Assembly (NCBI GenBank): GCA_945907245.1 | Contig: CAMDTB010000009.1 | Coordinates: forward strand, 1 to 64,000 | Length of the DNA: 64,000 nucleotides | Origin: Rhizobium sp. Q54 | Lineage (GTDB): Bacteria > Pseudomonadota > Alphaproteobacteria > SMXS01 | Direction: 5' to 3' | Part shown: positions 1-64,000 of the stretch, piece after piece | Layout of the letters: each line of letters opens with the position of its first letter | Numbering within the stretch: the stretch's first letter is position 1 | The notes under the pieces: model-generated | Databases searched by the model: none | What the model was told of the DNA's origin: nothing | Seen by the model: only the letters and a program-made list of their open reading frames with translations | Translations under genes and position numbers: made by a program

Positions 1-204
1 TCAGGTTTGAGCCCACAAACCCAACCCTACCGAAGACCGTGGAGGACCACCGCAGCACCGCTCACTCGCTACTGCGCCCCGTGATGGGCGCGCTGCGCGA
101 GCGGCGCTGCTACCGCCGGCGAGTTACACCACGTCAAGGGACACGACCGACACCCGGCGCCATCGCTTTACGCCACCGCGGCGCTCGCATAGGTTTGCGG
201 TCAC
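1..204. other. GC-rich structured region with no recognised gene
   Basis: No convincing coding frame crosses this stretch on either strand. It opens with a small hairpin (GGTTTG at 4-9, CAAACC at 16-21). Around 80-100 there is a second GC-rich hairpin (GCGCCC / GGGCGC). I looked for the conserved cores of RNase P RNA, SRP RNA and tmRNA and did not see them. It may be the end of a feature lying left of the window, or the leader of the tRNA transcript. Confidence 0.3.
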
Positions 205-291
205 GCGAGCGTGGTGGAACTGGTAGACACAAGGGACTTAAAATCCCTCGCCCGTAAGGGCTTGCGGGTTCGATTCCCGCCGCTCGCACCA
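205..291 (+). tRNA. tRNA-Leu (anticodon UAA)
   Basis: Acceptor arms GCGAGCG (205-211) and CGCTCGC (281-287) pair perfectly and are followed by A plus an encoded CCA (289-291). The anticodon stem AGGGA/TCCCT encloses the loop CTTAAAA, giving anticodon TAA and hence leucine UUA decoding. A long variable arm and a T-arm with GGTTCGATTCC are visible, as expected for a class II tRNA of 87 nt. No neighbouring tRNA or rRNA is present. Confidence 0.96.
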
Positions 292-330
292 GTTTCCGGC
301 GCCGGTCTCATGGCAGCCCGGCGAAACTGG
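289..330. repeat. Inverted repeat abutting the tRNA 3' end
   Basis: CCAGTTTC (289-296) and GAAACTGG (323-330) are perfect 8-bp arms, and further GC pairing is possible inside. The left arm starts with the CCA of tRNA-Leu. No T-run follows, so this is not a canonical intrinsic terminator. It could help processing or termination of the tRNA transcript. Confidence 0.4.
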
Positions 331-392
331 GTCTGGCTGCCGGTCGATCCAGCCCTAGACTCCAGTGCTGAGTTCCTGGCCTGGAGGCGTGC

Positions 393-1049
393 ATGAAGGT
401 GATCCTGTTCGGCGCGACCGGGATGGTCGGGCAAGGGGTCCTGCGGGAATGCCTGCGCGACCCGGCGGTGACCGAGATCGTCGCCGTGCTGCGCATGCCG
501 CTGGGGTTCGGCGATGCGAAGCTGCGCGAGGTCGTGCACAAGGACTTCACCGACTTTTCCGCCATTGGACCCGTCCTGGCCGGCGCCGACGCCTGTTTCT
601 TCTGCCTGGGCGTATCGTCGGCGGCCATGAGCGAGGCGCGCTATTTCCGAATCACCCACGACTACACCATGGCGGCGGCCTACGCGCTCGTGACGCTGAA
701 CCCCGGCATGATTTTCACCTATGTGACCGGCAAGGGCACGGATTCGACCGAGCAGGGCCGCGTGATGTGGGCGCGGGTCAAAGGCCGCACCGAGAATGTG
801 CTGCTAAAACTCCCGCTCGAGGCCTACATGTTCCGTCCCGGAATCATCCAGCCGCTGCACGGCATCCGGCCGAAATCGGCGGTGTACCGGGCATTCTACA
901 CGCTGGCGGCGCCGCTGATCGGGCCGATCAGACGGCTGTGGCCCGGCAGCATCGTGACCACGGAACAGGTGGGACGCGCCATGATACGCGTGGCGCGGGA
1001 AGGCTATCCGACGCGCATCCTGGAAACCGCCGATATCGGCGCGCTCTAG
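393..1049 (+). CDS. NAD(P)-binding atypical SDR / epimerase-like protein
   Basis: A 218-residue protein with an N-terminal Rossmann fold whose glycine motif is GATGMVG (residues 7-13). This is the pattern of atypical SDR proteins of the NAD(P)H-binding/epimerase group. It lacks a clear YxxxK pair; a segment around residues 125-140 containing RVKG-TEN takes the place seen in YwnB/HTATIP2-like members. A GGAGG lies just upstream of the ATG and supports this start. Substrate is unknown. It stands alone after the tRNA, and the gene on its right is convergent. The fold assignment is firm; an enzymatic role is inferred. Confidence 0.8.
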   Translation: MKVILFGATGMVGQGVLRECLRDPAVTEIVAVLRMPLGFGDAKLREVVHKDFTDFSAIGPVLAGADACFFCLGVSSAAMSEARYFRITHDYTMAAAYALVTLNPGMIFTYVTGKGTDSTEQGRVMWARVKGRTENVLLKLPLEAYMFRPGIIQPLHGIRPKSAVYRAFYTLAAPLIGPIRRLWPGSIVTTEQVGRAMIRVAREGYPTRILETADIGAL

Positions 1050-1332
1050 GCAGACGGCGGCCAAGGCGCCGGCGGGGGCCGCCGCAGGGGTTGCAGGCGT
1101 GGCATGCTTTACCGTGGAGAGCGCCGCTGCTCCGCTCGCCGCCGCCGGCTGGTGGCGCAGTGCCGGGAACCAGAATGATCCCGGCTGGCGTGCAGACCTG
1201 GATCATGCCGTCCGGAGGCGGCGCCGGCCGCGCGGACGCCATCGCCGGCAGCATCGCCTGCTGCACCAGGGCGAAGATCGCCAGCCATGTCGCCAGTCGC
1301 CGGAGCATGAGTATCGCGGTCGTCATTTGCAC
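928..1332 (-). CDS. Small exported Cys-containing protein, DUF2946-like (possibly frameshifted)
   Basis: The first 30 residues look like a signal peptide or membrane anchor (MLRRLATWLAIFALVQQ then Ala-rich). They are followed by a CTPAG segment and a CHACNPC cysteine cluster, which resembles DUF2946-type small proteins of proteobacteria. A GTG start with AGAGG 9 nt upstream is plausible; an in-frame ATG follows two codons later. The C-terminal 60 residues are very Arg-rich and run 122 bp into the convergent gene. One of the other two frames would instead stop at the TAG of a CTAG at 1046-1049. A late frameshift, natural or from sequencing, is therefore possible. Function unknown. Confidence 0.45.
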   Translation of the reverse strand: MQMTTAILMLRRLATWLAIFALVQQAMLPAMASARPAPPPDGMIQVCTPAGIILVPGTAPPAGGGERSSGALHGKACHACNPCGGPRRRLGRRLPRARRYRRFPGCASDSLPAPRVSWRVPPVPWSRCCRATAV

Positions 1333-1474
1333 CCGATCGAGCCTCTGCTGTCACCGGCCCGCCGGCCATGATGCAAATCAATCCGGCCGATTTATGCAGT
1401 TGTGCTGGTAAGGGGACTTTCCTCCACCCGCCGAACGGGTAATCTGGCGGCGAACCAGACAACGGGAGAGTGAC

Positions 1475-2236
1475 ATGGACCTTGGCGTAAAGGGCAAGAA
1501 GGCGATCATCCTCGGCGGCAGCCGCGGCATGGGCTGGTACACCGGCGAGCTGCTGCGCCGCGAGGGCGCCGACGTGGCGTTCTGCGCGCGCGGCGCCGAC
1601 GGCGTCACCGCGGCGGTCGAGAAGCTGCGGGCGATCGGTCCGGGCACGGTCTACGGCGCGCCGGCCAACCTGGAGAACGGCGAGGAGACCCGCCAGTTCT
1701 GCCGCGACGCGCTGAAGGCGCTGGGCGGCTGCGACATGCTGATCCACAACGCCAGCGGCTTCGACCTGACCGGCGGCGAGGCCGGCTGGGAGCGCAGCTT
1801 CCAGGTCGACATGATGGCCGGCGTGCGCGCGGTCGAGGAGTGCGAGGCGGCGCTGACCGAGTCCGGCGCGGCCAGCATCACCTTCATCGGCTCGATGGCG
1901 TCGAAATACTATTTCGGCCGCAGCTCGTCCTACGGCCCGGCGAAGGGCGCCATGCGCGTCTACGCCAACGAGCTGGCGCAGAAATACGGCAAGAAGCAGA
2001 TCCGCGCCAACGCCATCTCGCCCGGCGCCGTCTGGTTCCCCGGCGGCTCGTGGGACAAGCGCAAAACGGAGATGCCCGAGTTCTACGCCTCGGTGGAGAA
2101 ATCGATCCCGCTGGGCCGCCTCGGCACCGGTGAGGAACTGGCCCGGGTGATCGCCTTCGTCGCCAGCCCGGCGGGAGGCTGGATCAACGCCGCCCACATC
2201 GTGGTCGACGGCGGCCAGGTCGCGGCGGTGGATTGA
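1475..2236 (+). CDS. SDR family NAD(P)-dependent oxidoreductase
   Basis: A classical short-chain dehydrogenase of 253 residues, the usual length. The cofactor motif GGSRGMG is at residues 14-20 and the NASG motif at 92-95. The catalytic triad is S140, Y153 and K157 in the order expected, and the C-terminal motif VDGGQ is present. The residues after the nucleotide-binding strand (CARG) suggest NADP(H), which is an inference. GGGAGAG just before the ATG supports the start. The gene is monocistronic and ends at a palindromic repeat. The substrate cannot be read from sequence; 3-oxoacyl or hydroxyacyl substrates are common for such relatives. Confidence 0.9.
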   Translation: MDLGVKGKKAIILGGSRGMGWYTGELLRREGADVAFCARGADGVTAAVEKLRAIGPGTVYGAPANLENGEETRQFCRDALKALGGCDMLIHNASGFDLTGGEAGWERSFQVDMMAGVRAVEECEAALTESGAASITFIGSMASKYYFGRSSSYGPAKGAMRVYANELAQKYGKKQIRANAISPGAVWFPGGSWDKRKTEMPEFYASVEKSIPLGRLGTGEELARVIAFVASPAGGWINAAHIVVDGGQVAAVD

Positions 2237-2247
2237 ACTCTTTGTCC

Positions 2248-2338
2248 CGTCATTGCGAGCCGCGAAGCGGCGCGGCAACCTAGAAATGTCGTGCGACGGC
2301 ACCAAAGACTGGGTTGCTTCGCTGCGCTCGCAATGACG
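2248..2338. repeat. Palindromic intergenic repeat (type A, CGTCATTGCGAGC arms)
   Basis: CGTCATTGCGAGC (2248-2260) is exactly complementary to GCTCGCAATGACG (2326-2338). Additional complementarity inside (AGCGGCGCGGCAACC versus GGTTGCTTCGCTGCG) lets the whole 91 bp fold as a long hairpin. It lies between two convergent genes, where it could terminate transcription from both sides. Repeats with these ends are widespread in proteobacterial genomes. Confidence 0.75.
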
Positions 2339-2347
2339 GCTAAGTAA

Positions 2348-2842
2348 TTACAGGGACGGCGGAAACTCGCCCGGGAAGCCTTCCTTCACTTCGCGGGTGG
2401 GCCAGAAGAAGTAGAGGCTGCTGCGCTGGATCCTCCAGTGGCCGTCCACCTTGCGGTAGTCCTCATCATAGAGGCCGAGATAGTTGATCGGCGATTCCGT
2501 CGGCTCCTTGAAGCTCGCGCCGTTCAGCAGGTAGCGGCGGCCCACGGCGGTGTCGGGGCCGGTCAGCTCGACCCAGTGATTGGTGTTGGCGCGCAGCACC
2601 TTCATCGGCACCCAGCCATTGCCCTCGGCGCGGGCGCGGAAGCCCTCGTGGATCGCCTCGCGGCCTTCCCAGACGCCGTAATGGCCGAATTCGCAGCGCG
2701 CGTCGGGCAGGAACAGCTCGATCATCCGATCCAGCTGGTTGGCGTCCATCAGCTGGGTGAACTTGACCATCAGCTTGCGGACGGCCTCGACCTCCAGCAA
2801 CTCCCGCACCAGGCCGATCTCCTCGGCCGTCAGTTCCGTCAT
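2348..2842 (-). CDS. Nuclear transport factor 2 / SnoaL-like protein
   Basis: A 164-residue protein with the SnoaL-like cone fold pattern. An N-terminal helix carries LMVKFTQLMDANQLDRMIELF, the segment DARCEFGHYGVWEGREAI follows, and a C-terminal strand set ends in GHWRIQRSSLYFFW. Members bind small hydrophobic molecules; some are isomerases, hydroxylating-dioxygenase small subunits or polyketide cyclases. The catalytic role here cannot be assigned. It lies 22 bp downstream of the MFS gene and is probably co-transcribed, so its ligand may be what that transporter moves. Confidence 0.75.
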   Translation of the reverse strand: MTELTAEEIGLVRELLEVEAVRKLMVKFTQLMDANQLDRMIELFLPDARCEFGHYGVWEGREAIHEGFRARAEGNGWVPMKVLRANTNHWVELTGPDTAVGRRYLLNGASFKEPTESPINYLGLYDEDYRKVDGHWRIQRSSLYFFWPTREVKEGFPGEFPPSL

Positions 2843-2864
2843 GCCAACCTCCCCGTTGAATCCA

Positions 2865-4163
2865 TCACGCCATCACCTTGCCTTGCGAGATTTCCAGATC
2901 CTCGCGGTAATGGCGTCCCGCGAGATAATAGTGCCAGGCGCCCCACAGCCCCAGCATGGACACGATGATCAGAGAATAGCGCAGCGAGTCGCTGCCGTAA
3001 TAGGGCAGCAGCAGGTCGCTGATGAGGCCCACCGCGACCGGGCCGAGGCCCAGGCCGATCAGGTTGATCACGAACAGCAGGATGGCCGAAGCCTGCGCCC
3101 GCATCCGCAGCGGCGACAGGGTCTGCACCATGGCGAAGGTGGAGCCCTGGTAGGTGGCCGCGAGCGCGATCATCGGAATGAACGCCAGCATGGCGATCCA
3201 AAGGTTGTCCGGCAGGTAGAACAGGAACACCAGCGGGATGGCCACCACCTTCGACACCGAGACGACCCACGGCGTCCAGCGCGGATCCTTCTCGCTCAGG
3301 CGGTCCGCCAGCTTGCCGGCGACGATGGCGCCGATAATGCCCATGAAGCCGCCCGCCGGCCCCATCAGCAGGCCGACTTCCTTGCCGGTCAGGCCGTGCG
3401 AGCGCATCAGGAACGCCGCGCCCCAGGCCGAGATGCCATAGCCGACGAAGGCGACCAGCGTGCACCCGGTGATGGTGTGCCGCAGGCTGCGGATGCGCCA
3501 GAGATGCACGAAGGCATCCGCCAGCCCCTGCTTGTCCGGTGCCGCGTGGACCGTGTCGGCCACGCCGCGCGCCGGCTCGCGGACGGTAAAGCGCACCAGC
3601 AGCGCAAGCGCCAGGCCAGGGATGCCGACGACCAGGAAAGCGGCGCGCCAGCCATAGGCGTCCTCGACCATGCCGCCGATCAGCGCGCCGAACATCAGGC
3701 CGATATGGATGCCCCAGGAATAGATCGCCATCGCCGAGGTCCGCTCGCGCAGCGGATACATGTCCGCGATCATCGAGTGCGACGGCGGGCCGGCGCCCGC
3801 CTCGCCGATGCCGACGCCGATGCGCGCCGCCGCCAGCTGCCAGAAATTCTGCGCCGCGCCGCACAGCGCGGTCATGCCCGACCAGATGGCGACCGCCCAC
3901 GCGATGATGTTCCGGCGGTTGGAGCGGTCGGCCAGCATGGCGACGGGCAGCCCGAGCCCCGCGTAGAAGATGGCGAAAGAGAACCCGGTCAGGAAGCCCA
4001 TCGCCGTGTCGGAGACCCCGAACTCCTCCTTGATGGGCTGCACCAGGATGTTGATGATGCTGCGGTCGATGAAGCTCGACGTATAGACAACAACGAGCAA
4101 AAACAACGTGTAGCGACGCGTCGACGCGTCGATCGGTTCCCCCTGGGCTCCCGCGTGAGCCAT
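2865..4163 (-). CDS. MFS transporter, spinster-like family
   Basis: A 432-residue integral membrane protein with about 12 hydrophobic segments. The early helices contain the family pattern FIDRSIINILVQPIKEEFG. The inter-helix motif A (ADRSNRRN) follows the second segment, and GIGEAGAGPPSHS lies in helix 4, both typical of spinster-type major facilitator proteins. Substrates of bacterial members are mostly unknown; lipophilic or aromatic acids are suggested from context in other genomes. It is first in a two-gene minus-strand unit with the SnoaL-like protein and divergent from typA. Confidence 0.85.
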   Translation of the reverse strand: MAHAGAQGEPIDASTRRYTLFLLVVVYTSSFIDRSIINILVQPIKEEFGVSDTAMGFLTGFSFAIFYAGLGLPVAMLADRSNRRNIIAWAVAIWSGMTALCGAAQNFWQLAAARIGVGIGEAGAGPPSHSMIADMYPLRERTSAMAIYSWGIHIGLMFGALIGGMVEDAYGWRAAFLVVGIPGLALALLVRFTVREPARGVADTVHAAPDKQGLADAFVHLWRIRSLRHTITGCTLVAFVGYGISAWGAAFLMRSHGLTGKEVGLLMGPAGGFMGIIGAIVAGKLADRLSEKDPRWTPWVVSVSKVVAIPLVFLFYLPDNLWIAMLAFIPMIALAATYQGSTFAMVQTLSPLRMRAQASAILLFVINLIGLGLGPVAVGLISDLLLPYYGSDSLRYSLIIVSMLGLWGAWHYYLAGRHYREDLEISQGKVMA

Positions 4164-4250
4164 GCAACCCCTCCCGTTTTCCCGGCTTGTTTATTGTGCC
4201 CAGAAAAGCATCACGCGTGGCCCGGCGCTACCGATTTCGTGCGTAAAATC

Positions 4251-4278
4251 TTGGCAGCTACGAAAAAAACGCTATGGC
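4251..4278 (+). promoter_or_regulatory. Possible typA promoter
   Basis: TTGGCA (4251-4256) and TATGGC (4273-4278) are separated by 16 bp in the AT-richer stretch upstream of typA. The fit to sigma70 boxes is moderate. No Shine-Dalgarno is evident just before the typA ATG, so the transcript may be initiated on an unstructured leader. Confidence 0.35.
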
Positions 4279-4336
4279 GCTAAAGAACTTCGCCCCATAT
4301 AACCGCGCCTTCACAAAACTCGGATAACTATATCCT

Positions 4337-6160
4337 ATGACCGACACGATCCGCCGCCTGCGCAACATTGCCATTATCGCCCATGTCGACCATGGCAAGA
4401 CCACGCTGGTCGACAAGCTGCTTCGCCAGTCCGGCACGCTCGAGACGCGTGGCGAGCAGGAAGAGCGGGTCATGGACTCCAACGACATCGAAAAAGAGCG
4501 CGGCATCACCATCCTGGCCAAGAACACGGCCATCACCTGGGAAGGCTGGCGCATCAACATTGTCGACACCCCCGGCCACGCCGACTTTGGCGGCGAGGTC
4601 GAGCGCGTGCTGTCGATGGTGGATTCGGTGCTGCTGCTGGTCGACGCGGTCGACGGCCCGATGCCGCAGACCCGCTTCGTCACCAACAAGGCGCTGCAGC
4701 GCGGCCTGCGCCCGATCGTCGTCATCAATAAGGTCGACCGTCCCGGCGCGCGCCCCGACTGGGTCGTCGACCAGACCTTCGAACTGTTCGACCGCCTCGG
4801 CGCGACCGACGAGCAGCTCGATTTCCCGGTGATCTACGCCTCGGCGCTCGAAGGTTGGGCGACGAAGGACCTCGACAAGCCGGCCGAGGACATGCGCGCC
4901 CTGTTCGAGACCATCGTCGAGCACGTGCCGGAGCCCGACGTCAGCATCGACGGCTCGCTGCAGCTGCAGGTCAGCGCGCTGTCCTATTCGTCCTATGTGG
5001 GCGTCATCGGCATCGGCCGCATCCAGCGCGGCAAGATCAAGCGCAACACCCGCGTCACCGTGATCGGCGCCGACGGCGCGACCCGCAGCGGGCGCGTGCT
5101 GCAAATCCTGGGCTTCCACGGCCTGGAGAAGATCGAGGTCGAGGAGGCGGAAGCCGGCGCGATCATCGCCTTCACCGGCCTCGAGAAGCTGCATATCTCC
5201 GACACCATCTGCGACCCTGACAATGTCGAGGCGCTGCCGCCGCTGGTCGTCGACGAACCGACCATCACCATGACCTTCCAGGTCAACGATTCGCCGTTCG
5301 CGGGCCGCGAGGGCAAATACGTCACCAGCCGCAACATCGCCGCGCGCCTGGAAGAGGAACTGATCCACAACGTGGCGCTGCGGGTCGAGCAGACCGACGA
5401 TTCGAACCGCTTCAAGGTGTCGGGCCGCGGCGAGCTGCATCTGTCGATCCTGATCGAGAACATGCGCCGCGAAGGCTACGAGCTGGCGATCTCGCGTCCC
5501 GAGGTGATCCTGAAGACCATCGACGGCGAGGTCTGCGAGCCTTGGGAGTCGCTGACCATCGACGTCGAGGAGCAGCACCAGGGCGCCGTGATGGAGAAGA
5601 TCGGCGAGCGCCGGGGCGAGCTGCGCGACATGGTGCCCGACGGGCGCGGCCGCGTGCGTCTCGACTACTACATCCCCAGCCGCGGCCTGATCGGCTTCCG
5701 CTCGGAATTCATGGCGACCACGGCGGGCGACGGCCTGATCTATCACACCTTCGAGCGCTATGCGCCGCGGGTGAACGCGGTGATCGGCGGCCGTCACAAC
5801 GGCGTGCTGGTGTCCATGGCCTCGGGCAAGGCGCTGGCCTACGCCATCTTCAACCTGCAGGAGCGCGGCCGCATGTTCATCGGCCATGCCACCGAGGTCT
5901 ATGAAGGCATGATCGTCGGCATCCACGTCCGCGACAACGACCTGGTGGTCAACCCGCTGAAGGCCAAGCAGCTCACCAACATCCGCGCCGCCGGCACGGA
6001 CGAGGCGCTGATCCTGGTGACGCCGATCCAGACCACGCTGGAATACGCCCTCGAATTCATCAACGAGGACGAGCTGGTCGAGGTGACGCCGAAATCCATC
6101 CGCATCCGCAAGAAGCAGTTGCTCGAGCACGAGCGCAAGAAGGCGTCGCGGGCGGCCTGA
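4337..6160 (+). CDS. typA: Ribosome-associated translational GTPase TypA/BipA
   Basis: A full-length (607 aa) EF-G-like GTPase. The P-loop AHVDHGKTT (residues 14-22), switch region [13 protein letters not shown] and NKVD guanine motif are all intact. They are followed by domains II, III, V and the TypA-specific C-terminal domain ([17 protein letters not shown]). TypA binds the ribosome and aids large-subunit assembly and stress responses, notably at low temperature. The stop is followed within 20 bp by a palindromic repeat that probably ends the transcript. Monocistronic. Confidence 0.97.
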
Positions 6161-6180
6161 GCGCTCTTTCCCCCTCTTTT

Positions 6181-6267
6181 ATTGTCATCCCGGCGGAAGC
6201 CGGTACCCAGCGTTCGTAGAGCTGTGTCCTTGCCCCACTGGGTCCCGGCTTCCGCCGGGATGACAAT
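6181..6267. repeat. Palindromic intergenic repeat (type B, GTCATCCCGGCGGAAGCCGG arms)
   Basis: Perfect 23-bp arms at 6181-6203 and 6245-6267 (ATTGTCATCCCGGCGGAAGC and three more bases, and its complement) flank a 41-bp loop. The element sits between convergent typA and a DMT transporter gene, and its right edge touches that gene's stop codon. It is a REP-like element and likely acts as a two-way terminator. A degenerate relative occurs at 62174. Confidence 0.8.
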
Positions 6268-7211
6268 CATTGGGAGGGTTGAGACGGCTTCTCCCCCGGC
6301 ACATACAGCCGTCTTATCGACAGCCATACCGCGACCAGAGCGACACTGATCCCCGCGAATTCCTGCGCCGTCGGCACCTCGCCGACGGCGACGAACACGT
6401 AGATCATCCCGAACACCGCCTCGAAGATGATCATCTGGCCCAGGATGGTCAGGTCGAGCACCTTCGACGCCATGTTGAACAGCACTGTGCCGAGCCAGGT
6501 GGAGCCGCCGCCCAGCAGCACGCTCCACAGCGCCAGCATGGCCAGTTCGCCGCCGTCGATCTCGGTGGGCATGCGCGCCAGGCCTGTTCCCCATGCGATG
6601 GGCAGGGCGACCAGCGCGGCGGCCAGCGACACCAGGCCGACCACTGAGCTCCATTCCTGCGGCGTCACCAGGTGCGTCTCCTGCAGGAAGCGGGCGTTGA
6701 CGACGGCGTACCAGGTCCACATCACCAGCGCGAGGAAGATGGCCGCCATGCCGAGCGGCGCCAGTTCGGAGGGCGCGCCGGAGAAATCCGTTTTCGCCGT
6801 ATTCGCCAGCACCACGCCGGCGCAGAACAGCGCCAGCGGGAAGGCGAGGGGCTTCAACGCGCCGATCCCCTGCTGCAGCCGTCCCGCCACGGTCACCGTC
6901 ACCGGCGCCATGCCGATGATCAGCACCCCCATGGACGCGCCGGCCCACTGCATGCCGATGACCAGCAGGAAGTAGTAGGCCACGTTGCCGGCCATGGCGT
7001 AGACGAACGCCCGCCAAAGCACCCCGGGCGGCAGCCGGATGGCGCGCCGCAGGTCGAACAGCAGCAGCGAGATCAGGCCGTAGGCGATGGTGCGCCCCAG
7101 CGTCACCTCGATGGCGCTCGCGTTCGGCAGCGCGATCGGCGCGACGAACGCCAGCCCCCACACGGCGCAGGTGGCGATCATCAGCAGGATGCCGAGCAGG
7201 AAAGGGTTCAT
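6267..7211 (-). CDS. DMT family transporter (EamA domains)
   Basis: About ten hydrophobic helices in two tandem EamA repeats, 314 residues from the chosen ATG. The frame is open 19 codons further upstream, but those residues are polar and unlike a first transmembrane helix. I therefore start at MNPFLLGILLMIATC. Such proteins are drug/metabolite exporters of the inner membrane; the substrate is unknown. It is an isolated gene whose stop overlaps the neighbouring palindromic repeat. Confidence 0.8.
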   Translation of the reverse strand: MNPFLLGILLMIATCAVWGLAFVAPIALPNASAIEVTLGRTIAYGLISLLLFDLRRAIRLPPGVLWRAFVYAMAGNVAYYFLLVIGMQWAGASMGVLIIGMAPVTVTVAGRLQQGIGALKPLAFPLALFCAGVVLANTAKTDFSGAPSELAPLGMAAIFLALVMWTWYAVVNARFLQETHLVTPQEWSSVVGLVSLAAALVALPIAWGTGLARMPTEIDGGELAMLALWSVLLGGGSTWLGTVLFNMASKVLDLTILGQMIIFEAVFGMIYVFVAVGEVPTAQEFAGISVALVAVWLSIRRLYVPGEKPSQPSQ

Positions 7212-7295
7212 GGGCGCCCGGTTCGGGTGGACTGTCTCACCAATAACCCAGACGTTCCGTCCGCGCACGCCGGAACCGGGACGCGCAGGCGCGCG

Positions 7296-8345
7296 TCAGG
7301 CCGGCGCCATCGCCTGCTTCGACAGCACCGGCATCACCTCGGCCGCGAACAGCTCCACCGAGGCGCGGACCCGGTCGAATGGCATGCCGCCCTGGTCGCT
7401 CTGGATGATCAGACGGTCGACGCCGCCCGCCGCCTCGATCCAGCGGCACAGGTCGTCGGTCACCTCGGCCGGGCTGCCGGCGATGGCGATGCAGTCCGGG
7501 TTGCCCAGGGTCATGTGGCTGGGCGGGAACTGCCGGCCGACGACGCCGATCTCGCGCAGCACCCAGTTCAGATAGCCGAACTGGTGCGGCCCGAAATAGT
7601 CGCGGGCCTTGCTGCCGTCGCGGTCCACATGGCAGTGGAAGCTGACAGCCACCTTCATGTTTTTCGTATCGTTCCGCGAGGCGCGGTACTGCTCGCGGTA
7701 GCGGGCGATCAGGTCCTTCATGGTGCCGAAGCCGGTCGATACCACGGCAATGGCTATGGGCAGGCCCTTCGCGGCGGCCATGTCGACGGCGTCGGGCGAG
7801 CTGCCCGACAGATAGATGGCCGGATGCGGCCGCTGCACCGGGCGCGGCTGCTGGGTCACGCCGTCGAGCGGCGCGCGGAACCGGCCGCTCCAGGAAATCG
7901 TCTCGCCGGTCCACAGCAGGCGCAGCAGGTCGAGTCCCTCGTCGGTCATGGCGCGGGACTGCTCGATATCCTGGCCCATATGTTTGTAGGTGTGGGGGAA
8001 CACGCCGCGGCCGATCACCACCTCGGCGCGGCCGCCCGACAGCACGTCGAGGGTGGCGAAATCCTCGGCGATGCGCAGCGGGTCGTGGTGCGGCAGGAGC
8101 GTGACGCCGGTCGACAGCTTCACTTTCGTCGTGTGCTCGGCGATGGACGCCAGCACCATCTGCGGCACCGAGACGATGTAGTCGCTGAAATGGTGCTCGC
8201 CCAGATGCACCGCGTCGAAGCCCAGCCGGTCGCCCAGCGCCGCATAGTCGACGATCTGGCGGAACCGCTCGGCCTGCGTGGTTGTCAGCCGCCCGGTCGC
8301 CGGGTCCGGCAAATGATCGCCAAGCGACATCAGCCCGAATTCCAT
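7296..8345 (-). CDS. LLM class flavin-dependent oxidoreductase
   Basis: A luciferase-like monooxygenase TIM barrel of 349 residues. The N-terminal strand MEFGLMS, the segment LGEHHFSDY near residue 50, and STGVTLLPHHDPLRIAEDFA are typical of FMN-dependent alkanal monooxygenase-like enzymes. RAEVVIGRG follows as in the family. These enzymes insert oxygen using reduced flavin supplied by a partner reductase; no reductase gene is adjacent. The gene shares strand with the VWA gene to its right (77-bp gap). Substrate unknown. Confidence 0.85.
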   Translation of the reverse strand: MEFGLMSLGDHLPDPATGRLTTTQAERFRQIVDYAALGDRLGFDAVHLGEHHFSDYIVSVPQMVLASIAEHTTKVKLSTGVTLLPHHDPLRIAEDFATLDVLSGGRAEVVIGRGVFPHTYKHMGQDIEQSRAMTDEGLDLLRLLWTGETISWSGRFRAPLDGVTQQPRPVQRPHPAIYLSGSSPDAVDMAAAKGLPIAIAVVSTGFGTMKDLIARYREQYRASRNDTKNMKVAVSFHCHVDRDGSKARDYFGPHQFGYLNWVLREIGVVGRQFPPSHMTLGNPDCIAIAGSPAEVTDDLCRWIEAAGGVDRLIIQSDQGGMPFDRVRASVELFAAEVMPVLSKQAMAPA

Positions 8346-8422
8346 GACGGTCTCCCCCTTTTCCCAGCGAGAGTGTCACGCGGCCGCAGACCTCGCCAAG
8401 CCCCTTTCGGTTGCTGGCCGGC

Positions 8423-9448
8423 TCAGGCGGCCTGGGTTTCGTGCCGCGCCGGCTTTCCGGCGACCACGTCCATCGCCAGCGCGAGCAGATCCTCGGGCAG
8501 GCTTTCCAGCCCGGCATTGCGGCTGTGGCGGTAATAACGGCTCACGTCGTGGCGCACGCCCAGGCCGCCCAGCCGGATGGCGCCGTCCGCCTCGATCCCC
8601 GCGATGGTGTTCAGCAGATGGCGCTCCAGATAGGCCGGCCCGTTATGCATGAGAGTGGTGTCGTCCGTCGCGGCGCCGTCGGAGATCACCAGCAACACCC
8701 TGGTCATCGCGTCGAGGTTCCGCAGCCGGCCGGCAGCCCACTCCAGCGCCTCGCCGTCGATATTCTCCCGCAGGATGTCGGGGTGCAGCATGGCCTCACG
8801 CGACGCCCGCGCCCATTCGGGCTGGCCGTGGCTCTTGTAGATGATGTGCAGCAGCGCGCACAGCCGGCCGGGCCGCGGCGGCCTTCCGTCTTTCAGCCAC
8901 TTCTTGCGGGCGAAGCCGCCGTTCCATCCGGCCGTCGAGAAGCCGAGGATTTCGATGCGCGCGCCGGCGCGGCTGATCGCCGACTCCACTCCGGCGATGG
9001 CGGCATAGGCTGCCGACATGGGATCGCCGCGCATGGAACCCGACTGGTCTATCAGCAGCGTGATCGCAACGTCCGACGGACTGGCGATTCCGCCGGCCCG
9101 GAGCGCCGACGCGAAACGCTGCGTCATGTCCATGGCCTGGGGATGCTCGGCCATCCAGCGCTTGGCGGACTCGACCCGCTGCCGCCAGCCCTTGCCGCCC
9201 CGATCGGACTTGCCGTTGAACGCGTCGTCGCTGGCGTCCGGCAGGTGCTTCGGCACGTCCTCGGCCGGCAGGATGAGGTCGTAGTCGCGTGTATAGACCT
9301 TGTACGGCTCGGTCTCCGGAGCATCCGCGGCCGGCTCGGCCGCGCGTTGGCGGCGGCGGCGGTTACGATAGTCCCACAGCGTGACCAGCCCGATCAGGGC
9401 GATGGTGCCCAGAAACACCAGCTCCTTGGTCGTGGCCGCCATGTCCAT
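8423..9448 (-). CDS. Membrane-anchored VWA protein related to the CobT C-terminal domain
   Basis: A 341-residue protein. Residues about 9-25 form one hydrophobic helix followed by a basic NRRRRQR stretch, so the rest should lie in the cytoplasm. A VWA domain begins near residue 127 with the complete MIDAS motif DQSGSM (134-139). From there to the end it aligns without large gaps to the C-terminal third of the CobT encoded at 19844-21700, sharing [19 protein letters not shown] and the HDVSRYY/HDVTRYY region. It lacks CobT's N-terminal domain and acidic linker. The ATG preceded by AGGAGAG is chosen over an upstream GTG. No AAA ATPase is adjacent. It may use the distant CobS or have its own role. 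Confidence 0.82.
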   Translation of the reverse strand: MDMAATTKELVFLGTIALIGLVTLWDYRNRRRRQRAAEPAADAPETEPYKVYTRDYDLILPAEDVPKHLPDASDDAFNGKSDRGGKGWRQRVESAKRWMAEHPQAMDMTQRFASALRAGGIASPSDVAITLLIDQSGSMRGDPMSAAYAAIAGVESAISRAGARIEILGFSTAGWNGGFARKKWLKDGRPPRPGRLCALLHIIYKSHGQPEWARASREAMLHPDILRENIDGEALEWAAGRLRNLDAMTRVLLVISDGAATDDTTLMHNGPAYLERHLLNTIAGIEADGAIRLGGLGVRHDVSRYYRHSRNAGLESLPEDLLALAMDVVAGKPARHETQAA

Positions 9449-9608
9449 CAGTCTCTCCTCTTTTGCGCACACTATGGAGCAGTTGACGCCCGGCGATCCA
9501 GCGCCGACCAGTGGCTTCTCTCGAACTGACCATTGTGTTAGCGTTCGGCCTGACCGGGATGCCTTGGGGATAGGGCATCCGCATCAGACATGACAACGGG
9601 GAAGACCG

Positions 9609-10985
9609 ATGAACATCTATGATCCGCAGCCGAACATGAAGCCGGGCGAGGCCCGCTGCCCGGGCCCGAGCACCAGGGACCTGGTGCTGTCGGACGGCTG
9701 GGAGCTGCCGGCCCAGTTGCTCGCCGAGAACTACGTCTACATGGGCGACGAGGACATTCCGTTCGACCGCTATACCTCGAAGGAATTCTTCGAGCTCGAG
9801 ATGACGAAGATGTGGAACAAGACGTGGCAATGGGCCTGCCGCGACGAGCACATCCCCGAGGTCGGCGACTACTATACCTACGACATCGGTCCTTACTCGG
9901 TCATCGTCGTGCGCGCCGCGCCGGACGAGGTGAAGGCCTACGTCAATTCGTGCCTGCACCGCGGCACCCAGCTGCGCCCGTCCGACTCGACCGGCAGCGT
10001 GCAGAACTTCCGCTGCCCGTTCCACGGCTGGACCTGGAACCTGGACGGCTCGCTGAAGGAAATTCCCTGCCGCTGGGACTTCCCCAAGGTGACCGACGAG
10101 GAATTCCGGCTGCCCGAGGTGAAGATCGCCAAATGGGGCGGCTTCTACTTCATCAACATGGACGAGAACGCCATGCCGCTCGAGGAGTATCTCGGGCCGC
10201 TGATGGAGCACTTCGCCAGCTGGCCGCTCGACAACCGCTACGTCCGGCTGCACATCCAGAAGATCCTGCCCGCCAACTGGAAGGCGTCGCAGGAAGCGTT
10301 CGTCGAGGCCTATCACAGCCTCGAGACCCATCACCACGCCATGCCGTTCTCGGCCAACCTCAACGCCCAGTACGACATCTTCAGCGAGCGGGTGACCCGG
10401 TTCTTCCACACCTTCGGCTTCCCGGATCCGAGCTGGACCAAGCCGCAGACCCAGCAGGAGCTTCTCGACACCATGGGCATGCTGCCCGCCGGCACCAAGG
10501 TGCCGGACGGCATGACCGCGCGCGCGTTCCTCGCATCCTATTTCCGCAAGAGCCTGGGCGAGGATCGGGGCATCGACCTGTCGACGCGCTCGGACAGCGA
10601 GATGCTGGACTCGATCGAGTACCACCTGTTCCCCAACATGTTCCTGTTCCCCGGCGTGTCGCTGCCCATGGTCTACCGCTTCCGGCCCAACGGCATGGAT
10701 CCGGACAGCGCCATCTTCGACCTGCTGTTCCTCGAGGAATTGGCCCCCGGCCAGGAACGGCCCGAGGCGCCCGAGCCCTACAAGATCGACATCGGCACGT
10801 CCTACGAGACCGTGCCCGGCATCGGTCCGTTCCTCGGCCATGTCTACGACCAGGACACGGGAAATCTGGAGATGCAGCAGAAGGGCTTCAAGGCCGGCCG
10901 CAAGCGGACCCAGACCCTTGGCAACTACCAGGAAATCCGCATCCGCCGGCTGCACAAGACCCTGGATAGTTACCTGAACGCCTGA
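9609..10985 (+). CDS. Aromatic ring-hydroxylating (Rieske) oxygenase alpha subunit
   Basis: A 458-residue Rieske non-heme iron oxygenase. The Rieske [2Fe-2S] ligands are C115, H117, C136 and H139 in the CxH-x18-CxxH arrangement. The catalytic iron site follows in EAYHSLETH with H236 and H241. Length and spacing fit an alpha subunit that hydroxylates an aromatic or other ring. No beta subunit, ferredoxin or reductase gene is nearby, so electron partners must come from elsewhere. It heads a plus-strand group with acyl-CoA dehydrogenase, LLM and phosphotransferase genes, but a terminator-like hairpin separates it from them. Confidence 0.92.
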   Translation: MNIYDPQPNMKPGEARCPGPSTRDLVLSDGWELPAQLLAENYVYMGDEDIPFDRYTSKEFFELEMTKMWNKTWQWACRDEHIPEVGDYYTYDIGPYSVIVVRAAPDEVKAYVNSCLHRGTQLRPSDSTGSVQNFRCPFHGWTWNLDGSLKEIPCRWDFPKVTDEEFRLPEVKIAKWGGFYFINMDENAMPLEEYLGPLMEHFASWPLDNRYVRLHIQKILPANWKASQEAFVEAYHSLETHHHAMPFSANLNAQYDIFSERVTRFFHTFGFPDPSWTKPQTQQELLDTMGMLPAGTKVPDGMTARAFLASYFRKSLGEDRGIDLSTRSDSEMLDSIEYHLFPNMFLFPGVSLPMVYRFRPNGMDPDSAIFDLLFLEELAPGQERPEAPEPYKIDIGTSYETVPGIGPFLGHVYDQDTGNLEMQQKGFKAGRKRTQTLGNYQEIRIRRLHKTLDSYLNA

Positions 10986-11021
10986 TCCATTCCGCCCAGT
11001 AACAAGGGCTGGCAATCCTTC

Positions 11022-11057
11022 ACGCGCCCGGCGTAAAGTCGGGCGCGACCTTTTTTT
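11022..11057 (+). terminator. Intrinsic terminator downstream of the Rieske gene
   Basis: CGCGCCCG (11023-11030) pairs perfectly with CGGGCGCG (11040-11047) around a 9-nt loop. After ACC come seven consecutive Ts (11051-11057). This is the best Rho-independent terminator shape in the left half of the window. It lies in the leader of the following acyl-CoA dehydrogenase gene. Confidence 0.75.
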
Positions 11058-11088
11058 GGGGAAACGACGGCGCCCGATTGCGGGCGTC
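11022..11088 (+). promoter_or_regulatory. Attenuator-like leader with alternative hairpins
   Basis: Four segments can pair in mutually exclusive ways: 1 = CGCGCCCG (11023), 2 = CGGGCGCG (11040), 3 = GGCGCCCG (11069), 4 = CGGGCG (11081). Pair 1:2 makes the T-tailed terminator, 2:3 would be the antiterminator and 3:4 a third hairpin next to the Shine-Dalgarno. The pairings are seen in the sequence; a regulatory role is inferred. Confidence 0.4.
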
Positions 11089-11103
11089 TCTGGGAGAAGA
11101 CAG

Positions 11104-12396
11104 ATGGCATGGGAATTTGAAACCGATCCGGCATTCCAGAAGGAACTCGACTGGATCGCCGAGTTCGTGAAGCACGAGATCGAGCCGCTCGAGTACGTGA
11201 TCAAGCATCCGAACGACATGAAGGATCCGCTGCGCAACAAGCTGATCAAGCCGCTGCAGGCCGAGGTCAAGAAGCGCAAGCTGTGGGCCTGCCACCTGGG
11301 CCCGGATCTGGGCGGCCAGGGCTATGGCCAGGTCAAGCTGGGCCTGATGAACGAGATCCTCGGCCGCGCCAAGTTCGCGCCGATCATCTTCGGCGCCCAG
11401 GCGCCCGACACCGGCAACTCGGAGATTCTCGCCCATTTCGGCACCCCGGAGCAGAAGAAGAAGTATCTGGAGCCGCTGCTCAACAACGAGATCGTCTCCT
11501 GCTACTCGATGACCGAGCCGCAGGGCGGCGCCGATCCCAAGGTGTTCCAGACCCGCGCGGTGCTGGACGGCAACGAGTGGGTGATCAACGGCGAGAAGTG
11601 GTTCTCGTCCAACGCCCGCTACGCCGAATTCCTGATCGTCATGGTGGTGACCGATCCGGAAGCCAAGCCCTATGACCGGATGTCCATGATCCTGGTGCCG
11701 ACCGACACCCCCGGCGTGAACATCATCCGCAATGTCGGCATCGGCGGCGAGGAGACCGGCACCCACGCCTATATCCGCTACGAGAACGTCCGCGTGCCCA
11801 AGGAGAACCTGCTGGGCGAGCGCGGCAAGGCGTTCGCGGTGGCGCAGACCCGCCTCGGCGGCGGCCGCATCCATCACGCCATGCGCACCATCGGCAAGGC
11901 CCAGCTGGCCTTCGACATGATGTGCGAGCGCGTGCTGTCGCGCGAGACGCAGGGCGAGCTGCTGGCCAACAAGCAGATGGTGCAGGAGAAGATCTCGGAC
12001 TCGTGGACCGACATCCAGACCTTCCGCCTGCTGGTGCTGCAGACCGCCTGGAAGATCGACCGCTACAAGGACTACATGATGGTCCGCAAGGACATCGCCG
12101 CCGTGAAGGCGATGATGCCGCGCGTCCTCCACGACGTCGCCGCTCGCGCCCTGCAGGTCCACGGCTCGCTCGGCGTGTCGGGCGAAATGCCGTTCTCGTA
12201 CCTGATCACCGAGAGCTTCCACATGGGCCTGGCCGACGGTCCGACCGAGGTGCACAAGGTCACCGTCGCCCGCCAGATCCTGCGCGAGTACAACGGCACC
12301 AACGGGATGTTCCCGACCGCCCACATCCCGGCCAAGCGCGCCGAGGCGCTGAGCCGCTATGCCGACGTGATCGAACGGGAAGTCGAGCACGTCTGA
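11104..12396 (+). CDS. Acyl-CoA dehydrogenase family protein
   Basis: A 430-residue FAD flavoenzyme of the long acyl-CoA dehydrogenase type. It has an N-terminal helical domain, the middle-domain signature CYSMTEPQGGADP with WVINGEKWFSS, and the C-terminal helices with LGGGRIHHAMRTIG and QVHGSLGVSGE. The start is MAWEFETDP because GGGAGAAG lies just upstream; an in-frame ATG 16 codons earlier lies within the leader hairpins. Proteins of this length resemble the ACAD10/11-like group often found with APH-type phosphotransferases, and one is encoded two genes downstream. The acyl substrate is unknown. Confidence 0.93.
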   Translation: MAWEFETDPAFQKELDWIAEFVKHEIEPLEYVIKHPNDMKDPLRNKLIKPLQAEVKKRKLWACHLGPDLGGQGYGQVKLGLMNEILGRAKFAPIIFGAQAPDTGNSEILAHFGTPEQKKKYLEPLLNNEIVSCYSMTEPQGGADPKVFQTRAVLDGNEWVINGEKWFSSNARYAEFLIVMVVTDPEAKPYDRMSMILVPTDTPGVNIIRNVGIGGEETGTHAYIRYENVRVPKENLLGERGKAFAVAQTRLGGGRIHHAMRTIGKAQLAFDMMCERVLSRETQGELLANKQMVQEKISDSWTDIQTFRLLVLQTAWKIDRYKDYMMVRKDIAAVKAMMPRVLHDVAARALQVHGSLGVSGEMPFSYLITESFHMGLADGPTEVHKVTVARQILREYNGTNGMFPTAHIPAKRAEALSRYADVIEREVEHV

Positions 12397-12410
12397 GGGA
12401 TCAGCTGATG

Positions 12411-12439
12411 GCCGCTCTCGCCGGGTAGGCGAGAGCGGC
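12411..12439. terminator. Perfect 12-bp hairpin between acyl-CoA dehydrogenase and LLM genes
   Basis: GCCGCTCTCGCC (12411-12422) and GGCGAGAGCGGC (12428-12439) form a perfect stem with a 5-nt loop. What follows (TTCCGCTTTCG) is only weakly T-rich. It may act as a partial terminator or as a processing or stabilising hairpin that sets the ratio of the two flanking genes. Confidence 0.5.
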
Positions 12440-12465
12440 TTCCGCTTTCGAATGGGGAGACATCG

Positions 12466-13374
12466 ATGACCCAAATGCCGGCGATCACGCTCGTCGCCAC
12501 GCCGGGTCGGCGTGCCAAGATGGTGGAGCTGTGCCAGGAGGCCGAGAAGCGCGGCTTCACCGGCATCTACGTGCCCAGCCTGGCGGCCGCGACCCAGTTC
12601 TGCCAGTCGGTGCTGGAGGCGACCTCGACCATCGAGGTGGCGACGTCGATCCAGCCGATCTACTACATCAACCCGCGCGAGATGGCCCGCATCGCCGGCT
12701 ATCTGCACGAGATCGGCAACGGCCGGTTCCGCCTCGGACTCGGCGTCAGTCATGAAGTGTCGCGGGTCCAGTTCGGCGTCGAAGGCCGCAACCAGCCGGT
12801 TTCCGACATGCGCGACTACGTCGCCGCCATGCGCGCCGCCGAGAAGGACTCCGGACCGCTGCCGCCGATCATCCTCGCCACCCTGCGCTCGAAGATGCTG
12901 GCGCTCGCCGCCGAGGTGGCGCAGGGCGCCGTCTGGGCCAACGCGGCGCGCAGCTACACGCCGACCCAGATCGCAGAGATTCCGCAGTCGGCCCGTATCG
13001 CCGGCTTCACCACGGCGGTGATGATCCCGACCGTGATCTCCGAGGACAAGGAAGCGGCCAAGGAAATCCATCGCCGCACCCTGCGCATGTACCTGACCCT
13101 GCCGAACTACCGGAACTACTGGAAGGCGGCGGGCTACGAGGCCGAGATGGCCGCCGTCGAGAAGGCGCTGGCCGAGGGCAAGGGCGACGAGATCGCGAAG
13201 ATCGCCGGCGACCGCTGGCTGGCCGACGTCACCCTGTTCGGCAGCGCCGCCGAGGTGCGCGACGGCGTCCAGGCCTGGCGCGAGGCCGGCATCACCACGC
13301 CGATCCTGGTGCCGTCGTCGGTGTCGGGCGGCATGGTTAAAGCCGCCGAGGAACTGTTCGCGGCATTCGCCTGA
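12466..13374 (+). CDS. LLM class flavin/F420-dependent oxidoreductase
   Basis: A 302-residue luciferase-like TIM-barrel enzyme with EAEKRGFTGIYVPS near residue 28, IEVATSIQPIYYINP, and RFRLGLGVSHEV around residue 83. The shorter length and sequence style resemble F420-dependent or FMN-dependent members such as TIGR03617-like proteins. Whether the cofactor is F420 or FMN cannot be decided here. It sits 17 bp upstream of the phosphotransferase gene and is probably co-transcribed with it. It belongs to the same catabolic group as the acyl-CoA dehydrogenase. Clearly distinct from the LLM protein at 7296-8345. Confidence 0.85.
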   Translation: MTQMPAITLVATPGRRAKMVELCQEAEKRGFTGIYVPSLAAATQFCQSVLEATSTIEVATSIQPIYYINPREMARIAGYLHEIGNGRFRLGLGVSHEVSRVQFGVEGRNQPVSDMRDYVAAMRAAEKDSGPLPPIILATLRSKMLALAAEVAQGAVWANAARSYTPTQIAEIPQSARIAGFTTAVMIPTVISEDKEAAKEIHRRTLRMYLTLPNYRNYWKAAGYEAEMAAVEKALAEGKGDEIAKIAGDRWLADVTLFGSAAEVRDGVQAWREAGITTPILVPSSVSGGMVKAAEELFAAFA

Positions 13375-13391
13375 GACAAGAGAGAACGATC

Positions 13392-14468
13392 ATGAGCGAG
13401 ATGAAAGTCACCCAGGGCGAGACCGTCGACGTCGCCGAGCGCCACCGCTTCGATGCGAAGAAGGTCGAGCGCTACATGGAGGAGCATGTCGAGGGCTTCC
13501 GCGGTCCGTTGACCGTGGGCCAGTTCGCCGGCGGCCAGTCCAATCCGACCTACCGGCTCGATGCGCCGTCGGGCTCCTACGTCATGCGCCGCAAGCCGCC
13601 GGGGAAGCTGCTGCCGTCGGCCCACGCCGTCGACCGCGAGTTCCGGGTGATCAAGGCGCTCAACCAGACCGACTTCCCGGTGCCGCGCGCTTATGTGCTG
13701 TGCGAGGACGAGACCGTCACCGGCACGCCGTTCTACATCATGAGCTTCATGCCCGGCCGGGTGTTCTGGGACCCGAGCATGCCGGATGTGTCGAAGTCGG
13801 ACCGCTCGAAGATGTTCGACAGCATGAACGAGACGCTGGCCAAGCTGCACTCCTACGATCCAGTCAAGCTGGGCCTGGAGGATTACGGCCGCCCGGGCAA
13901 CTACTTCGCCCGCCAGATCTCGCGCTGGTCGAAGCAGTATGTGGCCTCGGAAACCGAGACCATCGAGTCTATGAACAAGCTGATGGAGTGGCTGCCCAAC
14001 AACATCCCGGCCGGCGACGAGACCACCATCGTCCACGGCGACTACGCGCCGCACAACATCATGTTCCACCCGACCGAGCCCAGGGTGATGGCGGTGCTCG
14101 ACTGGGAGATCAGCACGCTGGGTCACCCGCTGGGCGACCTGACCTACAACACGCTGGGCTGGTACGCGCCCAAGCCGAAGTCGGGCCGACCGAACCTGTC
14201 GGGCGTCGACCTCAAGGCGCTGGGCATCCCGTCGTTCGACGACTACGTCGCCCTGTACTGCGAACGCGCCGGCCGCCCGCCGCTGGAGAACGTCCACTTC
14301 TACAAGGCCTACAATCTGTTCCGCCTGGCGGCCATCGTGCAAGGGATCGTGGGCCGCGCCCGTGACGGGACGGCCAACGACCCGAACGCCGCCGCCAACG
14401 CCGCCCGCGTCCGCCCCATGGGCGACGCCGGCTGGGAAGAGGCGAAGCAGGCCGGCGCGGTCGGGTAG
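13392..14468 (+). CDS. APH-fold phosphotransferase family protein (ACAD-associated)
   Basis: A 358-residue aminoglycoside-phosphotransferase-like kinase. The nucleotide-binding segment is GQFAGGQSNPTYRL near residue 40. The catalytic loop is HGDYAPHN (H215-N222) and the metal-binding aspartate is D237 in VLDWE. This version, with GHPLGDL after the DWE, is the one found beside or fused to acyl-CoA dehydrogenases (ACAD10/11). There, phosphorylation of a 4-hydroxyacyl-CoA precedes dehydrogenation. The adjacent acyl-CoA dehydrogenase makes a similar role plausible here. Antibiotic resistance is unlikely. Confidence 0.9.
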   Translation: MSEMKVTQGETVDVAERHRFDAKKVERYMEEHVEGFRGPLTVGQFAGGQSNPTYRLDAPSGSYVMRRKPPGKLLPSAHAVDREFRVIKALNQTDFPVPRAYVLCEDETVTGTPFYIMSFMPGRVFWDPSMPDVSKSDRSKMFDSMNETLAKLHSYDPVKLGLEDYGRPGNYFARQISRWSKQYVASETETIESMNKLMEWLPNNIPAGDETTIVHGDYAPHNIMFHPTEPRVMAVLDWEISTLGHPLGDLTYNTLGWYAPKPKSGRPNLSGVDLKALGIPSFDDYVALYCERAGRPPLENVHFYKAYNLFRLAAIVQGIVGRARDGTANDPNAAANAARVRPMGDAGWEEAKQAGAVG

Positions 14469-14495
14469 AGGTTCGGGGCCACCATCGATTTTCAC

Positions 14496-14567
14496 CGTGT
14501 CCCTGAGCTTGTCGAAGGGCCTTGCATCAACGTTCGTGCAGGGCTCTTCGACAAGCTCAGGGACACG
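14496..14567. repeat. Palindromic intergenic repeat (type C, CCCTGAGCTTGTCGAAGGGC arms)
   Basis: CGTGTCCCTGAGCTTGTCGAAGGGC (14496 onward) is followed, after a loop with TGCATCAACGTTCGTGCA, by its near complement ending at 14567. The same element recurs at 62454-62524. It lies after the phosphotransferase stop and before meaB, so it probably ends the catabolic transcript. This type of repeat is common in proteobacterial genomes. Confidence 0.75.
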
Positions 14568-14658
14568 GATGCACTATTGACCTGCATCGATGTTCTTGCA
14601 GTGGTCCTCGAACACAAACTCTCTTTCCAATCAGCCCCTTTCATGGCATCCACCCGCC

Positions 14659-15639
14659 ATGAAAGCCGATGACCTTCTGGACAAACTCCGCGCCGGCGAG
14701 CGCCGGGCGCTGGCCCGGGCGATCACGTTGGTGGAGTCGACCCGCGCCGACCACCGGCACGAGGCCCAGAAGCTGCTCGACGCCCTCATGCCGGATACCG
14801 GCAAGGCGATCCGCCTGGGCCTGTCGGGTGCGCCGGGCGTCGGCAAGTCCACCTTCATCGAGGCGCTGGGCACGCATGTGACGGGCCTTGGCCACAAGGT
14901 GGCCGTGCTCGCCGTCGATCCGTCCTCGGCCCGCTCCGGCGGCTCCATCCTCGGCGACAAGACCCGCATGGAGGAATTGTCGCGCGACCCCAACGCCTTC
15001 ATCCGCCCGTCGCCCGCCGGCGTCACCCTGGGCGGCGTCGCCCGCCGCACCCGGGAGGCCATGCTGCTGGTGGAAGCGGCCGGCTTCGACGTGGTGCTGA
15101 TCGAGACCGTTGGCGTCGGCCAGTCCGAGACGGCGGTCGCCGACATGGTCGACATGTTCGTGCTGCTGCAGTCGCCCGGCGGCGGCGACGATTTGCAGGG
15201 CATCAAGCGCGGCATCATGGAGCTGGCCGACCTGATCGTGGTCAACAAGGCCGACGGCGCGCTCGAGCAGCCGGCCAAGCTGGCCCGCTCCCAGCTGATC
15301 TCGGCGCTGCACCTGATGCGGCCGCGCAGCCCCAACTGGAAGCCGCATGTGCTGCTGACCTCGGCACTTAGTGGCATGGGTATCGGCGAGGTCTGGGACG
15401 CGGTGACGAACTTCGAGACGATCATGCTCGACACCGGCGAACTGGAGACCAACCGATCGGAGCAGGCCCGCGCCTGGATGTGGAACGAGATCCGCGAGGG
15501 CCTGATCGAGGCGTTCAAGGCCGAGCCCGCCATCGCCGCCAAGGTCCACAAGTTCGAGGCCGACGTGGCCGCCGGCCGCGTCACCCCCGGCGCCGCCGCC
15601 GACAAGCTGCTGAAGCGCTTCCGGCACGAATCCGATTGA
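14659..15639 (+). CDS. meaB: Methylmalonyl-CoA mutase-associated GTPase MeaB
   Basis: A 326-residue G3E-family GTPase, the usual MeaB/ArgK length. The P-loop GAPGVGKS is at residues 57-64, followed by [19 protein letters not shown], the switch [14 protein letters not shown] and the base motif NKAD. MeaB loads and protects adenosylcobalamin-dependent acyl-CoA mutases. No mutase gene is in the window, so its partner lies elsewhere. The ATG at [10 protein letters not shown] fits family N-termini; the Shine-Dalgarno is weak. The presence of a MeaB implies use of B12-dependent propionate, ethylmalonyl-CoA or similar acyl-CoA metabolism. Confidence 0.94.
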
Positions 15640-15672
15640 GGATTTGAATGGGGTTTTCCGGGCTTTCCCGCC

Positions 15673-15701
15673 TTGACGCCACCTTGTGCCTGTCCTATAC
15701 A
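15673..15701 (+). promoter_or_regulatory. Sigma70-type promoter of rpmB
   Basis: TTGACG (15673-15678), a 17-bp spacer and TATACA (15696-15701) lie 57 bp upstream of the rpmB ATG. This is one of the closest consensus matches in the window and suits a highly expressed ribosomal protein gene. Confidence 0.75.
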
Positions 15702-15758
15702 CCACGCCCTGACCCGGCGCGCGGAAGTGCGCCGCAATCGTTTCTAGAGGATTGACCG

Positions 15759-16052
15759 ATGTCGCGAGTTTGCGAACTGACCGGTAAGGGCGTCCAGACG
15801 GGTAACAACGTCAGCCACGCCAACAACAAGAGCCGCCGCCGGTTCCTGCCGAACCTGCGCCACGTGTCGCTGATCAGCGACGCGCTGAACGAGACCGTGC
15901 GCCTGCGCATCTCGGCCAACGCCCTGCGCACCGTAGAGCACCGCGGCGGCTTGGACTCGTTCCTGCTGAAGGCGAATACCGACGAGCTGTCGGAAGGCGC
16001 GCAGCTGCTGAAGCGCCGCCTGCGCAAGAAGCTGGAAGAGACCGCCGCCTAA
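15759..16052 (+). CDS. rpmB: 50S ribosomal protein L28
   Basis: A 97-residue basic protein beginning [27 protein letters not shown], the characteristic L28 N-terminus. [24 protein letters not shown] follows, and there is a C-terminal extension of the kind seen in alphaproteobacteria. It is part of the large ribosomal subunit near the exit region. The gene is monocistronic between a good promoter and a strong hairpin. Most proteobacteria pair rpmB with rpmG; here it stands alone, as is usual in this class. Confidence 0.98.
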
Positions 16053-16079
16053 GTCTTCCGCTTCATTCGGATTTTGCCG

Positions 16080-16109
16080 TCAGGGCCCGCGTGCGAACGC
16101 GGGCCCTGA
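16080..16109. terminator. Perfect 13-bp hairpin after rpmB
   Basis: TCAGGGCCCGCGT (16080-16092) and ACGCGGGCCCTGA (16097-16109) pair without mismatch around the GCGA loop. Only a short pyrimidine tail (TGCATTTCC) follows. It most likely terminates rpmB transcription. Confidence 0.65.
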
Positions 16110-16186
16110 TGCATTTCCGGCCGTCGCTCTTTGATCCCGCCGCGAAATCTCCTACCGTCCGGTTGTGACAACGGGGAGACTTCGCC

Positions 16187-17587
16187 ATGCCGGCCAGCGA
16201 CGACCTTTGCTTCGCGGGACTGATCGAGAACGCGCGGCGCCTGCGCACCCGCGAGATCGGCGCGGTGGAACTGACGGGCGCGTTCCTTGCCCGGATCGAT
16301 GCCCTGGACAGCCGGACCGGCGCCTTTGCCTGCCTGATGCGCGACAGCGCGCTGGCCGAGGCCGAGCGGGCCGACGCCGAGATGGCGGCCGGTCTCTACC
16401 GTGGCCCGCTGCACGGCATGCCGGTCGGCGTGAAGGACCTGATCGATTCGAAAGGCGTGGTGACGGCGGCGGGCATGGCGATCCGCGCGGACCACGTTCC
16501 GGACGCGGACGGCACCGTGCTGCGGCGGCTGCGCGAGGCGGGCGCGGTGGTGCTGGGTAAGCTGAAGACCACCGAGGGCGCCACCAACTATCACCATCCG
16601 ACCATACCGGCGCCGCTCAATCCGTGGAGCGCCGAGCACTCCGCCGGCTATTCCTCCAGCGGGTCGGGCGTCGCGGTCGCCTCGGGCCTGTGCGCGGCGG
16701 CGCTGGGCTCGGATACCGGCGGCTCGATTCGCGTCCCGTCGGCATTCAACGGCGTCACCGGCATCAAGCCGACCTGGGGACGGGTCAGCCGGGCAGGGGT
16801 ATTCCCGCTGGTCGAGTTCCTCGACACCATCGGCCCCATGGCGCGCAGCGCCGCCGACGCCGGGGCGGTGCTGGGCGTCATCGCCGGCGCCGATCCGGCG
16901 GACGAGACCGCGTCCACGCTTCAGGTGCCCGACTATCTGGCGGCGGCCGGCACGAGCCTGAGCGGCATAACCATCGGAGTGGACTGGCACCGCATCGAAG
17001 CGGATGCGCCCGCACCGCTGATCGCTGCATTGCGCGGCGCGGGGGACGTCCTGCGTGAGCGGGGCGCCCGCATTCGCGAGATCGCCTATCCGGAAACCGA
17101 CTGGGCACAGTTGTTTACCCTTGTGGTCGCGGGAATCGGCAATGTGCACCGCCAGACCTATCCCTCGCGCGCCGACGAATATGGCCCGGGACTTGGCGGG
17201 CTGGTCGAGGCCGGCCAGGCGGTGAGCGGCATCGACGTGGCGGCGGCGATCAATGTCGCCGACCTGGTGAAGGCGCGCATCCGGGCGCTGTTCGACGATG
17301 TGGACCTGCTACTGGTGCCGGCGCTGCCGCTGCTGACACCCGGGGTCGGCGTCATCGAGGCGCGGATGGGCGAGGACCTGGCCGCCGCCGTCCGCGCGTT
17401 CTCCTACACCGTGCCGTTCAACGTCACCGGCAGCCCCAGCATCACCATGCCGGCGGGATTCCATGACGGCCTGCCGCTGGCACTGCAGCTGGTGGGACGG
17501 CACTTCGGCGAGGCGGAACTGGTGCGCGCGGGCAGCGCCTTCCAGTCGGCCACCGACTGGCACAGGCGGCGGCCGCCCGTCGGCTGA
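16187..17587 (+). CDS. Amidase (amidase signature family)
   Basis: A 466-residue amidase-signature enzyme. The Ser-cisSer-Lys triad can be placed as K83 (PVGVKDL), S156 (in YSSSGSG) and nucleophile S180 (in DTGGSIR), with the usual 24-residue gap between the serines. It resembles GatA in sequence, but no gatB or gatC is adjacent. The glycine-rich loop reads SSSGSG rather than GSSGGS, so a stand-alone amidase or hydrolase of unknown amide is more likely than a tRNA amidotransferase subunit. It is convergent with the esterase-like gene. Confidence 0.9.
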   Translation: MPASDDLCFAGLIENARRLRTREIGAVELTGAFLARIDALDSRTGAFACLMRDSALAEAERADAEMAAGLYRGPLHGMPVGVKDLIDSKGVVTAAGMAIRADHVPDADGTVLRRLREAGAVVLGKLKTTEGATNYHHPTIPAPLNPWSAEHSAGYSSSGSGVAVASGLCAAALGSDTGGSIRVPSAFNGVTGIKPTWGRVSRAGVFPLVEFLDTIGPMARSAADAGAVLGVIAGADPADETASTLQVPDYLAAAGTSLSGITIGVDWHRIEADAPAPLIAALRGAGDVLRERGARIREIAYPETDWAQLFTLVVAGIGNVHRQTYPSRADEYGPGLGGLVEAGQAVSGIDVAAAINVADLVKARIRALFDDVDLLLVPALPLLTPGVGVIEARMGEDLAAAVRAFSYTVPFNVTGSPSITMPAGFHDGLPLALQLVGRHFGEAELVRAGSAFQSATDWHRRRPPVG

Positions 17588-17590
17588 GGT

Positions 17591-18604
17591 CTACCGGTCG
17601 GCCGCGGTTTCCGGCTCCAGCCGGAACACCAGCAGCACGGTGCGCTGCATGCCGGAGAAATTGTCGTCCGAGATCATGTAGACGATGGTCTCGCCCTTCT
17701 CGTTCACGCGGACCGCCAGCCCTTCCATGTTGTCGATGGGATGGGGCGGCTGCATGTCGGCCACGGTCCGGCACTCCAGCTTCGCGCCGGGCTTGATGGT
17801 CGCGCCGGCGATGACGCACAGCCGCGCACCCAGCCCGCCCAGCATGCTGAACCGGCGCTCCAGCACCAGCACGTCGCCATTGGGCAGGCGCTTGGCGTCG
17901 GTGGGATCGAACGGTTCGGTGCGCTTGTACTCGAAGGGCTCCCAGGTGCCGTTTCGAATCAGCCAGCCGCGGTTGTAGCCCCGCCCGGCGCGCAGGCTCT
18001 CGGTCAAGGCGAACAGGGTCTTGTCGTCCAGCAGCGCCAGCGCCTCGAGTCCGCCGTTGAGCGGCGCGTTCGCCAGCTCGGGCGGCGACGGCAGCGTCTC
18101 GGGCGTGGCCCTGATCAGGGTGCCGGGGTCGGCCGGGTCGGGCAGGCGGTAATGGATGATCCGGTGATTGCGCTCGAACGACACATAGACCGAGCCGTCG
18201 GGCGCCAGCGTCATGCCCTCGGCGTCGTTGTCGCCGCCCTCCAGCGCCAATCCCTGCGGATCGGGCATGTCGTGCAGCGCGCTGTCGCCGATGCCAACCG
18301 GCACGCCGTCCTTCAGCTCCAGCGCCACCGTCCACCATGTGGCGCGGTCGCTGGCGGTGAACAGCTTCGTACCGTCGGGGCTGATCTCCAGGCTTGAGAA
18401 GCCGCCGAACAGCCAATGCTTGGACGACAGCTTCAGCCCGTTCAGCCATGTCAGCCGGCCGACGCGCGTCTCCCGGGGATTGTCGGGGTTGAGGATCAGC
18501 GTCGCGACCGCGACCTCGGGCGTTCTGGTCCTGGCTTCCTTGGCGGCGACGGGGCAGGCGGTGAATGCCACCAGTGCGGCGGCGCCCAGGATCAGGTGTC
18601 GCAT
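17591..18604 (-). CDS. Secreted esterase-like activity of phytase family protein
   Basis: A signal peptide (MRHLILGAAALVAFTACPVAA) is followed by a beta-propeller-like protein of the esterase-like-phytase family. Recognisable strands include GGFSSLEISPDGTKLFTASDR near residue 67, NDAEGMTLAPDGSVYVSFER, GGLEALALLDD and DNMEGLAVRVNEKG. These proteins are periplasmic; related domains hydrolyse phosphate esters, but activity here is unproven. An upstream GTG would add three residues; neither start has a strong Shine-Dalgarno. It is divergent from the dienelactone hydrolase gene. Confidence 0.8.
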   Translation of the reverse strand: MRHLILGAAALVAFTACPVAAKEARTRTPEVAVATLILNPDNPRETRVGRLTWLNGLKLSSKHWLFGGFSSLEISPDGTKLFTASDRATWWTVALELKDGVPVGIGDSALHDMPDPQGLALEGGDNDAEGMTLAPDGSVYVSFERNHRIIHYRLPDPADPGTLIRATPETLPSPPELANAPLNGGLEALALLDDKTLFALTESLRAGRGYNRGWLIRNGTWEPFEYKRTEPFDPTDAKRLPNGDVLVLERRFSMLGGLGARLCVIAGATIKPGAKLECRTVADMQPPHPIDNMEGLAVRVNEKGETIVYMISDDNFSGMQRTVLLVFRLEPETAADR

Positions 18605-18626
18605 CAGGGTCACGGGAAGGTCTCGT

Positions 18627-18656
18627 TTGTGGCCGGCATCAAGCGGCGGCTATTAT
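18627..18656 (+). promoter_or_regulatory. Possible promoter of the dienelactone hydrolase gene
   Basis: TTGTGG (18627-18632) and TATTAT (18651-18656) are separated by 18 bp and lie 33 bp before the start codon. The -10 box is good and the -35 box fair. They fall in the short divergent region after the start of the esterase-like gene. Confidence 0.4.
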
Positions 18657-18689
18657 GGGGGTGCTTGGGGAAAAGGGAAGGAGCTTCCA

Positions 18690-19493
18690 ATGGGTGCGGA
18701 CCGAGTGGACAATGACGTCATGCTGCGCCGGCGCGACTTGCTGAAGACGGTAGCGGCCCTGCCGCTTGCCGCCGTGCTCGCCAATCCGGCGCTGGCCGAG
18801 ATGGCCGCGGCGACGACCTCCGAACAAACGATCAAGACCGCCTCGGGCCGGACCGTGAAGGCGAGCCTTGCCATCCCCGCCGTCACGCCGGCGCCGGCGC
18901 TGATCCTGATCCATGAATTCTGGGGACTGAACGACCAGATCAGGTCCATGGCCGTCGAGTTCGGCAAACTCGGCTACCTGGCGCTCGCCGTCGACCTCTA
19001 TGACGGCAAGCTCGGCAAGACCCAGGAAGAAGCGCGCGGCTTCATGAGCCAGGTGAAGCCCGAGGAAGCGACCGACACGCTGGTGAGCTGGGCCCGGTGG
19101 CTGGCGGCGCACAAGCAGTCCACCGGCAAGGTCGGCTCGGTCGGCTGGTGCTTCGGCGGCGGCTGGTCCATGGAGACCGGCATCGATGCCGGCACCGACG
19201 CGACCGTGGTCTATTACGGCAAGGTGGACCAGCCGGTCGACCGGCTGAAGCAGCTGAAGGGACCGGTGATGGGGCATTTCGCCACCAAGGACACCTTCAT
19301 CAACAAGCCCATGGTCGATGGATTCGAGGCCAACATGAAGGCGGCCGGCAAGGAAGCGGCGGTCTACTGGTACGAGGCTGAGCACGCCTTCGCCAACCCG
19401 ACCTCGGCCCGCTACGACGAGGCCGACGCGAAGCTGGCGTGGGAACGCACGACTACCTTCCTCGGCAAGACCCTGTTCGCGCCCAAGGGCTAG
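18690..19493 (+). CDS. Dienelactone hydrolase family protein with twin-arginine leader
   Basis: A 267-residue alpha/beta hydrolase with a triad read as C154 (GWCFGGG), D201 and H232 (EAEHAFAN), the spacing of dienelactone hydrolases. The N-terminus has LRRRDLLKTVAALPLAAVLA ending in ALA, a Tat-type export signal, so the enzyme is probably periplasmic, unlike cytoplasmic chlorocatechol-pathway enzymes. GGAAGGAG before the ATG supports this start; an in-frame ATG ten codons later directly precedes the RRR. The true substrate is probably another lactone or ester. It appears monocistronic. Confidence 0.9.
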   Translation: MGADRVDNDVMLRRRDLLKTVAALPLAAVLANPALAEMAAATTSEQTIKTASGRTVKASLAIPAVTPAPALILIHEFWGLNDQIRSMAVEFGKLGYLALAVDLYDGKLGKTQEEARGFMSQVKPEEATDTLVSWARWLAAHKQSTGKVGSVGWCFGGGWSMETGIDAGTDATVVYYGKVDQPVDRLKQLKGPVMGHFATKDTFINKPMVDGFEANMKAAGKEAAVYWYEAEHAFANPTSARYDEADAKLAWERTTTFLGKTLFAPKG

Positions 19494-19503
19494 GCCAAGC
19501 CGC

Positions 19504-19791
19504 CTAGGGAAGCCGGGTCGCCGGCGAGCAGGTCGCCGACTTGGCCTCGTCGGCGCCGTGCCGGCAGACCACCACGCGTCCGTCGTCGCGGTTGTAGAAC
19601 CAGGCGATGCTGGGGACCGCGGGATCGCCGGTCGTGTTCATGCCGACCGGGATCCAGCCATTGGAAAACGCCAGCGCCGCGTTGGGCGAGCCCGGCGACT
19701 GGGCGTTGCCCGGCGTCCAGATGGCGGCGGCGCCGACAGCGGCGGCGATCGCCAGTGCGCCTGCCGCCAGTTTCAAGTGCTTGTTTTCCAT
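19504..19791 (-). CDS. Small exported or membrane-anchored hypothetical protein
   Basis: A 95-residue protein with a hydrophobic N-terminus (LAAGALAIAAAVGAAAIW) that could be a signal peptide or an anchor. The short domain that follows holds two cysteines (VVVCRHG and ATCSP), which may form a disulfide in the periplasm. I do not recognise the family. It is the last gene of the J-domain/cobS/cobT minus-strand run, 52 bp after cobT, and convergent with the dienelactone hydrolase gene. The association with cobT may be incidental. Confidence 0.6.
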   Translation of the reverse strand: MENKHLKLAAGALAIAAAVGAAAIWTPGNAQSPGSPNAALAFSNGWIPVGMNTTGDPAVPSIAWFYNRDDGRVVVCRHGADEAKSATCSPATRLP

Positions 19792-19843
19792 GGATATCCT
19801 CCGGATGTTGGCCGGAGAGGATATCGCGAATTGGCGGAAGGGA

Positions 19844-21700
19844 CTACGCCGCGCGGCGCTTTGCCTTGTCCTTGGGGCGTTTGCTGTCTTCCTCGAACAG
19901 CGAGGCGAGCTGGTCGGTCATGGCGCCGCCGAGCTGCTCGGCGTCGGTGATGGTGACGGCGCGCTTGTAGTAGCGGGTCACGTCGTGGCCGATGCCGATG
20001 GCGATCAGCTCCACCGGCGACTTGGTCTCGATCCAGTTCACCACGTGGCGCAGGTGCTGCTCCAGGTAGTTGGCCGGGTTGGCCGACAGGGTGCAGTCGT
20101 CGACCGGCGCGCCGTCGGAGATCACCATCAGCACACGGCGGTTCTCGGAGCGCGCCATCAGGCGGTTGTGCGCCCACAGCAGCGCTTCGCCGTCGATGTT
20201 CTCCTTCAAAAGGCCTTCCTTCAGCATCAGGCCCAGATTCTTGCGGGCCCGGCGCCACGGCGCGTCGGCGTTCTTGTAGACCACGTGGCGCAGGTCGTTG
20301 AGCCGGCCCGGATTGGCGGGCTTGCCGTTCGCCAGCCACTTCTCGCGCGACTGGCCGCCTTTCCACGCGCGGGTGGTAAAGCCGAGGATCTCGACCTTGA
20401 CGTGGCAGCGCTCCAGGGTGCGCGCCAGGATGTCGGCGCAGATCGCCGCGATGGTGATCGGCCGGCCGCGCATGGAGCCTGAATTGTCGAGCAGCAGCGT
20501 CACCACCGTATCGCGGAAATCCGTGTCTTTTTCGCGCTTGAACGACAGCGGATAGTACGGATCGATGATGATGCGGGTCAGCCGCGACGTATCGAGCATG
20601 CCCTCCTCGATGTCGAACTCCCACGACCGGTTCTGCTGCGCCATCAGCCGGCGCTGCAGCCGGTTGGCGAGCTTGGCGACCGCCCCCTGCAGCGCGTCGA
20701 GCTGGCGGTCCAGCTGGGTGCGCAGGCGGTGCAACTCCTCCGGGTCGGCCAGCTCCTCGGCGGAGATGACCTCGTCGAATTCCTCGGTGAAGGTGGTGTA
20801 GGCGCGGTCGCGCTTGTCGTTGCGGCCGTGCTCGGGGCGGTAGGGCGCCTCGCCCTGGTTCTCCTGGTCGCCCTGCTCGCCGTCCATCTGCTGTTCGGTC
20901 TCGATGGTGACCGTCTCCAGCGATTCGTCGTCGGTGAGCTGCTCGCGCATCTCCACGTCGGACACGGACTTGCCGTCGGGGCTCGAATCCTCGGAGTTGT
21001 CGCCGTCCCCGTCCTTCTGCATCTGCTGGGACTCGGTCTGCTCCTCGCCCTCGGCATCCTGCTCGCGGTCGTCGCCCAGCTCGTCGCCCAGGTCCAGGTC
21101 GGCGATGATCTGGCGGGTGATGCGGGCAAAGCGCTTCTGGTCCTCGAACGAGCCGTCGAGCTCGTCCAGGTCCTTGCCAGCCTTGGCCTCGATCATGCCC
21201 CGCAGCAGATCGACCATCTCGCGGGCGCCTTCCGGCGGCACCGCGCCGGTCAGCCGCTCGCGCACCATGAAGCCGACCACGTCGGCAAGCGGCACGTCGT
21301 CGGTGGTCCTGATCTGGTCGTAGCCCTTGACGCGCGACCGCTCGGCGAGCGCGGCGTCCAGGTTCATGGCGACGCCGTCCATGGTCTTGGCGCCGATCGC
21401 CTCGATGCGTGCCTGTTCGGCGGCGTCGAAGATACCGCGCGCGGTGCTCCCAACGGGCAACAGCGCGGAGTGGACGTTGCGGTCGTGATGCTTGATGCGC
21501 AGGGCGATGGCGTCGGCCGCGCCGCGCACCAGCGCCGCGTCCCGCGCCGTCAGGTCGCGCGAGGGGGTCGGCAGGCGGCCGGGACCTGGCGTGTTCTGGG
21601 CGCTGAAGGTCAGGTCGAGCTCGCGGTCCTCGGAAATCGCCCGCGCCGCGCCGACGACGGCCCGCTTGAACGGCTCTATGGGGCTTTCGGGAGCGGCCAT
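19844..21700 (-). CDS. cobT: Cobaltochelatase subunit CobT
   Basis: A 618-residue protein of classic CobT layout: an N-terminal helical domain (1-200), an acidic Asp/Glu/Gln-rich linker (about 203-300), and a C-terminal VWA domain with MIDAS motif DNSGSM (405-410). CobT with the AAA ATPase CobS forms the chaperone-like part of aerobic cobaltochelatase, which inserts cobalt into hydrogenobyrinate diamide together with CobN. It follows cobS by 9 bp. CobN and other cob genes are not in the window. Alternatively, CobST can act with other partners; the assignment to B12 synthesis follows family knowledge. Confidence 0.95.
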
Positions 21701-21709
21701 CTTGATCCC

Positions 21710-22726
21710 TTAGGCGTTGACCGCCTTCTTGGCCGCGCCGGCGGCCTGGGCGACCGCGGACTCGGGCAGCTCGACGCCGAAAACCCGCTGGTAGTACTCG
21801 GCGACCAGCGGACGCTCCAACTCGTCGCACTTGTTGAGGAACGACACGCGGAACGAGAAGGCGAGGTCCTTGAAGATCTCGTTGTTCTGCGCCCAGGTGA
21901 TCACGGTACGAGGCGACATCACGGTCGACAGGTCGCCGGCCATGAAGCCCGCGCGGGTCAGGTCGGCGATGCGGACCATGCGGTTGACGGTGTCGCGGCC
22001 CTCGGCGGTGTTGTAGGTCGGCGACTTGGCCAGCACGATGCCGACCTCGGCGTCATGCGACAGGTAGTTCAGCGTGGTGACGATGTTCCAGCGGTCCATC
22101 TGGCCCTGGTTGATCTGCTGGGTGCCGTGATAGAGGCCGGTTGTGTCGCCGAGGCCGATGGTGTTGGTGGTCGAGAACAGCCGGAACGACGGGTGCGGAT
22201 GGATCACCTTGTTCTGGTCCAGCAGGGTCAGGCGGCCTTCCACCTCCAGCACGCGCTGGATCACGAACATCACGTCGGGGCGGCCGGCGTCGTACTCGTC
22301 GAACACCAGGGCGACCGGGTTCTGGATCGCCCAGGGAAGGATGCCCTCGCGGAACTCGGTGATCTGCTTGCCGTCCTTCAGGACGATGGCGTCCTTGCCG
22401 ATCAGGTCGATGCGGCTGATGTGGCTGTCGAGGTTGACGCGGACACACGGCCAGTTAAGACGCGCCGCGACCTGCTCGATATGGGTCGACTTCCCAGTGC
22501 CGTGATAGCCCTGCACCATGACACGGCGGTTGTGGGCGAATCCGGCCAGGATCACCATCGTGGTGTCATGGTCGAACAGGTAGGCATCATCCCGGGGCGG
22601 CACATATTCGTTGCCGCTCGAGAAGGCGGGCACCGTGATGTCGCTATCCAGACCGAATACTTCCCGAACCGAAACCTTGGTGTCCGGCAACCCGTTATGT
22701 CCGGGCATGTTGTTTTCCGACGTCAT
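21710..22726 (-). CDS. cobS: Cobaltochelatase subunit CobS (AAA+ ATPase)
   Basis: A 338-residue MoxR-like AAA+ ATPase. Walker A is GYHGTGKS (73-80) and Walker [10 protein letters not shown] (138-146), with sensor segment [11 protein letters not shown]. The N-terminal [16 protein letters not shown] is typical of CobS. It assembles with CobT into a ring complex that drives cobalt insertion by CobN in cobalamin synthesis. The ATG overlaps the stop of the J-domain gene as ATGA, so the two are translationally coupled, and cobT follows closely. Confidence 0.96.
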
Positions 22727-23346
22727 CGACTTTCTTCCACACTGTCCTTGTACAGGCCGCTGTCCACCAGGTGGGAATAGGCCTGTATCACATTACGGAG
22801 ACGCTCTTCGATGGCGCGGCTGGGCTTGCTCGCCGGACCCGTGGCGTCTGGATGGTATCGCTTCACCAACTGCTTAAAGCGTTTCTTGACGTCTTGCAAC
22901 GACGCTGTCTCCGGCAGTTCCAGCGTCGCCAGCGCCTGCCTGTCCTGGCGCTTCAGCCGCGACCTGGCGGCGAGTTGCTCGGGCTCGTGCAGCGTCCTGG
23001 CGCCCACGTCCGGATTGGCCATGAAAGCCTCGACCGCCTCCCTCGCGGCCCAGAACGGCCAGGCGTTCCGGTCGCCGCCGCGCGCGCCCAGCGGCCACGT
23101 CGGACGGTCCCAGGTGGCGGTCGACCGGGCCATGGCGTCGTATTCGGGCTGCTTCATGCCGGCGAAGTAATCCCACGAGCGATTGTACTCGCGGGCATGG
23201 GCCAGGCAGAACCAGTAATAGTCCTCCAGCCGGTCGCGGCCCTTGGGCGCACGGTGCCCGCCATGCTCCGCGCAGCCGGGCCAGTCGCAGGCTCGGGTGT
23301 CGGTGGTGTCATGGGTGGCGCCGCTATGGGGGTGCGCGTCGGTCAT
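22723..23346 (-). CDS. J-domain protein with N-terminal Cys/His cluster
   Basis: A 207-residue protein with a C-terminal J domain: [21 protein letters not shown] carries the HPD at residues 165-167. It should stimulate a DnaK-type chaperone. The N-terminal part has C20, C25, H28, C47 and H50 arranged like a small zinc-binding module, then Trp-rich segments. A longer upstream frame is discarded because it would run through bolA. It overlaps cobS by 4 nt (ATGA), suggesting a chaperone role in the maturation of CobS/CobT or their client. Divergent from bolA. Confidence 0.85.
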
Positions 23347-23397
23347 CACCGGATTATGGTGGCGTCGAACCGTGATGGAAAGGGCAAGGCGGAAAGA

Positions 23398-23676
23398 ATG
23401 AGCGTAGCCGAGCGTATCAGGACCAAGCTGACCGAGGCGCTGGCGCCCAAGGCGCTGGACGTCATCGACGAATCCCACAAGCACAAGGGCCACCGCGGCG
23501 CGCGGCCCGAGGGCGAGACCCATTTCCACGTGGCGGTCACGTCGGACACGTTCGCCGGCATGATGCGGGTCGCCCGGCAGAGGCTGGTCTACAAGATACT
23601 GGCCGAGGAACTGGCCGGACCGGTGCACGCCCTGTCGCTGGAGACGGTCGCGCCGGGGGATCCGAAGCGAGTGTGA
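23398..23676 (+). CDS. bolA: BolA family protein
   Basis: A 92-residue protein of BolA fold starting MSVAERIRTKLTEALAP, with DESHKHKGH at the position of the conserved metal/glutaredoxin-interacting loop. HFHVAVTSDTFAGMMRVARQRLVY is the family signature helix. BolA proteins bind monothiol glutaredoxins and [2Fe-2S] clusters. It is divergent from the J-domain/cobS/cobT operon across 51 bp. This adjacency is recurrent in alphaproteobacteria and may be regulatory or functional. Confidence 0.93.
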   Translation: MSVAERIRTKLTEALAPKALDVIDESHKHKGHRGARPEGETHFHVAVTSDTFAGMMRVARQRLVYKILAEELAGPVHALSLETVAPGDPKRV

Positions 23677-23694
23677 TCGGTTCGCCGGGCCGGT

Positions 23695-24750
23695 TCAGGC
23701 GCCCTTCGGAAGCGTCTTGCTCAGGCGCCAGGCGCGTAGCCCGGGGACGACGACGCGGCCCTTGATCTGGTCCGGCGGCAGGCCTTCCAGAGTCCTGACG
23801 ATATCGTAAACCACCCGCGGCGACTTCCGGTAATACTGGTGGGCCTGCCAGATGTCGTTGTCCAGCGCGACCATGCGGGCATCCACAAGGCTGACCTTCG
23901 TCGGCAGCCCGCTGATCTGCTTCGGGCCGTCGGAACCGAGCCGGTCGGGGTTGCCCTTGGTGATGTCCGAGATCAGCAGCGCCCGGTCCTGCGCGGCGTA
24001 ATACACGCTGACCCGGCGCCCGAGACGCGGCAACAGGCGCATCTTGTGGTCGTGCTCGAACGTGTCGTCATCCTCGTCGGGCGCGGCGAGGATGATTTCG
24101 GTGAACAGCCGCGGAGGCTCGTCGCCGAAATAACGGCGCATGTGCTGAATGCCGCAGCGAAACGCATAATTCCCCATGCTGTGCGCCACCAGGTGGATGG
24201 CGCGCGCACACCTCTCCTCCGGTGTCAGCGTCACGATGAACTCGTTGAGCAGCAGCATGGCGCGGGCCAGCGCCTCGCCGCTGTTGCGGGCATCGTCGCG
24301 GTCACTGTGATAGGCGAGGATCGGCGTCATGTCGCCATTCGCGGGCCAGGAGAAGACCACGATGTTGAGCGGCTTGCCGGCAGGCATGTATTTGTCGGCC
24401 AGTTCCAGGCCACGAAGCAGCGAGGTTTCGAACGTCGAGGCGTAGCCATGGATTAGGACCAGCGTATCGCGGCCGTCCTTGCCGATCATCCGCTTGCGCA
24501 ACGCCTCGAGGATGACCTTGCTGCCGACGACCCGGTTCTGGTCGCCGATGGCGGTCAGGTTCTCGGGCGCGACCTTGACGCCGGTCAGTTCGACTCCGTA
24601 TTCGGTGCCGGCCTTGCGGCGTCCCTTCGCCGAGCCGAACCGCAGCCCGGCTGGTCCGGCCGGATTGAACCGGTCGCCGAACCATGGGGCGTTGTTTTCG
24701 TCAATCAGATCGCGATTGGTGACGAAGTAGATTTCCAGATCGTTCGCCAT
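23695..24750 (-). CDS. Alpha/beta hydrolase, DUF900 family
   Basis: A 351-residue protein. LVLIHGYASTFETSLLRG near residue 100 and the nucleophile elbow VAHSMGN (a GxSxG variant with Ala in place of the first Gly) identify the DUF900 alpha/beta hydrolase group. Its start, MANDLEIYFVTNRD, is chosen because GGAGGGG immediately precedes that ATG and overlaps an alternative ATG four codons earlier. No signal peptide is apparent, so it should be cytoplasmic. Substrate unknown. It is convergent with bolA. Confidence 0.82.
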   Translation of the reverse strand: MANDLEIYFVTNRDLIDENNAPWFGDRFNPAGPAGLRFGSAKGRRKAGTEYGVELTGVKVAPENLTAIGDQNRVVGSKVILEALRKRMIGKDGRDTLVLIHGYASTFETSLLRGLELADKYMPAGKPLNIVVFSWPANGDMTPILAYHSDRDDARNSGEALARAMLLLNEFIVTLTPEERCARAIHLVAHSMGNYAFRCGIQHMRRYFGDEPPRLFTEIILAAPDEDDDTFEHDHKMRLLPRLGRRVSVYYAAQDRALLISDITKGNPDRLGSDGPKQISGLPTKVSLVDARMVALDNDIWQAHQYYRKSPRVVYDIVRTLEGLPPDQIKGRVVVPGLRAWRLSKTLPKGA

Positions 24751-24781
24751 GATCCCCTCCATTCGCGAATGGACGATTATC

Positions 24782-24916
24782 CTAGACGACTTTGACCGGG
24801 TCGGGGAGGCTTTGCGTCACCGAAAGGCGCGCGAGCAGAACGCCGGACTCGACCATCAAGGAGCGCCCGAGGGCGACCCGGGACGTCAGCTGGCAGGAGA
24901 TGGAAGGGTCGTCTAG
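24782..24916. repeat. Spaced inverted repeat CTAGACGAC / GTCGTCTAG
   Basis: Perfect 9-bp arms at 24782-24790 and 24908-24916 flank 117 bp between the DUF900 hydrolase and the Mpo1-like gene. The right arm contains that gene's stop codon. The enclosed sequence has no convincing gene. It may be the remnant of a small element or chance. Confidence 0.35.
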
Positions 24917-25272
24917 TTCTTGGCCTTGGCCCAGACGAAACGTTCGACCACAGGCCGTTCCAGGCCCATGCGCTTCATCTCGGCCGGGAGGCGGCCGGTG
25001 ACCAGCAGAATGCACATATGGACGTCGCCGACGGCGCTCCACAGCGGATTCTTGGCGATCGTGGGATGGTTGCCCTCGATCAGATAGTGGCTCCCGAAGG
25101 CGAGCGTCAGGGCGAGCAGGATGCCGGCGGGCGCCAACAGCGGCATGCCGAGGCCGATGGCGCTGAAGACTCCGATGGCGCCGATGATGGAAGCGACCAG
25201 GTGGAAGCGCTGGGTCCACTTGCCTCGGTGCGCGCCAAGATAAATAGGCCAGAAGTCTCGGTAGGGTCCCAT
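24913..25272 (-). CDS. Mpo1-like / DUF962 membrane protein
   Basis: A 119-residue protein starting MGPYRDFWPIYLGAHR. Residues HLVASIIGAIGVFSAIGLG and LAPAGILLALTLAFGSHYLIEGNHP make about three to four membrane helices, with the conserved H-x-E-x-N-x-P motif of the DUF962/Mpo1-like family. Yeast Mpo1 is a dioxygenase of 2-hydroxy fatty acids in the membrane; bacterial members are uncharacterised. GGAG six bases before the ATG supports this start over a longer frame. Confidence 0.8.
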   Translation of the reverse strand: MGPYRDFWPIYLGAHRGKWTQRFHLVASIIGAIGVFSAIGLGMPLLAPAGILLALTLAFGSHYLIEGNHPTIAKNPLWSAVGDVHMCILLVTGRLPAEMKRMGLERPVVERFVWAKAKN

Positions 25273-25419
25273 CGAATGCTCCACGTTTCGGATCGGATCG
25301 ACGACAGCTCCCCATTCCGCGCCGATGGTCGATGTTAGCGGGCAGACTGCGATGCGGATACCTAATTCCGCCCTCTGTTCGATTTTGTACACAAGGGCAA
25401 CCGCGTGCACTCAGGCGAC

Positions 25420-26301
25420 TCAGGATCTCAGCGCGTACGCCATCAGCAGCGGCATGGTGAGAAAGGACAGCGCGGTGGAGATGATCACCGTGCCGGCGAC
25501 CTCCTCGGCGTGGTCGCCGTATCGGGCGGCGAACAGGTAGTTGAACACCGCGGGCGGCATGCTGCACATGATGATCACCACACCCGCGACGGCGCCGCTT
25601 AGCGAGAACGCCCAGATCAGGCCGGCGCCGGTGACGAACCCGATGCCGAGGCGCAGCAGCGAAACGATCACGCTGTTGCGCAGGCTGACCACCTTCAGGC
25701 GCGCGAGCGATACGCCCAGGGTGATGAGCATCATCGGGATCGAGATGTCGCCCAGCAGCTTGGTGGTGTTGTAGAGCCACCCGGGCAGCGGCAGCCAGCC
25801 AGCGAGGAACACCAGCGATGCGAGCGAAGCGTAGATCACCGGCGAGCGCACCATCTGCCGAGGCGAGAACCGGCCGGAGGCGATCCATGGCGCCAGGGTG
25901 AATTGTGACGTCGCGGCGACGATGAAAAAGCCGATGCCCAGGCCCACGCCCACCTCGCCGAACGCGAACAGGCAAAGCGCCAGCCCCATGTTGCCGTTGT
26001 TGGGGAACATAATCGGGGCGACGGTCGCGGTCACCGGCAGCTTCAGCAGCTTCGCCGCCGCATATCCGGTGGCGCCGAAGATGGCGATTGAAAGCGCGGC
26101 GACGCCGGCGATGGTGCCGAAGGTCGAGACCGGCTCGGTCAGCGATGCCACCCGGCTGAAGATCAGGCAGGGCGAGGTGACGTTGACGAGCAGCGCCGTG
26201 ACCAGCAGCGTGTCGAACGGCTGCTCCATCCTGGCCCAGACGAAGCCCAGCGCGGCGATCAGGAACACCGGCGCGATGATCGAGAAGACCTCGGCTAGCA
26301 T
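25420..26301 (-). CDS. AEC family transporter
   Basis: A 293-residue membrane protein with about ten hydrophobic segments, starting MLAEVFSIIAPVFLIAALGFVWARM. The central N-containing stretch MFPNNGNMGLALCLFAFGE and the LLGDISIPMMLITLGVSLA segment are typical of the auxin-efflux-carrier (AEC) family. Bacterial members export or import malate and other organic acids. It starts 10 bp after the CorC-type gene and seems to be the last gene of the aroK-aroB-corC run. Confidence 0.88.
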   Translation of the reverse strand: MLAEVFSIIAPVFLIAALGFVWARMEQPFDTLLVTALLVNVTSPCLIFSRVASLTEPVSTFGTIAGVAALSIAIFGATGYAAAKLLKLPVTATVAPIMFPNNGNMGLALCLFAFGEVGVGLGIGFFIVAATSQFTLAPWIASGRFSPRQMVRSPVIYASLASLVFLAGWLPLPGWLYNTTKLLGDISIPMMLITLGVSLARLKVVSLRNSVIVSLLRLGIGFVTGAGLIWAFSLSGAVAGVVIIMCSMPPAVFNYLFAARYGDHAEEVAGTVIISTALSFLTMPLLMAYALRS

Positions 26302-26311
26302 GCGCGGGCGG

Positions 26312-27592
26312 TCATATGGCGGCGGCCTCGACGGTCTCCGGAGCCGTGATCCGCAACAGGGTCAGCTGGTTGCGCCGCTTCTGCAGCACCTCGAATTTGA
26401 ATTCGCCGAACTTGAACGTCTGGCCGGCCTCGGGAATCGTCTGCGCCTCGTGAATGACGTAGCCGGCGATGGTCGTGGCGTGGTCGTCCGACAGGTCCCA
26501 GTCCATGGCCCGGTTGAGGTCGCGAATCGTGGTCGTGCCGTCGACGATCAGCCTGCCGTCTGCCTGGGCGCGAATGCCGCTCTGCGGCACGTCGTGCTCG
26601 TCGGCGATGTCCCCGACGATTTCCTCCAGGATGTCCTCGAGGGTGATGAGCCCCTTCAACACGCTGTACTCGTCGATCACCAGCGCGAAATGCGACCGCC
26701 GGGCGCGGAAGGCGTTGAGCTGTTCGCGCAACGTGGCGGTCTCGGGCACATACCACGGCGGCAGCATGCTGGCCTCGACCTGCTCCATGCTCAGCGTGCC
26801 ACGCTGGCGGCGCAACGCGCGCAGCAGCGCCTTCGCGTGGAGCACGCCGATGATGTTTTCCGGATTGTCCCGCCAGAGCGGGATGCGCGTGTAGGGGCTT
26901 GCCACGACATCCTCGACGATGGCCTCCGGGCCGATGGCCGCGTCGATCATCTTCATGTTGCGGCGGTGGACCATCACCTCCGCCACCTCCAGTTCGTCGA
27001 GATCGAGGACGCTGCCCAGCATGTCGCGGTGAGTCTTGATGTCATTGCGGTCCTGCTGGTCGATGGCGCCGCGCACCAGATCCTGCACCGAGAGCACCGG
27101 CTGGCTCGCCTCCATGCGCAGGCCGAACAGCCGCAGCATGCCGCGCATCAGTTTCTGGCAGACCACAGTGACCGGAGACAGCAGCCTGACCAGTTGCTCC
27201 ATCGAGGGCGCCAGCGCCAGCGCCGCCCGGTCGGCCTGGCGCACCACCAGAGTCTTCGGCACCACCTTGGCCAGCAGGACCACCAGCACCGAGACCAGCG
27301 GCTCGGCGATCAGCAGCGCATAGGGCCCCCAGAAACTGGCGAACAGGCCCGTTGCGAGCGCCGTCGCCATGATGATCACCAGCGTGTCGCCCAGCAGGAT
27401 GGCGCCGGCCAGCCGCTCGGCGTTCTTCTGCAGCCGCTCGACGCACTGGGCGCGCCGGTTGCCGTCGCGCGACAACTTGTGGATGCGCCGGCGCGAGGCG
27501 GCGTCGAGCGCGGTTTCGGTAGCCGAGAAGTAGGCCGACACCAGCAGCAGGACGACGATGGCCAGCGCGGTGATGGATGCGGCCGTCGACAT
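26312..27592 (-). CDS. CNNM/CorC (HlyC) family transporter with CBS pair
   Basis: A 426-residue protein: N-terminal DUF21 membrane domain with four hydrophobic helices (about 1-175, including the SAYFSATETAL motif), a tandem CBS domain (about 190-320, ending near LITLEDILEEIVGDI), and a C-terminal CorC_HlyC domain. Proteins of this layout are linked to Mg2+ or Co2+ export. The start MSTAASITALAIV is chosen since the longer frame overlaps aroB. It begins 5 bp after aroB, and the aroB/CorC adjacency is conserved in alphaproteobacteria. Confidence 0.93.
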   Translation of the reverse strand: MSTAASITALAIVVLLLVSAYFSATETALDAASRRRIHKLSRDGNRRAQCVERLQKNAERLAGAILLGDTLVIIMATALATGLFASFWGPYALLIAEPLVSVLVVLLAKVVPKTLVVRQADRAALALAPSMEQLVRLLSPVTVVCQKLMRGMLRLFGLRMEASQPVLSVQDLVRGAIDQQDRNDIKTHRDMLGSVLDLDELEVAEVMVHRRNMKMIDAAIGPEAIVEDVVASPYTRIPLWRDNPENIIGVLHAKALLRALRRQRGTLSMEQVEASMLPPWYVPETATLREQLNAFRARRSHFALVIDEYSVLKGLITLEDILEEIVGDIADEHDVPQSGIRAQADGRLIVDGTTTIRDLNRAMDWDLSDDHATTIAGYVIHEAQTIPEAGQTFKFGEFKFEVLQKRRNQLTLLRITAPETVEAAAI

Positions 27593-27597
27593 GGCTG

Positions 27598-28728
27598 TCA
27601 GGCCGCTTGCAGCGCGTCGTTCAGCATGTCCTCGACGGCCTCGGCGTCCACATCGCTGGTCAGGAACGCCTCGCCGATGCCGCGGGCCAGCACGAAGGTG
27701 ATCTTGCCGTCCTTCACCTTCTTGTCCTGAGCCATGTGTCCGATCAGGGTGCGCGCGTCCATCCGCGCGCCGGCGATCTCGGCGCCCGGGATATCGGCAA
27801 ACGAGGCGGGCAGGCCGAGCCGGCGCAGATGGTTGCGCACCAGCACCGGTGCCTGGCGGTCGCACAGGCCCAGCCGGGCCGACAGCTCGAAGGCCAGCAC
27901 CATGCCGATGGCGACGCCCTCGCCATGCAGCAGCCGGTCCGAATAGCCGGTCTCGGCCTCGAGCGCATGGCCGAAGGTGTGTCCCAGATTGAGCAAGGCC
28001 CGGTCGCCAGTCTCGAATTCGTCGGCGGCGACCACCTCGGCCTTGGCCCTGCAGCTCGTCGCGATCGCCCAGGCGCGCGCGTCCGGATCACCGTCCATCA
28101 ACTCGGCGCCGTGCTCTTCCAGCCAGTCGAAGAACGCCATGTCGCGGATCAGGCCATATTTCAGCACCTCGGCATATCCGGCGCCCAGCTCGCGGCGGGG
28201 CAGGGTGTCGAGCACGCCGGTGTCGGCCAGCACCAGGCTGGGCTGGTGGAAGGTGCCGACCAGGTTCTTGCCGTGGCGCGTGTTGATGCCGGTCTTGCCG
28301 CCTACCGAGCTGTCCACCTGCGACAGCAGCGTGGTGGGCACCTGGATGAAGCCGATGCCCCGGCGCAGGATGCTGGCGGCGAAGCCGGTCAGGTCGCCGA
28401 TGACGCCGCCGCCCAGCGCGATCACCCGGTCGCGCCGCTCCAGCCTGGCGTCGAGCATGGCGCCGATGAGCGCTTCCAGGTGGGCGAAGCTCTTGGTCTT
28501 TTCGCCCGCCGGCAGCACATGGACGCCGGCCTCGATGCCGGCGGCGTCGAGCGCTTCCCGCAGCGTTTCGAGATGCAGCCTGGCGACGTTCTCGTCGGTG
28601 ACGATGAATGTCCGCGGCCGCTGCAGGAACGGGGCGATCAGGTCGCCCGCGGCGCGCACAAGGCCGGTGCCGACAACGATGTCGTAGGACCTGTCGCCCA
28701 GGCCGACGGTGACGCTTTCATGGATCAT
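27598..28728 (-). CDS. aroB: 3-dehydroquinate synthase
   Basis: A 376-residue AroB, converting DAHP to 3-dehydroquinate in the shikimate pathway with NAD and Zn2+. The NAD-binding GGGVIGDLTGFAASI and the segment STVGGKTGIN (reading SSVGGKTGIN) are intact. The zinc-site region NLGHTFGHALE carries the conserved histidines. It begins 2 bp after aroK, the standard aroKB pair. Confidence 0.96.
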   Translation of the reverse strand: MIHESVTVGLGDRSYDIVVGTGLVRAAGDLIAPFLQRPRTFIVTDENVARLHLETLREALDAAGIEAGVHVLPAGEKTKSFAHLEALIGAMLDARLERRDRVIALGGGVIGDLTGFAASILRRGIGFIQVPTTLLSQVDSSVGGKTGINTRHGKNLVGTFHQPSLVLADTGVLDTLPRRELGAGYAEVLKYGLIRDMAFFDWLEEHGAELMDGDPDARAWAIATSCRAKAEVVAADEFETGDRALLNLGHTFGHALEAETGYSDRLLHGEGVAIGMVLAFELSARLGLCDRQAPVLVRNHLRRLGLPASFADIPGAEIAGARMDARTLIGHMAQDKKVKDGKITFVLARGIGEAFLTSDVDAEAVEDMLNDALQAA

Positions 28729-28730
28729 AG

Positions 28731-29300
28731 CTAGGCGGCCCGACGTTTCTTGAGTTCCTCGACGACGGCGTCGACCACGGCTTCGTGCGGGCCGTCGCGG
28801 CTCTCCACATGGATATCGGCCTCTGCATAGAACGGATTACGCTTCTCCGCCAGATCGCGGAGGATGGTTTCCGGATCGCCCTGCGACAGCAGCGGTCTGG
28901 TGTCTCGCTTGCCGACCCGGGCGACCAGCGTCTTGATGTCGGCCTTCAACCAGACCGACACGCCCGCTTCCTTCACCCGCTGGCGCGTTTCGGCGTTCAT
29001 GAACGCGCCGCCGCCGGTCGCTACCACCTGCGGAGGCCCGGCCATCAGCCGGCAGATCACCCGACGCTCGCCCTCGCGGAATGCCGCCTCGCCATAGCAC
29101 TCGAAGATGTCCTTGATCGAGCAGCCGGCGGCTTTCTCGATTTCCGCATCGGCGTCGACGAAGCTCACGCCCAGGCGCTTCGCCAGGCGGCGCCCGATCG
29201 TGGTTTTTCCTGCCCCCATCAGACCAACCAGGACGATGGATTTTTCCAGATGAAAGGGCGGCGGAACGTTGACCGCGCCCTCGTCGTTAACCTTGTCCAT
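28731..29300 (-). CDS. aroK: Shikimate kinase
   Basis: A shikimate kinase of 189 residues. The P-loop GLMGAGKT spans residues 26-33, the shikimate-binding DAD lies near residue 43, GGGAF is present, and the lid RPLLS contains the conserved Arg. It phosphorylates shikimate at the 3-hydroxyl. An in-frame TTG three codons upstream is also possible (GAGA precedes it); the ATG is taken as start. It heads the aroK-aroB-CorC-AEC operon and is divergent from a small membrane protein gene. Confidence 0.95.
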   Translation of the reverse strand: MDKVNDEGAVNVPPPFHLEKSIVLVGLMGAGKTTIGRRLAKRLGVSFVDADAEIEKAAGCSIKDIFECYGEAAFREGERRVICRLMAGPPQVVATGGGAFMNAETRQRVKEAGVSVWLKADIKTLVARVGKRDTRPLLSQGDPETILRDLAEKRNPFYAEADIHVESRDGPHEAVVDAVVEELKKRRAA

Positions 29301-29387
29301 GTGCTTCAATGCATCTCGTTTGCGCGTATGTTATATGCATTCGCCTCGGAAATCAGCCTTGCACACAACAAAGGGAGAGAGCCGCTC

Positions 29388-29534
29388 TTGAACAAGATTC
29401 GCAGCCTCGCTATCGCGCTCGTCATCCTCGTGGTTCTGGCCGGCGCTGGCCTTGCATTCCTGCAGTTCTGGGACCCGCCTGCGCCGTCGGCAGAAGTGGA
29501 AAAAGATCTGCCCCATGAAACGCTGCAGAAGTAG
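29388..29534 (+). CDS. Small single-helix membrane protein
   Basis: A 48-residue frame starting with TTG (residues LNKIRSLAIALVILVVLAG, with TTG read as Met). GGGAGAG lies 8 nt upstream. Residues about 6-26 form one transmembrane helix and the short tail ends KDLPHETLQK. It lies between aroK and the large exported protein gene, whose start follows within about 10 bp, suggesting a two-gene unit. I do not recognise the family. The ribosome-binding site and helix make it credible despite its size. Confidence 0.55.
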   Translation: MNKIRSLAIALVILVVLAGAGLAFLQFWDPPAPSAEVEKDLPHETLQK

Positions 29535-29544
29535 CCGGCGCGCC

Positions 29545-31464
29545 ATGCACCGGCTGACGCTGGCGGCGGTTGCGCTTCTGGCGGCAACAGCGCCCGGCTG
29601 GGCGCAGTTCGATCCCACGGTGATCCCGAGCCAGCCGGCCCAGCCCGCGCCATCGCCGGGACCGTCGATCGTCGAAGGTCCGCTGGACGAGGCGCGATCC
29701 GGCGACCAATTGCCGGCGCAGGGCGTCTACCAGCAGGGACTGGATATGCTGGACCCGTCGTCGCCAGGTATCCTCACCCAGGCCAATGGCGGGTTTCCCG
29801 GCTCCATGTGGCAGGGAAGCGACCGTCGCGCCCTGGTGGCGCTGATGCCGCGCATGCCGGTCGGCAAGGGTTCGCCCGCCATGCGGTCGCTGGCCGAGCG
29901 CCTGCTGCTCAGCGAGGCGCAGATACCGGCCGGCAATTCGAAGAACGTCTATGATGTGTTCCAGGCCCGTGTCGACCGGCTGGCGGCGGCGGGCTACGGC
30001 GCCGAGATCGCCGACCTGTTCGGCCGGGTGCCCGACAAGATTCCCAATGCCGCGCTGGCCCATGCGCGTGTCGACGCGCTGCTGCTGGCCGGCAACCCCG
30101 ACGCCGCCTGCGATGAGGCGCAGAGCGCTAACCAGCGCAGCGAGGAGGCGTCCTGGCTGGAAACCGTCGCCTATTGCAAGCTGTTAAAGGGCGACGTGGA
30201 CGGCGCGGGATTCACCGCCGACATGCTGCGCGAGACCGGCGCCGACGATCCCGATTTCTTTGCGCTGCTGGGCTGGCTCAGCCAGGCGGAGGACGCCCGC
30301 GGCGACAAGCCCACGCTGGCCAGCAGCCGTCCACTCACGCCGCTCAGGCTGGCGATGCTGAAGGCATCTGGCAGCGAGGTCGCCGTCGCGACCCTGGACC
30401 ATGCAAGCTCCATGGTGCTGGTCGCGGTCGCCAACGACAGGGATCTGCCGTCCGAGGTCAAGCTGGAGGCGGCCGAACGCGCCGCCCGTGCCGGCGCCAT
30501 CGGCGCCGGGGATCTGGCGGCCGCCTATGCCGGCATGACGCTCAATGCGCCGGATCTGGTCGATCCGATTGCCGCGGCGGCGGGCCAGCCTGGTGGCCGC
30601 GGCGGGGCGCTGCTGTACCAGGCCGCCATGCAGGAGCCCGATCCGGTGGCGAAGCTGAAAATCCTCCAGGCGATCTGGGCTCGGGCCAAGGCCGATGGCA
30701 CTTATCTGCTGGCGGCGCGAGTCAATGCCGAATCGACGAAGTCGCTGATGCTCGAGCCGCAGCCGGCCGCGCCGGAACCGACGCCGCCTCCAACCGACGC
30801 TGCCGGCCCCGTGGTCGATGGCGCACCGGTGCCGCTGGTGCCGGAGGCTGCCATGCCGGAGACGCCGCCTGTGCCCGAGGCGGTGGCGATGCCGCCCGAG
30901 CTGGTGGCCGCCGCGCCTGACATTGTCCGCGCGCTGCTGGCGGCAGGCGAGATCGAAGACGCACGAGCGTGGTACGCGGTCGTCGAGGACGAGGCTGCGG
31001 GCGGAGATCCGAACGCCACGGTCGTCCAGGCTCAGCTCTGGCCGCTGATGGTGGTGGCCGACCCTGACGCCCGCTTCGACGAGCCGGTGCTCGACGGCTG
31101 GTGGCGGACCCAGTCCGCGCTGGGCGGCGCCGAACGGTCGCGGCGGGGCACGGTGCTGATGGCGGTGCTCGAAGGCCTCGGTCTGCCGGTGCCGCCAGCG
31201 TTCTGGGGTGGCCTCTATGACGGCGCCGAAGCCGCCGACGGCCGGATGCCGCCGTTGCCGGTGTGGCGTGGACTCAACGCCGCCGCGCAGGCCGGCCGGC
31301 TCGGCGAGACGGTGCTTCTGTCGCTTGTGATCCTGGGCGATCCGGGACCGGGCAACGCCAATCCGGCGGTGCTGGCCGACGTGCTGAAGGGGCTGTCGAC
31401 GGTTGGACTCGAGAACGACGCACGGGCGCTCGCGCTCGAGGCGCTTATCGATACCGGCTTCTGA
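29545..31464 (+). CDS. Large exported protein, helical-repeat type, unknown function
   Basis: A 639-residue protein with signal peptide MHRLTLAAVALLAATAPGWA. Next comes a Pro-rich stretch, then long Ala/Leu-rich helices (residues about 75-370) resembling a TPR-like solenoid. A Pro/Glu-rich linker (about 405-450) precedes a second helical region. No catalytic motif is visible. An in-frame ATG ten codons upstream overlaps the small membrane gene; I prefer the later start because it gives a standard signal peptide. xerD follows 12 bp later, so the two are probably co-transcribed. Genes of this kind next to xerD are seen in related bacteria but not characterised. Confidence 0.75.
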   Translation: MHRLTLAAVALLAATAPGWAQFDPTVIPSQPAQPAPSPGPSIVEGPLDEARSGDQLPAQGVYQQGLDMLDPSSPGILTQANGGFPGSMWQGSDRRALVALMPRMPVGKGSPAMRSLAERLLLSEAQIPAGNSKNVYDVFQARVDRLAAAGYGAEIADLFGRVPDKIPNAALAHARVDALLLAGNPDAACDEAQSANQRSEEASWLETVAYCKLLKGDVDGAGFTADMLRETGADDPDFFALLGWLSQAEDARGDKPTLASSRPLTPLRLAMLKASGSEVAVATLDHASSMVLVAVANDRDLPSEVKLEAAERAARAGAIGAGDLAAAYAGMTLNAPDLVDPIAAAAGQPGGRGGALLYQAAMQEPDPVAKLKILQAIWARAKADGTYLLAARVNAESTKSLMLEPQPAAPEPTPPPTDAAGPVVDGAPVPLVPEAAMPETPPVPEAVAMPPELVAAAPDIVRALLAAGEIEDARAWYAVVEDEAAGGDPNATVVQAQLWPLMVVADPDARFDEPVLDGWWRTQSALGGAERSRRGTVLMAVLEGLGLPVPPAFWGGLYDGAEAADGRMPPLPVWRGLNAAAQAGRLGETVLLSLVILGDPGPGNANPAVLADVLKGLSTVGLENDARALALEALIDTGF

Positions 31465-31476
31465 GGAGCGGCGCGG

Positions 31477-32403
31477 ATGGCTGGCGATCCGTTTTTGATC
31501 GAAGCCTTCCTGGAGATGATGGCCGCCGAGCGCGGCGCCGCGCTCAACACGCTGGAGGCCTATCGCCGCGACCTGTCCGATTTCGCTGATTTCGCGGCTC
31601 GGAGGGGCGGGCTGAAAGGCGCGGACACCGAGGCGATCAGGGCCTACCTGGCCCGGCTCGATGATGCGGGCTTTGCGCCGCGCACCGCCGCGCGCCGTCT
31701 GTCGGCGCTGAAGCAGTTCTTCCGGTTCATGTATGCCGACGGCATGCGCGCCGACGATCCGGCCGCGTCGCTGGAAGGACCCAGGCGTGGACGCACCCTG
31801 CCGAAGGTGCTGACCGTCTCCGAGGTCGACCAGCTGATGCAGGCGGCGCAGGCGCGCAGGGCGGTTGGAGAATCACCGCGCAGCGTCCGCCTGGTCGCCC
31901 TGCTCGAGGTGATCTACGCCACCGGCCTGCGCGTCTCCGAACTGGTCAAGCTGCCGGTCTCCTCGGCGCGGGGCGACGCCCGCGTCCTGTTGGTCAAGGG
32001 CAAGGGCGGCCGCGAACGGATGGTGCCGCTGAGCCCGCCGGCCAAGGCCGCCATGACCGAGTACCTGAAGGTCCGGCCCAAGTTCCTCCAACAGGCCGGG
32101 ACGCAAGGCGCGGCCTACCTGTTTCCATCGCGCGGCAAGGCCGGGCACCTGACCCGGGTCCGCTTTTTCCAGCTGCTCGACGAGCTGGCCGTCGAGGCGG
32201 GGATCGATCCCCGCCGGGTCAGCCCGCACGTGCTGCGCCACGCCTTCGCCAGCCACCTGCTGAACAACGGCGCCGACCTGCGCTCGGTACAGCAGATGCT
32301 TGGACACGCCGACATCAGCACCACCCAGATCTACACCCATGTGCTGGAGGAGCGGCTGCAGGCGCTGGTGCGCGACGGCCACCCGCTGGCCAAGGTCACC
32401 TGA
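31477..32403 (+). CDS. xerD: Site-specific tyrosine recombinase XerD
   Basis: A 308-residue integrase-family recombinase. The N-terminal SAM-like domain (EMMAAERGAALNTLEAYRRDL) is complete. Catalytic residues are R152 (TGLRVSE), H251 and R254 (HVLRHAFA), H277 (LGHADIS) and Y286 (TQIYTHV). With XerC it resolves chromosome dimers at dif. Length and conservation match housekeeping XerD rather than a phage integrase. It follows the large exported protein gene by 12 bp. Confidence 0.93.
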   Translation: MAGDPFLIEAFLEMMAAERGAALNTLEAYRRDLSDFADFAARRGGLKGADTEAIRAYLARLDDAGFAPRTAARRLSALKQFFRFMYADGMRADDPAASLEGPRRGRTLPKVLTVSEVDQLMQAAQARRAVGESPRSVRLVALLEVIYATGLRVSELVKLPVSSARGDARVLLVKGKGGRERMVPLSPPAKAAMTEYLKVRPKFLQQAGTQGAAYLFPSRGKAGHLTRVRFFQLLDELAVEAGIDPRRVSPHVLRHAFASHLLNNGADLRSVQQMLGHADISTTQIYTHVLEERLQALVRDGHPLAKVT

Positions 32404-32497
32404 GCGAAGGGCAGGGTTGCCGTCCGCTCGATTGACTCGCCTTGATGTGCTGGATAGCGTGCCGGTGACTTCAGCAGCCCACCCAGAAGAGGCGATC

Positions 32498-33475
32498 ATG
32501 GCATTCCTTCCCGTCGAACAGGCCCAGCCCCGCATCAACCGCAGCGAGCTGGCCGTGCCCGGCTCCAACTCCCGGTTCCTCGAGAAGGCGGCACAGTCTG
32601 ACGCCGACGTGGTGTTCCTCGATCTCGAGGACGCGGTTGCCCCGGACGACAAGGAGCGGGCCCGCAAGCTGGTGATCGACGCCATCAACGATCTGGACTG
32701 GGGCCGCAAGACCGTCTCGGTGCGCATCAACGCGACCGATACCCACTACATGTACCGCGATGTGGTCGACCTTATGGAGAACGCCGGTGAGCGGCTCGAC
32801 CTGATCATGCTGCCCAAGGTCGACGTGCCGGAGGACGTCTATGCCCTCGACATGCTGTGCACCCAGATCGAGACCGCCAAGGGCCGCAAGAAGCGGGTCG
32901 GCTTCGAGCTGATCATCGAGACCGCGCGCGGCCTGATGAACATCGACGCCATCGCCGGCGCGTCAAAGCGCAACGAATCGCTGCATTTCGGCGTCGCCGA
33001 CTTCGCCGCCTCCATGAAGATGCGCACCACCCAGATCGGCGGCCCGCACCCCGACTATGTCGTGCTGTCCAACGCCGACGAGGCCGGCAAGCGCGACACC
33101 TACTGGGGCGACATGTGGCACTACGCCATCGTCCGCATGGTGGTCGCGGCCCGCTCGCATGGCCTGCGCCCCATCGACGGCCCGTTCGGCGACTTCTCCG
33201 ATCCGGACGGCTACCGCGCCCAGGCCAACCGCGCCGGCGTGCTGGGCTGCGAGGGCAAGTGGGCGATCCATCCGTCGCAGGTGACTTTGGGCAACGAGCT
33301 GTTCAGCCCGTCCGAGGTCGAGGTCACCAAGGCCAAGCGCATCCTCGAGGCCATGGTGATCGCGCAGAAGGAAGGCCGCGGCGCCGTCGCCCTTGACGGC
33401 AAGCTGATCGACCTCGCCTCGATCCGCCAGGCCGAGGTGCTGATCGCCACCGTCGAGAAGCTGAAGGCGCTGTAA
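32498..33475 (+). CDS. CoA ester lyase, L-malyl-CoA/beta-methylmalyl-CoA lyase-like
   Basis: A 325-residue HpcH/HpaI-CitE family lyase. The motifs RSELAVPGSN, FLDLEDAVAPDDK (metal ligand Asp/Glu), GFELIIETARGL and HFGVADFAASM are characteristic of Mcl1-type enzymes. These cleave or form L-malyl-CoA and beta-methylmalyl-CoA with acetyl-CoA, propionyl-CoA and glyoxylate. They serve the ethylmalonyl-CoA pathway or glyoxylate assimilation. AGAAGAGG before the ATG supports the start. It stands alone. The presence of meaB in the window is compatible with such a pathway. Confidence 0.87.
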   Translation: MAFLPVEQAQPRINRSELAVPGSNSRFLEKAAQSDADVVFLDLEDAVAPDDKERARKLVIDAINDLDWGRKTVSVRINATDTHYMYRDVVDLMENAGERLDLIMLPKVDVPEDVYALDMLCTQIETAKGRKKRVGFELIIETARGLMNIDAIAGASKRNESLHFGVADFAASMKMRTTQIGGPHPDYVVLSNADEAGKRDTYWGDMWHYAIVRMVVAARSHGLRPIDGPFGDFSDPDGYRAQANRAGVLGCEGKWAIHPSQVTLGNELFSPSEVEVTKAKRILEAMVIAQKEGRGAVALDGKLIDLASIRQAEVLIATVEKLKAL

Positions 33476-33520
33476 GACTCGCATGTCCTGGGGCCGCTGT
33501 CCCGGGATGCTGGGGCGGCG

Positions 33521-34039
33521 TCAGTCCCGACTCGTATTGCCCAGAGCCTGTTCTACGCCGCCGAGCGTGATCATCAGGGTCATGGGGTCGAGGGGCGATG
33601 CCTGGAAGCCGCAGCGTTCGTAGAAGTTCCGGGCATCGTCCGATAGGGCGTGCACCAATACAACTCTGATGCCCACGATCTCGGCAGCCTGGGCGGTCCT
33701 CAGGATGGCGTCGCGGAGCAACGCCCTCCCAAGCCCGCGTCCCTGGTAGGCGACATCGATGGCCAGGCGGCCCAGCACCATCGCCCGGATTGGGTTCGGC
33801 ATATTGCGCCGGGCCCGCCCGGTAGCCTCCTCTTGCGCCACCGCCCCCGCAGCCAGCGCGTAGTATCCGATAACCCGACCCCCGGCGCAGATGACATAGG
33901 TGCGTGAGGCGCCTCTGTCTTCATTGGGTAACCCACGCCGACGCAGCCAGTCGTCGAGGACCGGCGTGCCCGAGTTGAAGGAAGAAAGATCGTGGTCGGC
34001 CGACAACCTTTCCGGCGGACTGAGTTCGTCGCCGCTCAC
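33521..34039 (-). CDS. GNAT acetyltransferase toxin of a type II TA pair (TacT-like)
   Basis: A 172-residue GNAT protein beginning near SPPERLSADHDLSSFNSG, which matches the start of TacT/AtaT-type toxins. The acetyl-CoA motif is QGRGLGRALLRDAI. Such toxins acetylate the amino group of charged tRNAs and block translation. The GTG start at 34039 overlaps the antitoxin stop as GTGA, so the two are coupled; a TTG three codons earlier is possible. It is immediately downstream of the DUF1778 antitoxin. Confidence 0.88.
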   Translation of the reverse strand: MSGDELSPPERLSADHDLSSFNSGTPVLDDWLRRRGLPNEDRGASRTYVICAGGRVIGYYALAAGAVAQEEATGRARRNMPNPIRAMVLGRLAIDVAYQGRGLGRALLRDAILRTAQAAEIVGIRVVLVHALSDDARNFYERCGFQASPLDPMTLMITLGGVEQALGNTSRD

Positions 34040-34329
34040 TTCTCCCAAGGCGCTTTTTCGGCGAGAAGCCGGCGCAGCCTGGGATTGGCGGAGGGAGGCG
34101 CATCGAGAATCGTCATGAACTGCTCGTACGCCTCGGCGTCCAGCGAGAAGTAGCGGCGGTCGAGCAATACCGACTCAGCTTCCCTGCACGAGGCCTCCAG
34201 CATGAAATCCGACCGGTTTTTGCCCAGTGACTCGGCGGCCCTGTCAATGAGGCTGCGCTGCTTGCCGCTGGCGCGCAGGTTGATGGTTACATCGCGGCCG
34301 GGCTTGTCGCTGGTTTGTGCGTTGGTCAT
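34036..34329 (-). CDS. DUF1778 antitoxin (TacA-like, ribbon-helix-helix)
   Basis: A 97-residue protein. The N-terminal part DVTINLRASGKQRSLIDRAA is a ribbon-helix-helix DNA-binding strand-helix. GKNRSDFMLEAS follows, then a flexible toxin-wrapping tail ending RRLLAEKAPWEK. DUF1778 proteins neutralise GNAT toxins and repress their own promoter. The start MTNAQTSD is chosen over an upstream ATG because the operator and promoter lie just before it. First gene of the TA operon. Confidence 0.88.
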   Translation of the reverse strand: MTNAQTSDKPGRDVTINLRASGKQRSLIDRAAESLGKNRSDFMLEASCREAESVLLDRRYFSLDAEAYEQFMTILDAPPSANPRLRRLLAEKAPWEK

Positions 34330-34341
34330 CTCGCGCTCCGA

Positions 34342-34384
34342 TTGTCCACACAATGAATATACTTTCATGTGTGCACAATTTCAA
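34342..34384 (-). promoter_or_regulatory. TA operon promoter with overlapping operator palindrome
   Basis: On the minus strand TTGAAA (34384-34379), a 17-bp spacer and TATATT (34361-34356) form a near-consensus promoter. Overlapping it, TTGTCCACACA (34342-34352) and TGTGTGCACAA (34368-34378) are inverted arms with one mismatch and a 15-bp centre. The placement fits autorepression by the DUF1778 antitoxin. Confidence 0.65.
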
Positions 34385-34420
34385 TACAACGGTGCCGGAA
34401 CGACGCGTAGAGAAGGCGTT

Positions 34421-35065
34421 CTACTCCGCCGCCTGGCTTGCCTGCTCGGCCGCGTGGTCGATGGCGCGCAGCAGCATGTCAGTTTCCTGCGCGCCGACCA
34501 TCACCAGCCGCTGGTCGATGATGAAGCAGGGCACGCCGGTGACGCCCATGCGGCGGGCGACCACTTCCTCGCGGAGCACCAGGTCGCGGTCGGCATCGCT
34601 GGCCAGCAGCTTGGCGACCACGCCCGCGTCCATGCCGGCTTCCTTCGCCACCTTCACCAGCACGGCGGGATCGCCGATGTCGGCGCCGTCCATGAAGTAG
34701 GCCTTGAACAGCCCTTCGATCACCGCGTCCTGCACCCCGGCGGTATGGGCCCAGTGATTTAGCCGATGGGAATCGAGGGTGTTCGGGATGCGCTTCTGCT
34801 TCTCCAGCGCGAACTCCAGGCCTTCTTCCCTGGCGGTGGCCTGGACCACCTTGTAGACGCCCTTGGCCTGGTCGGTGCCGCCGAACTTGGCCTGCATATA
34901 GGCCTTCCGGTCATAGCCCTCGCGCGGCGTGTCCGGGTTGAGCTGGTAGGGCCGCCAGATCACCGCGAAGGCGATGTCCGGGCGCGCGGCAAGTGCCTTC
35001 TCGAGGCGCCGCTTGCCGATGTAGCACCAGGGACAGATTGAATCCGAGATCACGTCGATTTGCAT
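34421..35065 (-). CDS. DsbA family oxidoreductase, FrnE-like
   Basis: A 214-residue thioredoxin-fold protein starting MQIDVISDSICPWCYIGKRR, with the redox motif CPWC (C11-C14). It has the long helical insert and the cis-Pro segment GVTGVPCFIID of FrnE/DsbA-like proteins. It lacks a signal peptide, so it acts in the cytoplasm as a disulfide isomerase-like or polyketide-related oxidoreductase. It is upstream of and co-directional with the TA pair but separated by the TA promoter; accA is divergent. Confidence 0.9.
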   Translation of the reverse strand: MQIDVISDSICPWCYIGKRRLEKALAARPDIAFAVIWRPYQLNPDTPREGYDRKAYMQAKFGGTDQAKGVYKVVQATAREEGLEFALEKQKRIPNTLDSHRLNHWAHTAGVQDAVIEGLFKAYFMDGADIGDPAVLVKVAKEAGMDAGVVAKLLASDADRDLVLREEVVARRMGVTGVPCFIIDQRLVMVGAQETDMLLRAIDHAAEQASQAAE

Positions 35066-35294
35066 GAAATCAGCATACGCCCGGCGGCCGGGCCGTGTGA
35101 GTCAAAATTCGCCACATCGGCGGTGCGCCTGCGCACGACCGTTCCCTTGCTTGGGCTGCCCCGATCCGGGTTAGCATGTGGGGCCAGTTTCAGGTACAAG
35201 ACGTGCTCCGGCGCAAGGTCGCCGCCGATTCAAAACGTCCGGGCGCGCGCCGCGTTCCTTTGAAACGAACAGGGTTCGTAACGATATCCTCATC

Positions 35295-36251
35295 ATGGAA
35301 GCAGTCCTCGAATTCGAAAAGCCCATCGCGGAACTCGAAAGCAAGATCCGCGAATTGAAACGCCTCTCCGACGGGGGCGGCGTCAACGTGGTCGACGAGG
35401 TGGTCCGCCTCGAAGGCAAGCTGCAGCAGCTGCTGCGCCAGACCTACAAGGACCTCAATCCCTGGCAGAAGACCCAGGTGGCCCGGCACCAGCGCCGGCC
35501 GCATTTCGGTGACTATGTCGAGGGGCTGTTCACCGATTACACGCCGCTGGCGGGTGATCGCGGTTTCGGCGACGACCAGGCGATCCTGGGCGGCCTGGCC
35601 CGGTTCCGCGGCGAGGCGGTGCTGGTGATGGGCCACGAAAAGGGCAGGGACACGGAAACCCGCCTCAAGCACAATTTCGGCATGGCCCGGCCCGAGGGCT
35701 ACCGCAAGGCGGTGAGGCTGATGGACCTGGCCGACCGGTTCAGGTTGCCGCTGATCACCCTGGTGGACACGGCGGGCGCCTATCCGGGTGTCGGCGCCGA
35801 GGAGCGCGGCCAGGCCGAGGCCATCGCCCGTTCCACCGAGGCGTGCCTCAACCTGGGCGTGCCGCTGATCGCGTGCATCGTCGGCGAGGGTGGCTCCGGC
35901 GGCGCGGTGGCGCTGGCGGCCGGCAACCGGGTGCTGATGTTCGAGCATGCGATCTATTCGGTGATTTCGCCGGAAGGCTGCGCGTCGATCCTCTGGCGCA
36001 GCCCGGACTTCGCCGAGGAGGCGGCCACGGCGCTTAAGCTGACCGCGCAGGACCTGAAGCGGCTGAAGGTGATCGACGATATCGTCACCGAGCCGTTGGG
36101 TGGGGCGCACCGGGATCCCGCCAAGGCCATCGACCGACTAGGCACCGCCATCGCTGGCGCGCTCGATTCCCTGTCCGGCAAGAGTCCGGAGACGCTGCGC
36201 GACGAACGCCGGCGCAAATTTCTGGCCCTGGGGACCGCCGGTGTCGCGTAA
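35295..36251 (+). CDS. accA: Acetyl-CoA carboxylase carboxyltransferase subunit alpha
   Basis: A 318-residue AccA. The N-terminal helix with [32 protein letters not shown] and the [11 protein letters not shown] oxyanion segment are typical. With AccD it transfers carboxyl from biotin to acetyl-CoA, the committed step of fatty acid synthesis. The ATG at MEAVLEF fits family N-termini; the longer frame upstream is leader sequence. It overlaps the following small exported protein gene by 11 nt. Confidence 0.97.
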
Positions 36252-36687
36252 CAACATTCTTCTCGTGCTGTTGCTGCTTGGCGCGCCCGCCGCAGCGAAC
36301 GCGCAGGTGGACATGTCGGCGCCGCCGTCGGACGCGCCTGCCGATCAGCCGGCGCAGCAGCAGCGAGATCCGATCATCACCATGTTCGACAATTTCTCGA
36401 TCTCGGGTGTGGTGGCGGGGCTGTGCAAGCCGCCCGACGAGCCGACCATGGGGCGCTTCATGCGCAACCTGAACGTCGTCCACCATGCCACCATCAGGCA
36501 GATGCGGCAGCAGATGCCGGACAAATCAGCCAAGGAAATTTCGGACCTTTTGCTGAACCGGATGCAGAACCTGAACCAGGTGGCGACCAGCGCTGTCCAG
36601 CAGAAGGGCTGCACCGATCCCGAGATCGTCAAGCTGCTCGACACCTTCACGGTCAATTCATCGCTGGACCTGACCAAGCAGCCATGA
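36241..36687 (+). CDS. Small exported hypothetical protein
   Basis: A 148-residue protein starting with GTG inside the end of accA. A signal peptide ([16 protein letters not shown]) is followed by a Pro/Gln-rich linker and a helical domain containing two cysteines (GLCKPP and KGCTDPE), a possible periplasmic disulfide. I do not recognise the family. It overlaps accA by 11 nt and the VOC gene by 4 nt (ATGA), so it is translated from the accA transcript. Confidence 0.75.
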
Positions 36688-37106
36688 AGCCGCCCTTCGC
36701 CATCGCCGGGCTGGACCATGTGGTCCTGCGGGTGCGTGGCGTCGATGCCATGGTCAGGTTCTACCGCGACGTGCTGGGATGTCCGGTCGAAAAGGAGCAG
36801 GAGGCATTCGGCCTGGTCCAGATGCGGGCCGGCGGAGCGCTGATCGACCTGGTCGACGCCGATGGCCCGCTGGGGCGCAAGGGCGGCGGTGCGCTGGATG
36901 CGGCCGCGCGCAACTTGGATCATTTCTGCCTGCGGATCGACCCATGGGACGAGGCTGCGATCCTCGCCCATCTGGCGGCGGCCGGTGTGACGGTGGGCGA
37001 GACGGGGACGCGCTACGGTGCCGAGGGCTACGGCCCGTCGATCTACGTCAGCGATCCGGAAGGCAACGTGGTCGAACTGAAGGGGCCTCCCGGTCCGGTG
37101 TCCTAG
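36684..37106 (+). CDS. VOC family protein (glyoxalase/dioxygenase fold)
   Basis: A 140-residue protein with paired beta-alpha-beta modules. [23 protein letters not shown] contains the first metal-ligand His, [11 protein letters not shown] the second, and the end [16 protein letters not shown] the Glu ligand. This is the vicinal-oxygen-chelate fold, used by glyoxalases, dioxygenases and isomerases; the reaction is unknown. Its ATG overlaps the previous stop as ATGA, making it third in the accA unit. Its stop TAG shares CTAG with the stop of secA on the other strand. Confidence 0.85.
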
Positions 37107-39808
37107 GCGTTGGCCAACGCCCCGTGGCAGTGCTTGTATTTCTTGCCCGAGCCGCAGGGACAGGGCGCGTTGCGCGCCACCCGGCCCCAGGTGTCCGGAT
37201 CGCTCTTGTTGGCCGCGCGCACGTTGCGCAGCGCATCGAGCGCCATCTCGTTCTCGCCGGTCAAGGGATCCAGGTGGGTCGCCTGGCCGCGCGGCGGCTC
37301 GCGGTAGTCGTCGGCCGGCGGCTCCTCGAACCTCAACTCCACATGCGACATCAGCAGCGTGGTGTCGGTACGGACGCGACCCATCATGGCCTCGAACATC
37401 TCGAACGCCTCGCTCTTGTACTCGTTGAGCGGGTCGCGCTGGCCGTAGGCGCGCAGGGTCACGGTCTGGCGCAAATGGTCGAGTTGAAGAAGGTGGTCTT
37501 TCCACTGGCTGTCCACGGTCTGCAGCAGCATGTTCTTTTCCAGCCAGTTCATGGCCTTGGGGCCGAACCGCTCGGCGCGTTCGGCCATGAAGGCGTCGAC
37601 CAGCTTCTGCAGCCGCTCGCCGATCTCGACCTCGCTGATCCCGTCTTCCTGCAGCCACTCGGCGATCGGCGGCTCGAAGTTGAAGACGCGGTGGAACTCC
37701 ACCCGCAGGCCTTCCGTGTCCCACTGCTCGGGGAATGAGCGCGGCGGGATATGCTGGTGCAGCACCTGCAGCACCGTGTCCTCGCGCATGTCGGCGATGG
37801 TCTCGGAAACGTCCTCGGCTTCCATCAGCTCGCGGCGCTGCTCGTAGATCGCCTTGCGCTGGTCGTTCATGACGTCGTCGTATTTGAGCAGGTTCTTGCG
37901 GATGTCGAAGTTGCGCGCCTCGACCTTCATCTGCGCCTTCTCGAGCGCCTTGTTGATCCACGGATGGGTGATCGCTTCGCCCTCTTCCAGGCCGAGGCGC
38001 ACCAGCATGCTGTCCATGCGCTCGGACCCGAAGATGCGCATCAGGTCGTCTTCCAGCGACAGGTAGAACTTGGAATGACCGGGGTCGCCCTGGCGGCCCG
38101 AACGGCCGCGCAACTGGTTGTCGATGCGCCGGCTCTCGTGACGCTCGGTGCCGATGACGTAGAGTCCGCCGGATGCCTTCACCCGGGCCCGCTCTTCCAT
38201 CATCTCGGCGGTGATCGAGTCGGTCAGCCGCTTGCGCTCGGCTTCGTCCTCGATACCCTCGAGCTCGGCGGCGATGCGCATCTCGATGTTGCCGCCCAGC
38301 TGGATATCGGTGCCGCGGCCGGCCATGTTGGTGGCGATGGTGACGCCGTTCGCGCGGCCTGCCTGGGCGATGATGTAGGCTTCCTGCTCGTGATACCGGG
38401 CATTCAGCACGTTGTGGGTGATCTTGCGCTTCTTCAGCAGCTCGGACAGCAGCTCGGACTTCTCGATGCTGACGGTGCCCACGAGCACCGGCTGCCCGCG
38501 CTTGGTGCATTCCTCGATCTGGGTGATGATCGCGTCGTGCTTCTCGCGCGCCGTCCGGTAGACCTCGTCATTCTCGTCGATGCGCTGCACCGGCACGTTG
38601 GTGGGGATCTCCACCACGTTCAACCGGTAGATGTCGGCGAACTCCGCCGCTTCGGTCGATGCCGTGCCGGTCATGCCGGAGAGCTTGGGATAGAGCCGGA
38701 AGTAGTTCTGGAAGGTGATCGAGGCCAGCGTCTGGTTCTCGTTCTGGATCCGGACCTTTTCCTTGGCCTCCAGCGCCTGGTGCAGGCCCTCGGAAAACCG
38801 GCGGCCTTCCATCATGCGGCCGGTGAACTCGTCGATGATGATGACCTTGTCGTCCTTGACGATGTAGTCCACGTCGCGGGTGAACATCTTGTGGGCGCGC
38901 AGCGCCTGGTTCACATGGTGCACGATCGACACGTTCTCGATGTCGTACAGGCTGCCGCCCTCGATCAGGCCGGCCTGCTTCAGGATCTGCTCCATGTGCT
39001 CGGTGCCGCCCTCGGTGAGCACCACCGTCTTGGCCTTCTCGTCCTTCTCGATGTCTGCTTCGGTGAGCTGGTCGATGTACTTGTTGATCGTCCGGTACAG
39101 CTCGGAATTGTCCTCCGTGGGACCCGAGATGATCAGCGGCGTGCGCGCCTCATCCACCAGGATGCTGTCCACCTCGTCGACGATGGCGAAGTTGAACGCC
39201 CGCTGCACCATGGCGTCGAGCGAGAACTTCATATTGTCGCGCAGGTAGTCGAAGCCGAATTCGTTGTTGGTGCCATAGGTGATGTCGCAGGAGTAGGCGT
39301 AGCGGCGTTCGTCGTCGTCCAGGCCGTGCACGATGCAGCCGACGTCGAGGCCCAGGAACTTGAAGATCTGACCCATCCATTTCGAATCGCGGCTGGCCAG
39401 GTAGTCGTTCACGGTCACCACGTGCACGCCCTTGCCGCCGACGGCGTTCAGGTAGGTCGCCAGCGTCGAGACGAGCGTCTTGCCCTCGCCGGTGCGCATC
39501 TCGGCGATGCCGCCTTCGTGGAGCACCATGCCGCCGATGAGCTGGACGTCGAAATGGCGCTGGCCCAATACCCGCCACGCGGCTTCACGCACCACGGCGA
39601 ACGCCTCGACCAGCAGGCTGTCGAGGGTTGCGCCGTCGTCGATGCGCTTGCGGAACTCGGCGGTCTTGGCCCGGAGCTGCTCGTCGGTCAGCGCCTTGAT
39701 CTGGGGCTCGAGGGCGTTGATCGCCTGCACGCGTGGCGCATACCCCTTGACGATGCGATCATTGGCCGAGCCAAAGAGCCGCTTGGCGAAGTTGCCTATT
39801 CCGAGCAT
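37103..39808 (-). CDS. secA: Preprotein translocase ATPase SecA
   Basis: A 901-residue Sec[15 protein letters not shown] is the standard start. The Walker A motif MRTGEGKT ends near residue 111, DEVDSIL gives the DEAD-type box, and [10 protein letters not shown] lies in the second nucleotide-binding fold. The C-terminus ends with the SEC-C zinc motif [14 protein letters not shown] for SecB binding. It drives export of unfolded preproteins through SecYEG. The frame is open 14 codons upstream, but those residues do not fit the family. A strong promoter lies about 50 bp upstream. Confidence 0.98.
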
Positions 39809-39858
39809 GCAAAACCCTGCTTTCTCGCCCAATGAAGGGGCGACCCACACATCGGGGA

Positions 39859-39900
39859 CACATAAGACCGGTATAGGGTGATGTCAATGAACCCTATGCC
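39859..39900 (-). promoter_or_regulatory. secA promoter overlapped by an inverted repeat
   Basis: On the minus strand TTGACA (39887-39882), 17 bp, then TATGTG (39864-39859): a consensus -35 and fair -10 placed about 50 bp before secA. An inverted repeat GGTATAGGGT (39870-39879) and ACCCTATGCC (39891-39900), one mismatch, brackets the -35 box. It could be an operator for secA or for the divergent membrane protein gene. Confidence 0.6.
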
Positions 39901-39978
39901 GGCCGCTTATCTGGATTTGAAGGTAACGACGGATGCATGCAAAATGTTCGCGTCCATCAAGGGGCAAGGGAGCCATAC

Positions 39979-40344
39979 ATGAGCGACAATCTGAACGCGC
40001 CTCAAGCCACCAGTTCGACGGATATGACGCTGATCGCCTACATCTGCTACGCGGCCGCCGTCGTGGTCGGCGTGTCGGGGATTGTCGGCGTCGTGATCGC
40101 CTACATCCAGCGACCCCAGGACGCGGGTACCTGGAAAGAAAGCCATGACACGTGGCTCATCCGGACCTTCTGGCTCTGGCTGGCGGGGGCCGCGATCGGC
40201 TGGATTCTGGTGCCGGCCTTCGGCCTCGGCATTCTCGTGCTCATCGCTGTCTACATCTGGTACATCGTCCGGCTGGTGAAAGGCTGGATGGCCTATGATA
40301 AGAAGCAGCCCATCGCCAAGCCCGACGACCTGCTTTTCGGCTGA
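39979..40344 (+). CDS. DUF4870-like membrane protein
   Basis: A 121-residue protein with three hydrophobic helices: LIAYICYAAAVVVGVSGIVGV, FWLWLAGAAIGWILVPAFGLG and ILVLIAVYIWYIVRLVKGW. It has a short polar N-terminus and a Lys/Asp tail. The layout matches small DUF4870-type inner-membrane proteins of unknown function. AAGGGAG before the ATG at MSDNLNAP supports this start over an upstream ATG. It precedes argJ by 50 bp and is divergent from secA. Confidence 0.75.
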   Translation: MSDNLNAPQATSSTDMTLIAYICYAAAVVVGVSGIVGVVIAYIQRPQDAGTWKESHDTWLIRTFWLWLAGAAIGWILVPAFGLGILVLIAVYIWYIVRLVKGWMAYDKKQPIAKPDDLLFG

Positions 40345-40394
40345 GAGCGGCCGCCGGACCGCGAAACGACAAACACGATACTGGAGTTGCACGA

Positions 40395-41626
<1,232 letters not shown>

Positions 41627-41630
<4 letters not shown>

Positions 41631-42163
41631 TTGCCATACGCCGCCACATCGAGACCGATCGTCTCCTGCTGAGGCCCTACAAGCGCGCCGACCTGCCGTT
41701 TATCCCGGCGCTGATCGGCGACTGGGAGGTGGCGCGCTGGCTGTCGCGCGCGCCCTTTCCGTACACCGACAAGGATGCGCGCGACTGGCTCGGCATCTCG
41801 CGGCGCATCCGCTGGTGGCGGCGCGGGCTGCCCTATGTGGTGATCCGGCGCGCCGACGGCGCGGTGATGGGCGGCGTCGGCGTAAGCTTCGACGACAACG
41901 AGGTGGGCTATTGGCTGGGCCAACCGTTCTGGGGAAATGGCTATGCTATGGAAGCAGTTACGGGGATATCCGAATGTGCTTTCTCGCGTTACGGGCTCGC
42001 CCATCTCTGGGCCGGCGTGATGCAGGGGAACGACCGCTCGTGCCGGGTGCTGGAGAAGGCCGGCTTCGAATGGAAGGGCATGCGCCGCTACCGGCTGCGT
42101 GACGGCGAGGGCGACGTGCATCATTACCGGCTGGAACGCGACTCCTGGAGCTTCGCCCCATGA
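41627..42163 (+). CDS. GNAT family N-acetyltransferase (RimJ/RimL-like)
   Basis: A 178-residue acetyltransferase: IETDRLLLRPYKRADLPFI at the N-terminus, the acetyl-CoA segment GQPFWGNGYAMEAV, and FSRYGLAHLWAGVMQGNDRS near the end. This is the RimJ/RimL-type pattern that acetylates protein N-termini or small molecules; the target is unknown. No ATG or GTG fits. A TTG at 41627 overlapping the argJ stop (TTGA) is the best start and implies translational coupling. It overlaps mutT by 4 nt. Confidence 0.87.
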
Positions 42164-42570
42164 GCGAGCCGAAACCGATCGTTCTGGTCGCCGCGGTGGC
42201 GCTGGTGGATGTCGATGGCCGCGTGCTGATCGCCCAGCGTCCGGAAGGCAAGTCCATGGCCGGGCTGTGGGAGTTTCCCGGCGGCAAGGTGGAGCCGGGC
42301 GAGACTCCCGAGGCGGCGCTGATCCGCGAGCTGGAGGAGGAGCTGGGCATCCAGACCTGGGCGAGCTGCCTGGCGCCGTTCACTTTCGCCTCGCACACCT
42401 ATGAGACGTTCCACCTGCTGATGCCGCTGTTCGTCTGCCGCAAGTGGGATGGGACCGCCATGCCGCGCGAGCATACCGCGCTGAAATGGGTGCGCGTCGC
42501 CCGGCTGTCCGACTATCCCATGCCGCCCGCCGACGTGCCGCTGGTGGCCATGCTGCGGGACCTGTTGTGA
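42160..42570 (+). CDS. mutT: NUDIX hydrolase, MutT (8-oxo-dGTP diphosphatase) type
   Basis: A 136-residue Nudix protein whose box fits exactly: GGKVEPGETPEAAL, then REL, EE and LG (about residues 41-63). The RPEGKSMAGLWEFPGGK and final ALKWV segments match MutT proteins that sanitise oxidised dGTP and so prevent A:T to C:G mutations. It overlaps the upstream GNAT gene (ATGA) and the downstream DUF2459 gene (GTGA). The argJ-GNAT-mutT order is frequent in alphaproteobacteria. Confidence 0.92.
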   Translation: MSEPKPIVLVAAVALVDVDGRVLIAQRPEGKSMAGLWEFPGGKVEPGETPEAALIRELEEELGIQTWASCLAPFTFASHTYETFHLLMPLFVCRKWDGTAMPREHTALKWVRVARLSDYPMPPADVPLVAMLRDLL

Positions 42571-43199
42571 GGCTGTGGCGCTGGCTGGTCCGCCTGCTGG
42601 GCGGCATCGCCGGCGCCGTGGCGCTCTACTGGCTGGTCGCCGCCGTCGCGATGGTCGTCCCGGTCAACAGGAATTTCACGCAAACACCTGACGGGATAGA
42701 GATTTTCCTGTCCTCGAACGGCGTCCACGTCGACCTTGCCGTACCGGTCGCCAATCCCATAAAGGACTGGAGGGCGGAAGGGTTGGTGACGTTGCCTGAC
42801 ACGGCCTATCTCGGTTTCGGCTGGGGCGAGCGAGACTTTTACCTGAAGACCCCGACCTGGGCCGACTTCCGCGTCACCACCGGCGCGCATTCGCTGCTGT
42901 GGCGGCCGACGCTGATGCATGTCAGCGAACTGCCGACGCCGCGGCAGGATGCGATCCGGCTCGTCATATCGGACGCGCAGTATGCGCGGCTCGTGCGCGC
43001 CGTCAGGGCGGGGTTCGCACCCGGCCCGGTGCGGATATTGCCCGGAAAGGGCTACGGCCCCAGAGACAATTTCTATAAAGGGGCAGGGGTTTACAGCATG
43101 TTCATGACGTGCAACCAGTGGACCAACCGCGCGCTTGCCGAAGCCGGCATACGCGCGGTCGTCTGGTCCCCACTGCCGTCAGGCGTGATGCGTCGCTAG
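42567..43199 (+). CDS. DUF2459 / TIGR02117 family protein
   Basis: A 210-residue protein with one N-terminal membrane helix (about 9-32) and an exported domain. The domain contains IEIFLSSNGVHVDLAVP, GFGWGERDFYLKTPTW and YSMFMTCNQWTNRALAEAGI. These are signatures of the TIGR02117 family. The His and Cys residues in NGVHVD and MTCNQW suggest a papain-like or NlpC-like fold, which is an inference. Function unknown. The GTG start overlaps the mutT stop (GTGA) and the stop TAG shares CTAG with the convergent gene. Confidence 0.83.
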   Translation: MRLWRWLVRLLGGIAGAVALYWLVAAVAMVVPVNRNFTQTPDGIEIFLSSNGVHVDLAVPVANPIKDWRAEGLVTLPDTAYLGFGWGERDFYLKTPTWADFRVTTGAHSLLWRPTLMHVSELPTPRQDAIRLVISDAQYARLVRAVRAGFAPGPVRILPGKGYGPRDNFYKGAGVYSMFMTCNQWTNRALAEAGIRAVVWSPLPSGVMRR

Positions 43200-43669
43200 C
43201 TGGTCAGTGTCGGTTTGCCGATATCGAGAGGCTCCAGGTGCTTGGCGAGGTCGGCTTCGGGAATGTTGGTGAGATCCTTGCTCAACTCCGCGCGCAAGCG
43301 GGCGGCGATGTGGCCATTGGACAGCTTGCGGATTTCGCCCAGCGTCCGCGGCGCGGCCACGAGGAACAGGTCGTCGAACTTGCCGTCCAGGGCGGCCGCG
43401 TCGAGATATTCGACCAGGTCCTTGACGAACTTGTGTTTTTCAACGTCCTGTGGATCGCTGTGCGGCTCCATGCTGGAACGCCGGGGCCCGGCGCTGGAGA
43501 AGCTTCGGCCAGGCCTGTCGGTGACGAGATCCTGCGTCAGCCGGCGGGCCGCCTCGGAATCAAGCTCATTGACCAGCTTCAGTTTCAGTCCGGAACCCGA
43601 GGTCGAATAAATCCGCGCCTTGGCGCTGTCCGCGATCGCGATCCAGGACTTGATCTTCTTTCCATGCAT
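43196..43669 (-). CDS. Host attachment family protein (PF10116-like, baeRF fold)
   Basis: A 157-residue protein with SWIAIADSAKARIYSTSGSG at the N-terminus, a variable middle, and FVKDLVEYLDAAALDGKFDDLFLVAAPRTLGEIR in the C-terminal half. These are hallmarks of the host-attachment family, named from an Agrobacterium plant-binding gene. The fold is related to domain 1 of archaeal release factor eRF1, so a link to translation rescue is possible and attachment may be indirect. Its stop shares CTAG with the convergent DUF2459 gene. Confidence 0.86.
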   Translation of the reverse strand: MHGKKIKSWIAIADSAKARIYSTSGSGLKLKLVNELDSEAARRLTQDLVTDRPGRSFSSAGPRRSSMEPHSDPQDVEKHKFVKDLVEYLDAAALDGKFDDLFLVAAPRTLGEIRKLSNGHIAARLRAELSKDLTNIPEADLAKHLEPLDIGKPTLTS

Positions 43670-43716
43670 GTCGCACCTAACCCTTTGTCGTTGTTACTGA
43701 ACGTACATCGGTACCG

Positions 43717-44640
43717 TTAGGGGTGTTTCCAAGGCCGGGGTGAGGTTTTTTCCCCGGTCGACTGTTCTTTGGCGCCCAGGACCTGGGCGAGACGCATAGT
43801 AGCACTACCCGGTGCCAGTGGCTTCTGCTGACTTTCGTGCGGCGCCCAGCCGGTCAGGTACACGATGTCGAAAGTGGCCGGGATGCGGCCGTCCTTGCGA
43901 GCGTAAAGGTCGTGATAGGCTTCCATGGCCGCGAATAGTGTGCGCCGCCTGAGCGGCGCCTTGTGCCGCTCGATCACCGCATTGGCCTCGCCCATCCCCC
44001 GCACATCGCGCATCAGGCTGAAGGCGTCGGCGTAATCCACGGTGATCCTTTCCACATCGGCCACTGGCAGGGCGAAGCCCGCCCGCTGTAGCAGCCCGCC
44101 GGCGTCGCGGATGTCGGCAAAGGGTGAAACCCGCGGCGCGACGCCTGGTTCCAGGGCCAGTTCGGCCTGCATCATCGCCTGGCGCAGCTCGGTCAGGGTG
44201 TCGCCGCCGAGCATGGCGGCCATGAACAGGCCATCGGGCTTGAGCGCGCGGTTGAGCTGGATCAGCGCGCCCGGCAGGTCGTTCACCCAGTGCAGCGACA
44301 GCGCCGACACCGCCAGGTTGAACGACTCCTCGGCGAACGGCAGCAGCTCCTCGTCGGCCGCGACCCGCAATCCGGACGCCTGCGCGGTCATCCGCGGCGA
44401 CAGATCGACCGATACCAGCGTTTCCACGTCCGGGCGTGCGGCCAGCAGGCGGCCCAGCGCGCCGGTGTGACAACCCAGGTCCAGCGCCACGGAGAACGCG
44501 TGGGTGATGTCCAGCAGCCGGTCGGCGATGCGGTCCGCGACCTCGGCCTTGAGGAAGTCGAACCCGGCGAATCCGGCCGCCTTCTGGTCACGGCGCTGCC
44601 GCACGAGACGGCGGTCGAAAATCTCGATGGCGGTGCTCAT
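43717..44640 (-). CDS. Class I SAM-dependent methyltransferase (NDUFAF5/BioC-like)
   Basis: A 307-residue protein. Motif I is VALDLGCHTGALGRLLA near residue 50, followed by VDLSPRM, LPFAEESFNLAVSALSLHWVND and LNRALKPDGLFMAAMLGGDTL. The C-terminal part PLAPGSATMRLAQVLGA is shared with NDUFAF5-type proteins, which hydroxylate or methylate during complex I assembly in mitochondria. A role in respiratory complex assembly is inferred from that similarity. It is divergent from comF across 53 bp, a frequent alphaproteobacterial pairing. Confidence 0.88.
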   Translation of the reverse strand: MSTAIEIFDRRLVRQRRDQKAAGFAGFDFLKAEVADRIADRLLDITHAFSVALDLGCHTGALGRLLAARPDVETLVSVDLSPRMTAQASGLRVAADEELLPFAEESFNLAVSALSLHWVNDLPGALIQLNRALKPDGLFMAAMLGGDTLTELRQAMMQAELALEPGVAPRVSPFADIRDAGGLLQRAGFALPVADVERITVDYADAFSLMRDVRGMGEANAVIERHKAPLRRRTLFAAMEAYHDLYARKDGRIPATFDIVYLTGWAPHESQQKPLAPGSATMRLAQVLGAKEQSTGEKTSPRPWKHP

Positions 44641-44693
44641 GAACGGTATATGGCACGCCTGGCGTCACCCGGAAAGTCTGATAGCATGGCTGC

Positions 44694-45443
44694 ATGTTAG
44701 CGGGTGTTTCGCAGATCGGACGTCACGTGCTCGATGCGGTGTTTCCGCCGCAATGCCCGGTCTGTGCCGCCATCGTGCAGGAACACGCGCAGCTGTGCCC
44801 CACATGCTGGAACCAGGTGCGCTTCATCGGCGCGCCGTACTGCGCCTGCTGCGGCGTGCCGCTGGAGTTCGACGCGGGCGGCGACGCGCTCTGCCTGCAA
44901 TGCCTGACCGACCGCCCGGCGTTCGACCGGGCGCGGGCAGTGATGCTGTACGACGATTTCAGTCGCGGCCTGGTGCTGAAGTTCAAACATGGCGACCGGC
45001 TCGACCCCGCGCCGGTCTTCGCCCGCTGGATGGCGCGCGCCGGCCGCGAGCTGCTCGATGGCGCCGACATCATCGCGCCGGTCCCGCTGCACTGGACCCG
45101 GCTGCTGTCGCGCCGCTACAACCAGTCGGCCATCCTCGCCCGCCACATCGCCAAAGCCGGCGGACCGTCATTCGTGCCCGATCTGCTCACCCGCACGCGC
45201 CGCACGCCCAGCCAGGGCGCCATGAACCGCAAGGAGCGGGCGAGCAATGTCCGGGGAGCCTTCGCGCTGACGGCGCGTTACGAGGGCACCCTGAAGGGTC
45301 GCCGCATCGTGCTGGTCGACGACGTGCTGACCACCGGCGCCACCGCCGGACACTGTGCCCGGGCGCTGCGCAAGGCCGGCGCCGATCACGTGGACGTGTT
45401 GACGCTGGCGCGTGTTGCGCTGCCCGACCAGGCCTCTATATAG
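44694..45443 (+). CDS. ComF family protein (phosphoribosyltransferase-like)
   Basis: A 249-residue ComF-type protein. The N-terminus holds zinc-finger cysteines (CPVC, CPTCW, CACCG, CLQC). The PRTase domain has VPLHWTRLLSRRYNQS and the PRPP-binding loop RIVLVDDVLTTGAT. ComF is required for DNA uptake in competent bacteria. In most alphaproteobacteria it is retained without a known competence system and may serve nucleotide salvage or DNA processing. It leads a short unit with the glutaredoxin and nitrilase genes. Confidence 0.9.
   Translation: MLAGVSQIGRHVLDAVFPPQCPVCAAIVQEHAQLCPTCWNQVRFIGAPYCACCGVPLEFDAGGDALCLQCLTDRPAFDRARAVMLYDDFSRGLVLKFKHGDRLDPAPVFARWMARAGRELLDGADIIAPVPLHWTRLLSRRYNQSAILARHIAKAGGPSFVPDLLTRTRRTPSQGAMNRKERASNVRGAFALTARYEGTLKGRRIVLVDDVLTTGATAGHCARALRKAGADHVDVLTLARVALPDQASI
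45415..45442 (+). promoter_or_regulatory. Possible internal promoter for the glutaredoxin gene
   Basis: TTGCGC (45415-45420), 16 bp, and TATATA (45437-45442) lie at the very end of comF, about 25 bp before the glutaredoxin ATG. The -10 box is good. The glutaredoxin and nitrilase genes may thus be expressed independently of comF. Confidence 0.45.
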
Positions 45444-45466
45444 GGAAAACGAACCAGGAGTTGCCC

Positions 45467-45724
45467 ATGGCTGACATCGTCATCTACACCTCGGCATTCT
45501 GCGGCTATTGCGCGCGAGCCAAACGACTGCTGAAGGAAAAGGGCGCCGATTTCAACGAGATCGGCGTCGACATGAATCCATCGCTTCGCGACGAGATGAT
45601 GGAGAAGTCGGGTGGCCGCTACACGGTGCCGCAGATTTTCATCAATGGCCGGCACGTGGGCGGCTGCGACGACCTGCACGACCTCGACGCGCGCGGCGAG
45701 CTCGACAAGTTGCTGGCTGCCTGA
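45467..45724 (+). CDS. grxC: Glutaredoxin 3
   Basis: An 85-residue dithiol glutaredoxin. The active site is CGYC (C12-C15), the glutathione-binding cis-Pro is in YTVPQIFI, and the GGCDD motif follows. It reduces protein disulfides and mixed glutathione disulfides in the cytoplasm. The start MADIVIYTS follows AGGAG closely. Its TGA overlaps the next ATG by one base (TGATG). Confidence 0.95.
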   Translation: MADIVIYTSAFCGYCARAKRLLKEKGADFNEIGVDMNPSLRDEMMEKSGGRYTVPQIFINGRHVGGCDDLHDLDARGELDKLLAA

Positions 45725-46551
45725 TGGGCTCGCCGTTCAATCTCGCCCTGGTGCAGACCAATTCGGGCAATCAGGTCGCTCCGAACGTCACCATCGTCAG
45801 CGAGATGATCCGCGAAGCCCGGAGCGGCGGTGCGGACCTGGTGATGCTGCCTGAGACGGTCTCGCTGATGGAGACCCGTTCCAAGCTGGTCTTCGAGCAG
45901 GTCAGGTCGCAGGACGAGGACGAAGCCTTGAAGGCTTTCAGTGGCTTGGCCGACGAACTTGGCATCTGGCTTCATACGGGGTCGCTGCCGATCAGGCTGT
46001 CCGACACCAAGATCGCCAACCGCTCGTTCCTGCTCGATCCGTCGGGCGCCATCAAGGCGACCTACGACAAGATTCACATGTTCGACGTGGACCTGCCGGG
46101 CGGCGAGACCTACCGGGAATCGAAGAACTACCAGCCGGGCGAGCGCGCCGTGCTGGCCGATCTGCCCTGGGGCAAGCTGGGCCTGACCATCTGCTACGAC
46201 CTGCGCTTCCCGCACCTGTACCGGGCGCTGGCGAAGGCGGGCGCCGACTTCATCTGCGTTCCGGCGGCCTTCACCAGGGTGACCGGGCAGGCGCATTGGC
46301 ACGTGTTGCTGCGCGCCCGCGCCATCGAGACCGGTTGCTTCGTGTTCGCCGCCGCCCAGACCGGCACCCACCAGAACGGCCGCCAGACCTTCGGCCACTC
46401 GCTGATCATCGATCCGTGGGGCGAGATCATCGCCGACGGCGGCGAGGAGGTCGGCATCGTCACCGCCCGCATCGACCCGGCCAAGGTCGCCGAAGCGCGC
46501 GGCCGGGTGCCGTCGCTCGACCACGACCGGGATTACGCGCTCGGCGCGTAG
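45724..46551 (+). CDS. Carbon-nitrogen hydrolase (nitrilase superfamily, Nit1/NIT2-like)
   Basis: A 275-residue nitrilase-fold amidase. The catalytic triad reads E44 (LPETVS), K116 (YDKIHMFD) and C157 (ICYDLRFP). The sequence [16 protein letters not shown] is typical of Nit1/NIT2 branch 10 enzymes. These act as deaminated-glutathione amidases or omega-amidases in metabolite repair. Being coupled to glutaredoxin (TGATG overlap) fits a glutathione-related function. It is convergent with a methyltransferase gene. Confidence 0.92.
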
Positions 46552-46566
46552 TTTATGGCGCGTAGT

Positions 46567-47100
46567 TTATTCAGAAGGCTTCACCGCGCAGATGTGCTGG
46601 ATGATCGCGGGCTTGTGGACCTCGGTATAGGTCTGCTCGAAGCCAACCACCTGCCAGTCGCTGAACCAGTCCATCAATTCATTCTCCCGCAATAGGAAGT
46701 CCGGGTTGCTGGGCTTGCCATATTGCTCGTTGCCGACGGCAAAGGTCTCGTAGATCAGCACGCCGCCCGGAGCGACCGCATCGCGCAGGCGCGGGAACAG
46801 CAGCCGCCACAGATAGTTGGTGACGATCACGCCGCCGAACTGCGCGTTGCCCAGCGGCCAGGGACCGTTTTCCAGGTCCGCCTCCAGCACCGCGAGGCCG
46901 GGATGGCCGGACAGATCGTCCAGGCCGGAGATGTTCAGGTCCACCGCCATGACCCGGTAACCGCGCTCCAGCAGGAAGCGGGTGTGCCGGCCCGTCCCGC
47001 ACGCCAGGTCGAGCACATCGGCGCCCGGCGCGATACGGTCCAGATGGGCGGCGACCCAGGGACTCGGGCCGTTCGGCGTTCGATGCGGATTAGTGCTCAT
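46567..47100 (-). CDS. Class I SAM-dependent methyltransferase (TehB-like)
   Basis: A 177-residue methyltransferase. Motif I VLDLACGTGRHTRFLLERG is near residue 25, followed by MAVDLNISGL and the post-motif segment GGVIVTNYLWRLLFPRL. The size and sequence are of the TehB/SAM-dependent type with unknown small-molecule substrates. The start MSTNPHRTPNGPSPWV is favoured because the longer frame adds a Cys/Arg-rich tail unlike the family. It is divergent from the DUF1178 gene. Confidence 0.86.
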   Translation of the reverse strand: MSTNPHRTPNGPSPWVAAHLDRIAPGADVLDLACGTGRHTRFLLERGYRVMAVDLNISGLDDLSGHPGLAVLEADLENGPWPLGNAQFGGVIVTNYLWRLLFPRLRDAVAPGGVLIYETFAVGNEQYGKPSNPDFLLRENELMDWFSDWQVVGFEQTYTEVHKPAIIQHICAVKPSE

Positions 47101-47206
47101 GATGGGCCAATCACTACCGGCTTGCCGGGCCGACCTGCAACAAATCATTGAACTCGCGCGTTTTCACCAACATGTTGGGTGAGAACGACGAGCCTGACGA
47201 AAACCG

Positions 47207-47629
47207 ATGATCAAGTACGAACTCAAATGCCGCGGGTGCGACCACCAGTTCGAGGGATGGTTCGCCGACAGCACCGCCTATGACGATCAGGCCGAGGCCG
47301 GCGTCATCATGTGCCCGCTGTGTTCCAGCGCCGACGTCGGCAAGGCGATCATGGCGCCGAATATCGCCATTCGCCGCGATTCCGGTCACCTCGACAAGGC
47401 GCAGATGGCCGCCGAGGTCCGCCGCATGCTCATGGAGATCCGCCGTAAGGTGGAGGACAACTGCGATTATGTGGGCGCCGAGTTCGCCGACGAGGCGCGC
47501 AAGATCCACTATGGCGAGGCCGACGACCGCGGCATCTACGGCGAAGCGACACCCGACGAGGCCGAGGAACTCAAGGATGAGGGAATCGACGTGGTCGCCA
47601 TTCCGTGGCTGCCCCGCAGTGACGCCTAG
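47207..47629 (+). CDS. DUF1178 family protein (zinc-ribbon-like)
   Basis: A 140-residue protein beginning MIKYELKCRGCDHQFEGWF, with CxxC in CRGC and CPLC forming a probable zinc ribbon. A helical middle (RRMLMEIRRKVEDNCDYVGAEFADEARKI) and the end GEATPDEAEELKDEGI complete the DUF1178 signature. The family is almost confined to alpha- and betaproteobacteria and has no known function. It is convergent with ubiG and the two stops share CTAG. Confidence 0.9.
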   Translation: MIKYELKCRGCDHQFEGWFADSTAYDDQAEAGVIMCPLCSSADVGKAIMAPNIAIRRDSGHLDKAQMAAEVRRMLMEIRRKVEDNCDYVGAEFADEARKIHYGEADDRGIYGEATPDEAEELKDEGIDVVAIPWLPRSDA

Positions 47630-48375
47630 CTCGCTGGCTTCACAGCCACGACCATGTAGTTCACACCCGTATCGCCGGTCAGAATCCACTCGTCCTTGAG
47701 CGGCTTGTAACTGACGCCCTGCAGCGCGGTGACCGACAGGCCGGCGCGGCGGATCGAGCGGGACAGCTCGGCGGGCGTCAGGAACTTCTTCCAGTCGTGG
47801 GTGCCGCGCGGCAGCCATCGCAGCACGTATTCCGCGCCGATCTTGGCCATGGCCAGACTCTTCAGCGTGCGGTTCAGGGTGGCGCAAATCATCAAACCAC
47901 CCGGCTTCAGCAGGGTCCCCGAGGCGGCAAGGAAGCCGTCCACATCGGCGACATGCTCGACCACCTCGAGATTCATCACCAGGTCGAAGCGGGCGCCGGA
48001 CGCGGCCAGATCCTCGGCCGTCATCGCCCGGTAGTCGATGTCGAGACCGCTCTGGGCGGCATGGACGCGGGCGGTGCCGATGTTCTTCGGCGACGGATCG
48101 ATGCCGGTGACGGCCGCACCCATGCGGGCCAGCGGCTCGCTGATCAGCCCGCCGCCGCAGCCGATGTCGACCACGGCGAGACCGTCGAGCGGCTTGAGCG
48201 TCGCGGGGTCGCGGCCCCAATGCGCGACCGCGCGGTCCCGTACAAAGCGCAGCCGGGCCGGGTTGAACCGGTGCAGCGGCTTGAACGGGCCGGCCGTGTC
48301 CCACCAGGATTCGGCCATCGCCTCGAAGCGGGCGACCTCCTCGGCGTCGATGCTGGATAGATTGCTGTCGGCCAA
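47626..48375 (-). CDS. ubiG: Ubiquinone biosynthesis O-methyltransferase UbiG
   Basis: A 249-residue UbiG. Early signatures are ARFEAMAESWWDTAGPFKPLH and NPARLRFVRD. Motif I follows as VVDIGCGGGLISEPLARMG, and RGTHDWKKFLTP is near the C-terminus. It performs both O-methylations of ubiquinone synthesis. No ATG fits; the TTG at 48375 is preceded by GGGAGG at a good distance and matches family N-termini. It is divergent from lysC. Confidence 0.93.
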   Translation of the reverse strand: MADSNLSSIDAEEVARFEAMAESWWDTAGPFKPLHRFNPARLRFVRDRAVAHWGRDPATLKPLDGLAVVDIGCGGGLISEPLARMGAAVTGIDPSPKNIGTARVHAAQSGLDIDYRAMTAEDLAASGARFDLVMNLEVVEHVADVDGFLAASGTLLKPGGLMICATLNRTLKSLAMAKIGAEYVLRWLPRGTHDWKKFLTPAELSRSIRRAGLSVTALQGVSYKPLKDEWILTGDTGVNYMVVAVKPAS

Positions 48376-48512
48376 GGATTCCGCCTCCCTGCGCTGCTTG
48401 CGCTGCCGTTGGTGACCGAGTATGTAAGGGCCGCTTTTGTGAGGGCAAGCGACATTCCTGTAAAGCGGTACGTCGGCCCCCAAGGTTAACGCACACTCTG
48501 GCGCGGGGAACG

Positions 48513-49733
48513 ATGGCGCGGATCGTCAAGAAATTCGGTGGAACGTCGGTGGCGGATCTTGACCGGATCCGTAACGTCGCGACCAAGGTCAAGCGCGCGG
48601 TGGACGCTGGTGACCAGGTGGTCGTCGTTGTGTCGGCCATGTCGGGTGTCACCAACCAGCTGGTGGCATGGGTATCCGAATCCTCAAAGCTCTACGACGC
48701 CCGCGAATACGACTCCGTCGTGGCGACCGGCGAGCAGGTGACCAGTGGACTTCTGGCGCTGACCCTGCAGAACATGGGTGTCGACGCCCGCTCGTGGCTG
48801 GGCTGGCAGGTGCCGGTCAGGACCACGTCGGCGCACGGTTCCGCCCGCATCCTGGAAATCGATACCACGGAGCTGGAAAAACGCCTGAATGCCGGTCAGG
48901 TCGCCGTCATCGCCGGCTTCCAGGGCCTGGCCGAGGACGGCCGCGTCACGACCCTGGGCCGCGGCGGCTCGGACACCACGGCGGTGGCGTTCGCGGCGGC
49001 GCTGAAGGCGGACCGCTGCGACATCTACACCGACGTGGACGGCGTCTACACCACCGATCCCCGGATCGTTGCGAAGGCCCGCAAGCTCGATAAAATCACT
49101 TACGAAGAAATGCTGGAGATGGCCTCGCTGGGCGCCAAGGTCTTGCAGACCCGCTCGGTCGAGCTCGCCATGCGCTACAAGGTGCCGGTGCATGTATGCT
49201 CTAGCTTTTCGGACGAACCCGGCACGATGGTTGTCGACGAGGATCAGATCGTGGAACAAGCAGATATCAGCGGCATTGCCTACACCAGCGACGAAGCCAA
49301 GATCACCGTGCAGGGCGTGGCCGACAGGCCTGGCGTGTCGGCATCGATCTTCGGTCCCCTGGCGGAGGCGAGCATCAACGTCGACATGATCGTCCAGAAC
49401 GTGGCGGCCGACGGCCAGACCACCGACCTGACCTTCACGGTGCCACGCGCCGACCTGGCGCGTTCGGTCAAGGTCATCGAAGACCTGAAGGACCAGCTCG
49501 GCTACGCGGCGGTCAGTACCGACAGCGACGTCGTGAAGGTTTCGGTCATCGGCGTCGGCATGCGCAGCCATGCCGGCATCGCCAGCCGCATGTTCGCGGC
49601 ACTCGCGAAAGAGGGCATCAACATCCAGGTGATCTCCACCTCGGAGATCAAGATCAGTGTGCTGATCGCCTCGAAATATACCGAACTGGCCCTGCGTGCG
49701 CTGCACTCCGCCTACCAGCTCGACGCGACCTGA
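48513..49733 (+). CDS. lysC: Aspartate kinase
   Basis: A 406-residue monofunctional aspartokinase. The N-terminal KFGGTS (residues 7-12) and GRGGSDTTAVA belong to the kinase domain. Two ACT domains at the C-terminus (GVADRPGVSASIFGPLAE and GVGMRSHAGIASRMFAAL) bind lysine and threonine for feedback control. It makes aspartyl phosphate for lysine, threonine, methionine and diaminopimelate. The next gene starts 4 bp after the stop. Divergent from ubiG. Confidence 0.96.
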   Translation: MARIVKKFGGTSVADLDRIRNVATKVKRAVDAGDQVVVVVSAMSGVTNQLVAWVSESSKLYDAREYDSVVATGEQVTSGLLALTLQNMGVDARSWLGWQVPVRTTSAHGSARILEIDTTELEKRLNAGQVAVIAGFQGLAEDGRVTTLGRGGSDTTAVAFAAALKADRCDIYTDVDGVYTTDPRIVAKARKLDKITYEEMLEMASLGAKVLQTRSVELAMRYKVPVHVCSSFSDEPGTMVVDEDQIVEQADISGIAYTSDEAKITVQGVADRPGVSASIFGPLAEASINVDMIVQNVAADGQTTDLTFTVPRADLARSVKVIEDLKDQLGYAAVSTDSDVVKVSVIGVGMRSHAGIASRMFAALAKEGINIQVISTSEIKISVLIASKYTELALRALHSAYQLDAT

Positions 49734-49737
49734 TGGC

Positions 49738-50754
49738 ATGACCGACACGCGGGGGAGGGCACGTCTCGACGAGTTGTGGCGCCGGGGGTGTGAATTCCTC
49801 GGCACGTCGCACGCCATTCTGGGCGGCGCGATGACGTGGGTGTCCGAGCGCCATCTCGTGTCGGCCATCTCCAACGCGGGCGGCTTCGGCGTCATCGCGT
49901 GTGGTTCGATGACACCTGATCTTCTCGAGCGGGAGATACGCGAAACCCGCGCTTTGACCGGCAAGCCGTTCGGTGTGAACCTGATCACGATGCATCCCGC
50001 GCTGGAGGATCTCATCGGGGTCTGCCGCCAAGAGAATGTCGGGCATGTGGTCCTCGCGGGCGGCGTCCCGCCGGGCAAGGCCATCGACGCGGTGAAAGCC
50101 TATGGCGCCAAACTCATTTGCTTCGCCCCGGCGCTGGTGATGGCCAAGAAGCTGGTGCGCTCGGGCGTCGACGCCCTCGTCATCGAAGGCAGCGAGGCCG
50201 GCGGCCATATCGGGCCGGTCAGCACGGCCGTCCTCGCCCAGGAAATCCTGCCGCATATCCGCGACGTGCCGGTGTTCGTCGCTGGCGGCATCGGCCGCGG
50301 CGAGGCCATGGCGATGTATCTGGAAATGGGCGCCAGCGGCGTTCAGCTCGGCACCCGGTTCGTCTGCGCTACGGAATGCGTTGCCCATCCGGCGTTCAAG
50401 AAGGCGTTTATCCGCGCCAACGCCCGCGACGCCATGCCGTCGGTTCAGCTCGACAAGCGCTTCCCGGTGATTCCGGTGCGGGCGCTGGCCAACGCGGCGA
50501 CCGAGGAATTCATGGAGACGCAGCGCTCGGTCATCGAGCGCTTCCAGTCCGGCGAACTGGACCAGCAGGCGGCCCAGCTCGAGATCGAGCACTACTGGGC
50601 GGGCGCGCTGCGCCGCGCCGTCATCGACGGCGACGTGGAGACCGGCTCGCTGATGGCGGGCCAGAGCGTCGGCATGGTCAGGGCCGAGCAGCCGACCGCC
50701 GACATCATCGCCGAACTCGTCGAGCAGGCCGCCGCCGCGCTGGCGGGCAGGTAG
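49738..50754 (+). CDS. NAD(P)H-dependent flavin oxidoreductase / nitronate monooxygenase-like
   Basis: A 338-residue TIM-barrel flavoprotein of the NPD/NMO superfamily. The N-terminal region has GTSHAILGGAMTWVSERHLVSA, and the FMN-phosphate site is EGSEAGGHIGPVST near residue 160. GGIGRGEAMAMYLEMGASGVQLGTRF follows. Members include nitronate monooxygenases, FabK enoyl-ACP reductases and plain NADH:quinone oxidoreductases; which applies here is unclear. The ATG lies 4 bp after lysC and 2 bp of spacing precedes ptsP, so it is inserted in the lysC-ptsP unit. Confidence 0.87.
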   Translation: MTDTRGRARLDELWRRGCEFLGTSHAILGGAMTWVSERHLVSAISNAGGFGVIACGSMTPDLLEREIRETRALTGKPFGVNLITMHPALEDLIGVCRQENVGHVVLAGGVPPGKAIDAVKAYGAKLICFAPALVMAKKLVRSGVDALVIEGSEAGGHIGPVSTAVLAQEILPHIRDVPVFVAGGIGRGEAMAMYLEMGASGVQLGTRFVCATECVAHPAFKKAFIRANARDAMPSVQLDKRFPVIPVRALANAATEEFMETQRSVIERFQSGELDQQAAQLEIEHYWAGALRRAVIDGDVETGSLMAGQSVGMVRAEQPTADIIAELVEQAAAALAGR

Positions 50755-50756
50755 TC

Positions 50757-53027
50757 ATGCCCGTGACGCCGCTCAATCCCGCTGGCCCCAGATTGCTGCT
50801 GAGGCGCATGCGCGAGGTCATGGCCACGCCGCAGCCGCCGCAGCAGAAGCTGGACCAGATGGTGCGGGTGATCGCCAACAACATGGTCGCCGAGGTGTGC
50901 TCCATCTACCTGGTGCGCGCCGGCGATATCCTGGAGCTGTTCGCCACGGTCGGCCTCAACCCGGAAGCCGTGCACAAAACCAACCTGCGTGTCGGCGAAG
51001 GCCTGATCGGCGAGATCGCGGCGCGCGGCGCGCCGCTCAATCTGGCCGACGCCCAGTCCCACGCCAACTTCGCCTACCGGCCGGAGACGGGCGAGGACAT
51101 CTACCATTCCCTGATGGGCGTACCGGTCATCCGCGCCGGCCGTGTGCTCGGCGTGCTCGCCGTGCAGAACGTCACCCAGCGCCTCTACACCGAGGAAGAA
51201 ACCGAGGCGCTGCAGACCGTCGCCATGGTGCTGGCCGAACTGGTCGGCTCGGGCGAACTGATCGATCCCAGCGAAGTCCACGAAGGCACCTTCGCCCAGG
51301 GCCACCCGCCGAAGATCGACGGCATCGCGCTGGCCGAGGGCATCGCCATCGGCCAGGTGGTTCTCCACGAGCCTCGCGTTCAGGTCACCCACCTGATCGC
51401 CGAGGATGAAAGCATCGAGCACGAGCGGCTCGACGAGGCGCTGCGCAGCCTGCGTTCGTCGCTCGACAATCTTTTGGAGACGTCGGATCTCGGCATCGAG
51501 GGCGACCATTTCGACGTGCTTGAGACCTACCGCATGTTCGCCAACGACCGCGGCTGGATCGAGAAGATCCGCGACGCCATTCGCGGCGGCCTGACCGCCG
51601 AGGCGGCGGTCCAGCGCGTCCAGGTGGACAACCGGGTCCGCATGGCCAAGATCACCGACCTCTACCTGCGCGAGCGGTTGTCCGACCTGGACGACCTGGC
51701 GAACCGGCTTATCCGCCACCTGATGGGCCTCGAACAGGGCGCGGTCGCCGAACTGTACGATCAGACCATCGTCGTCGCGCGCAACCTGGGTCCGACCGAG
51801 CTGCTCGACTACGACCGATCCAAGCTGCGCGGGCTGATCCTGGCCGAGGGCACGCCCAGTTCTCATGTGGCGATCATCGCCAAGGCACTGGGCGTTCCGG
51901 TGATTGGCCAGATCGAAGGCATCGTGGGCCTCGTCGATCCGGGCGACCAGATCATCATCGACGCCATGACCGAGCAGGTGTTCCTGCTGCCGACCCAGGA
52001 CGTCATCGACGTCTATGAGGAGGCCATCGCGGTGCGCGAGCAGCGCCGCGCCGCCTACGCGCAGCACCGCGACCTGCCGGCGATCACCAAAGACGGCGTC
52101 GAGATGGGCCTGCACATCAATGCCGGCCTGCTGGTCGACCTGCCGCATCTCGATGATACCGGCGCCCACGGCATCGGCCTGTTCCGCACCGAGTTCCAGT
52201 TCATGGTCGGCTCGACCTTTCCGCGCCATGACGCGCAGCGCGAGCTGTACAGCCGCGTGCTGGACGCGGCCGGCGACAAGCCGGTGACCTTCCGTACCCT
52301 CGACATCGGCAGCGACAAGGTCGTGCCGTTCCTTGAGCGGCCGAAGGAGGAGAACCCGGCACTGGGCTGGCGGGCGATCCGCATGGGCCTCGACCGGCCG
52401 GCGCTGCTGCGGTACCAGCTGCGTGCGCTGCTCGCCGCCACCGCAGGGCGCGAGCTACGGGTGATGTTCCCGCTGGTCAGCGACGTATCCGAATTCCTCG
52501 CCGCCAAGTCGATCCTGGACCGGGAAATGGGCCGTCATCTTCGGCTTAAGCACACGCCGCCGTCCCGGCTGCTGGTCGGCACCATGCTGGAGGTGCCGGC
52601 GCTCGCCTGGCAGCTCGATGCGCTGATTCCGCATGTGGATTTCGTGTCCATCGGCAGCAACGACCTGATGCAGTACCTGTTCGCCGCCGACCGGGGCAAC
52701 TCCATGCTGACCGACCGCTACGATCTGCTGTCGCCGGCGGCGCTGTCATTCCTCGCCATGATCATCAACAAGCTCACCGAGAGCGGCGTCAGCGTCTCGC
52801 TCTGCGGCGAGGCGGCCGGCAAGCCGGTCGAGGCCATGGCGCTGATCGGGCTGGGTCTGCGCAACCTGTCGATGACCCCGGCGTCCGTCGGTCCGGTCAA
52901 GGAAATGATCCGCAGCCTCGACGCCGGCAAGCTGCGCGCCTACCTGCTGACCCTGCTGCAACTGCCCGATCACAGCTTGCGCAGCAAGTTGACCAACTTC
53001 GCGCGCGATCATGGCGTGGAATTGTAA
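50757..53027 (+). CDS. ptsP: Phosphoenolpyruvate-protein phosphotransferase PtsP (EI-Ntr)
   Basis: A 756-residue EI-Ntr. An N-terminal GAF domain (about 20-165, with RVGEGLIGEIAARGAPLNL) is followed by the HPr-interacting and phosphohistidine domain with H370 (TPSSHVAIIAKALG). A PEP-binding barrel (GIGLFRTEFQFM, GTMLEVPALAW, SIGSNDLMQYLFA) completes it. It starts the nitrogen PTS phosphorelay to NPr and EIIA-Ntr, regulating potassium, nitrogen and carbon-storage responses; GAF binding of glutamine is known in relatives. The lysC-ptsP linkage is conserved in alphaproteobacteria. Confidence 0.95.
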   Translation: MPVTPLNPAGPRLLLRRMREVMATPQPPQQKLDQMVRVIANNMVAEVCSIYLVRAGDILELFATVGLNPEAVHKTNLRVGEGLIGEIAARGAPLNLADAQSHANFAYRPETGEDIYHSLMGVPVIRAGRVLGVLAVQNVTQRLYTEEETEALQTVAMVLAELVGSGELIDPSEVHEGTFAQGHPPKIDGIALAEGIAIGQVVLHEPRVQVTHLIAEDESIEHERLDEALRSLRSSLDNLLETSDLGIEGDHFDVLETYRMFANDRGWIEKIRDAIRGGLTAEAAVQRVQVDNRVRMAKITDLYLRERLSDLDDLANRLIRHLMGLEQGAVAELYDQTIVVARNLGPTELLDYDRSKLRGLILAEGTPSSHVAIIAKALGVPVIGQIEGIVGLVDPGDQIIIDAMTEQVFLLPTQDVIDVYEEAIAVREQRRAAYAQHRDLPAITKDGVEMGLHINAGLLVDLPHLDDTGAHGIGLFRTEFQFMVGSTFPRHDAQRELYSRVLDAAGDKPVTFRTLDIGSDKVVPFLERPKEENPALGWRAIRMGLDRPALLRYQLRALLAATAGRELRVMFPLVSDVSEFLAAKSILDREMGRHLRLKHTPPSRLLVGTMLEVPALAWQLDALIPHVDFVSIGSNDLMQYLFAADRGNSMLTDRYDLLSPAALSFLAMIINKLTESGVSVSLCGEAAGKPVEAMALIGLGLRNLSMTPASVGPVKEMIRSLDAGKLRAYLLTLLQLPDHSLRSKLTNFARDHGVEL

Positions 53028-53125
53028 GTTCCTGCACCTAGGTCGTTGAATCCCCTTGCGGGACTCGATACCCTTTGACCCAACGAATCTTCTTGACTGT
53101 GATTTCCCGGAAACAGCGCGAACAA

Positions 53126-53758
53126 GTGGATACACGCTCGGTGCTCAATCTGAAACGGTTCGCCACGAAAGCGGGGGCAGAGCCGGAAATCGAGGTCGAA
53201 GAGTCGGGGCGGGGGCTCCTGATCATCGACGAGAACGGCGACGCCCTGCCGGCTGTTCGACTGCCCCGCAGCAATGTGGTCTCCATCAAGGGCCGCACGC
53301 CCGGCGCCATGGACGCGGCTGTCGAGTTGGGCGAGCGCCTGCGCCGTAGCCGCGAGGCGCGCGGCCTGACCATCGAAGATGTCGCCGACGTGCTGAAATT
53401 CCGCGCCGACTACGTCGAGGCGCTGGAGTACGGCGAGATCAAGGAGTTGCCCGCGACCTACGCCATCGGCTTCCTGCGGTCCTATGCCGAGTTCCTCGGC
53501 GGTTCCGCGCTCGGCATCGACAGCCCCGCCGTGGTCGCCCAGGTGAAGCACGCCTATGAGAATCCGCAGCATCGCGGGGGCATGTGGAGCGCGGCGCAGG
53601 AAAACGCCATGCCCAAGCTGTCGCTGCTGATCGTCGCCGCGCTGCTCGCGCTCGGAATCTGCGTCGCCTGGGAATTGTCGCAGGACCCCTCCTTCGGCAA
53701 GGCAGAGGCGCCTGCGACCTACCAGGGCCAGTTGTCGACGATCACCCGGGAACAGTAG
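53126..53758 (+). CDS. Short RodZ-like helix-turn-helix membrane protein
   Basis: About 210 residues from a GTG. An Arg/Lys-rich N-terminal part precedes a RodZ-type HTH_25 domain (about 66-130: LGERLRRSREARGLTIEDVAD and YGEIKELPATYAIGFLRSYAEFLG). One transmembrane helix follows (about 163-183, LSLLIVAALLALGICVAWEL) and then a tail of only about 25 residues. RodZ links MreB to the wall synthesis machinery, but the usual periplasmic DUF4115 domain is missing here. The start is uncertain: GTG at 53099 and TTG at 53075 are also in frame and none has a clear Shine-Dalgarno. It precedes ispG, where a RodZ-like gene is often found. Confidence 0.78.
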   Translation: MDTRSVLNLKRFATKAGAEPEIEVEESGRGLLIIDENGDALPAVRLPRSNVVSIKGRTPGAMDAAVELGERLRRSREARGLTIEDVADVLKFRADYVEALEYGEIKELPATYAIGFLRSYAEFLGGSALGIDSPAVVAQVKHAYENPQHRGGMWSAAQENAMPKLSLLIVAALLALGICVAWELSQDPSFGKAEAPATYQGQLSTITREQ

Positions 53759-53849
53759 ACTTCCACTGGAATCGCCCCAACTGTCGGGCTGACATCATGG
53801 GGGGCTTGGGGTATAAGCCCCGCCAACTGCCACGGGATCGCTGATCAAC

Positions 53850-54980
53850 ATGACCGTCCGCGCCTATAGACACATCGAACGCCGCAAGTCGCGCCAGATT
53901 CACGTCGGCAACGTGCCGATCGGCGGCGACGCGCCCATCGCCGTCCAGTCGATGACCAACACCCGCACGACCGACATCAAGGGCACCATCGAGCAGGTGC
54001 TTGGCCTGGAAAAGGCCGGTGCCGACATCGTGCGCATTTCCTGCCCCGACGAGGAATCGACGGCGGCGCTCAGGCACATCATCAAGGAAGTGAATGTCCC
54101 GATCGTCGCGGACATCCATTTCCACTACAAGCGCGCCATCGAGGCCGCCGAAGCGGGCGCGTCGTGCCTGCGCATCAATCCGGGCAATATCGGCTCCATG
54201 GACCGTGTCCGGGAAGTCGTCAGGGCCGCCAAGGACCACAACTGCTCCATGCGCATCGGTGTCAACGCCGGTTCGCTGGAACGGGAGTTGCTCGAGCGCT
54301 ACGGCGAGCCGTGTCCCGAGGCCATGGTGGAAAGCGCCCTGAACCACGCCAAGGTTCTGGAAGACGCCGACTTCCGCGAGTTCAAGATCTCGGTCAAGGC
54401 GTCGGATGTGTTTCTCGCCGTCGCCGCCTACCAGGGCCTGGCCGACGCCTGCGACTATCCGCTGCATCTCGGCATCACCGAAGCCGGCGGCCTGATGACC
54501 GGCACCGTGAAGTCGTCCGTCGGCATGGGCATGCTGCTCTGGGCCGGCATCGGCGACACCATCCGCGTCTCGCTCTCGGCCGAACCGGTCGAGGAGGTCA
54601 AGGTCGGGTTCGAGATTCTGAAGAGCCTGGGCCTGCGTCACCGGGGCGTGTCGATCATTTCGTGCCCGTCCTGCGCGCGCCAGGCGTTCCAGGTGATCAA
54701 GACCGTCGAGACGCTGGAGAAGCGGCTTGCCCATATCGACACGCACATGACCCTCTCGATCATCGGCTGCGTCGTCAACGGCCCGGGCGAGGCCCGCGAG
54801 ACCGATATCGGCCTGACCGGCGGCGGCAACGGCAACCACATGATCTATCTGTCGGGCGTCACCGACCACAAGATCGACGACGAGAACATGGTCGAGCATA
54901 TCGTCGGCCTGGTCGAGAAGAAGGCGGCCCAGCTCAAGATCGAGCGCGCCGCCGCCGCGGCCCTCGCCGAGGCCTCGTAG
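53850..54980 (+). CDS. ispG: 4-hydroxy-3-methylbut-2-en-1-yl diphosphate synthase
   Basis: A 376-residue IspG/GcpE. The N-terminal TIM barrel has VGGVPIGG-like [18 protein letters not shown] and [13 protein letters not shown]. The C-terminal domain holds the [4Fe-4S] cysteines in SCPSCARQ and [10 protein letters not shown], with the cluster Glu following. It performs the penultimate step of the MEP isoprenoid pathway. hisS starts 23 bp downstream. A co-directional unit ispG-hisS-prfA-prmC is evident. Confidence 0.97.
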
Positions 54981-55003
54981 CGACCCTTACCGGAGCCCCC
55001 AAA

Positions 55004-56245
55004 GTGGCAAAGCTGCAACCCGTCCGCGGGACCCATGACCTGTTGCCTGACGAGGCGCGCAAGCACCAGCACGTCATCGCCACGTTCCGCGACCTGGCCG
55101 AACGCTATGGCTATGGCCAGATCGACACGCCGATCTTCGAGTTCACCGAGGTGTTCGACCGCTCGCTGGGCGAGACCACCGATGTGGTCACCAAGGAGAT
55201 GTACACGTTCCAGGACCGGGGCGGCGACAGCCTGTCGCTGCGGCCCGAGCCGACCGCCGGCATCGCCCGCGCCTTCATCTCGGGCGGCCTGGCGCAGCAC
55301 CTGCCGCTGAAGTTCTATGCCTATGGTCCCATGTTCCGCCACGAGCGCCCGCAGAAGGGCCGCCTGCGCCAGTTCCACCAGCTCGACATCGAGGTGCTGG
55401 GCGTGCCGGAGCCGCAGGCCGACATCGAGGTGATCGCGCTGGGCGCACACCTTCTCGAAGTGCTCGGCGTGCGCCAGAAGGTGACGCTGGAGCTGAACAC
55501 GCTGGGCGACACCGAAAGCCGCACCGCCTACCGCGACGTGCTGGTGGGATATTTCTCGGGCCACGAGGCGAATCTCAGCGAGGACAGCCGCATGCGGCTG
55601 AAGCGCAACCCGCTGCGCATCCTCGATTCCAAGGACGAGGGCGACCGCCGGATCATCGCCGATGCGCCGCAGATGGGCGACTACCTCAACCAGGCGTCGA
55701 AGGACTTCTTCCAGAGGGTGAAGGACGGGCTCGACGCGCTGGGCCAGGACTACACCGTCAACGACCGGCTGGTGCGCGGCTTCGACTACTACACCCACAC
55801 GGCGTTCGAGTTCACCACGACCTTGCTGGGCGCCCAGAGCGCCGTCATCGGCGGCGGCCGCTACGACCACCTGATCGAGTACATGGGTGGGCCATCCACC
55901 GCCGGCATCGGCTGGGGCTGCGGCATCGAACGGCTGGTCATGCTGCTCGACGAGCCGCCGGCGCCGGAACGTCCCGTCGCGGTCATCCCGGTGGGCGCCG
56001 ACGGCGAAGCCGAGGCGCTGGTGCTGACCCAGCAGCTCCGGCGCGTCGGCGTGAAGGCCGATCTGGCGTTCCGCGGCAATGTGGGCAAGCGCATGAAGCA
56101 GGCGAACAAAGTGAACGCGCGGATCGCCGTGCTGGTCGGCGGCGACGAGATGGCGCGCGGCGTCGTCGCGGTGCGCGACCTGGACACGGGCGAGCAGACC
56201 GAGGTGCTCCGGGACAAGGTCGTCGCCCATCTGGGCGGCAACTGA
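55004..56245 (+). CDS. hisS: Histidyl-tRNA synthetase
   Basis: A 413-residue class II synthetase. Motifs seen include [15 protein letters not shown], motif 2 [17 protein letters not shown], the histidine-binding segment [15 protein letters not shown] and motif 3 [15 protein letters not shown], then an anticodon-binding domain. It charges tRNA-His. The start is GTG with GGAG at a good distance (residues VAKLQPVRG). The stop overlaps the prfA ATG by one base (TGATG). Confidence 0.97.
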
Positions 56246-57342
56246 TGGCCGGGTTCTCCCAGGAGCGGGTCAAGCAGCTCATCGACCGCTTCGAGGGCAT
56301 CGAGGCGCAGATGGCCAACGCGGCTGACATGTCGGGCGACGCGTACGCGAAGCTGTCGCGCGAATACTCGGAGCTGACCGAGGTGGTGGTCGGCGCCCGT
56401 GAGCTGCGCCGTATCCGCCAGGAAATCGAGGCCCTGGCCGAGATGGCGAAGGACTCCGACAGCGACGCCGAGATGCGGGCGCTGGCCGAGGAAGAGCTGC
56501 GCGAGCTCAACAACCGGCTGCCCGAGGTGGAGCGCGACCTGCAGCTTCGCCTGCTGCCCAAGGACGCCGACGACGACAAGGACGTGATCCTTGAAATCCG
56601 CGCCGGCACCGGCGGCGACGAGGCGGCGCTGTTCGCCGGCGACCTGTTCCGGATGTACCAGCGCCACGCCGACACCCATGGCTGGAAGATCGAGCTGATG
56701 TCGGCCAGTGAATCGAGCGTCGGCGGCTACAAGGAAATCATCGTCGCGGTGAACGGCAAGAACGTCTACGCCCGGCTGAAATTCGAATCCGGCGTCCACC
56801 GGGTCCAGCGCGTGCCGGTCACCGAGGCCGGCGGCCGCATCCATACGTCTGCGGCCACGGTCGCGGTCCTGCCGGAAGCCGAGGACGTCGACATCGTTCT
56901 CGAGGACAAGGATATCCGCATCGACGTGTTCCGTGCCTCGGGCGCTGGCGGCCAGCACGTCAACACCACGGAAAGCGCGGTGCGCATCACCCATCTGCCG
57001 ACCGGTATCGTGGTGTCGCAGCAGGACGAGAAGTCGCAACACAAGAACAAGGCCAAGGCGCTGAAGATCCTGCGCGCCAGGCTCTACGACCATGAGCGCG
57101 CGCAGCTCGACGCCGAACGCTCGGACGCGCGCCGCACCCAGGTCGGCAGCGGCGACCGCTCGGAGCGCATCCGCACATACAACTTCCCGCAGAACCGTAT
57201 CACCGACCACCGCATCAACCTGACCCTGTACAAGCTGGACCTGATCATGCAGGGGCAAGGTCTCGACGAGCTGATCGATGCGCTGATCTCCGAGGACCAG
57301 GCCGAGCGGCTCGCGGCCATGGAGACGGCCGGAGATTTCTGA
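56245..57342 (+). CDS. prfA: Peptide chain release factor 1
   Basis: A 365-residue RF1. The GGQ motif, which enters the peptidyl transferase centre, is at residues 235-237 in [15 protein letters not shown]. The PxT-type stop-codon recognition segment lies upstream ([10 protein letters not shown]). It releases peptides at UAA and UAG. It is tightly coupled to hisS (1-nt overlap) and to prmC, whose GTG follows the stop directly. Confidence 0.97.
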
Positions 57343-58251
57343 GTGACCCGGACGGCGGCGACCCTGGGCGACCTGCAGCGGTCGGGACGGGCGCGCCTGG
57401 CTGCTGCGGGCGTGCACTCAGCCGCCCTCGATGCGACCCTGCTGCTGTGCGCGGCGACCGGCGAACGGCGCGAGACAGTCATGGCCTATCCGGAACGGCC
57501 GGTGGAGAGCCAGGCGGTCGACGCCTTTCGGGCGATGATCGACCGGCGCGCGGCCCGCGAGCCGGTGTCGCGCATCCTCGGCCGGCGGGAGTTCTGGGGC
57601 CTCGACTTCGCGGTGGCGGCGCCGGTGCTGGACCCGCGCCCCGACACGGAAACCCTGGTGCGCGCGGCGCTGGACTGGCTGGACGGGCGGCCTGCCACCC
57701 GGATCGCCGATCTGGGAACGGGCAGCGGCTGCATCCTGCTGGCGTTGCTGCACGAGCGGCCGCGGGACAACGGCCTTGGCATCGACATCAGCGAGGCCGC
57801 GTTGGACGTGGCGCGCGCCAATGCCGCGTCGCTCGGCCTGTTGGCGCGGGCTTCTTTCGCGGTCGGCGACTGGACATCGGGACTGCCGGACGGCGCCGTG
57901 AGTTTGATTGTGTCGAATCCGCCCTATATTCCCCATCAGGACATCGCCGGGCTGGAACCCGAGGTGGCGGTGTACGACCCCATCGGCGCGCTCGATGGCG
58001 GCTCCGACGGCCTAGACGCCTATCGCCGCATCGCCGCCGACCTGGGCCGGGTACTGACACCGGGCGGTGCGGCATTCCTCGAAATCGGCGTCGGTCAGGA
58101 GACCGATGTCGCCGCGCTGCTCGAACGGAGCGGCGCCAGAGTGCGGCAGTTTCCGGACCTTTCCGGCCGCATTCGCTGTCTGGGCGCGTTTTTTGCCGGT
58201 ACGGGCGAGAAAGATCATTTTGATGTTGGAAAATGCGTCGGGGATGAGTAG
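57343..58251 (+). CDS. prmC: Release factor glutamine methyltransferase PrmC (HemK)
   Basis: A 302-residue methyltransferase. Motif I is ADLGTGSGCILLALL and the substrate-Gln motif NPPY is at residues 192-195 (SNPPYIPHQD). GALDGGSDGLDAYRRI completes the PrmC signature. It N5-methylates the glutamine of the GGQ motif of release factors, so its position directly after prfA is functional. The GTG start abuts the prfA stop. Confidence 0.95.
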   Translation: MTRTAATLGDLQRSGRARLAAAGVHSAALDATLLLCAATGERRETVMAYPERPVESQAVDAFRAMIDRRAAREPVSRILGRREFWGLDFAVAAPVLDPRPDTETLVRAALDWLDGRPATRIADLGTGSGCILLALLHERPRDNGLGIDISEAALDVARANAASLGLLARASFAVGDWTSGLPDGAVSLIVSNPPYIPHQDIAGLEPEVAVYDPIGALDGGSDGLDAYRRIAADLGRVLTPGGAAFLEIGVGQETDVAALLERSGARVRQFPDLSGRIRCLGAFFAGTGEKDHFDVGKCVGDE

Positions 58252-58438
58252 GGTCCCCATTGAGAGAAGCGCGGGCGTCTTGGGGCCTGCCCTCTCGAAG
58301 TCATCCAGAATTGGAATCGCTGGATGCAGTCTCCCTCGACTGCACAACCTGGGCTCTAGGATCCGTTACGGGTCTGTCGGGATGATCATCGGTGGCAATA
58401 GCCGCAAGACCGAAACGAGATAACAACATAGTGGCACG

Positions 58439-59218
58439 ATGAGACACAGCAACGGCAAGCGCTCCCGGGGTCGCTCGGGCAGAAGACCCGCGCCCCAGCA
58501 GAACATCAACCGGGCATATGACAGCAACGGACCGGCGGGCAAGCTCCGCGGCACCGCGGCCCAGCTGGTCGAGAAATATGTCAGCCTGGCGCGCGATGCG
58601 AGGGTTGGCCGCGACCGGGTGCTGGTCGAGAATTTCCTGCAGCACGCCGAGCATTACCAGCGGATCATGAACGAGATCATGATTGCCCAGGGCATCGAGC
58701 CTCAGGCGATCGATGACGACGAGCAGGGCGGCTATGACGAGCAGTCCGAGAGCGACGGCAACAGCTACGAGCCGCCCAGCGGCAGCCAGGCCGCCGGCAA
58801 CCAGGGTAATGGCGGGCAGGGCTACAACCAGAACAGCGGCGGCCAAAACAATGGCGGCCAGAACAATGGTGGCCAGAACAACGGCAACCAGGGCGGTCAC
58901 AACCAGAACAATGGTGGCAACCAGCGCCGTGACCGCGATGGTGGCGGGCAGGGGTTCAACGGCAACCAGCGCCGTGACAGTGGCGGTCCGCCAGTGATCC
59001 AGCAGGTGCAGCCGCAGCCGGTTATTTCCGGCGCGGAAGACCAGCCCGACATCTCGGCCGACGTCGCCGTCGAGGTGCCGCCTGTGTCGCTGACACCGCC
59101 GGCGATGCCGTCCGCGCCGCGCGCCATCCGCAGCCGGCGTCCGCGCCGTCCGGCGGCGCCGAGCGAAGACGCCCAGACGGCGGCTCCGGTGGTTGAAGAG
59201 GCTTCGGACGCCGAGTAG
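58439..59218 (+). CDS. DUF4167 protein with Q/N/G-rich low-complexity tail
   Basis: A 259-residue protein. The N-terminal 85 residues form the conserved DUF4167 domain: a basic start MRHSNGKRSRGRSGRR, NRAYDSNGP, GTAAQLVEKYVSLARDA and ENFLQHAEHYQRIM. From about 95 to 185 it is dominated by Gly, Gln and Asn, with tandem GGQNN repeats, RD-rich patches and a Pro-rich end finishing in [13 protein letters not shown]. The basic and low-complexity parts suggest RNA or nucleoid binding; this is inference. DUF4167 genes sit between prmC and clpB across alphaproteobacteria and have no established function. Confidence 0.9.
   Translation: MRHSNGKRSRGRSGRRPAPQQNINRAYDSNGPAGKLRGTAAQLVEKYVSLARDARVGRDRVLVENFLQHAEHYQRIMNEIMIAQGIEPQAIDDDEQGGYDEQSESDGNSYEPPSGSQAAGNQGNGGQGYNQNSGGQNNGGQNNGGQNNGNQGGHNQNNGGNQRRDRDGGGQGFNGNQRRDSGGPPVIQQVQPQPVISGAEDQPDISADVAVEVPPVSLTPPAMPSAPRAIRSRRPRRPAAPSEDAQTAAPVVEEASDAE
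58838..58882 (+). repeat. Tandem 15-bp coding repeat (GGQNN x3)
   Basis: Three consecutive 15-bp units encode Gly-Gly-Gln-Asn-Asn (GGCGGCCAAAACAAT, GGCGGCCAGAACAAT, GGTGGCCAGAACAAC). They differ only at third positions. Degenerate copies lie on both sides. Such an array can gain or lose units by slippage without changing frame. Confidence 0.8.
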
Positions 59219-59239
59219 GCGCCTGAGACGACCTTTCTG

Positions 59240-59267
59240 ACGGGCGGCCTACTCGGCCGCCCGTTTT
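59240..59267 (+). terminator. Intrinsic terminator after the DUF4167 gene
   Basis: ACGGGCGGCC (59240-59249) and GGCCGCCCGT (59255-59264) pair perfectly around a TACTC loop and run into TTTTCGTTT. It separates the prfA-prmC-DUF4167 unit from clpB. Confidence 0.88.
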
Positions 59268-59354
59268 CGTTTGTGCCCGGCGTCCCGCTGCACGCCATCG
59301 ATCGCGCCCGGATTCGGACCCGCGAGAGCGGTCGCGGTTTCCTGCGCGCACCCT

Positions 59355-59382
59355 CTTGTGTTGCCGATCTGCAACACCATAT
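59355..59382 (+). promoter_or_regulatory. Heat-shock (RpoH-like) promoter of clpB with palindromic spacer
   Basis: CTTG (59355-59358), 18 bp, and CCATAT (59377-59382) resemble alphaproteobacterial RpoH promoters, expected before clpB. The 18-bp spacer is a perfect inverted repeat TGTTGC-CGATCT-GCAACA. The boxes are 62 bp before the clpB ATG. Confidence 0.5.
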
Positions 59383-59443
59383 GGAGGCCATGCTCGCGGT
59401 CCGCCGCGAAATCCAGGCATCCCGGAGTGGGAGGAAATCCAAC

Positions 59444-62098
<2,655 letters not shown>

Positions 62099-62119
62099 GT
62101 CATCGGGGGATAAATCGGG

Positions 62120-62150
62120 AAGGGCGGTGCCGCGAGGTGCCGCCCTTTTT
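62120..62150 (+). terminator. Intrinsic terminator of clpB
   Basis: AAGGGCGG (62120-62127) pairs with CCGCCCTT, with a partly paired GC-rich inner stem and a GCGA loop, and runs into TTTTT then CGTTTTC. This is a typical Rho-independent terminator 21 bp after the stop. Confidence 0.85.
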
Positions 62151-62173
62151 CGTTTTCTCCCATACTCACAGCT

Positions 62174-62412
62174 GTCATCCCGGCGGAAGCCCATAGGCGT
62201 CAATTCAACGCGCGAGCCTACCCTCTCATTTGCCATCCCCGCCAAGCGAAGTGCGCGCGGGGACCTATGTCGACCCGGGGCTCGCAACTGTCGGGTGGAG
62301 ACATGGATCCCGATCGCAAACCTCGCAGCCGCGAACCTGCCGGTTCGCGGGCTCGACCAGCGTCCGGGATGACAACTTCAGAGAGTGCGACCGCCAAGTT
62401 GACGCCTATGGG
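62174..62412. repeat. Composite intergenic repeat, nested palindromes (type B derived)
   Basis: The 495-bp gap between clpB and the M23 peptidase gene holds no gene. A type B end GTCATCCCGGCGGAAGCC begins at 62174. CCCATAGGCGTCAA (62190-62203) is perfectly complementary to TTGACGCCTATGGG (62399-62412). Inside are further palindromic fragments, including CGCGAACC/GGTTCGCG around 62332-62349 and a GGATGAC end near 62367. The layout suggests one repeat inserted into another. Both genes converge on it. Confidence 0.55.
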
Positions 62413-62453
62413 CGAAAGCTGGAACCCAGCCCCGATGCAGGTGAATCTCCACC

Positions 62454-62524
62454 CGTGTCCCTGAGCTTGTCGAAGGGCCTTGCACAAACGCGACCGCAGG
62501 CCCTTCGACAAGCTCAGGGGCACG
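62454..62524. repeat. Palindromic intergenic repeat (type C, second copy)
   Basis: CGTGTCCCTGAGCTTGTCGA at 62454 onward pairs with its near complement ending at 62524. It is almost identical in both arms to the element at 14496-14567, but its loop differs (ACAAACGCGACC). It lies 70 bp from the stop of the M23 peptidase gene, where it could terminate that transcript. Confidence 0.75.
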
Positions 62525-62593
62525 GTGAAATTTGAGTGCTGCACCGCTGGGGCCCGGCTTTCGCCAGGTTGGCAACGTAAAGGAGAGTGAAAC

Positions 62594-64000
62594 CTACTCC
62601 GCGCTGGCGACCAACTGCCGGGTGACCGGCAGGGCGGCCATATTCGTCTTCACGCTGTCCATGGCGGTCTTGAACGAGTCCAGCTCCTTGCCGGCGAGCG
62701 TGCGGCCGGTCGGCATCTTGATGCCGCGCGGATCGACCTGCTTGGCATCCTTCAGCACTTCGTAGTGCAGGTGCGGCCCGGTGGAGCGGCCGGTGGTGCC
62801 GACATAGCCGATCACCTCGCCCTGGCGGACGCGGGTGCCCTTCTTGATTCCCTTGCCGAAGCCGTTCATGTGAGCGTAGGCCGTCGCGAAGCTGCCGGTG
62901 TGGCGGATGCGGACGTAGTTGCCGTAGGCGCCCTTCATGCCGGCTTCCTCGATGGTGCCGTCGCCGGCCGCATGGATCGGCGTGCCCTTGGCGGCGCCGA
63001 AGTCGAGGCCCTTGTGCATCTTGGTGTAGCCTAGGATCGGGTGCTTGCGGTTGCCGAAGCCCGAGGTCAGGCGGGCGCCGTCGATCGGCGTCTTGAGCAG
63101 CGCCTTGCGCACGCTCTGGCCCTTCTCGTCATAGTAGTCGGCGTTGCCGTCGTCGCCGGCGGTGTAGAGATACAGATGGTGCGGCTTGCCGCTCAGGGTC
63201 AGGCCCGCATACAGCAGCGGGCCGGCTTTCACCATCTGGCCCTTGTCCTCGTAGCGGTCGAAGAAGATCTCGAAGCTGTCGCCCGGCTGGATTTCGCGCT
63301 GGAAGTCCACGTCCCAGGAATAGATGCGGATGAACTCGGAGATCACGTTGTGCGGCACGCCGGCCTTGCGCATGGCGGTGAACAGACTTTCCTTGATCTC
63401 GCCGCCGGCGCGGGTTGCATGGGTGTCGAGCTTGATGGCCTCGACGGCGCTGGCGAACGAGCCGTCGTTCTGCCGAGCCACGCGGACCGCGCTTTCGACC
63501 TCGGACTGGAGGCGGATGGCCTGAAGGGTCTGCTCGTCCCGCGTCGGGTCGTCGTTGCCGAAGGTGAGCTCGATCTCCTGGCCTTCCCTCAGGCGGCGGA
63601 CATTGAGATGCTCGGACAGGGCGGTGATGGCGCTGTGCGCGTCGGCCAGCTCGACGCCGGCCTTGACCAGCACCCCGGCCAGCGTGTCGCCGCGCATGAT
63701 GCGGGCTTGCTTGACCGGCGAGCTGTCGACTTCCTCGAGCAGCACCCGGGCGATCGGGCTGCCGTCGCTCATCGGGCCGGTCAGGCTCAGGCCCGGCTGG
63801 CCGCTTCGGGCGCTCGGACCCATCGACGCGATCATCGAGAACGGCGAGGGAACCGAACCGGCGGTGGCCGCGTTGTAGGAATTGTAGACGGAGAAATTGG
63901 CGTGGACGCCGATGCCGACCGTGGCGCCGACCAGCATGACCAACGCGGCGGTTCGAGCGAACCAGGCCGGCGAGCCTACATGACGATGCAAGTCGAGCTG
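62594..64000 (-). CDS. M23 family metallopeptidase, LytM-type (5' end may lie outside)
   Basis: At least 465 residues. A membrane segment near the N-terminus (AALVMLVGATVGIGVHANF) is followed by a LysM/OapA-like segment (ARIMRGDTLAGVLVKAGV). The C-terminal peptidase domain carries the zinc motif HKGLD (HxxxD) and HLHYEV. It is an envelope protein that cleaves peptidoglycan cross-links or activates amidases. A TTG at 63991 could be the start, but the frame remains open to the edge of the window, so the true start may be beyond it. Confidence 0.9.
   Translation of the reverse strand, partial: QLDLHRHVGSPAWFARTAALVMLVGATVGIGVHANFSVYNSYNAATAGSVPSPFSMIASMGPSARSGQPGLSLTGPMSDGSPIARVLLEEVDSSPVKQARIMRGDTLAGVLVKAGVELADAHSAITALSEHLNVRRLREGQEIELTFGNDDPTRDEQTLQAIRLQSEVESAVRVARQNDGSFASAVEAIKLDTHATRAGGEIKESLFTAMRKAGVPHNVISEFIRIYSWDVDFQREIQPGDSFEIFFDRYEDKGQMVKAGPLLYAGLTLSGKPHHLYLYTAGDDGNADYYDEKGQSVRKALLKTPIDGARLTSGFGNRKHPILGYTKMHKGLDFGAAKGTPIHAAGDGTIEEAGMKGAYGNYVRIRHTGSFATAYAHMNGFGKGIKKGTRVRQGEVIGYVGTTGRSTGPHLHYEVLKDAKQVDPRGIKMPTGRTLAGKELDSFKTAMDSVKTNMAALPVTRQLVASAE

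Follow-up and report, generated by a model that had tools for sequence, protein, structure and literature searches.

Genome annotations routinely label the proteins CobS and CobT as subunits of cobaltochelatase. CobS, which forms an AAA+ ring, is the known partner of CobT-type VWA proteins, and VWA domains of the generic kind can function without any such ring. Full-length CobT (TIGR01651; PDB entries 9uka and 21vt) joins an N-terminal PF06213 domain and an acidic linker to a C-terminal VWA domain of the CobT_C family (PF11775). A second informative system is NorD, the VWA partner of the MoxR-type AAA+ ring NorQ (PDB 9qh6), whose VWA domain possesses a MIDAS and a finger-like insertion proposed to bind the pore of the NorQ ring. 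Mutants of the NorD MIDAS retain NorQ binding and lose activity on the target, and specificity for the target is suggested to come from the variable, non-conserved N-terminal domain (PMC9976466). NorD is most likely cytosolic, is encoded next to NorQ, and has a known client, cNOR.

For frameshifted chlD genes of other bacteria, the small and medium subunits of a chelatase are reported where the large one is missing (PMC9227772), and it has been noted that cobNST annotations are possibly non-specific (PMC8123684).

The window analysed here, a stretch of 64,000 nucleotides from Rhizobium sp. Q54 (contig CAMDTB010000009.1), encodes full-length CobT and CobS together with a shortened second CobT-type copy that is most probably not a cobaltochelatase subunit and that is predicted to be anchored in the membrane (Table 1).

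Table 1. Features of the VWA locus and of the CobST genes, with positions counted from the first letter of the window.
Feature	Position	Strand	Basis
Luciferase-like monooxygenase (LLM) gene, downstream of VWA gene	7296..8345	minus	Pfam
Membrane-anchored CobT_C VWA protein gene, 341 aa	8423..9448	minus	translation, ATG start; CobT_C 146 bits; orthologues 93% and 85%
ENIDGEA motif, residues 228-234	8747..8767	minus	invariant in CobT_C alignments
Conserved insertion and candidate 'finger' for an AAA pore, residues 174-206	8831..8929	minus	kept as in CobT; finger role inferred from NorD
CobT_C VWA domain, residues 126-309	8522..9073	minus	Pfam, BLASTP, fold search
Further MIDAS ligands T172 and D257	8933..8935 and 8678..8680	minus	alignment
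MIDAS DxSxS = DQSGS, residues 134-138	9035..9049	minus	alignment
CobT-like segment preceding the VWA domain, residues 49-63 (YKVYTRDYDLILPAE)	9260..9304	minus	alignment with CobT and further CobT_C proteins
Basic stretch RNRRRRQR, residues 28-35	9344..9367	minus	sequence and charge count
Predicted transmembrane helix, residues 10-26	9371..9421	minus	hydropathy, flanking charge, AF2 helix, kept in orthologues
Probable ribosome-binding site GAGGAGAG upstream of VWA gene	9453..9460	minus	sequence read directly
Divergent Rieske oxygenase gene, neighbour	9609..10985	plus	Pfam
CobT, full length	19844..21700	minus	TIGR01651 869 bits
CobS AAA+ subunit, proposed ring partner	21710..22726	minus	PF12556 and PF07728

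The Gene, Its Product and Its Neighbours

The open reading frame lies exactly where an earlier, sequence-only reading of the window had placed it, and its strand, which that reading did not give, is minus. Prediction also bears out the single N-terminal transmembrane helix claimed there: hydropathy (KD-19) ranges from 1.6 to 1.95 in three orthologues, at or above the usual threshold but near it, net charge is -1 ahead of the hydrophobic helix and +2 to +5 after it in the same three proteins, and residues 3-37 form one helix in an AF2 model (alignment depth of eight rows, mean pLDDT 73.9). By the positive-inside rule, a basic flank stays cytoplasmic. Since the basic stretch follows the hydrophobic helix, the VWA domain and the C-terminus are predicted to be cytoplasmic, with an N-out/C-in anchor; for the same reason, export of the VWA domain behind a signal peptide was rejected.

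The MIDAS is intact, as had been claimed, with D134, S136, S138, T172 and D257 all present in the alignment. Ahead of the VWA domain, Y49, T53, D57 and E63 are invariant in the alignment with CobT and other CobT_C proteins. The candidate finger is modelled with low confidence, with block pLDDT values of 51-64 over residues 171-200 of the AF2 model. A PADLOC search gave no match to the protein.

Pfam assignments of the neighbours agree with the statement that no cobS, cobN or moxR gene adjoins the VWA gene. The gene for CobS lies about 12 kb away, and the adjacency to an AAA gene that is seen in adaptors of the NorD, CbbO and ViaA type is absent. The LLM gene is probably co-transcribed with the VWA gene. 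The order of the divergent Rieske gene, the VWA gene and the LLM gene is kept in all three species that have the VWA gene, which answers the question of neighbour conservation posed by the sequence-only reading. Rieske oxygenases form a large set in the genome that contains the window, with 54 matches and luciferase-like flavoenzyme genes nearby. Elsewhere in the window, the spacer that separates the EamA gene from the TypA gene contains, at about 6170-6280, an inverted repeat (GTCATCCCGGCGGAAGCCGG...CCGGCTTCCGCCGGGATGAC) that looks by eye REP-like or terminator-like.

A Shortened CobT-Type Protein

Profile searches place the protein firmly in the CobT_C family (PF11775: E 1.6e-42, 146 bits, cut-off 21 bits), with only 16 bits for the generic VWA profile and no match to VWA_CoxE (PF05762) at E up to 1. 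No unrelated VWA family outscores CobT, and a better fit to another such family was thereby ruled out. BLASTP against the window's own CobT aligns residues 49-309 in 282 columns with 36% identity (E 7e-52), rising to 46% in the core, residues 126-309. An alignment along the "whole C-terminal two thirds" of the protein had been described; this is slightly generous, in that the match is strong over residues 126-309 and extends only more weakly to residue 49. Both the 13-residue shared motif and the HDVSRYY motif named in that description are present in the alignment. In common with CobT, the protein has the MIDAS, the EILGF, PGRL, ENIDGEA and SDG motifs and the preceding Y-x-x-[YF]-T...D segment.

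Unlike CobT, it has no acidic linker, and Pfam finds no PF06213 domain in it (the domain is present in the window's CobT), as the sequence-only reading had held; a predicted transmembrane anchor is added instead. Because this N-terminal half is missing, the protein scores 197.8 bits against the TIGR01651 CobT equivalog, far below the curated cut-off of 759, with the best stretch at residues 126-308.

Of 131 core positions that are highly conserved among 32 CobT sequences, the protein keeps 74. They are spread unevenly: 11 of 16 positions in the MIDAS strand, 12 of 17 in the SDG region, and 2 of 14 in helix alpha-1. In residues 174-232, spanning the insertion, 22 of 37 highly conserved CobT positions are kept, together with ENIDGEA. 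Such survival of the insertion and ENIDGEA alongside the loss of helix alpha-1 points, at the level of sequence, to selective retention.

Searches of the PDB by sequence returned CobT entries as the only strong matches. By fold, the best match was the VWA domain of NorD as bound to the NorQ ring (9qh6; E 4.9e-10), at 16% identity in the fold alignment, and next came other NorQD entries and the AAA-linked MDN1, ahead of generic VWA domains. CobT entries were absent among the 50 fold matches listed, from a library that runs to April 2026.

Distribution, Selection and Origin

Full-length orthologues were found only in two other species of the same genus, with identities of 93% (G003) and 85% (G001), and when the first 126 residues were used to scan GTDB contigs, two loci alone came up, namely these two copies. 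One contig with an alphaproteobacterial orthologue (L033, CALQFM020000041.1) is titled Candidatus Kuenenia stuttgartiensis and is probably a mislabelled bin. Both orthologues retain the anchor and the basic stretch, and motif residues are mostly invariant. The dN/dS of the VWA gene is 0.12-0.27, varying with the pair and the method, compared with about 0.01-0.02 for CobT and 0.01-0.15 for the Rieske gene. The gene is thus under purifying selection and functional, but evolving faster. With most motif residues invariant and dN/dS well below 1, both a chance open reading frame and a pseudogene are ruled out.

Three genus mates (G002, G005 and G006) have no VWA copy at the site; a fourth, G004, was left out of the comparison since its contig ends there. 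In G006 the LLM and Rieske genes are present without the VWA gene, in G002 neither the VWA nor the LLM gene is at the site, and G005 has there about 76 bp of conserved sequence followed by a gene that resembles, by eye, a TonB-dependent receptor. Searches for remnants of the VWA gene in these three genomes gave no convincing protein-level match. Being found in three species only and missing at the site in three genus mates, the gene is accessory.

As for its origin, both trees place the three orthologues on a long branch outside the well-supported clade of the family's CobT proteins. Forcing the trio together with those CobTs costs 4.45 log-likelihood units, and a common clade is not rejected (p-AU 0.39). 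Long branches make the trio's position unsafe, and since the branch that joins it to other VWA-only proteins is very short (0.0024), that grouping is not relied upon. The VWA gene may have diverged from the resident CobT, as the word "paralogue" in the sequence-only reading implies, or a mobile CobT_C may have been acquired.

CobST Without CobN

The genome that contains the window (98.3% complete) has both CobS and CobT and lacks the CobN of a cobaltochelatase: no protein of the CobN/ChlH/BchH family (PF02514) was matched in it, nor in G003 or G005. Moreover, CbiC/CobH was not found in any of nine genomes searched (the window's genome and eight others, including G001 and G002). With neither a large subunit nor CbiC/CobH, tetrapyrrole metal insertion by a class I chelatase is unlikely, and the earlier suggestion that the VWA protein might serve metal insertion into another tetrapyrrole is not supported. 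G001, G002 and G007 have a PF02514 large-subunit protein and no CbiC/CobH, and for this reason their "CobN" may serve no corrin synthesis either.

Among 60 related genomes surveyed, 45 possess CobT, 22 possess CobN and 21 possess both, so that CobT occurs without CobN (counting any PF02514 protein) in 24 of the 45 CobT-bearing genomes, single-contig genomes included, and in 17 of 36 when high-quality CobT genomes are considered. The CobST pair, then, widely outlives CobN. The same puzzle is raised by chlD in the absence of a large subunit (PMC9227772), and no experimental paper on CobST without CobN was found in the literature library searched.

A Possible Membrane Adaptor for CobS

By analogy with NorD and NorQ, our leading if still tentative proposal is that the protein acts as a membrane-tethered adaptor for the CobS ring and remodels a membrane client. 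Its makeup would be that of a CobT_C module (the short YxVYT...D segment plus the VWA domain with its insertion) in which a membrane anchor replaces the N-terminal half of CobT. The insertion would plug into the CobS ring at its pore, the metal ion of the MIDAS would bind an acidic residue of a client that lies in the membrane or is associated with it, the anchor would place the complex at the membrane, and ATP hydrolysis by CobS would remodel the client, much as NorQ and NorD act on nitric oxide reductase. We infer the topology, the binding of CobS, the client and its remodelling alike. Recruitment of CobS to another client, as the sequence-only reading had raised, is nevertheless reasonable, because CobS is the partner of CobT, the genome has no MoxR protein (AAA_3) above the cut-off, and the two other AAA_5 proteins examined reside in clusters of their own. 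Also in favour of the proposal are the clear CobT_C identity, the intact MIDAS, the selective retention of the insertion and ENIDGEA, the best fold match to a ring-bound NorD, the CobS gene about 12 kb away and the anchor shared by the orthologues. Against the proposal stand the lack of any operon or neighbour link between the VWA gene and CobS, the low confidence of the modelled insertion, a helix hydropathy close to threshold, and a range of only three species.

Other readings deserve consideration. It is possible, though on the unlikely side, that the protein is a ring-independent membrane scaffold: its VWA domain would use the MIDAS to hold a partner there, with CobS uninvolved. That no AAA gene adjoins it would suit such a role, as would the capacity of generic VWA domains to work alone, and the arrangement that it shares with the LLM and Rieske genes across three species could mean a local function; retention of the CobT-specific insertion and ENIDGEA, and a best fold match to a ring-bound VWA domain, argue the other way. 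An unlikely option is a regulator or decoy of CobT that competes for CobS, tuning the CobST complex or holding it at the membrane. In its favour, the putative ring-binding side is kept without CobT's N-terminal half, and the host genomes carry a complete CobST pair; yet a MIDAS that is both intact and conserved points to a separate ligand, and the protein evolves independently of CobT and is missing from several relatives that have CobST.

Service to a different AAA+ ring seems improbable. The genome has 15 AAA_5 matches, which leaves room for one, and two besides CobS (on contigs C7 and C23) were examined; the C23 gene already adjoins a CoxE-type VWA gene and the C7 gene sits within a SWIM cluster, and the VWA domain at issue is of the CobT rather than the CoxE type. 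Least probable is a metal-inserting subunit for another tetrapyrrole, for which only the homology to CobT speaks: the N-terminal half of CobT is missing from the protein, as are CbiC/CobH and any CobN/ChlH/BchH-family protein from the genome, and the absent large subunit largely refutes this reading.

CobT_C in Other Architectures

The CobT_C module recurs without CobT's N-terminal half in several settings. Proteins of the VWA-only kind were found in a second alphaproteobacterial genus (L042 and L043, 337-341 aa), on viral contigs (L047 at 2890-3732, 280 aa; L049 at 2998-3858, 286 aa) and on a Rhizobium plasmid (L081). They differ from the membrane-anchored protein in that none of the five has a strongly hydrophobic N-terminal helix. 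Conservation of that helix, on which the sequence-only reading had made its case depend, therefore holds for both orthologues and stops short of these more distant homologues. In a further variation, the N-terminal part is replaced by a TIR domain, not a membrane helix, with Pfam TIR_2 and CobT_C both above cut-off. One such fusion is on a viral contig (L046, 2116-3948) and another is on an Agrobacterium plasmid (L080, 4001-4723 plus in-frame upstream sequence), where DUF262, a further TIR gene and an integrase lie close by.

No CobS match was found near the VWA-only or TIR-fused genes, in flanks of <1 kb to 4 kb that are partly cut by contig ends. By contrast, plasmid CobT genes of Burkholderiaceae have a CobS match nearby. 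The missing CobS fits a ring supplied in trans. Across 385 genomes of the class, separate second CobT copies were seen only in the source genus and in the genus of L042 and L043; two further genomes have two partial matches each, which resemble split CobT genes at contig ends. On a Methylobacterium oryzae plasmid (L085), one long hypothetical protein (2480-4891) contains a region that resembles a diverged CobT_C, and about 1.2 kb after it comes a MoxR family ATPase (6106-7332) that is 31% identical to CobS.

It is conceivable, albeit rather speculative, that many Alphaproteobacteria use CobS as a shared AAA+ hub and not as a chelatase motor, and that CobT_C is an exchangeable adaptor cassette, with the full CobT, membrane-anchored, soluble VWA-only and phage- or plasmid-borne TIR-fused forms each directing this one host ring towards a different client.

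Implications

Genomes that lack CobN turn the client of CobS into the central question. A membrane-tethered CobT module that is maintained by selection offers a handle on the work of the CobST motor in the absence of CobN, with the client expected at the membrane. Finally, if the cassette view were true, phages and plasmids that carry CobT_C may redirect a host motor, and not boost vitamin B12 synthesis.
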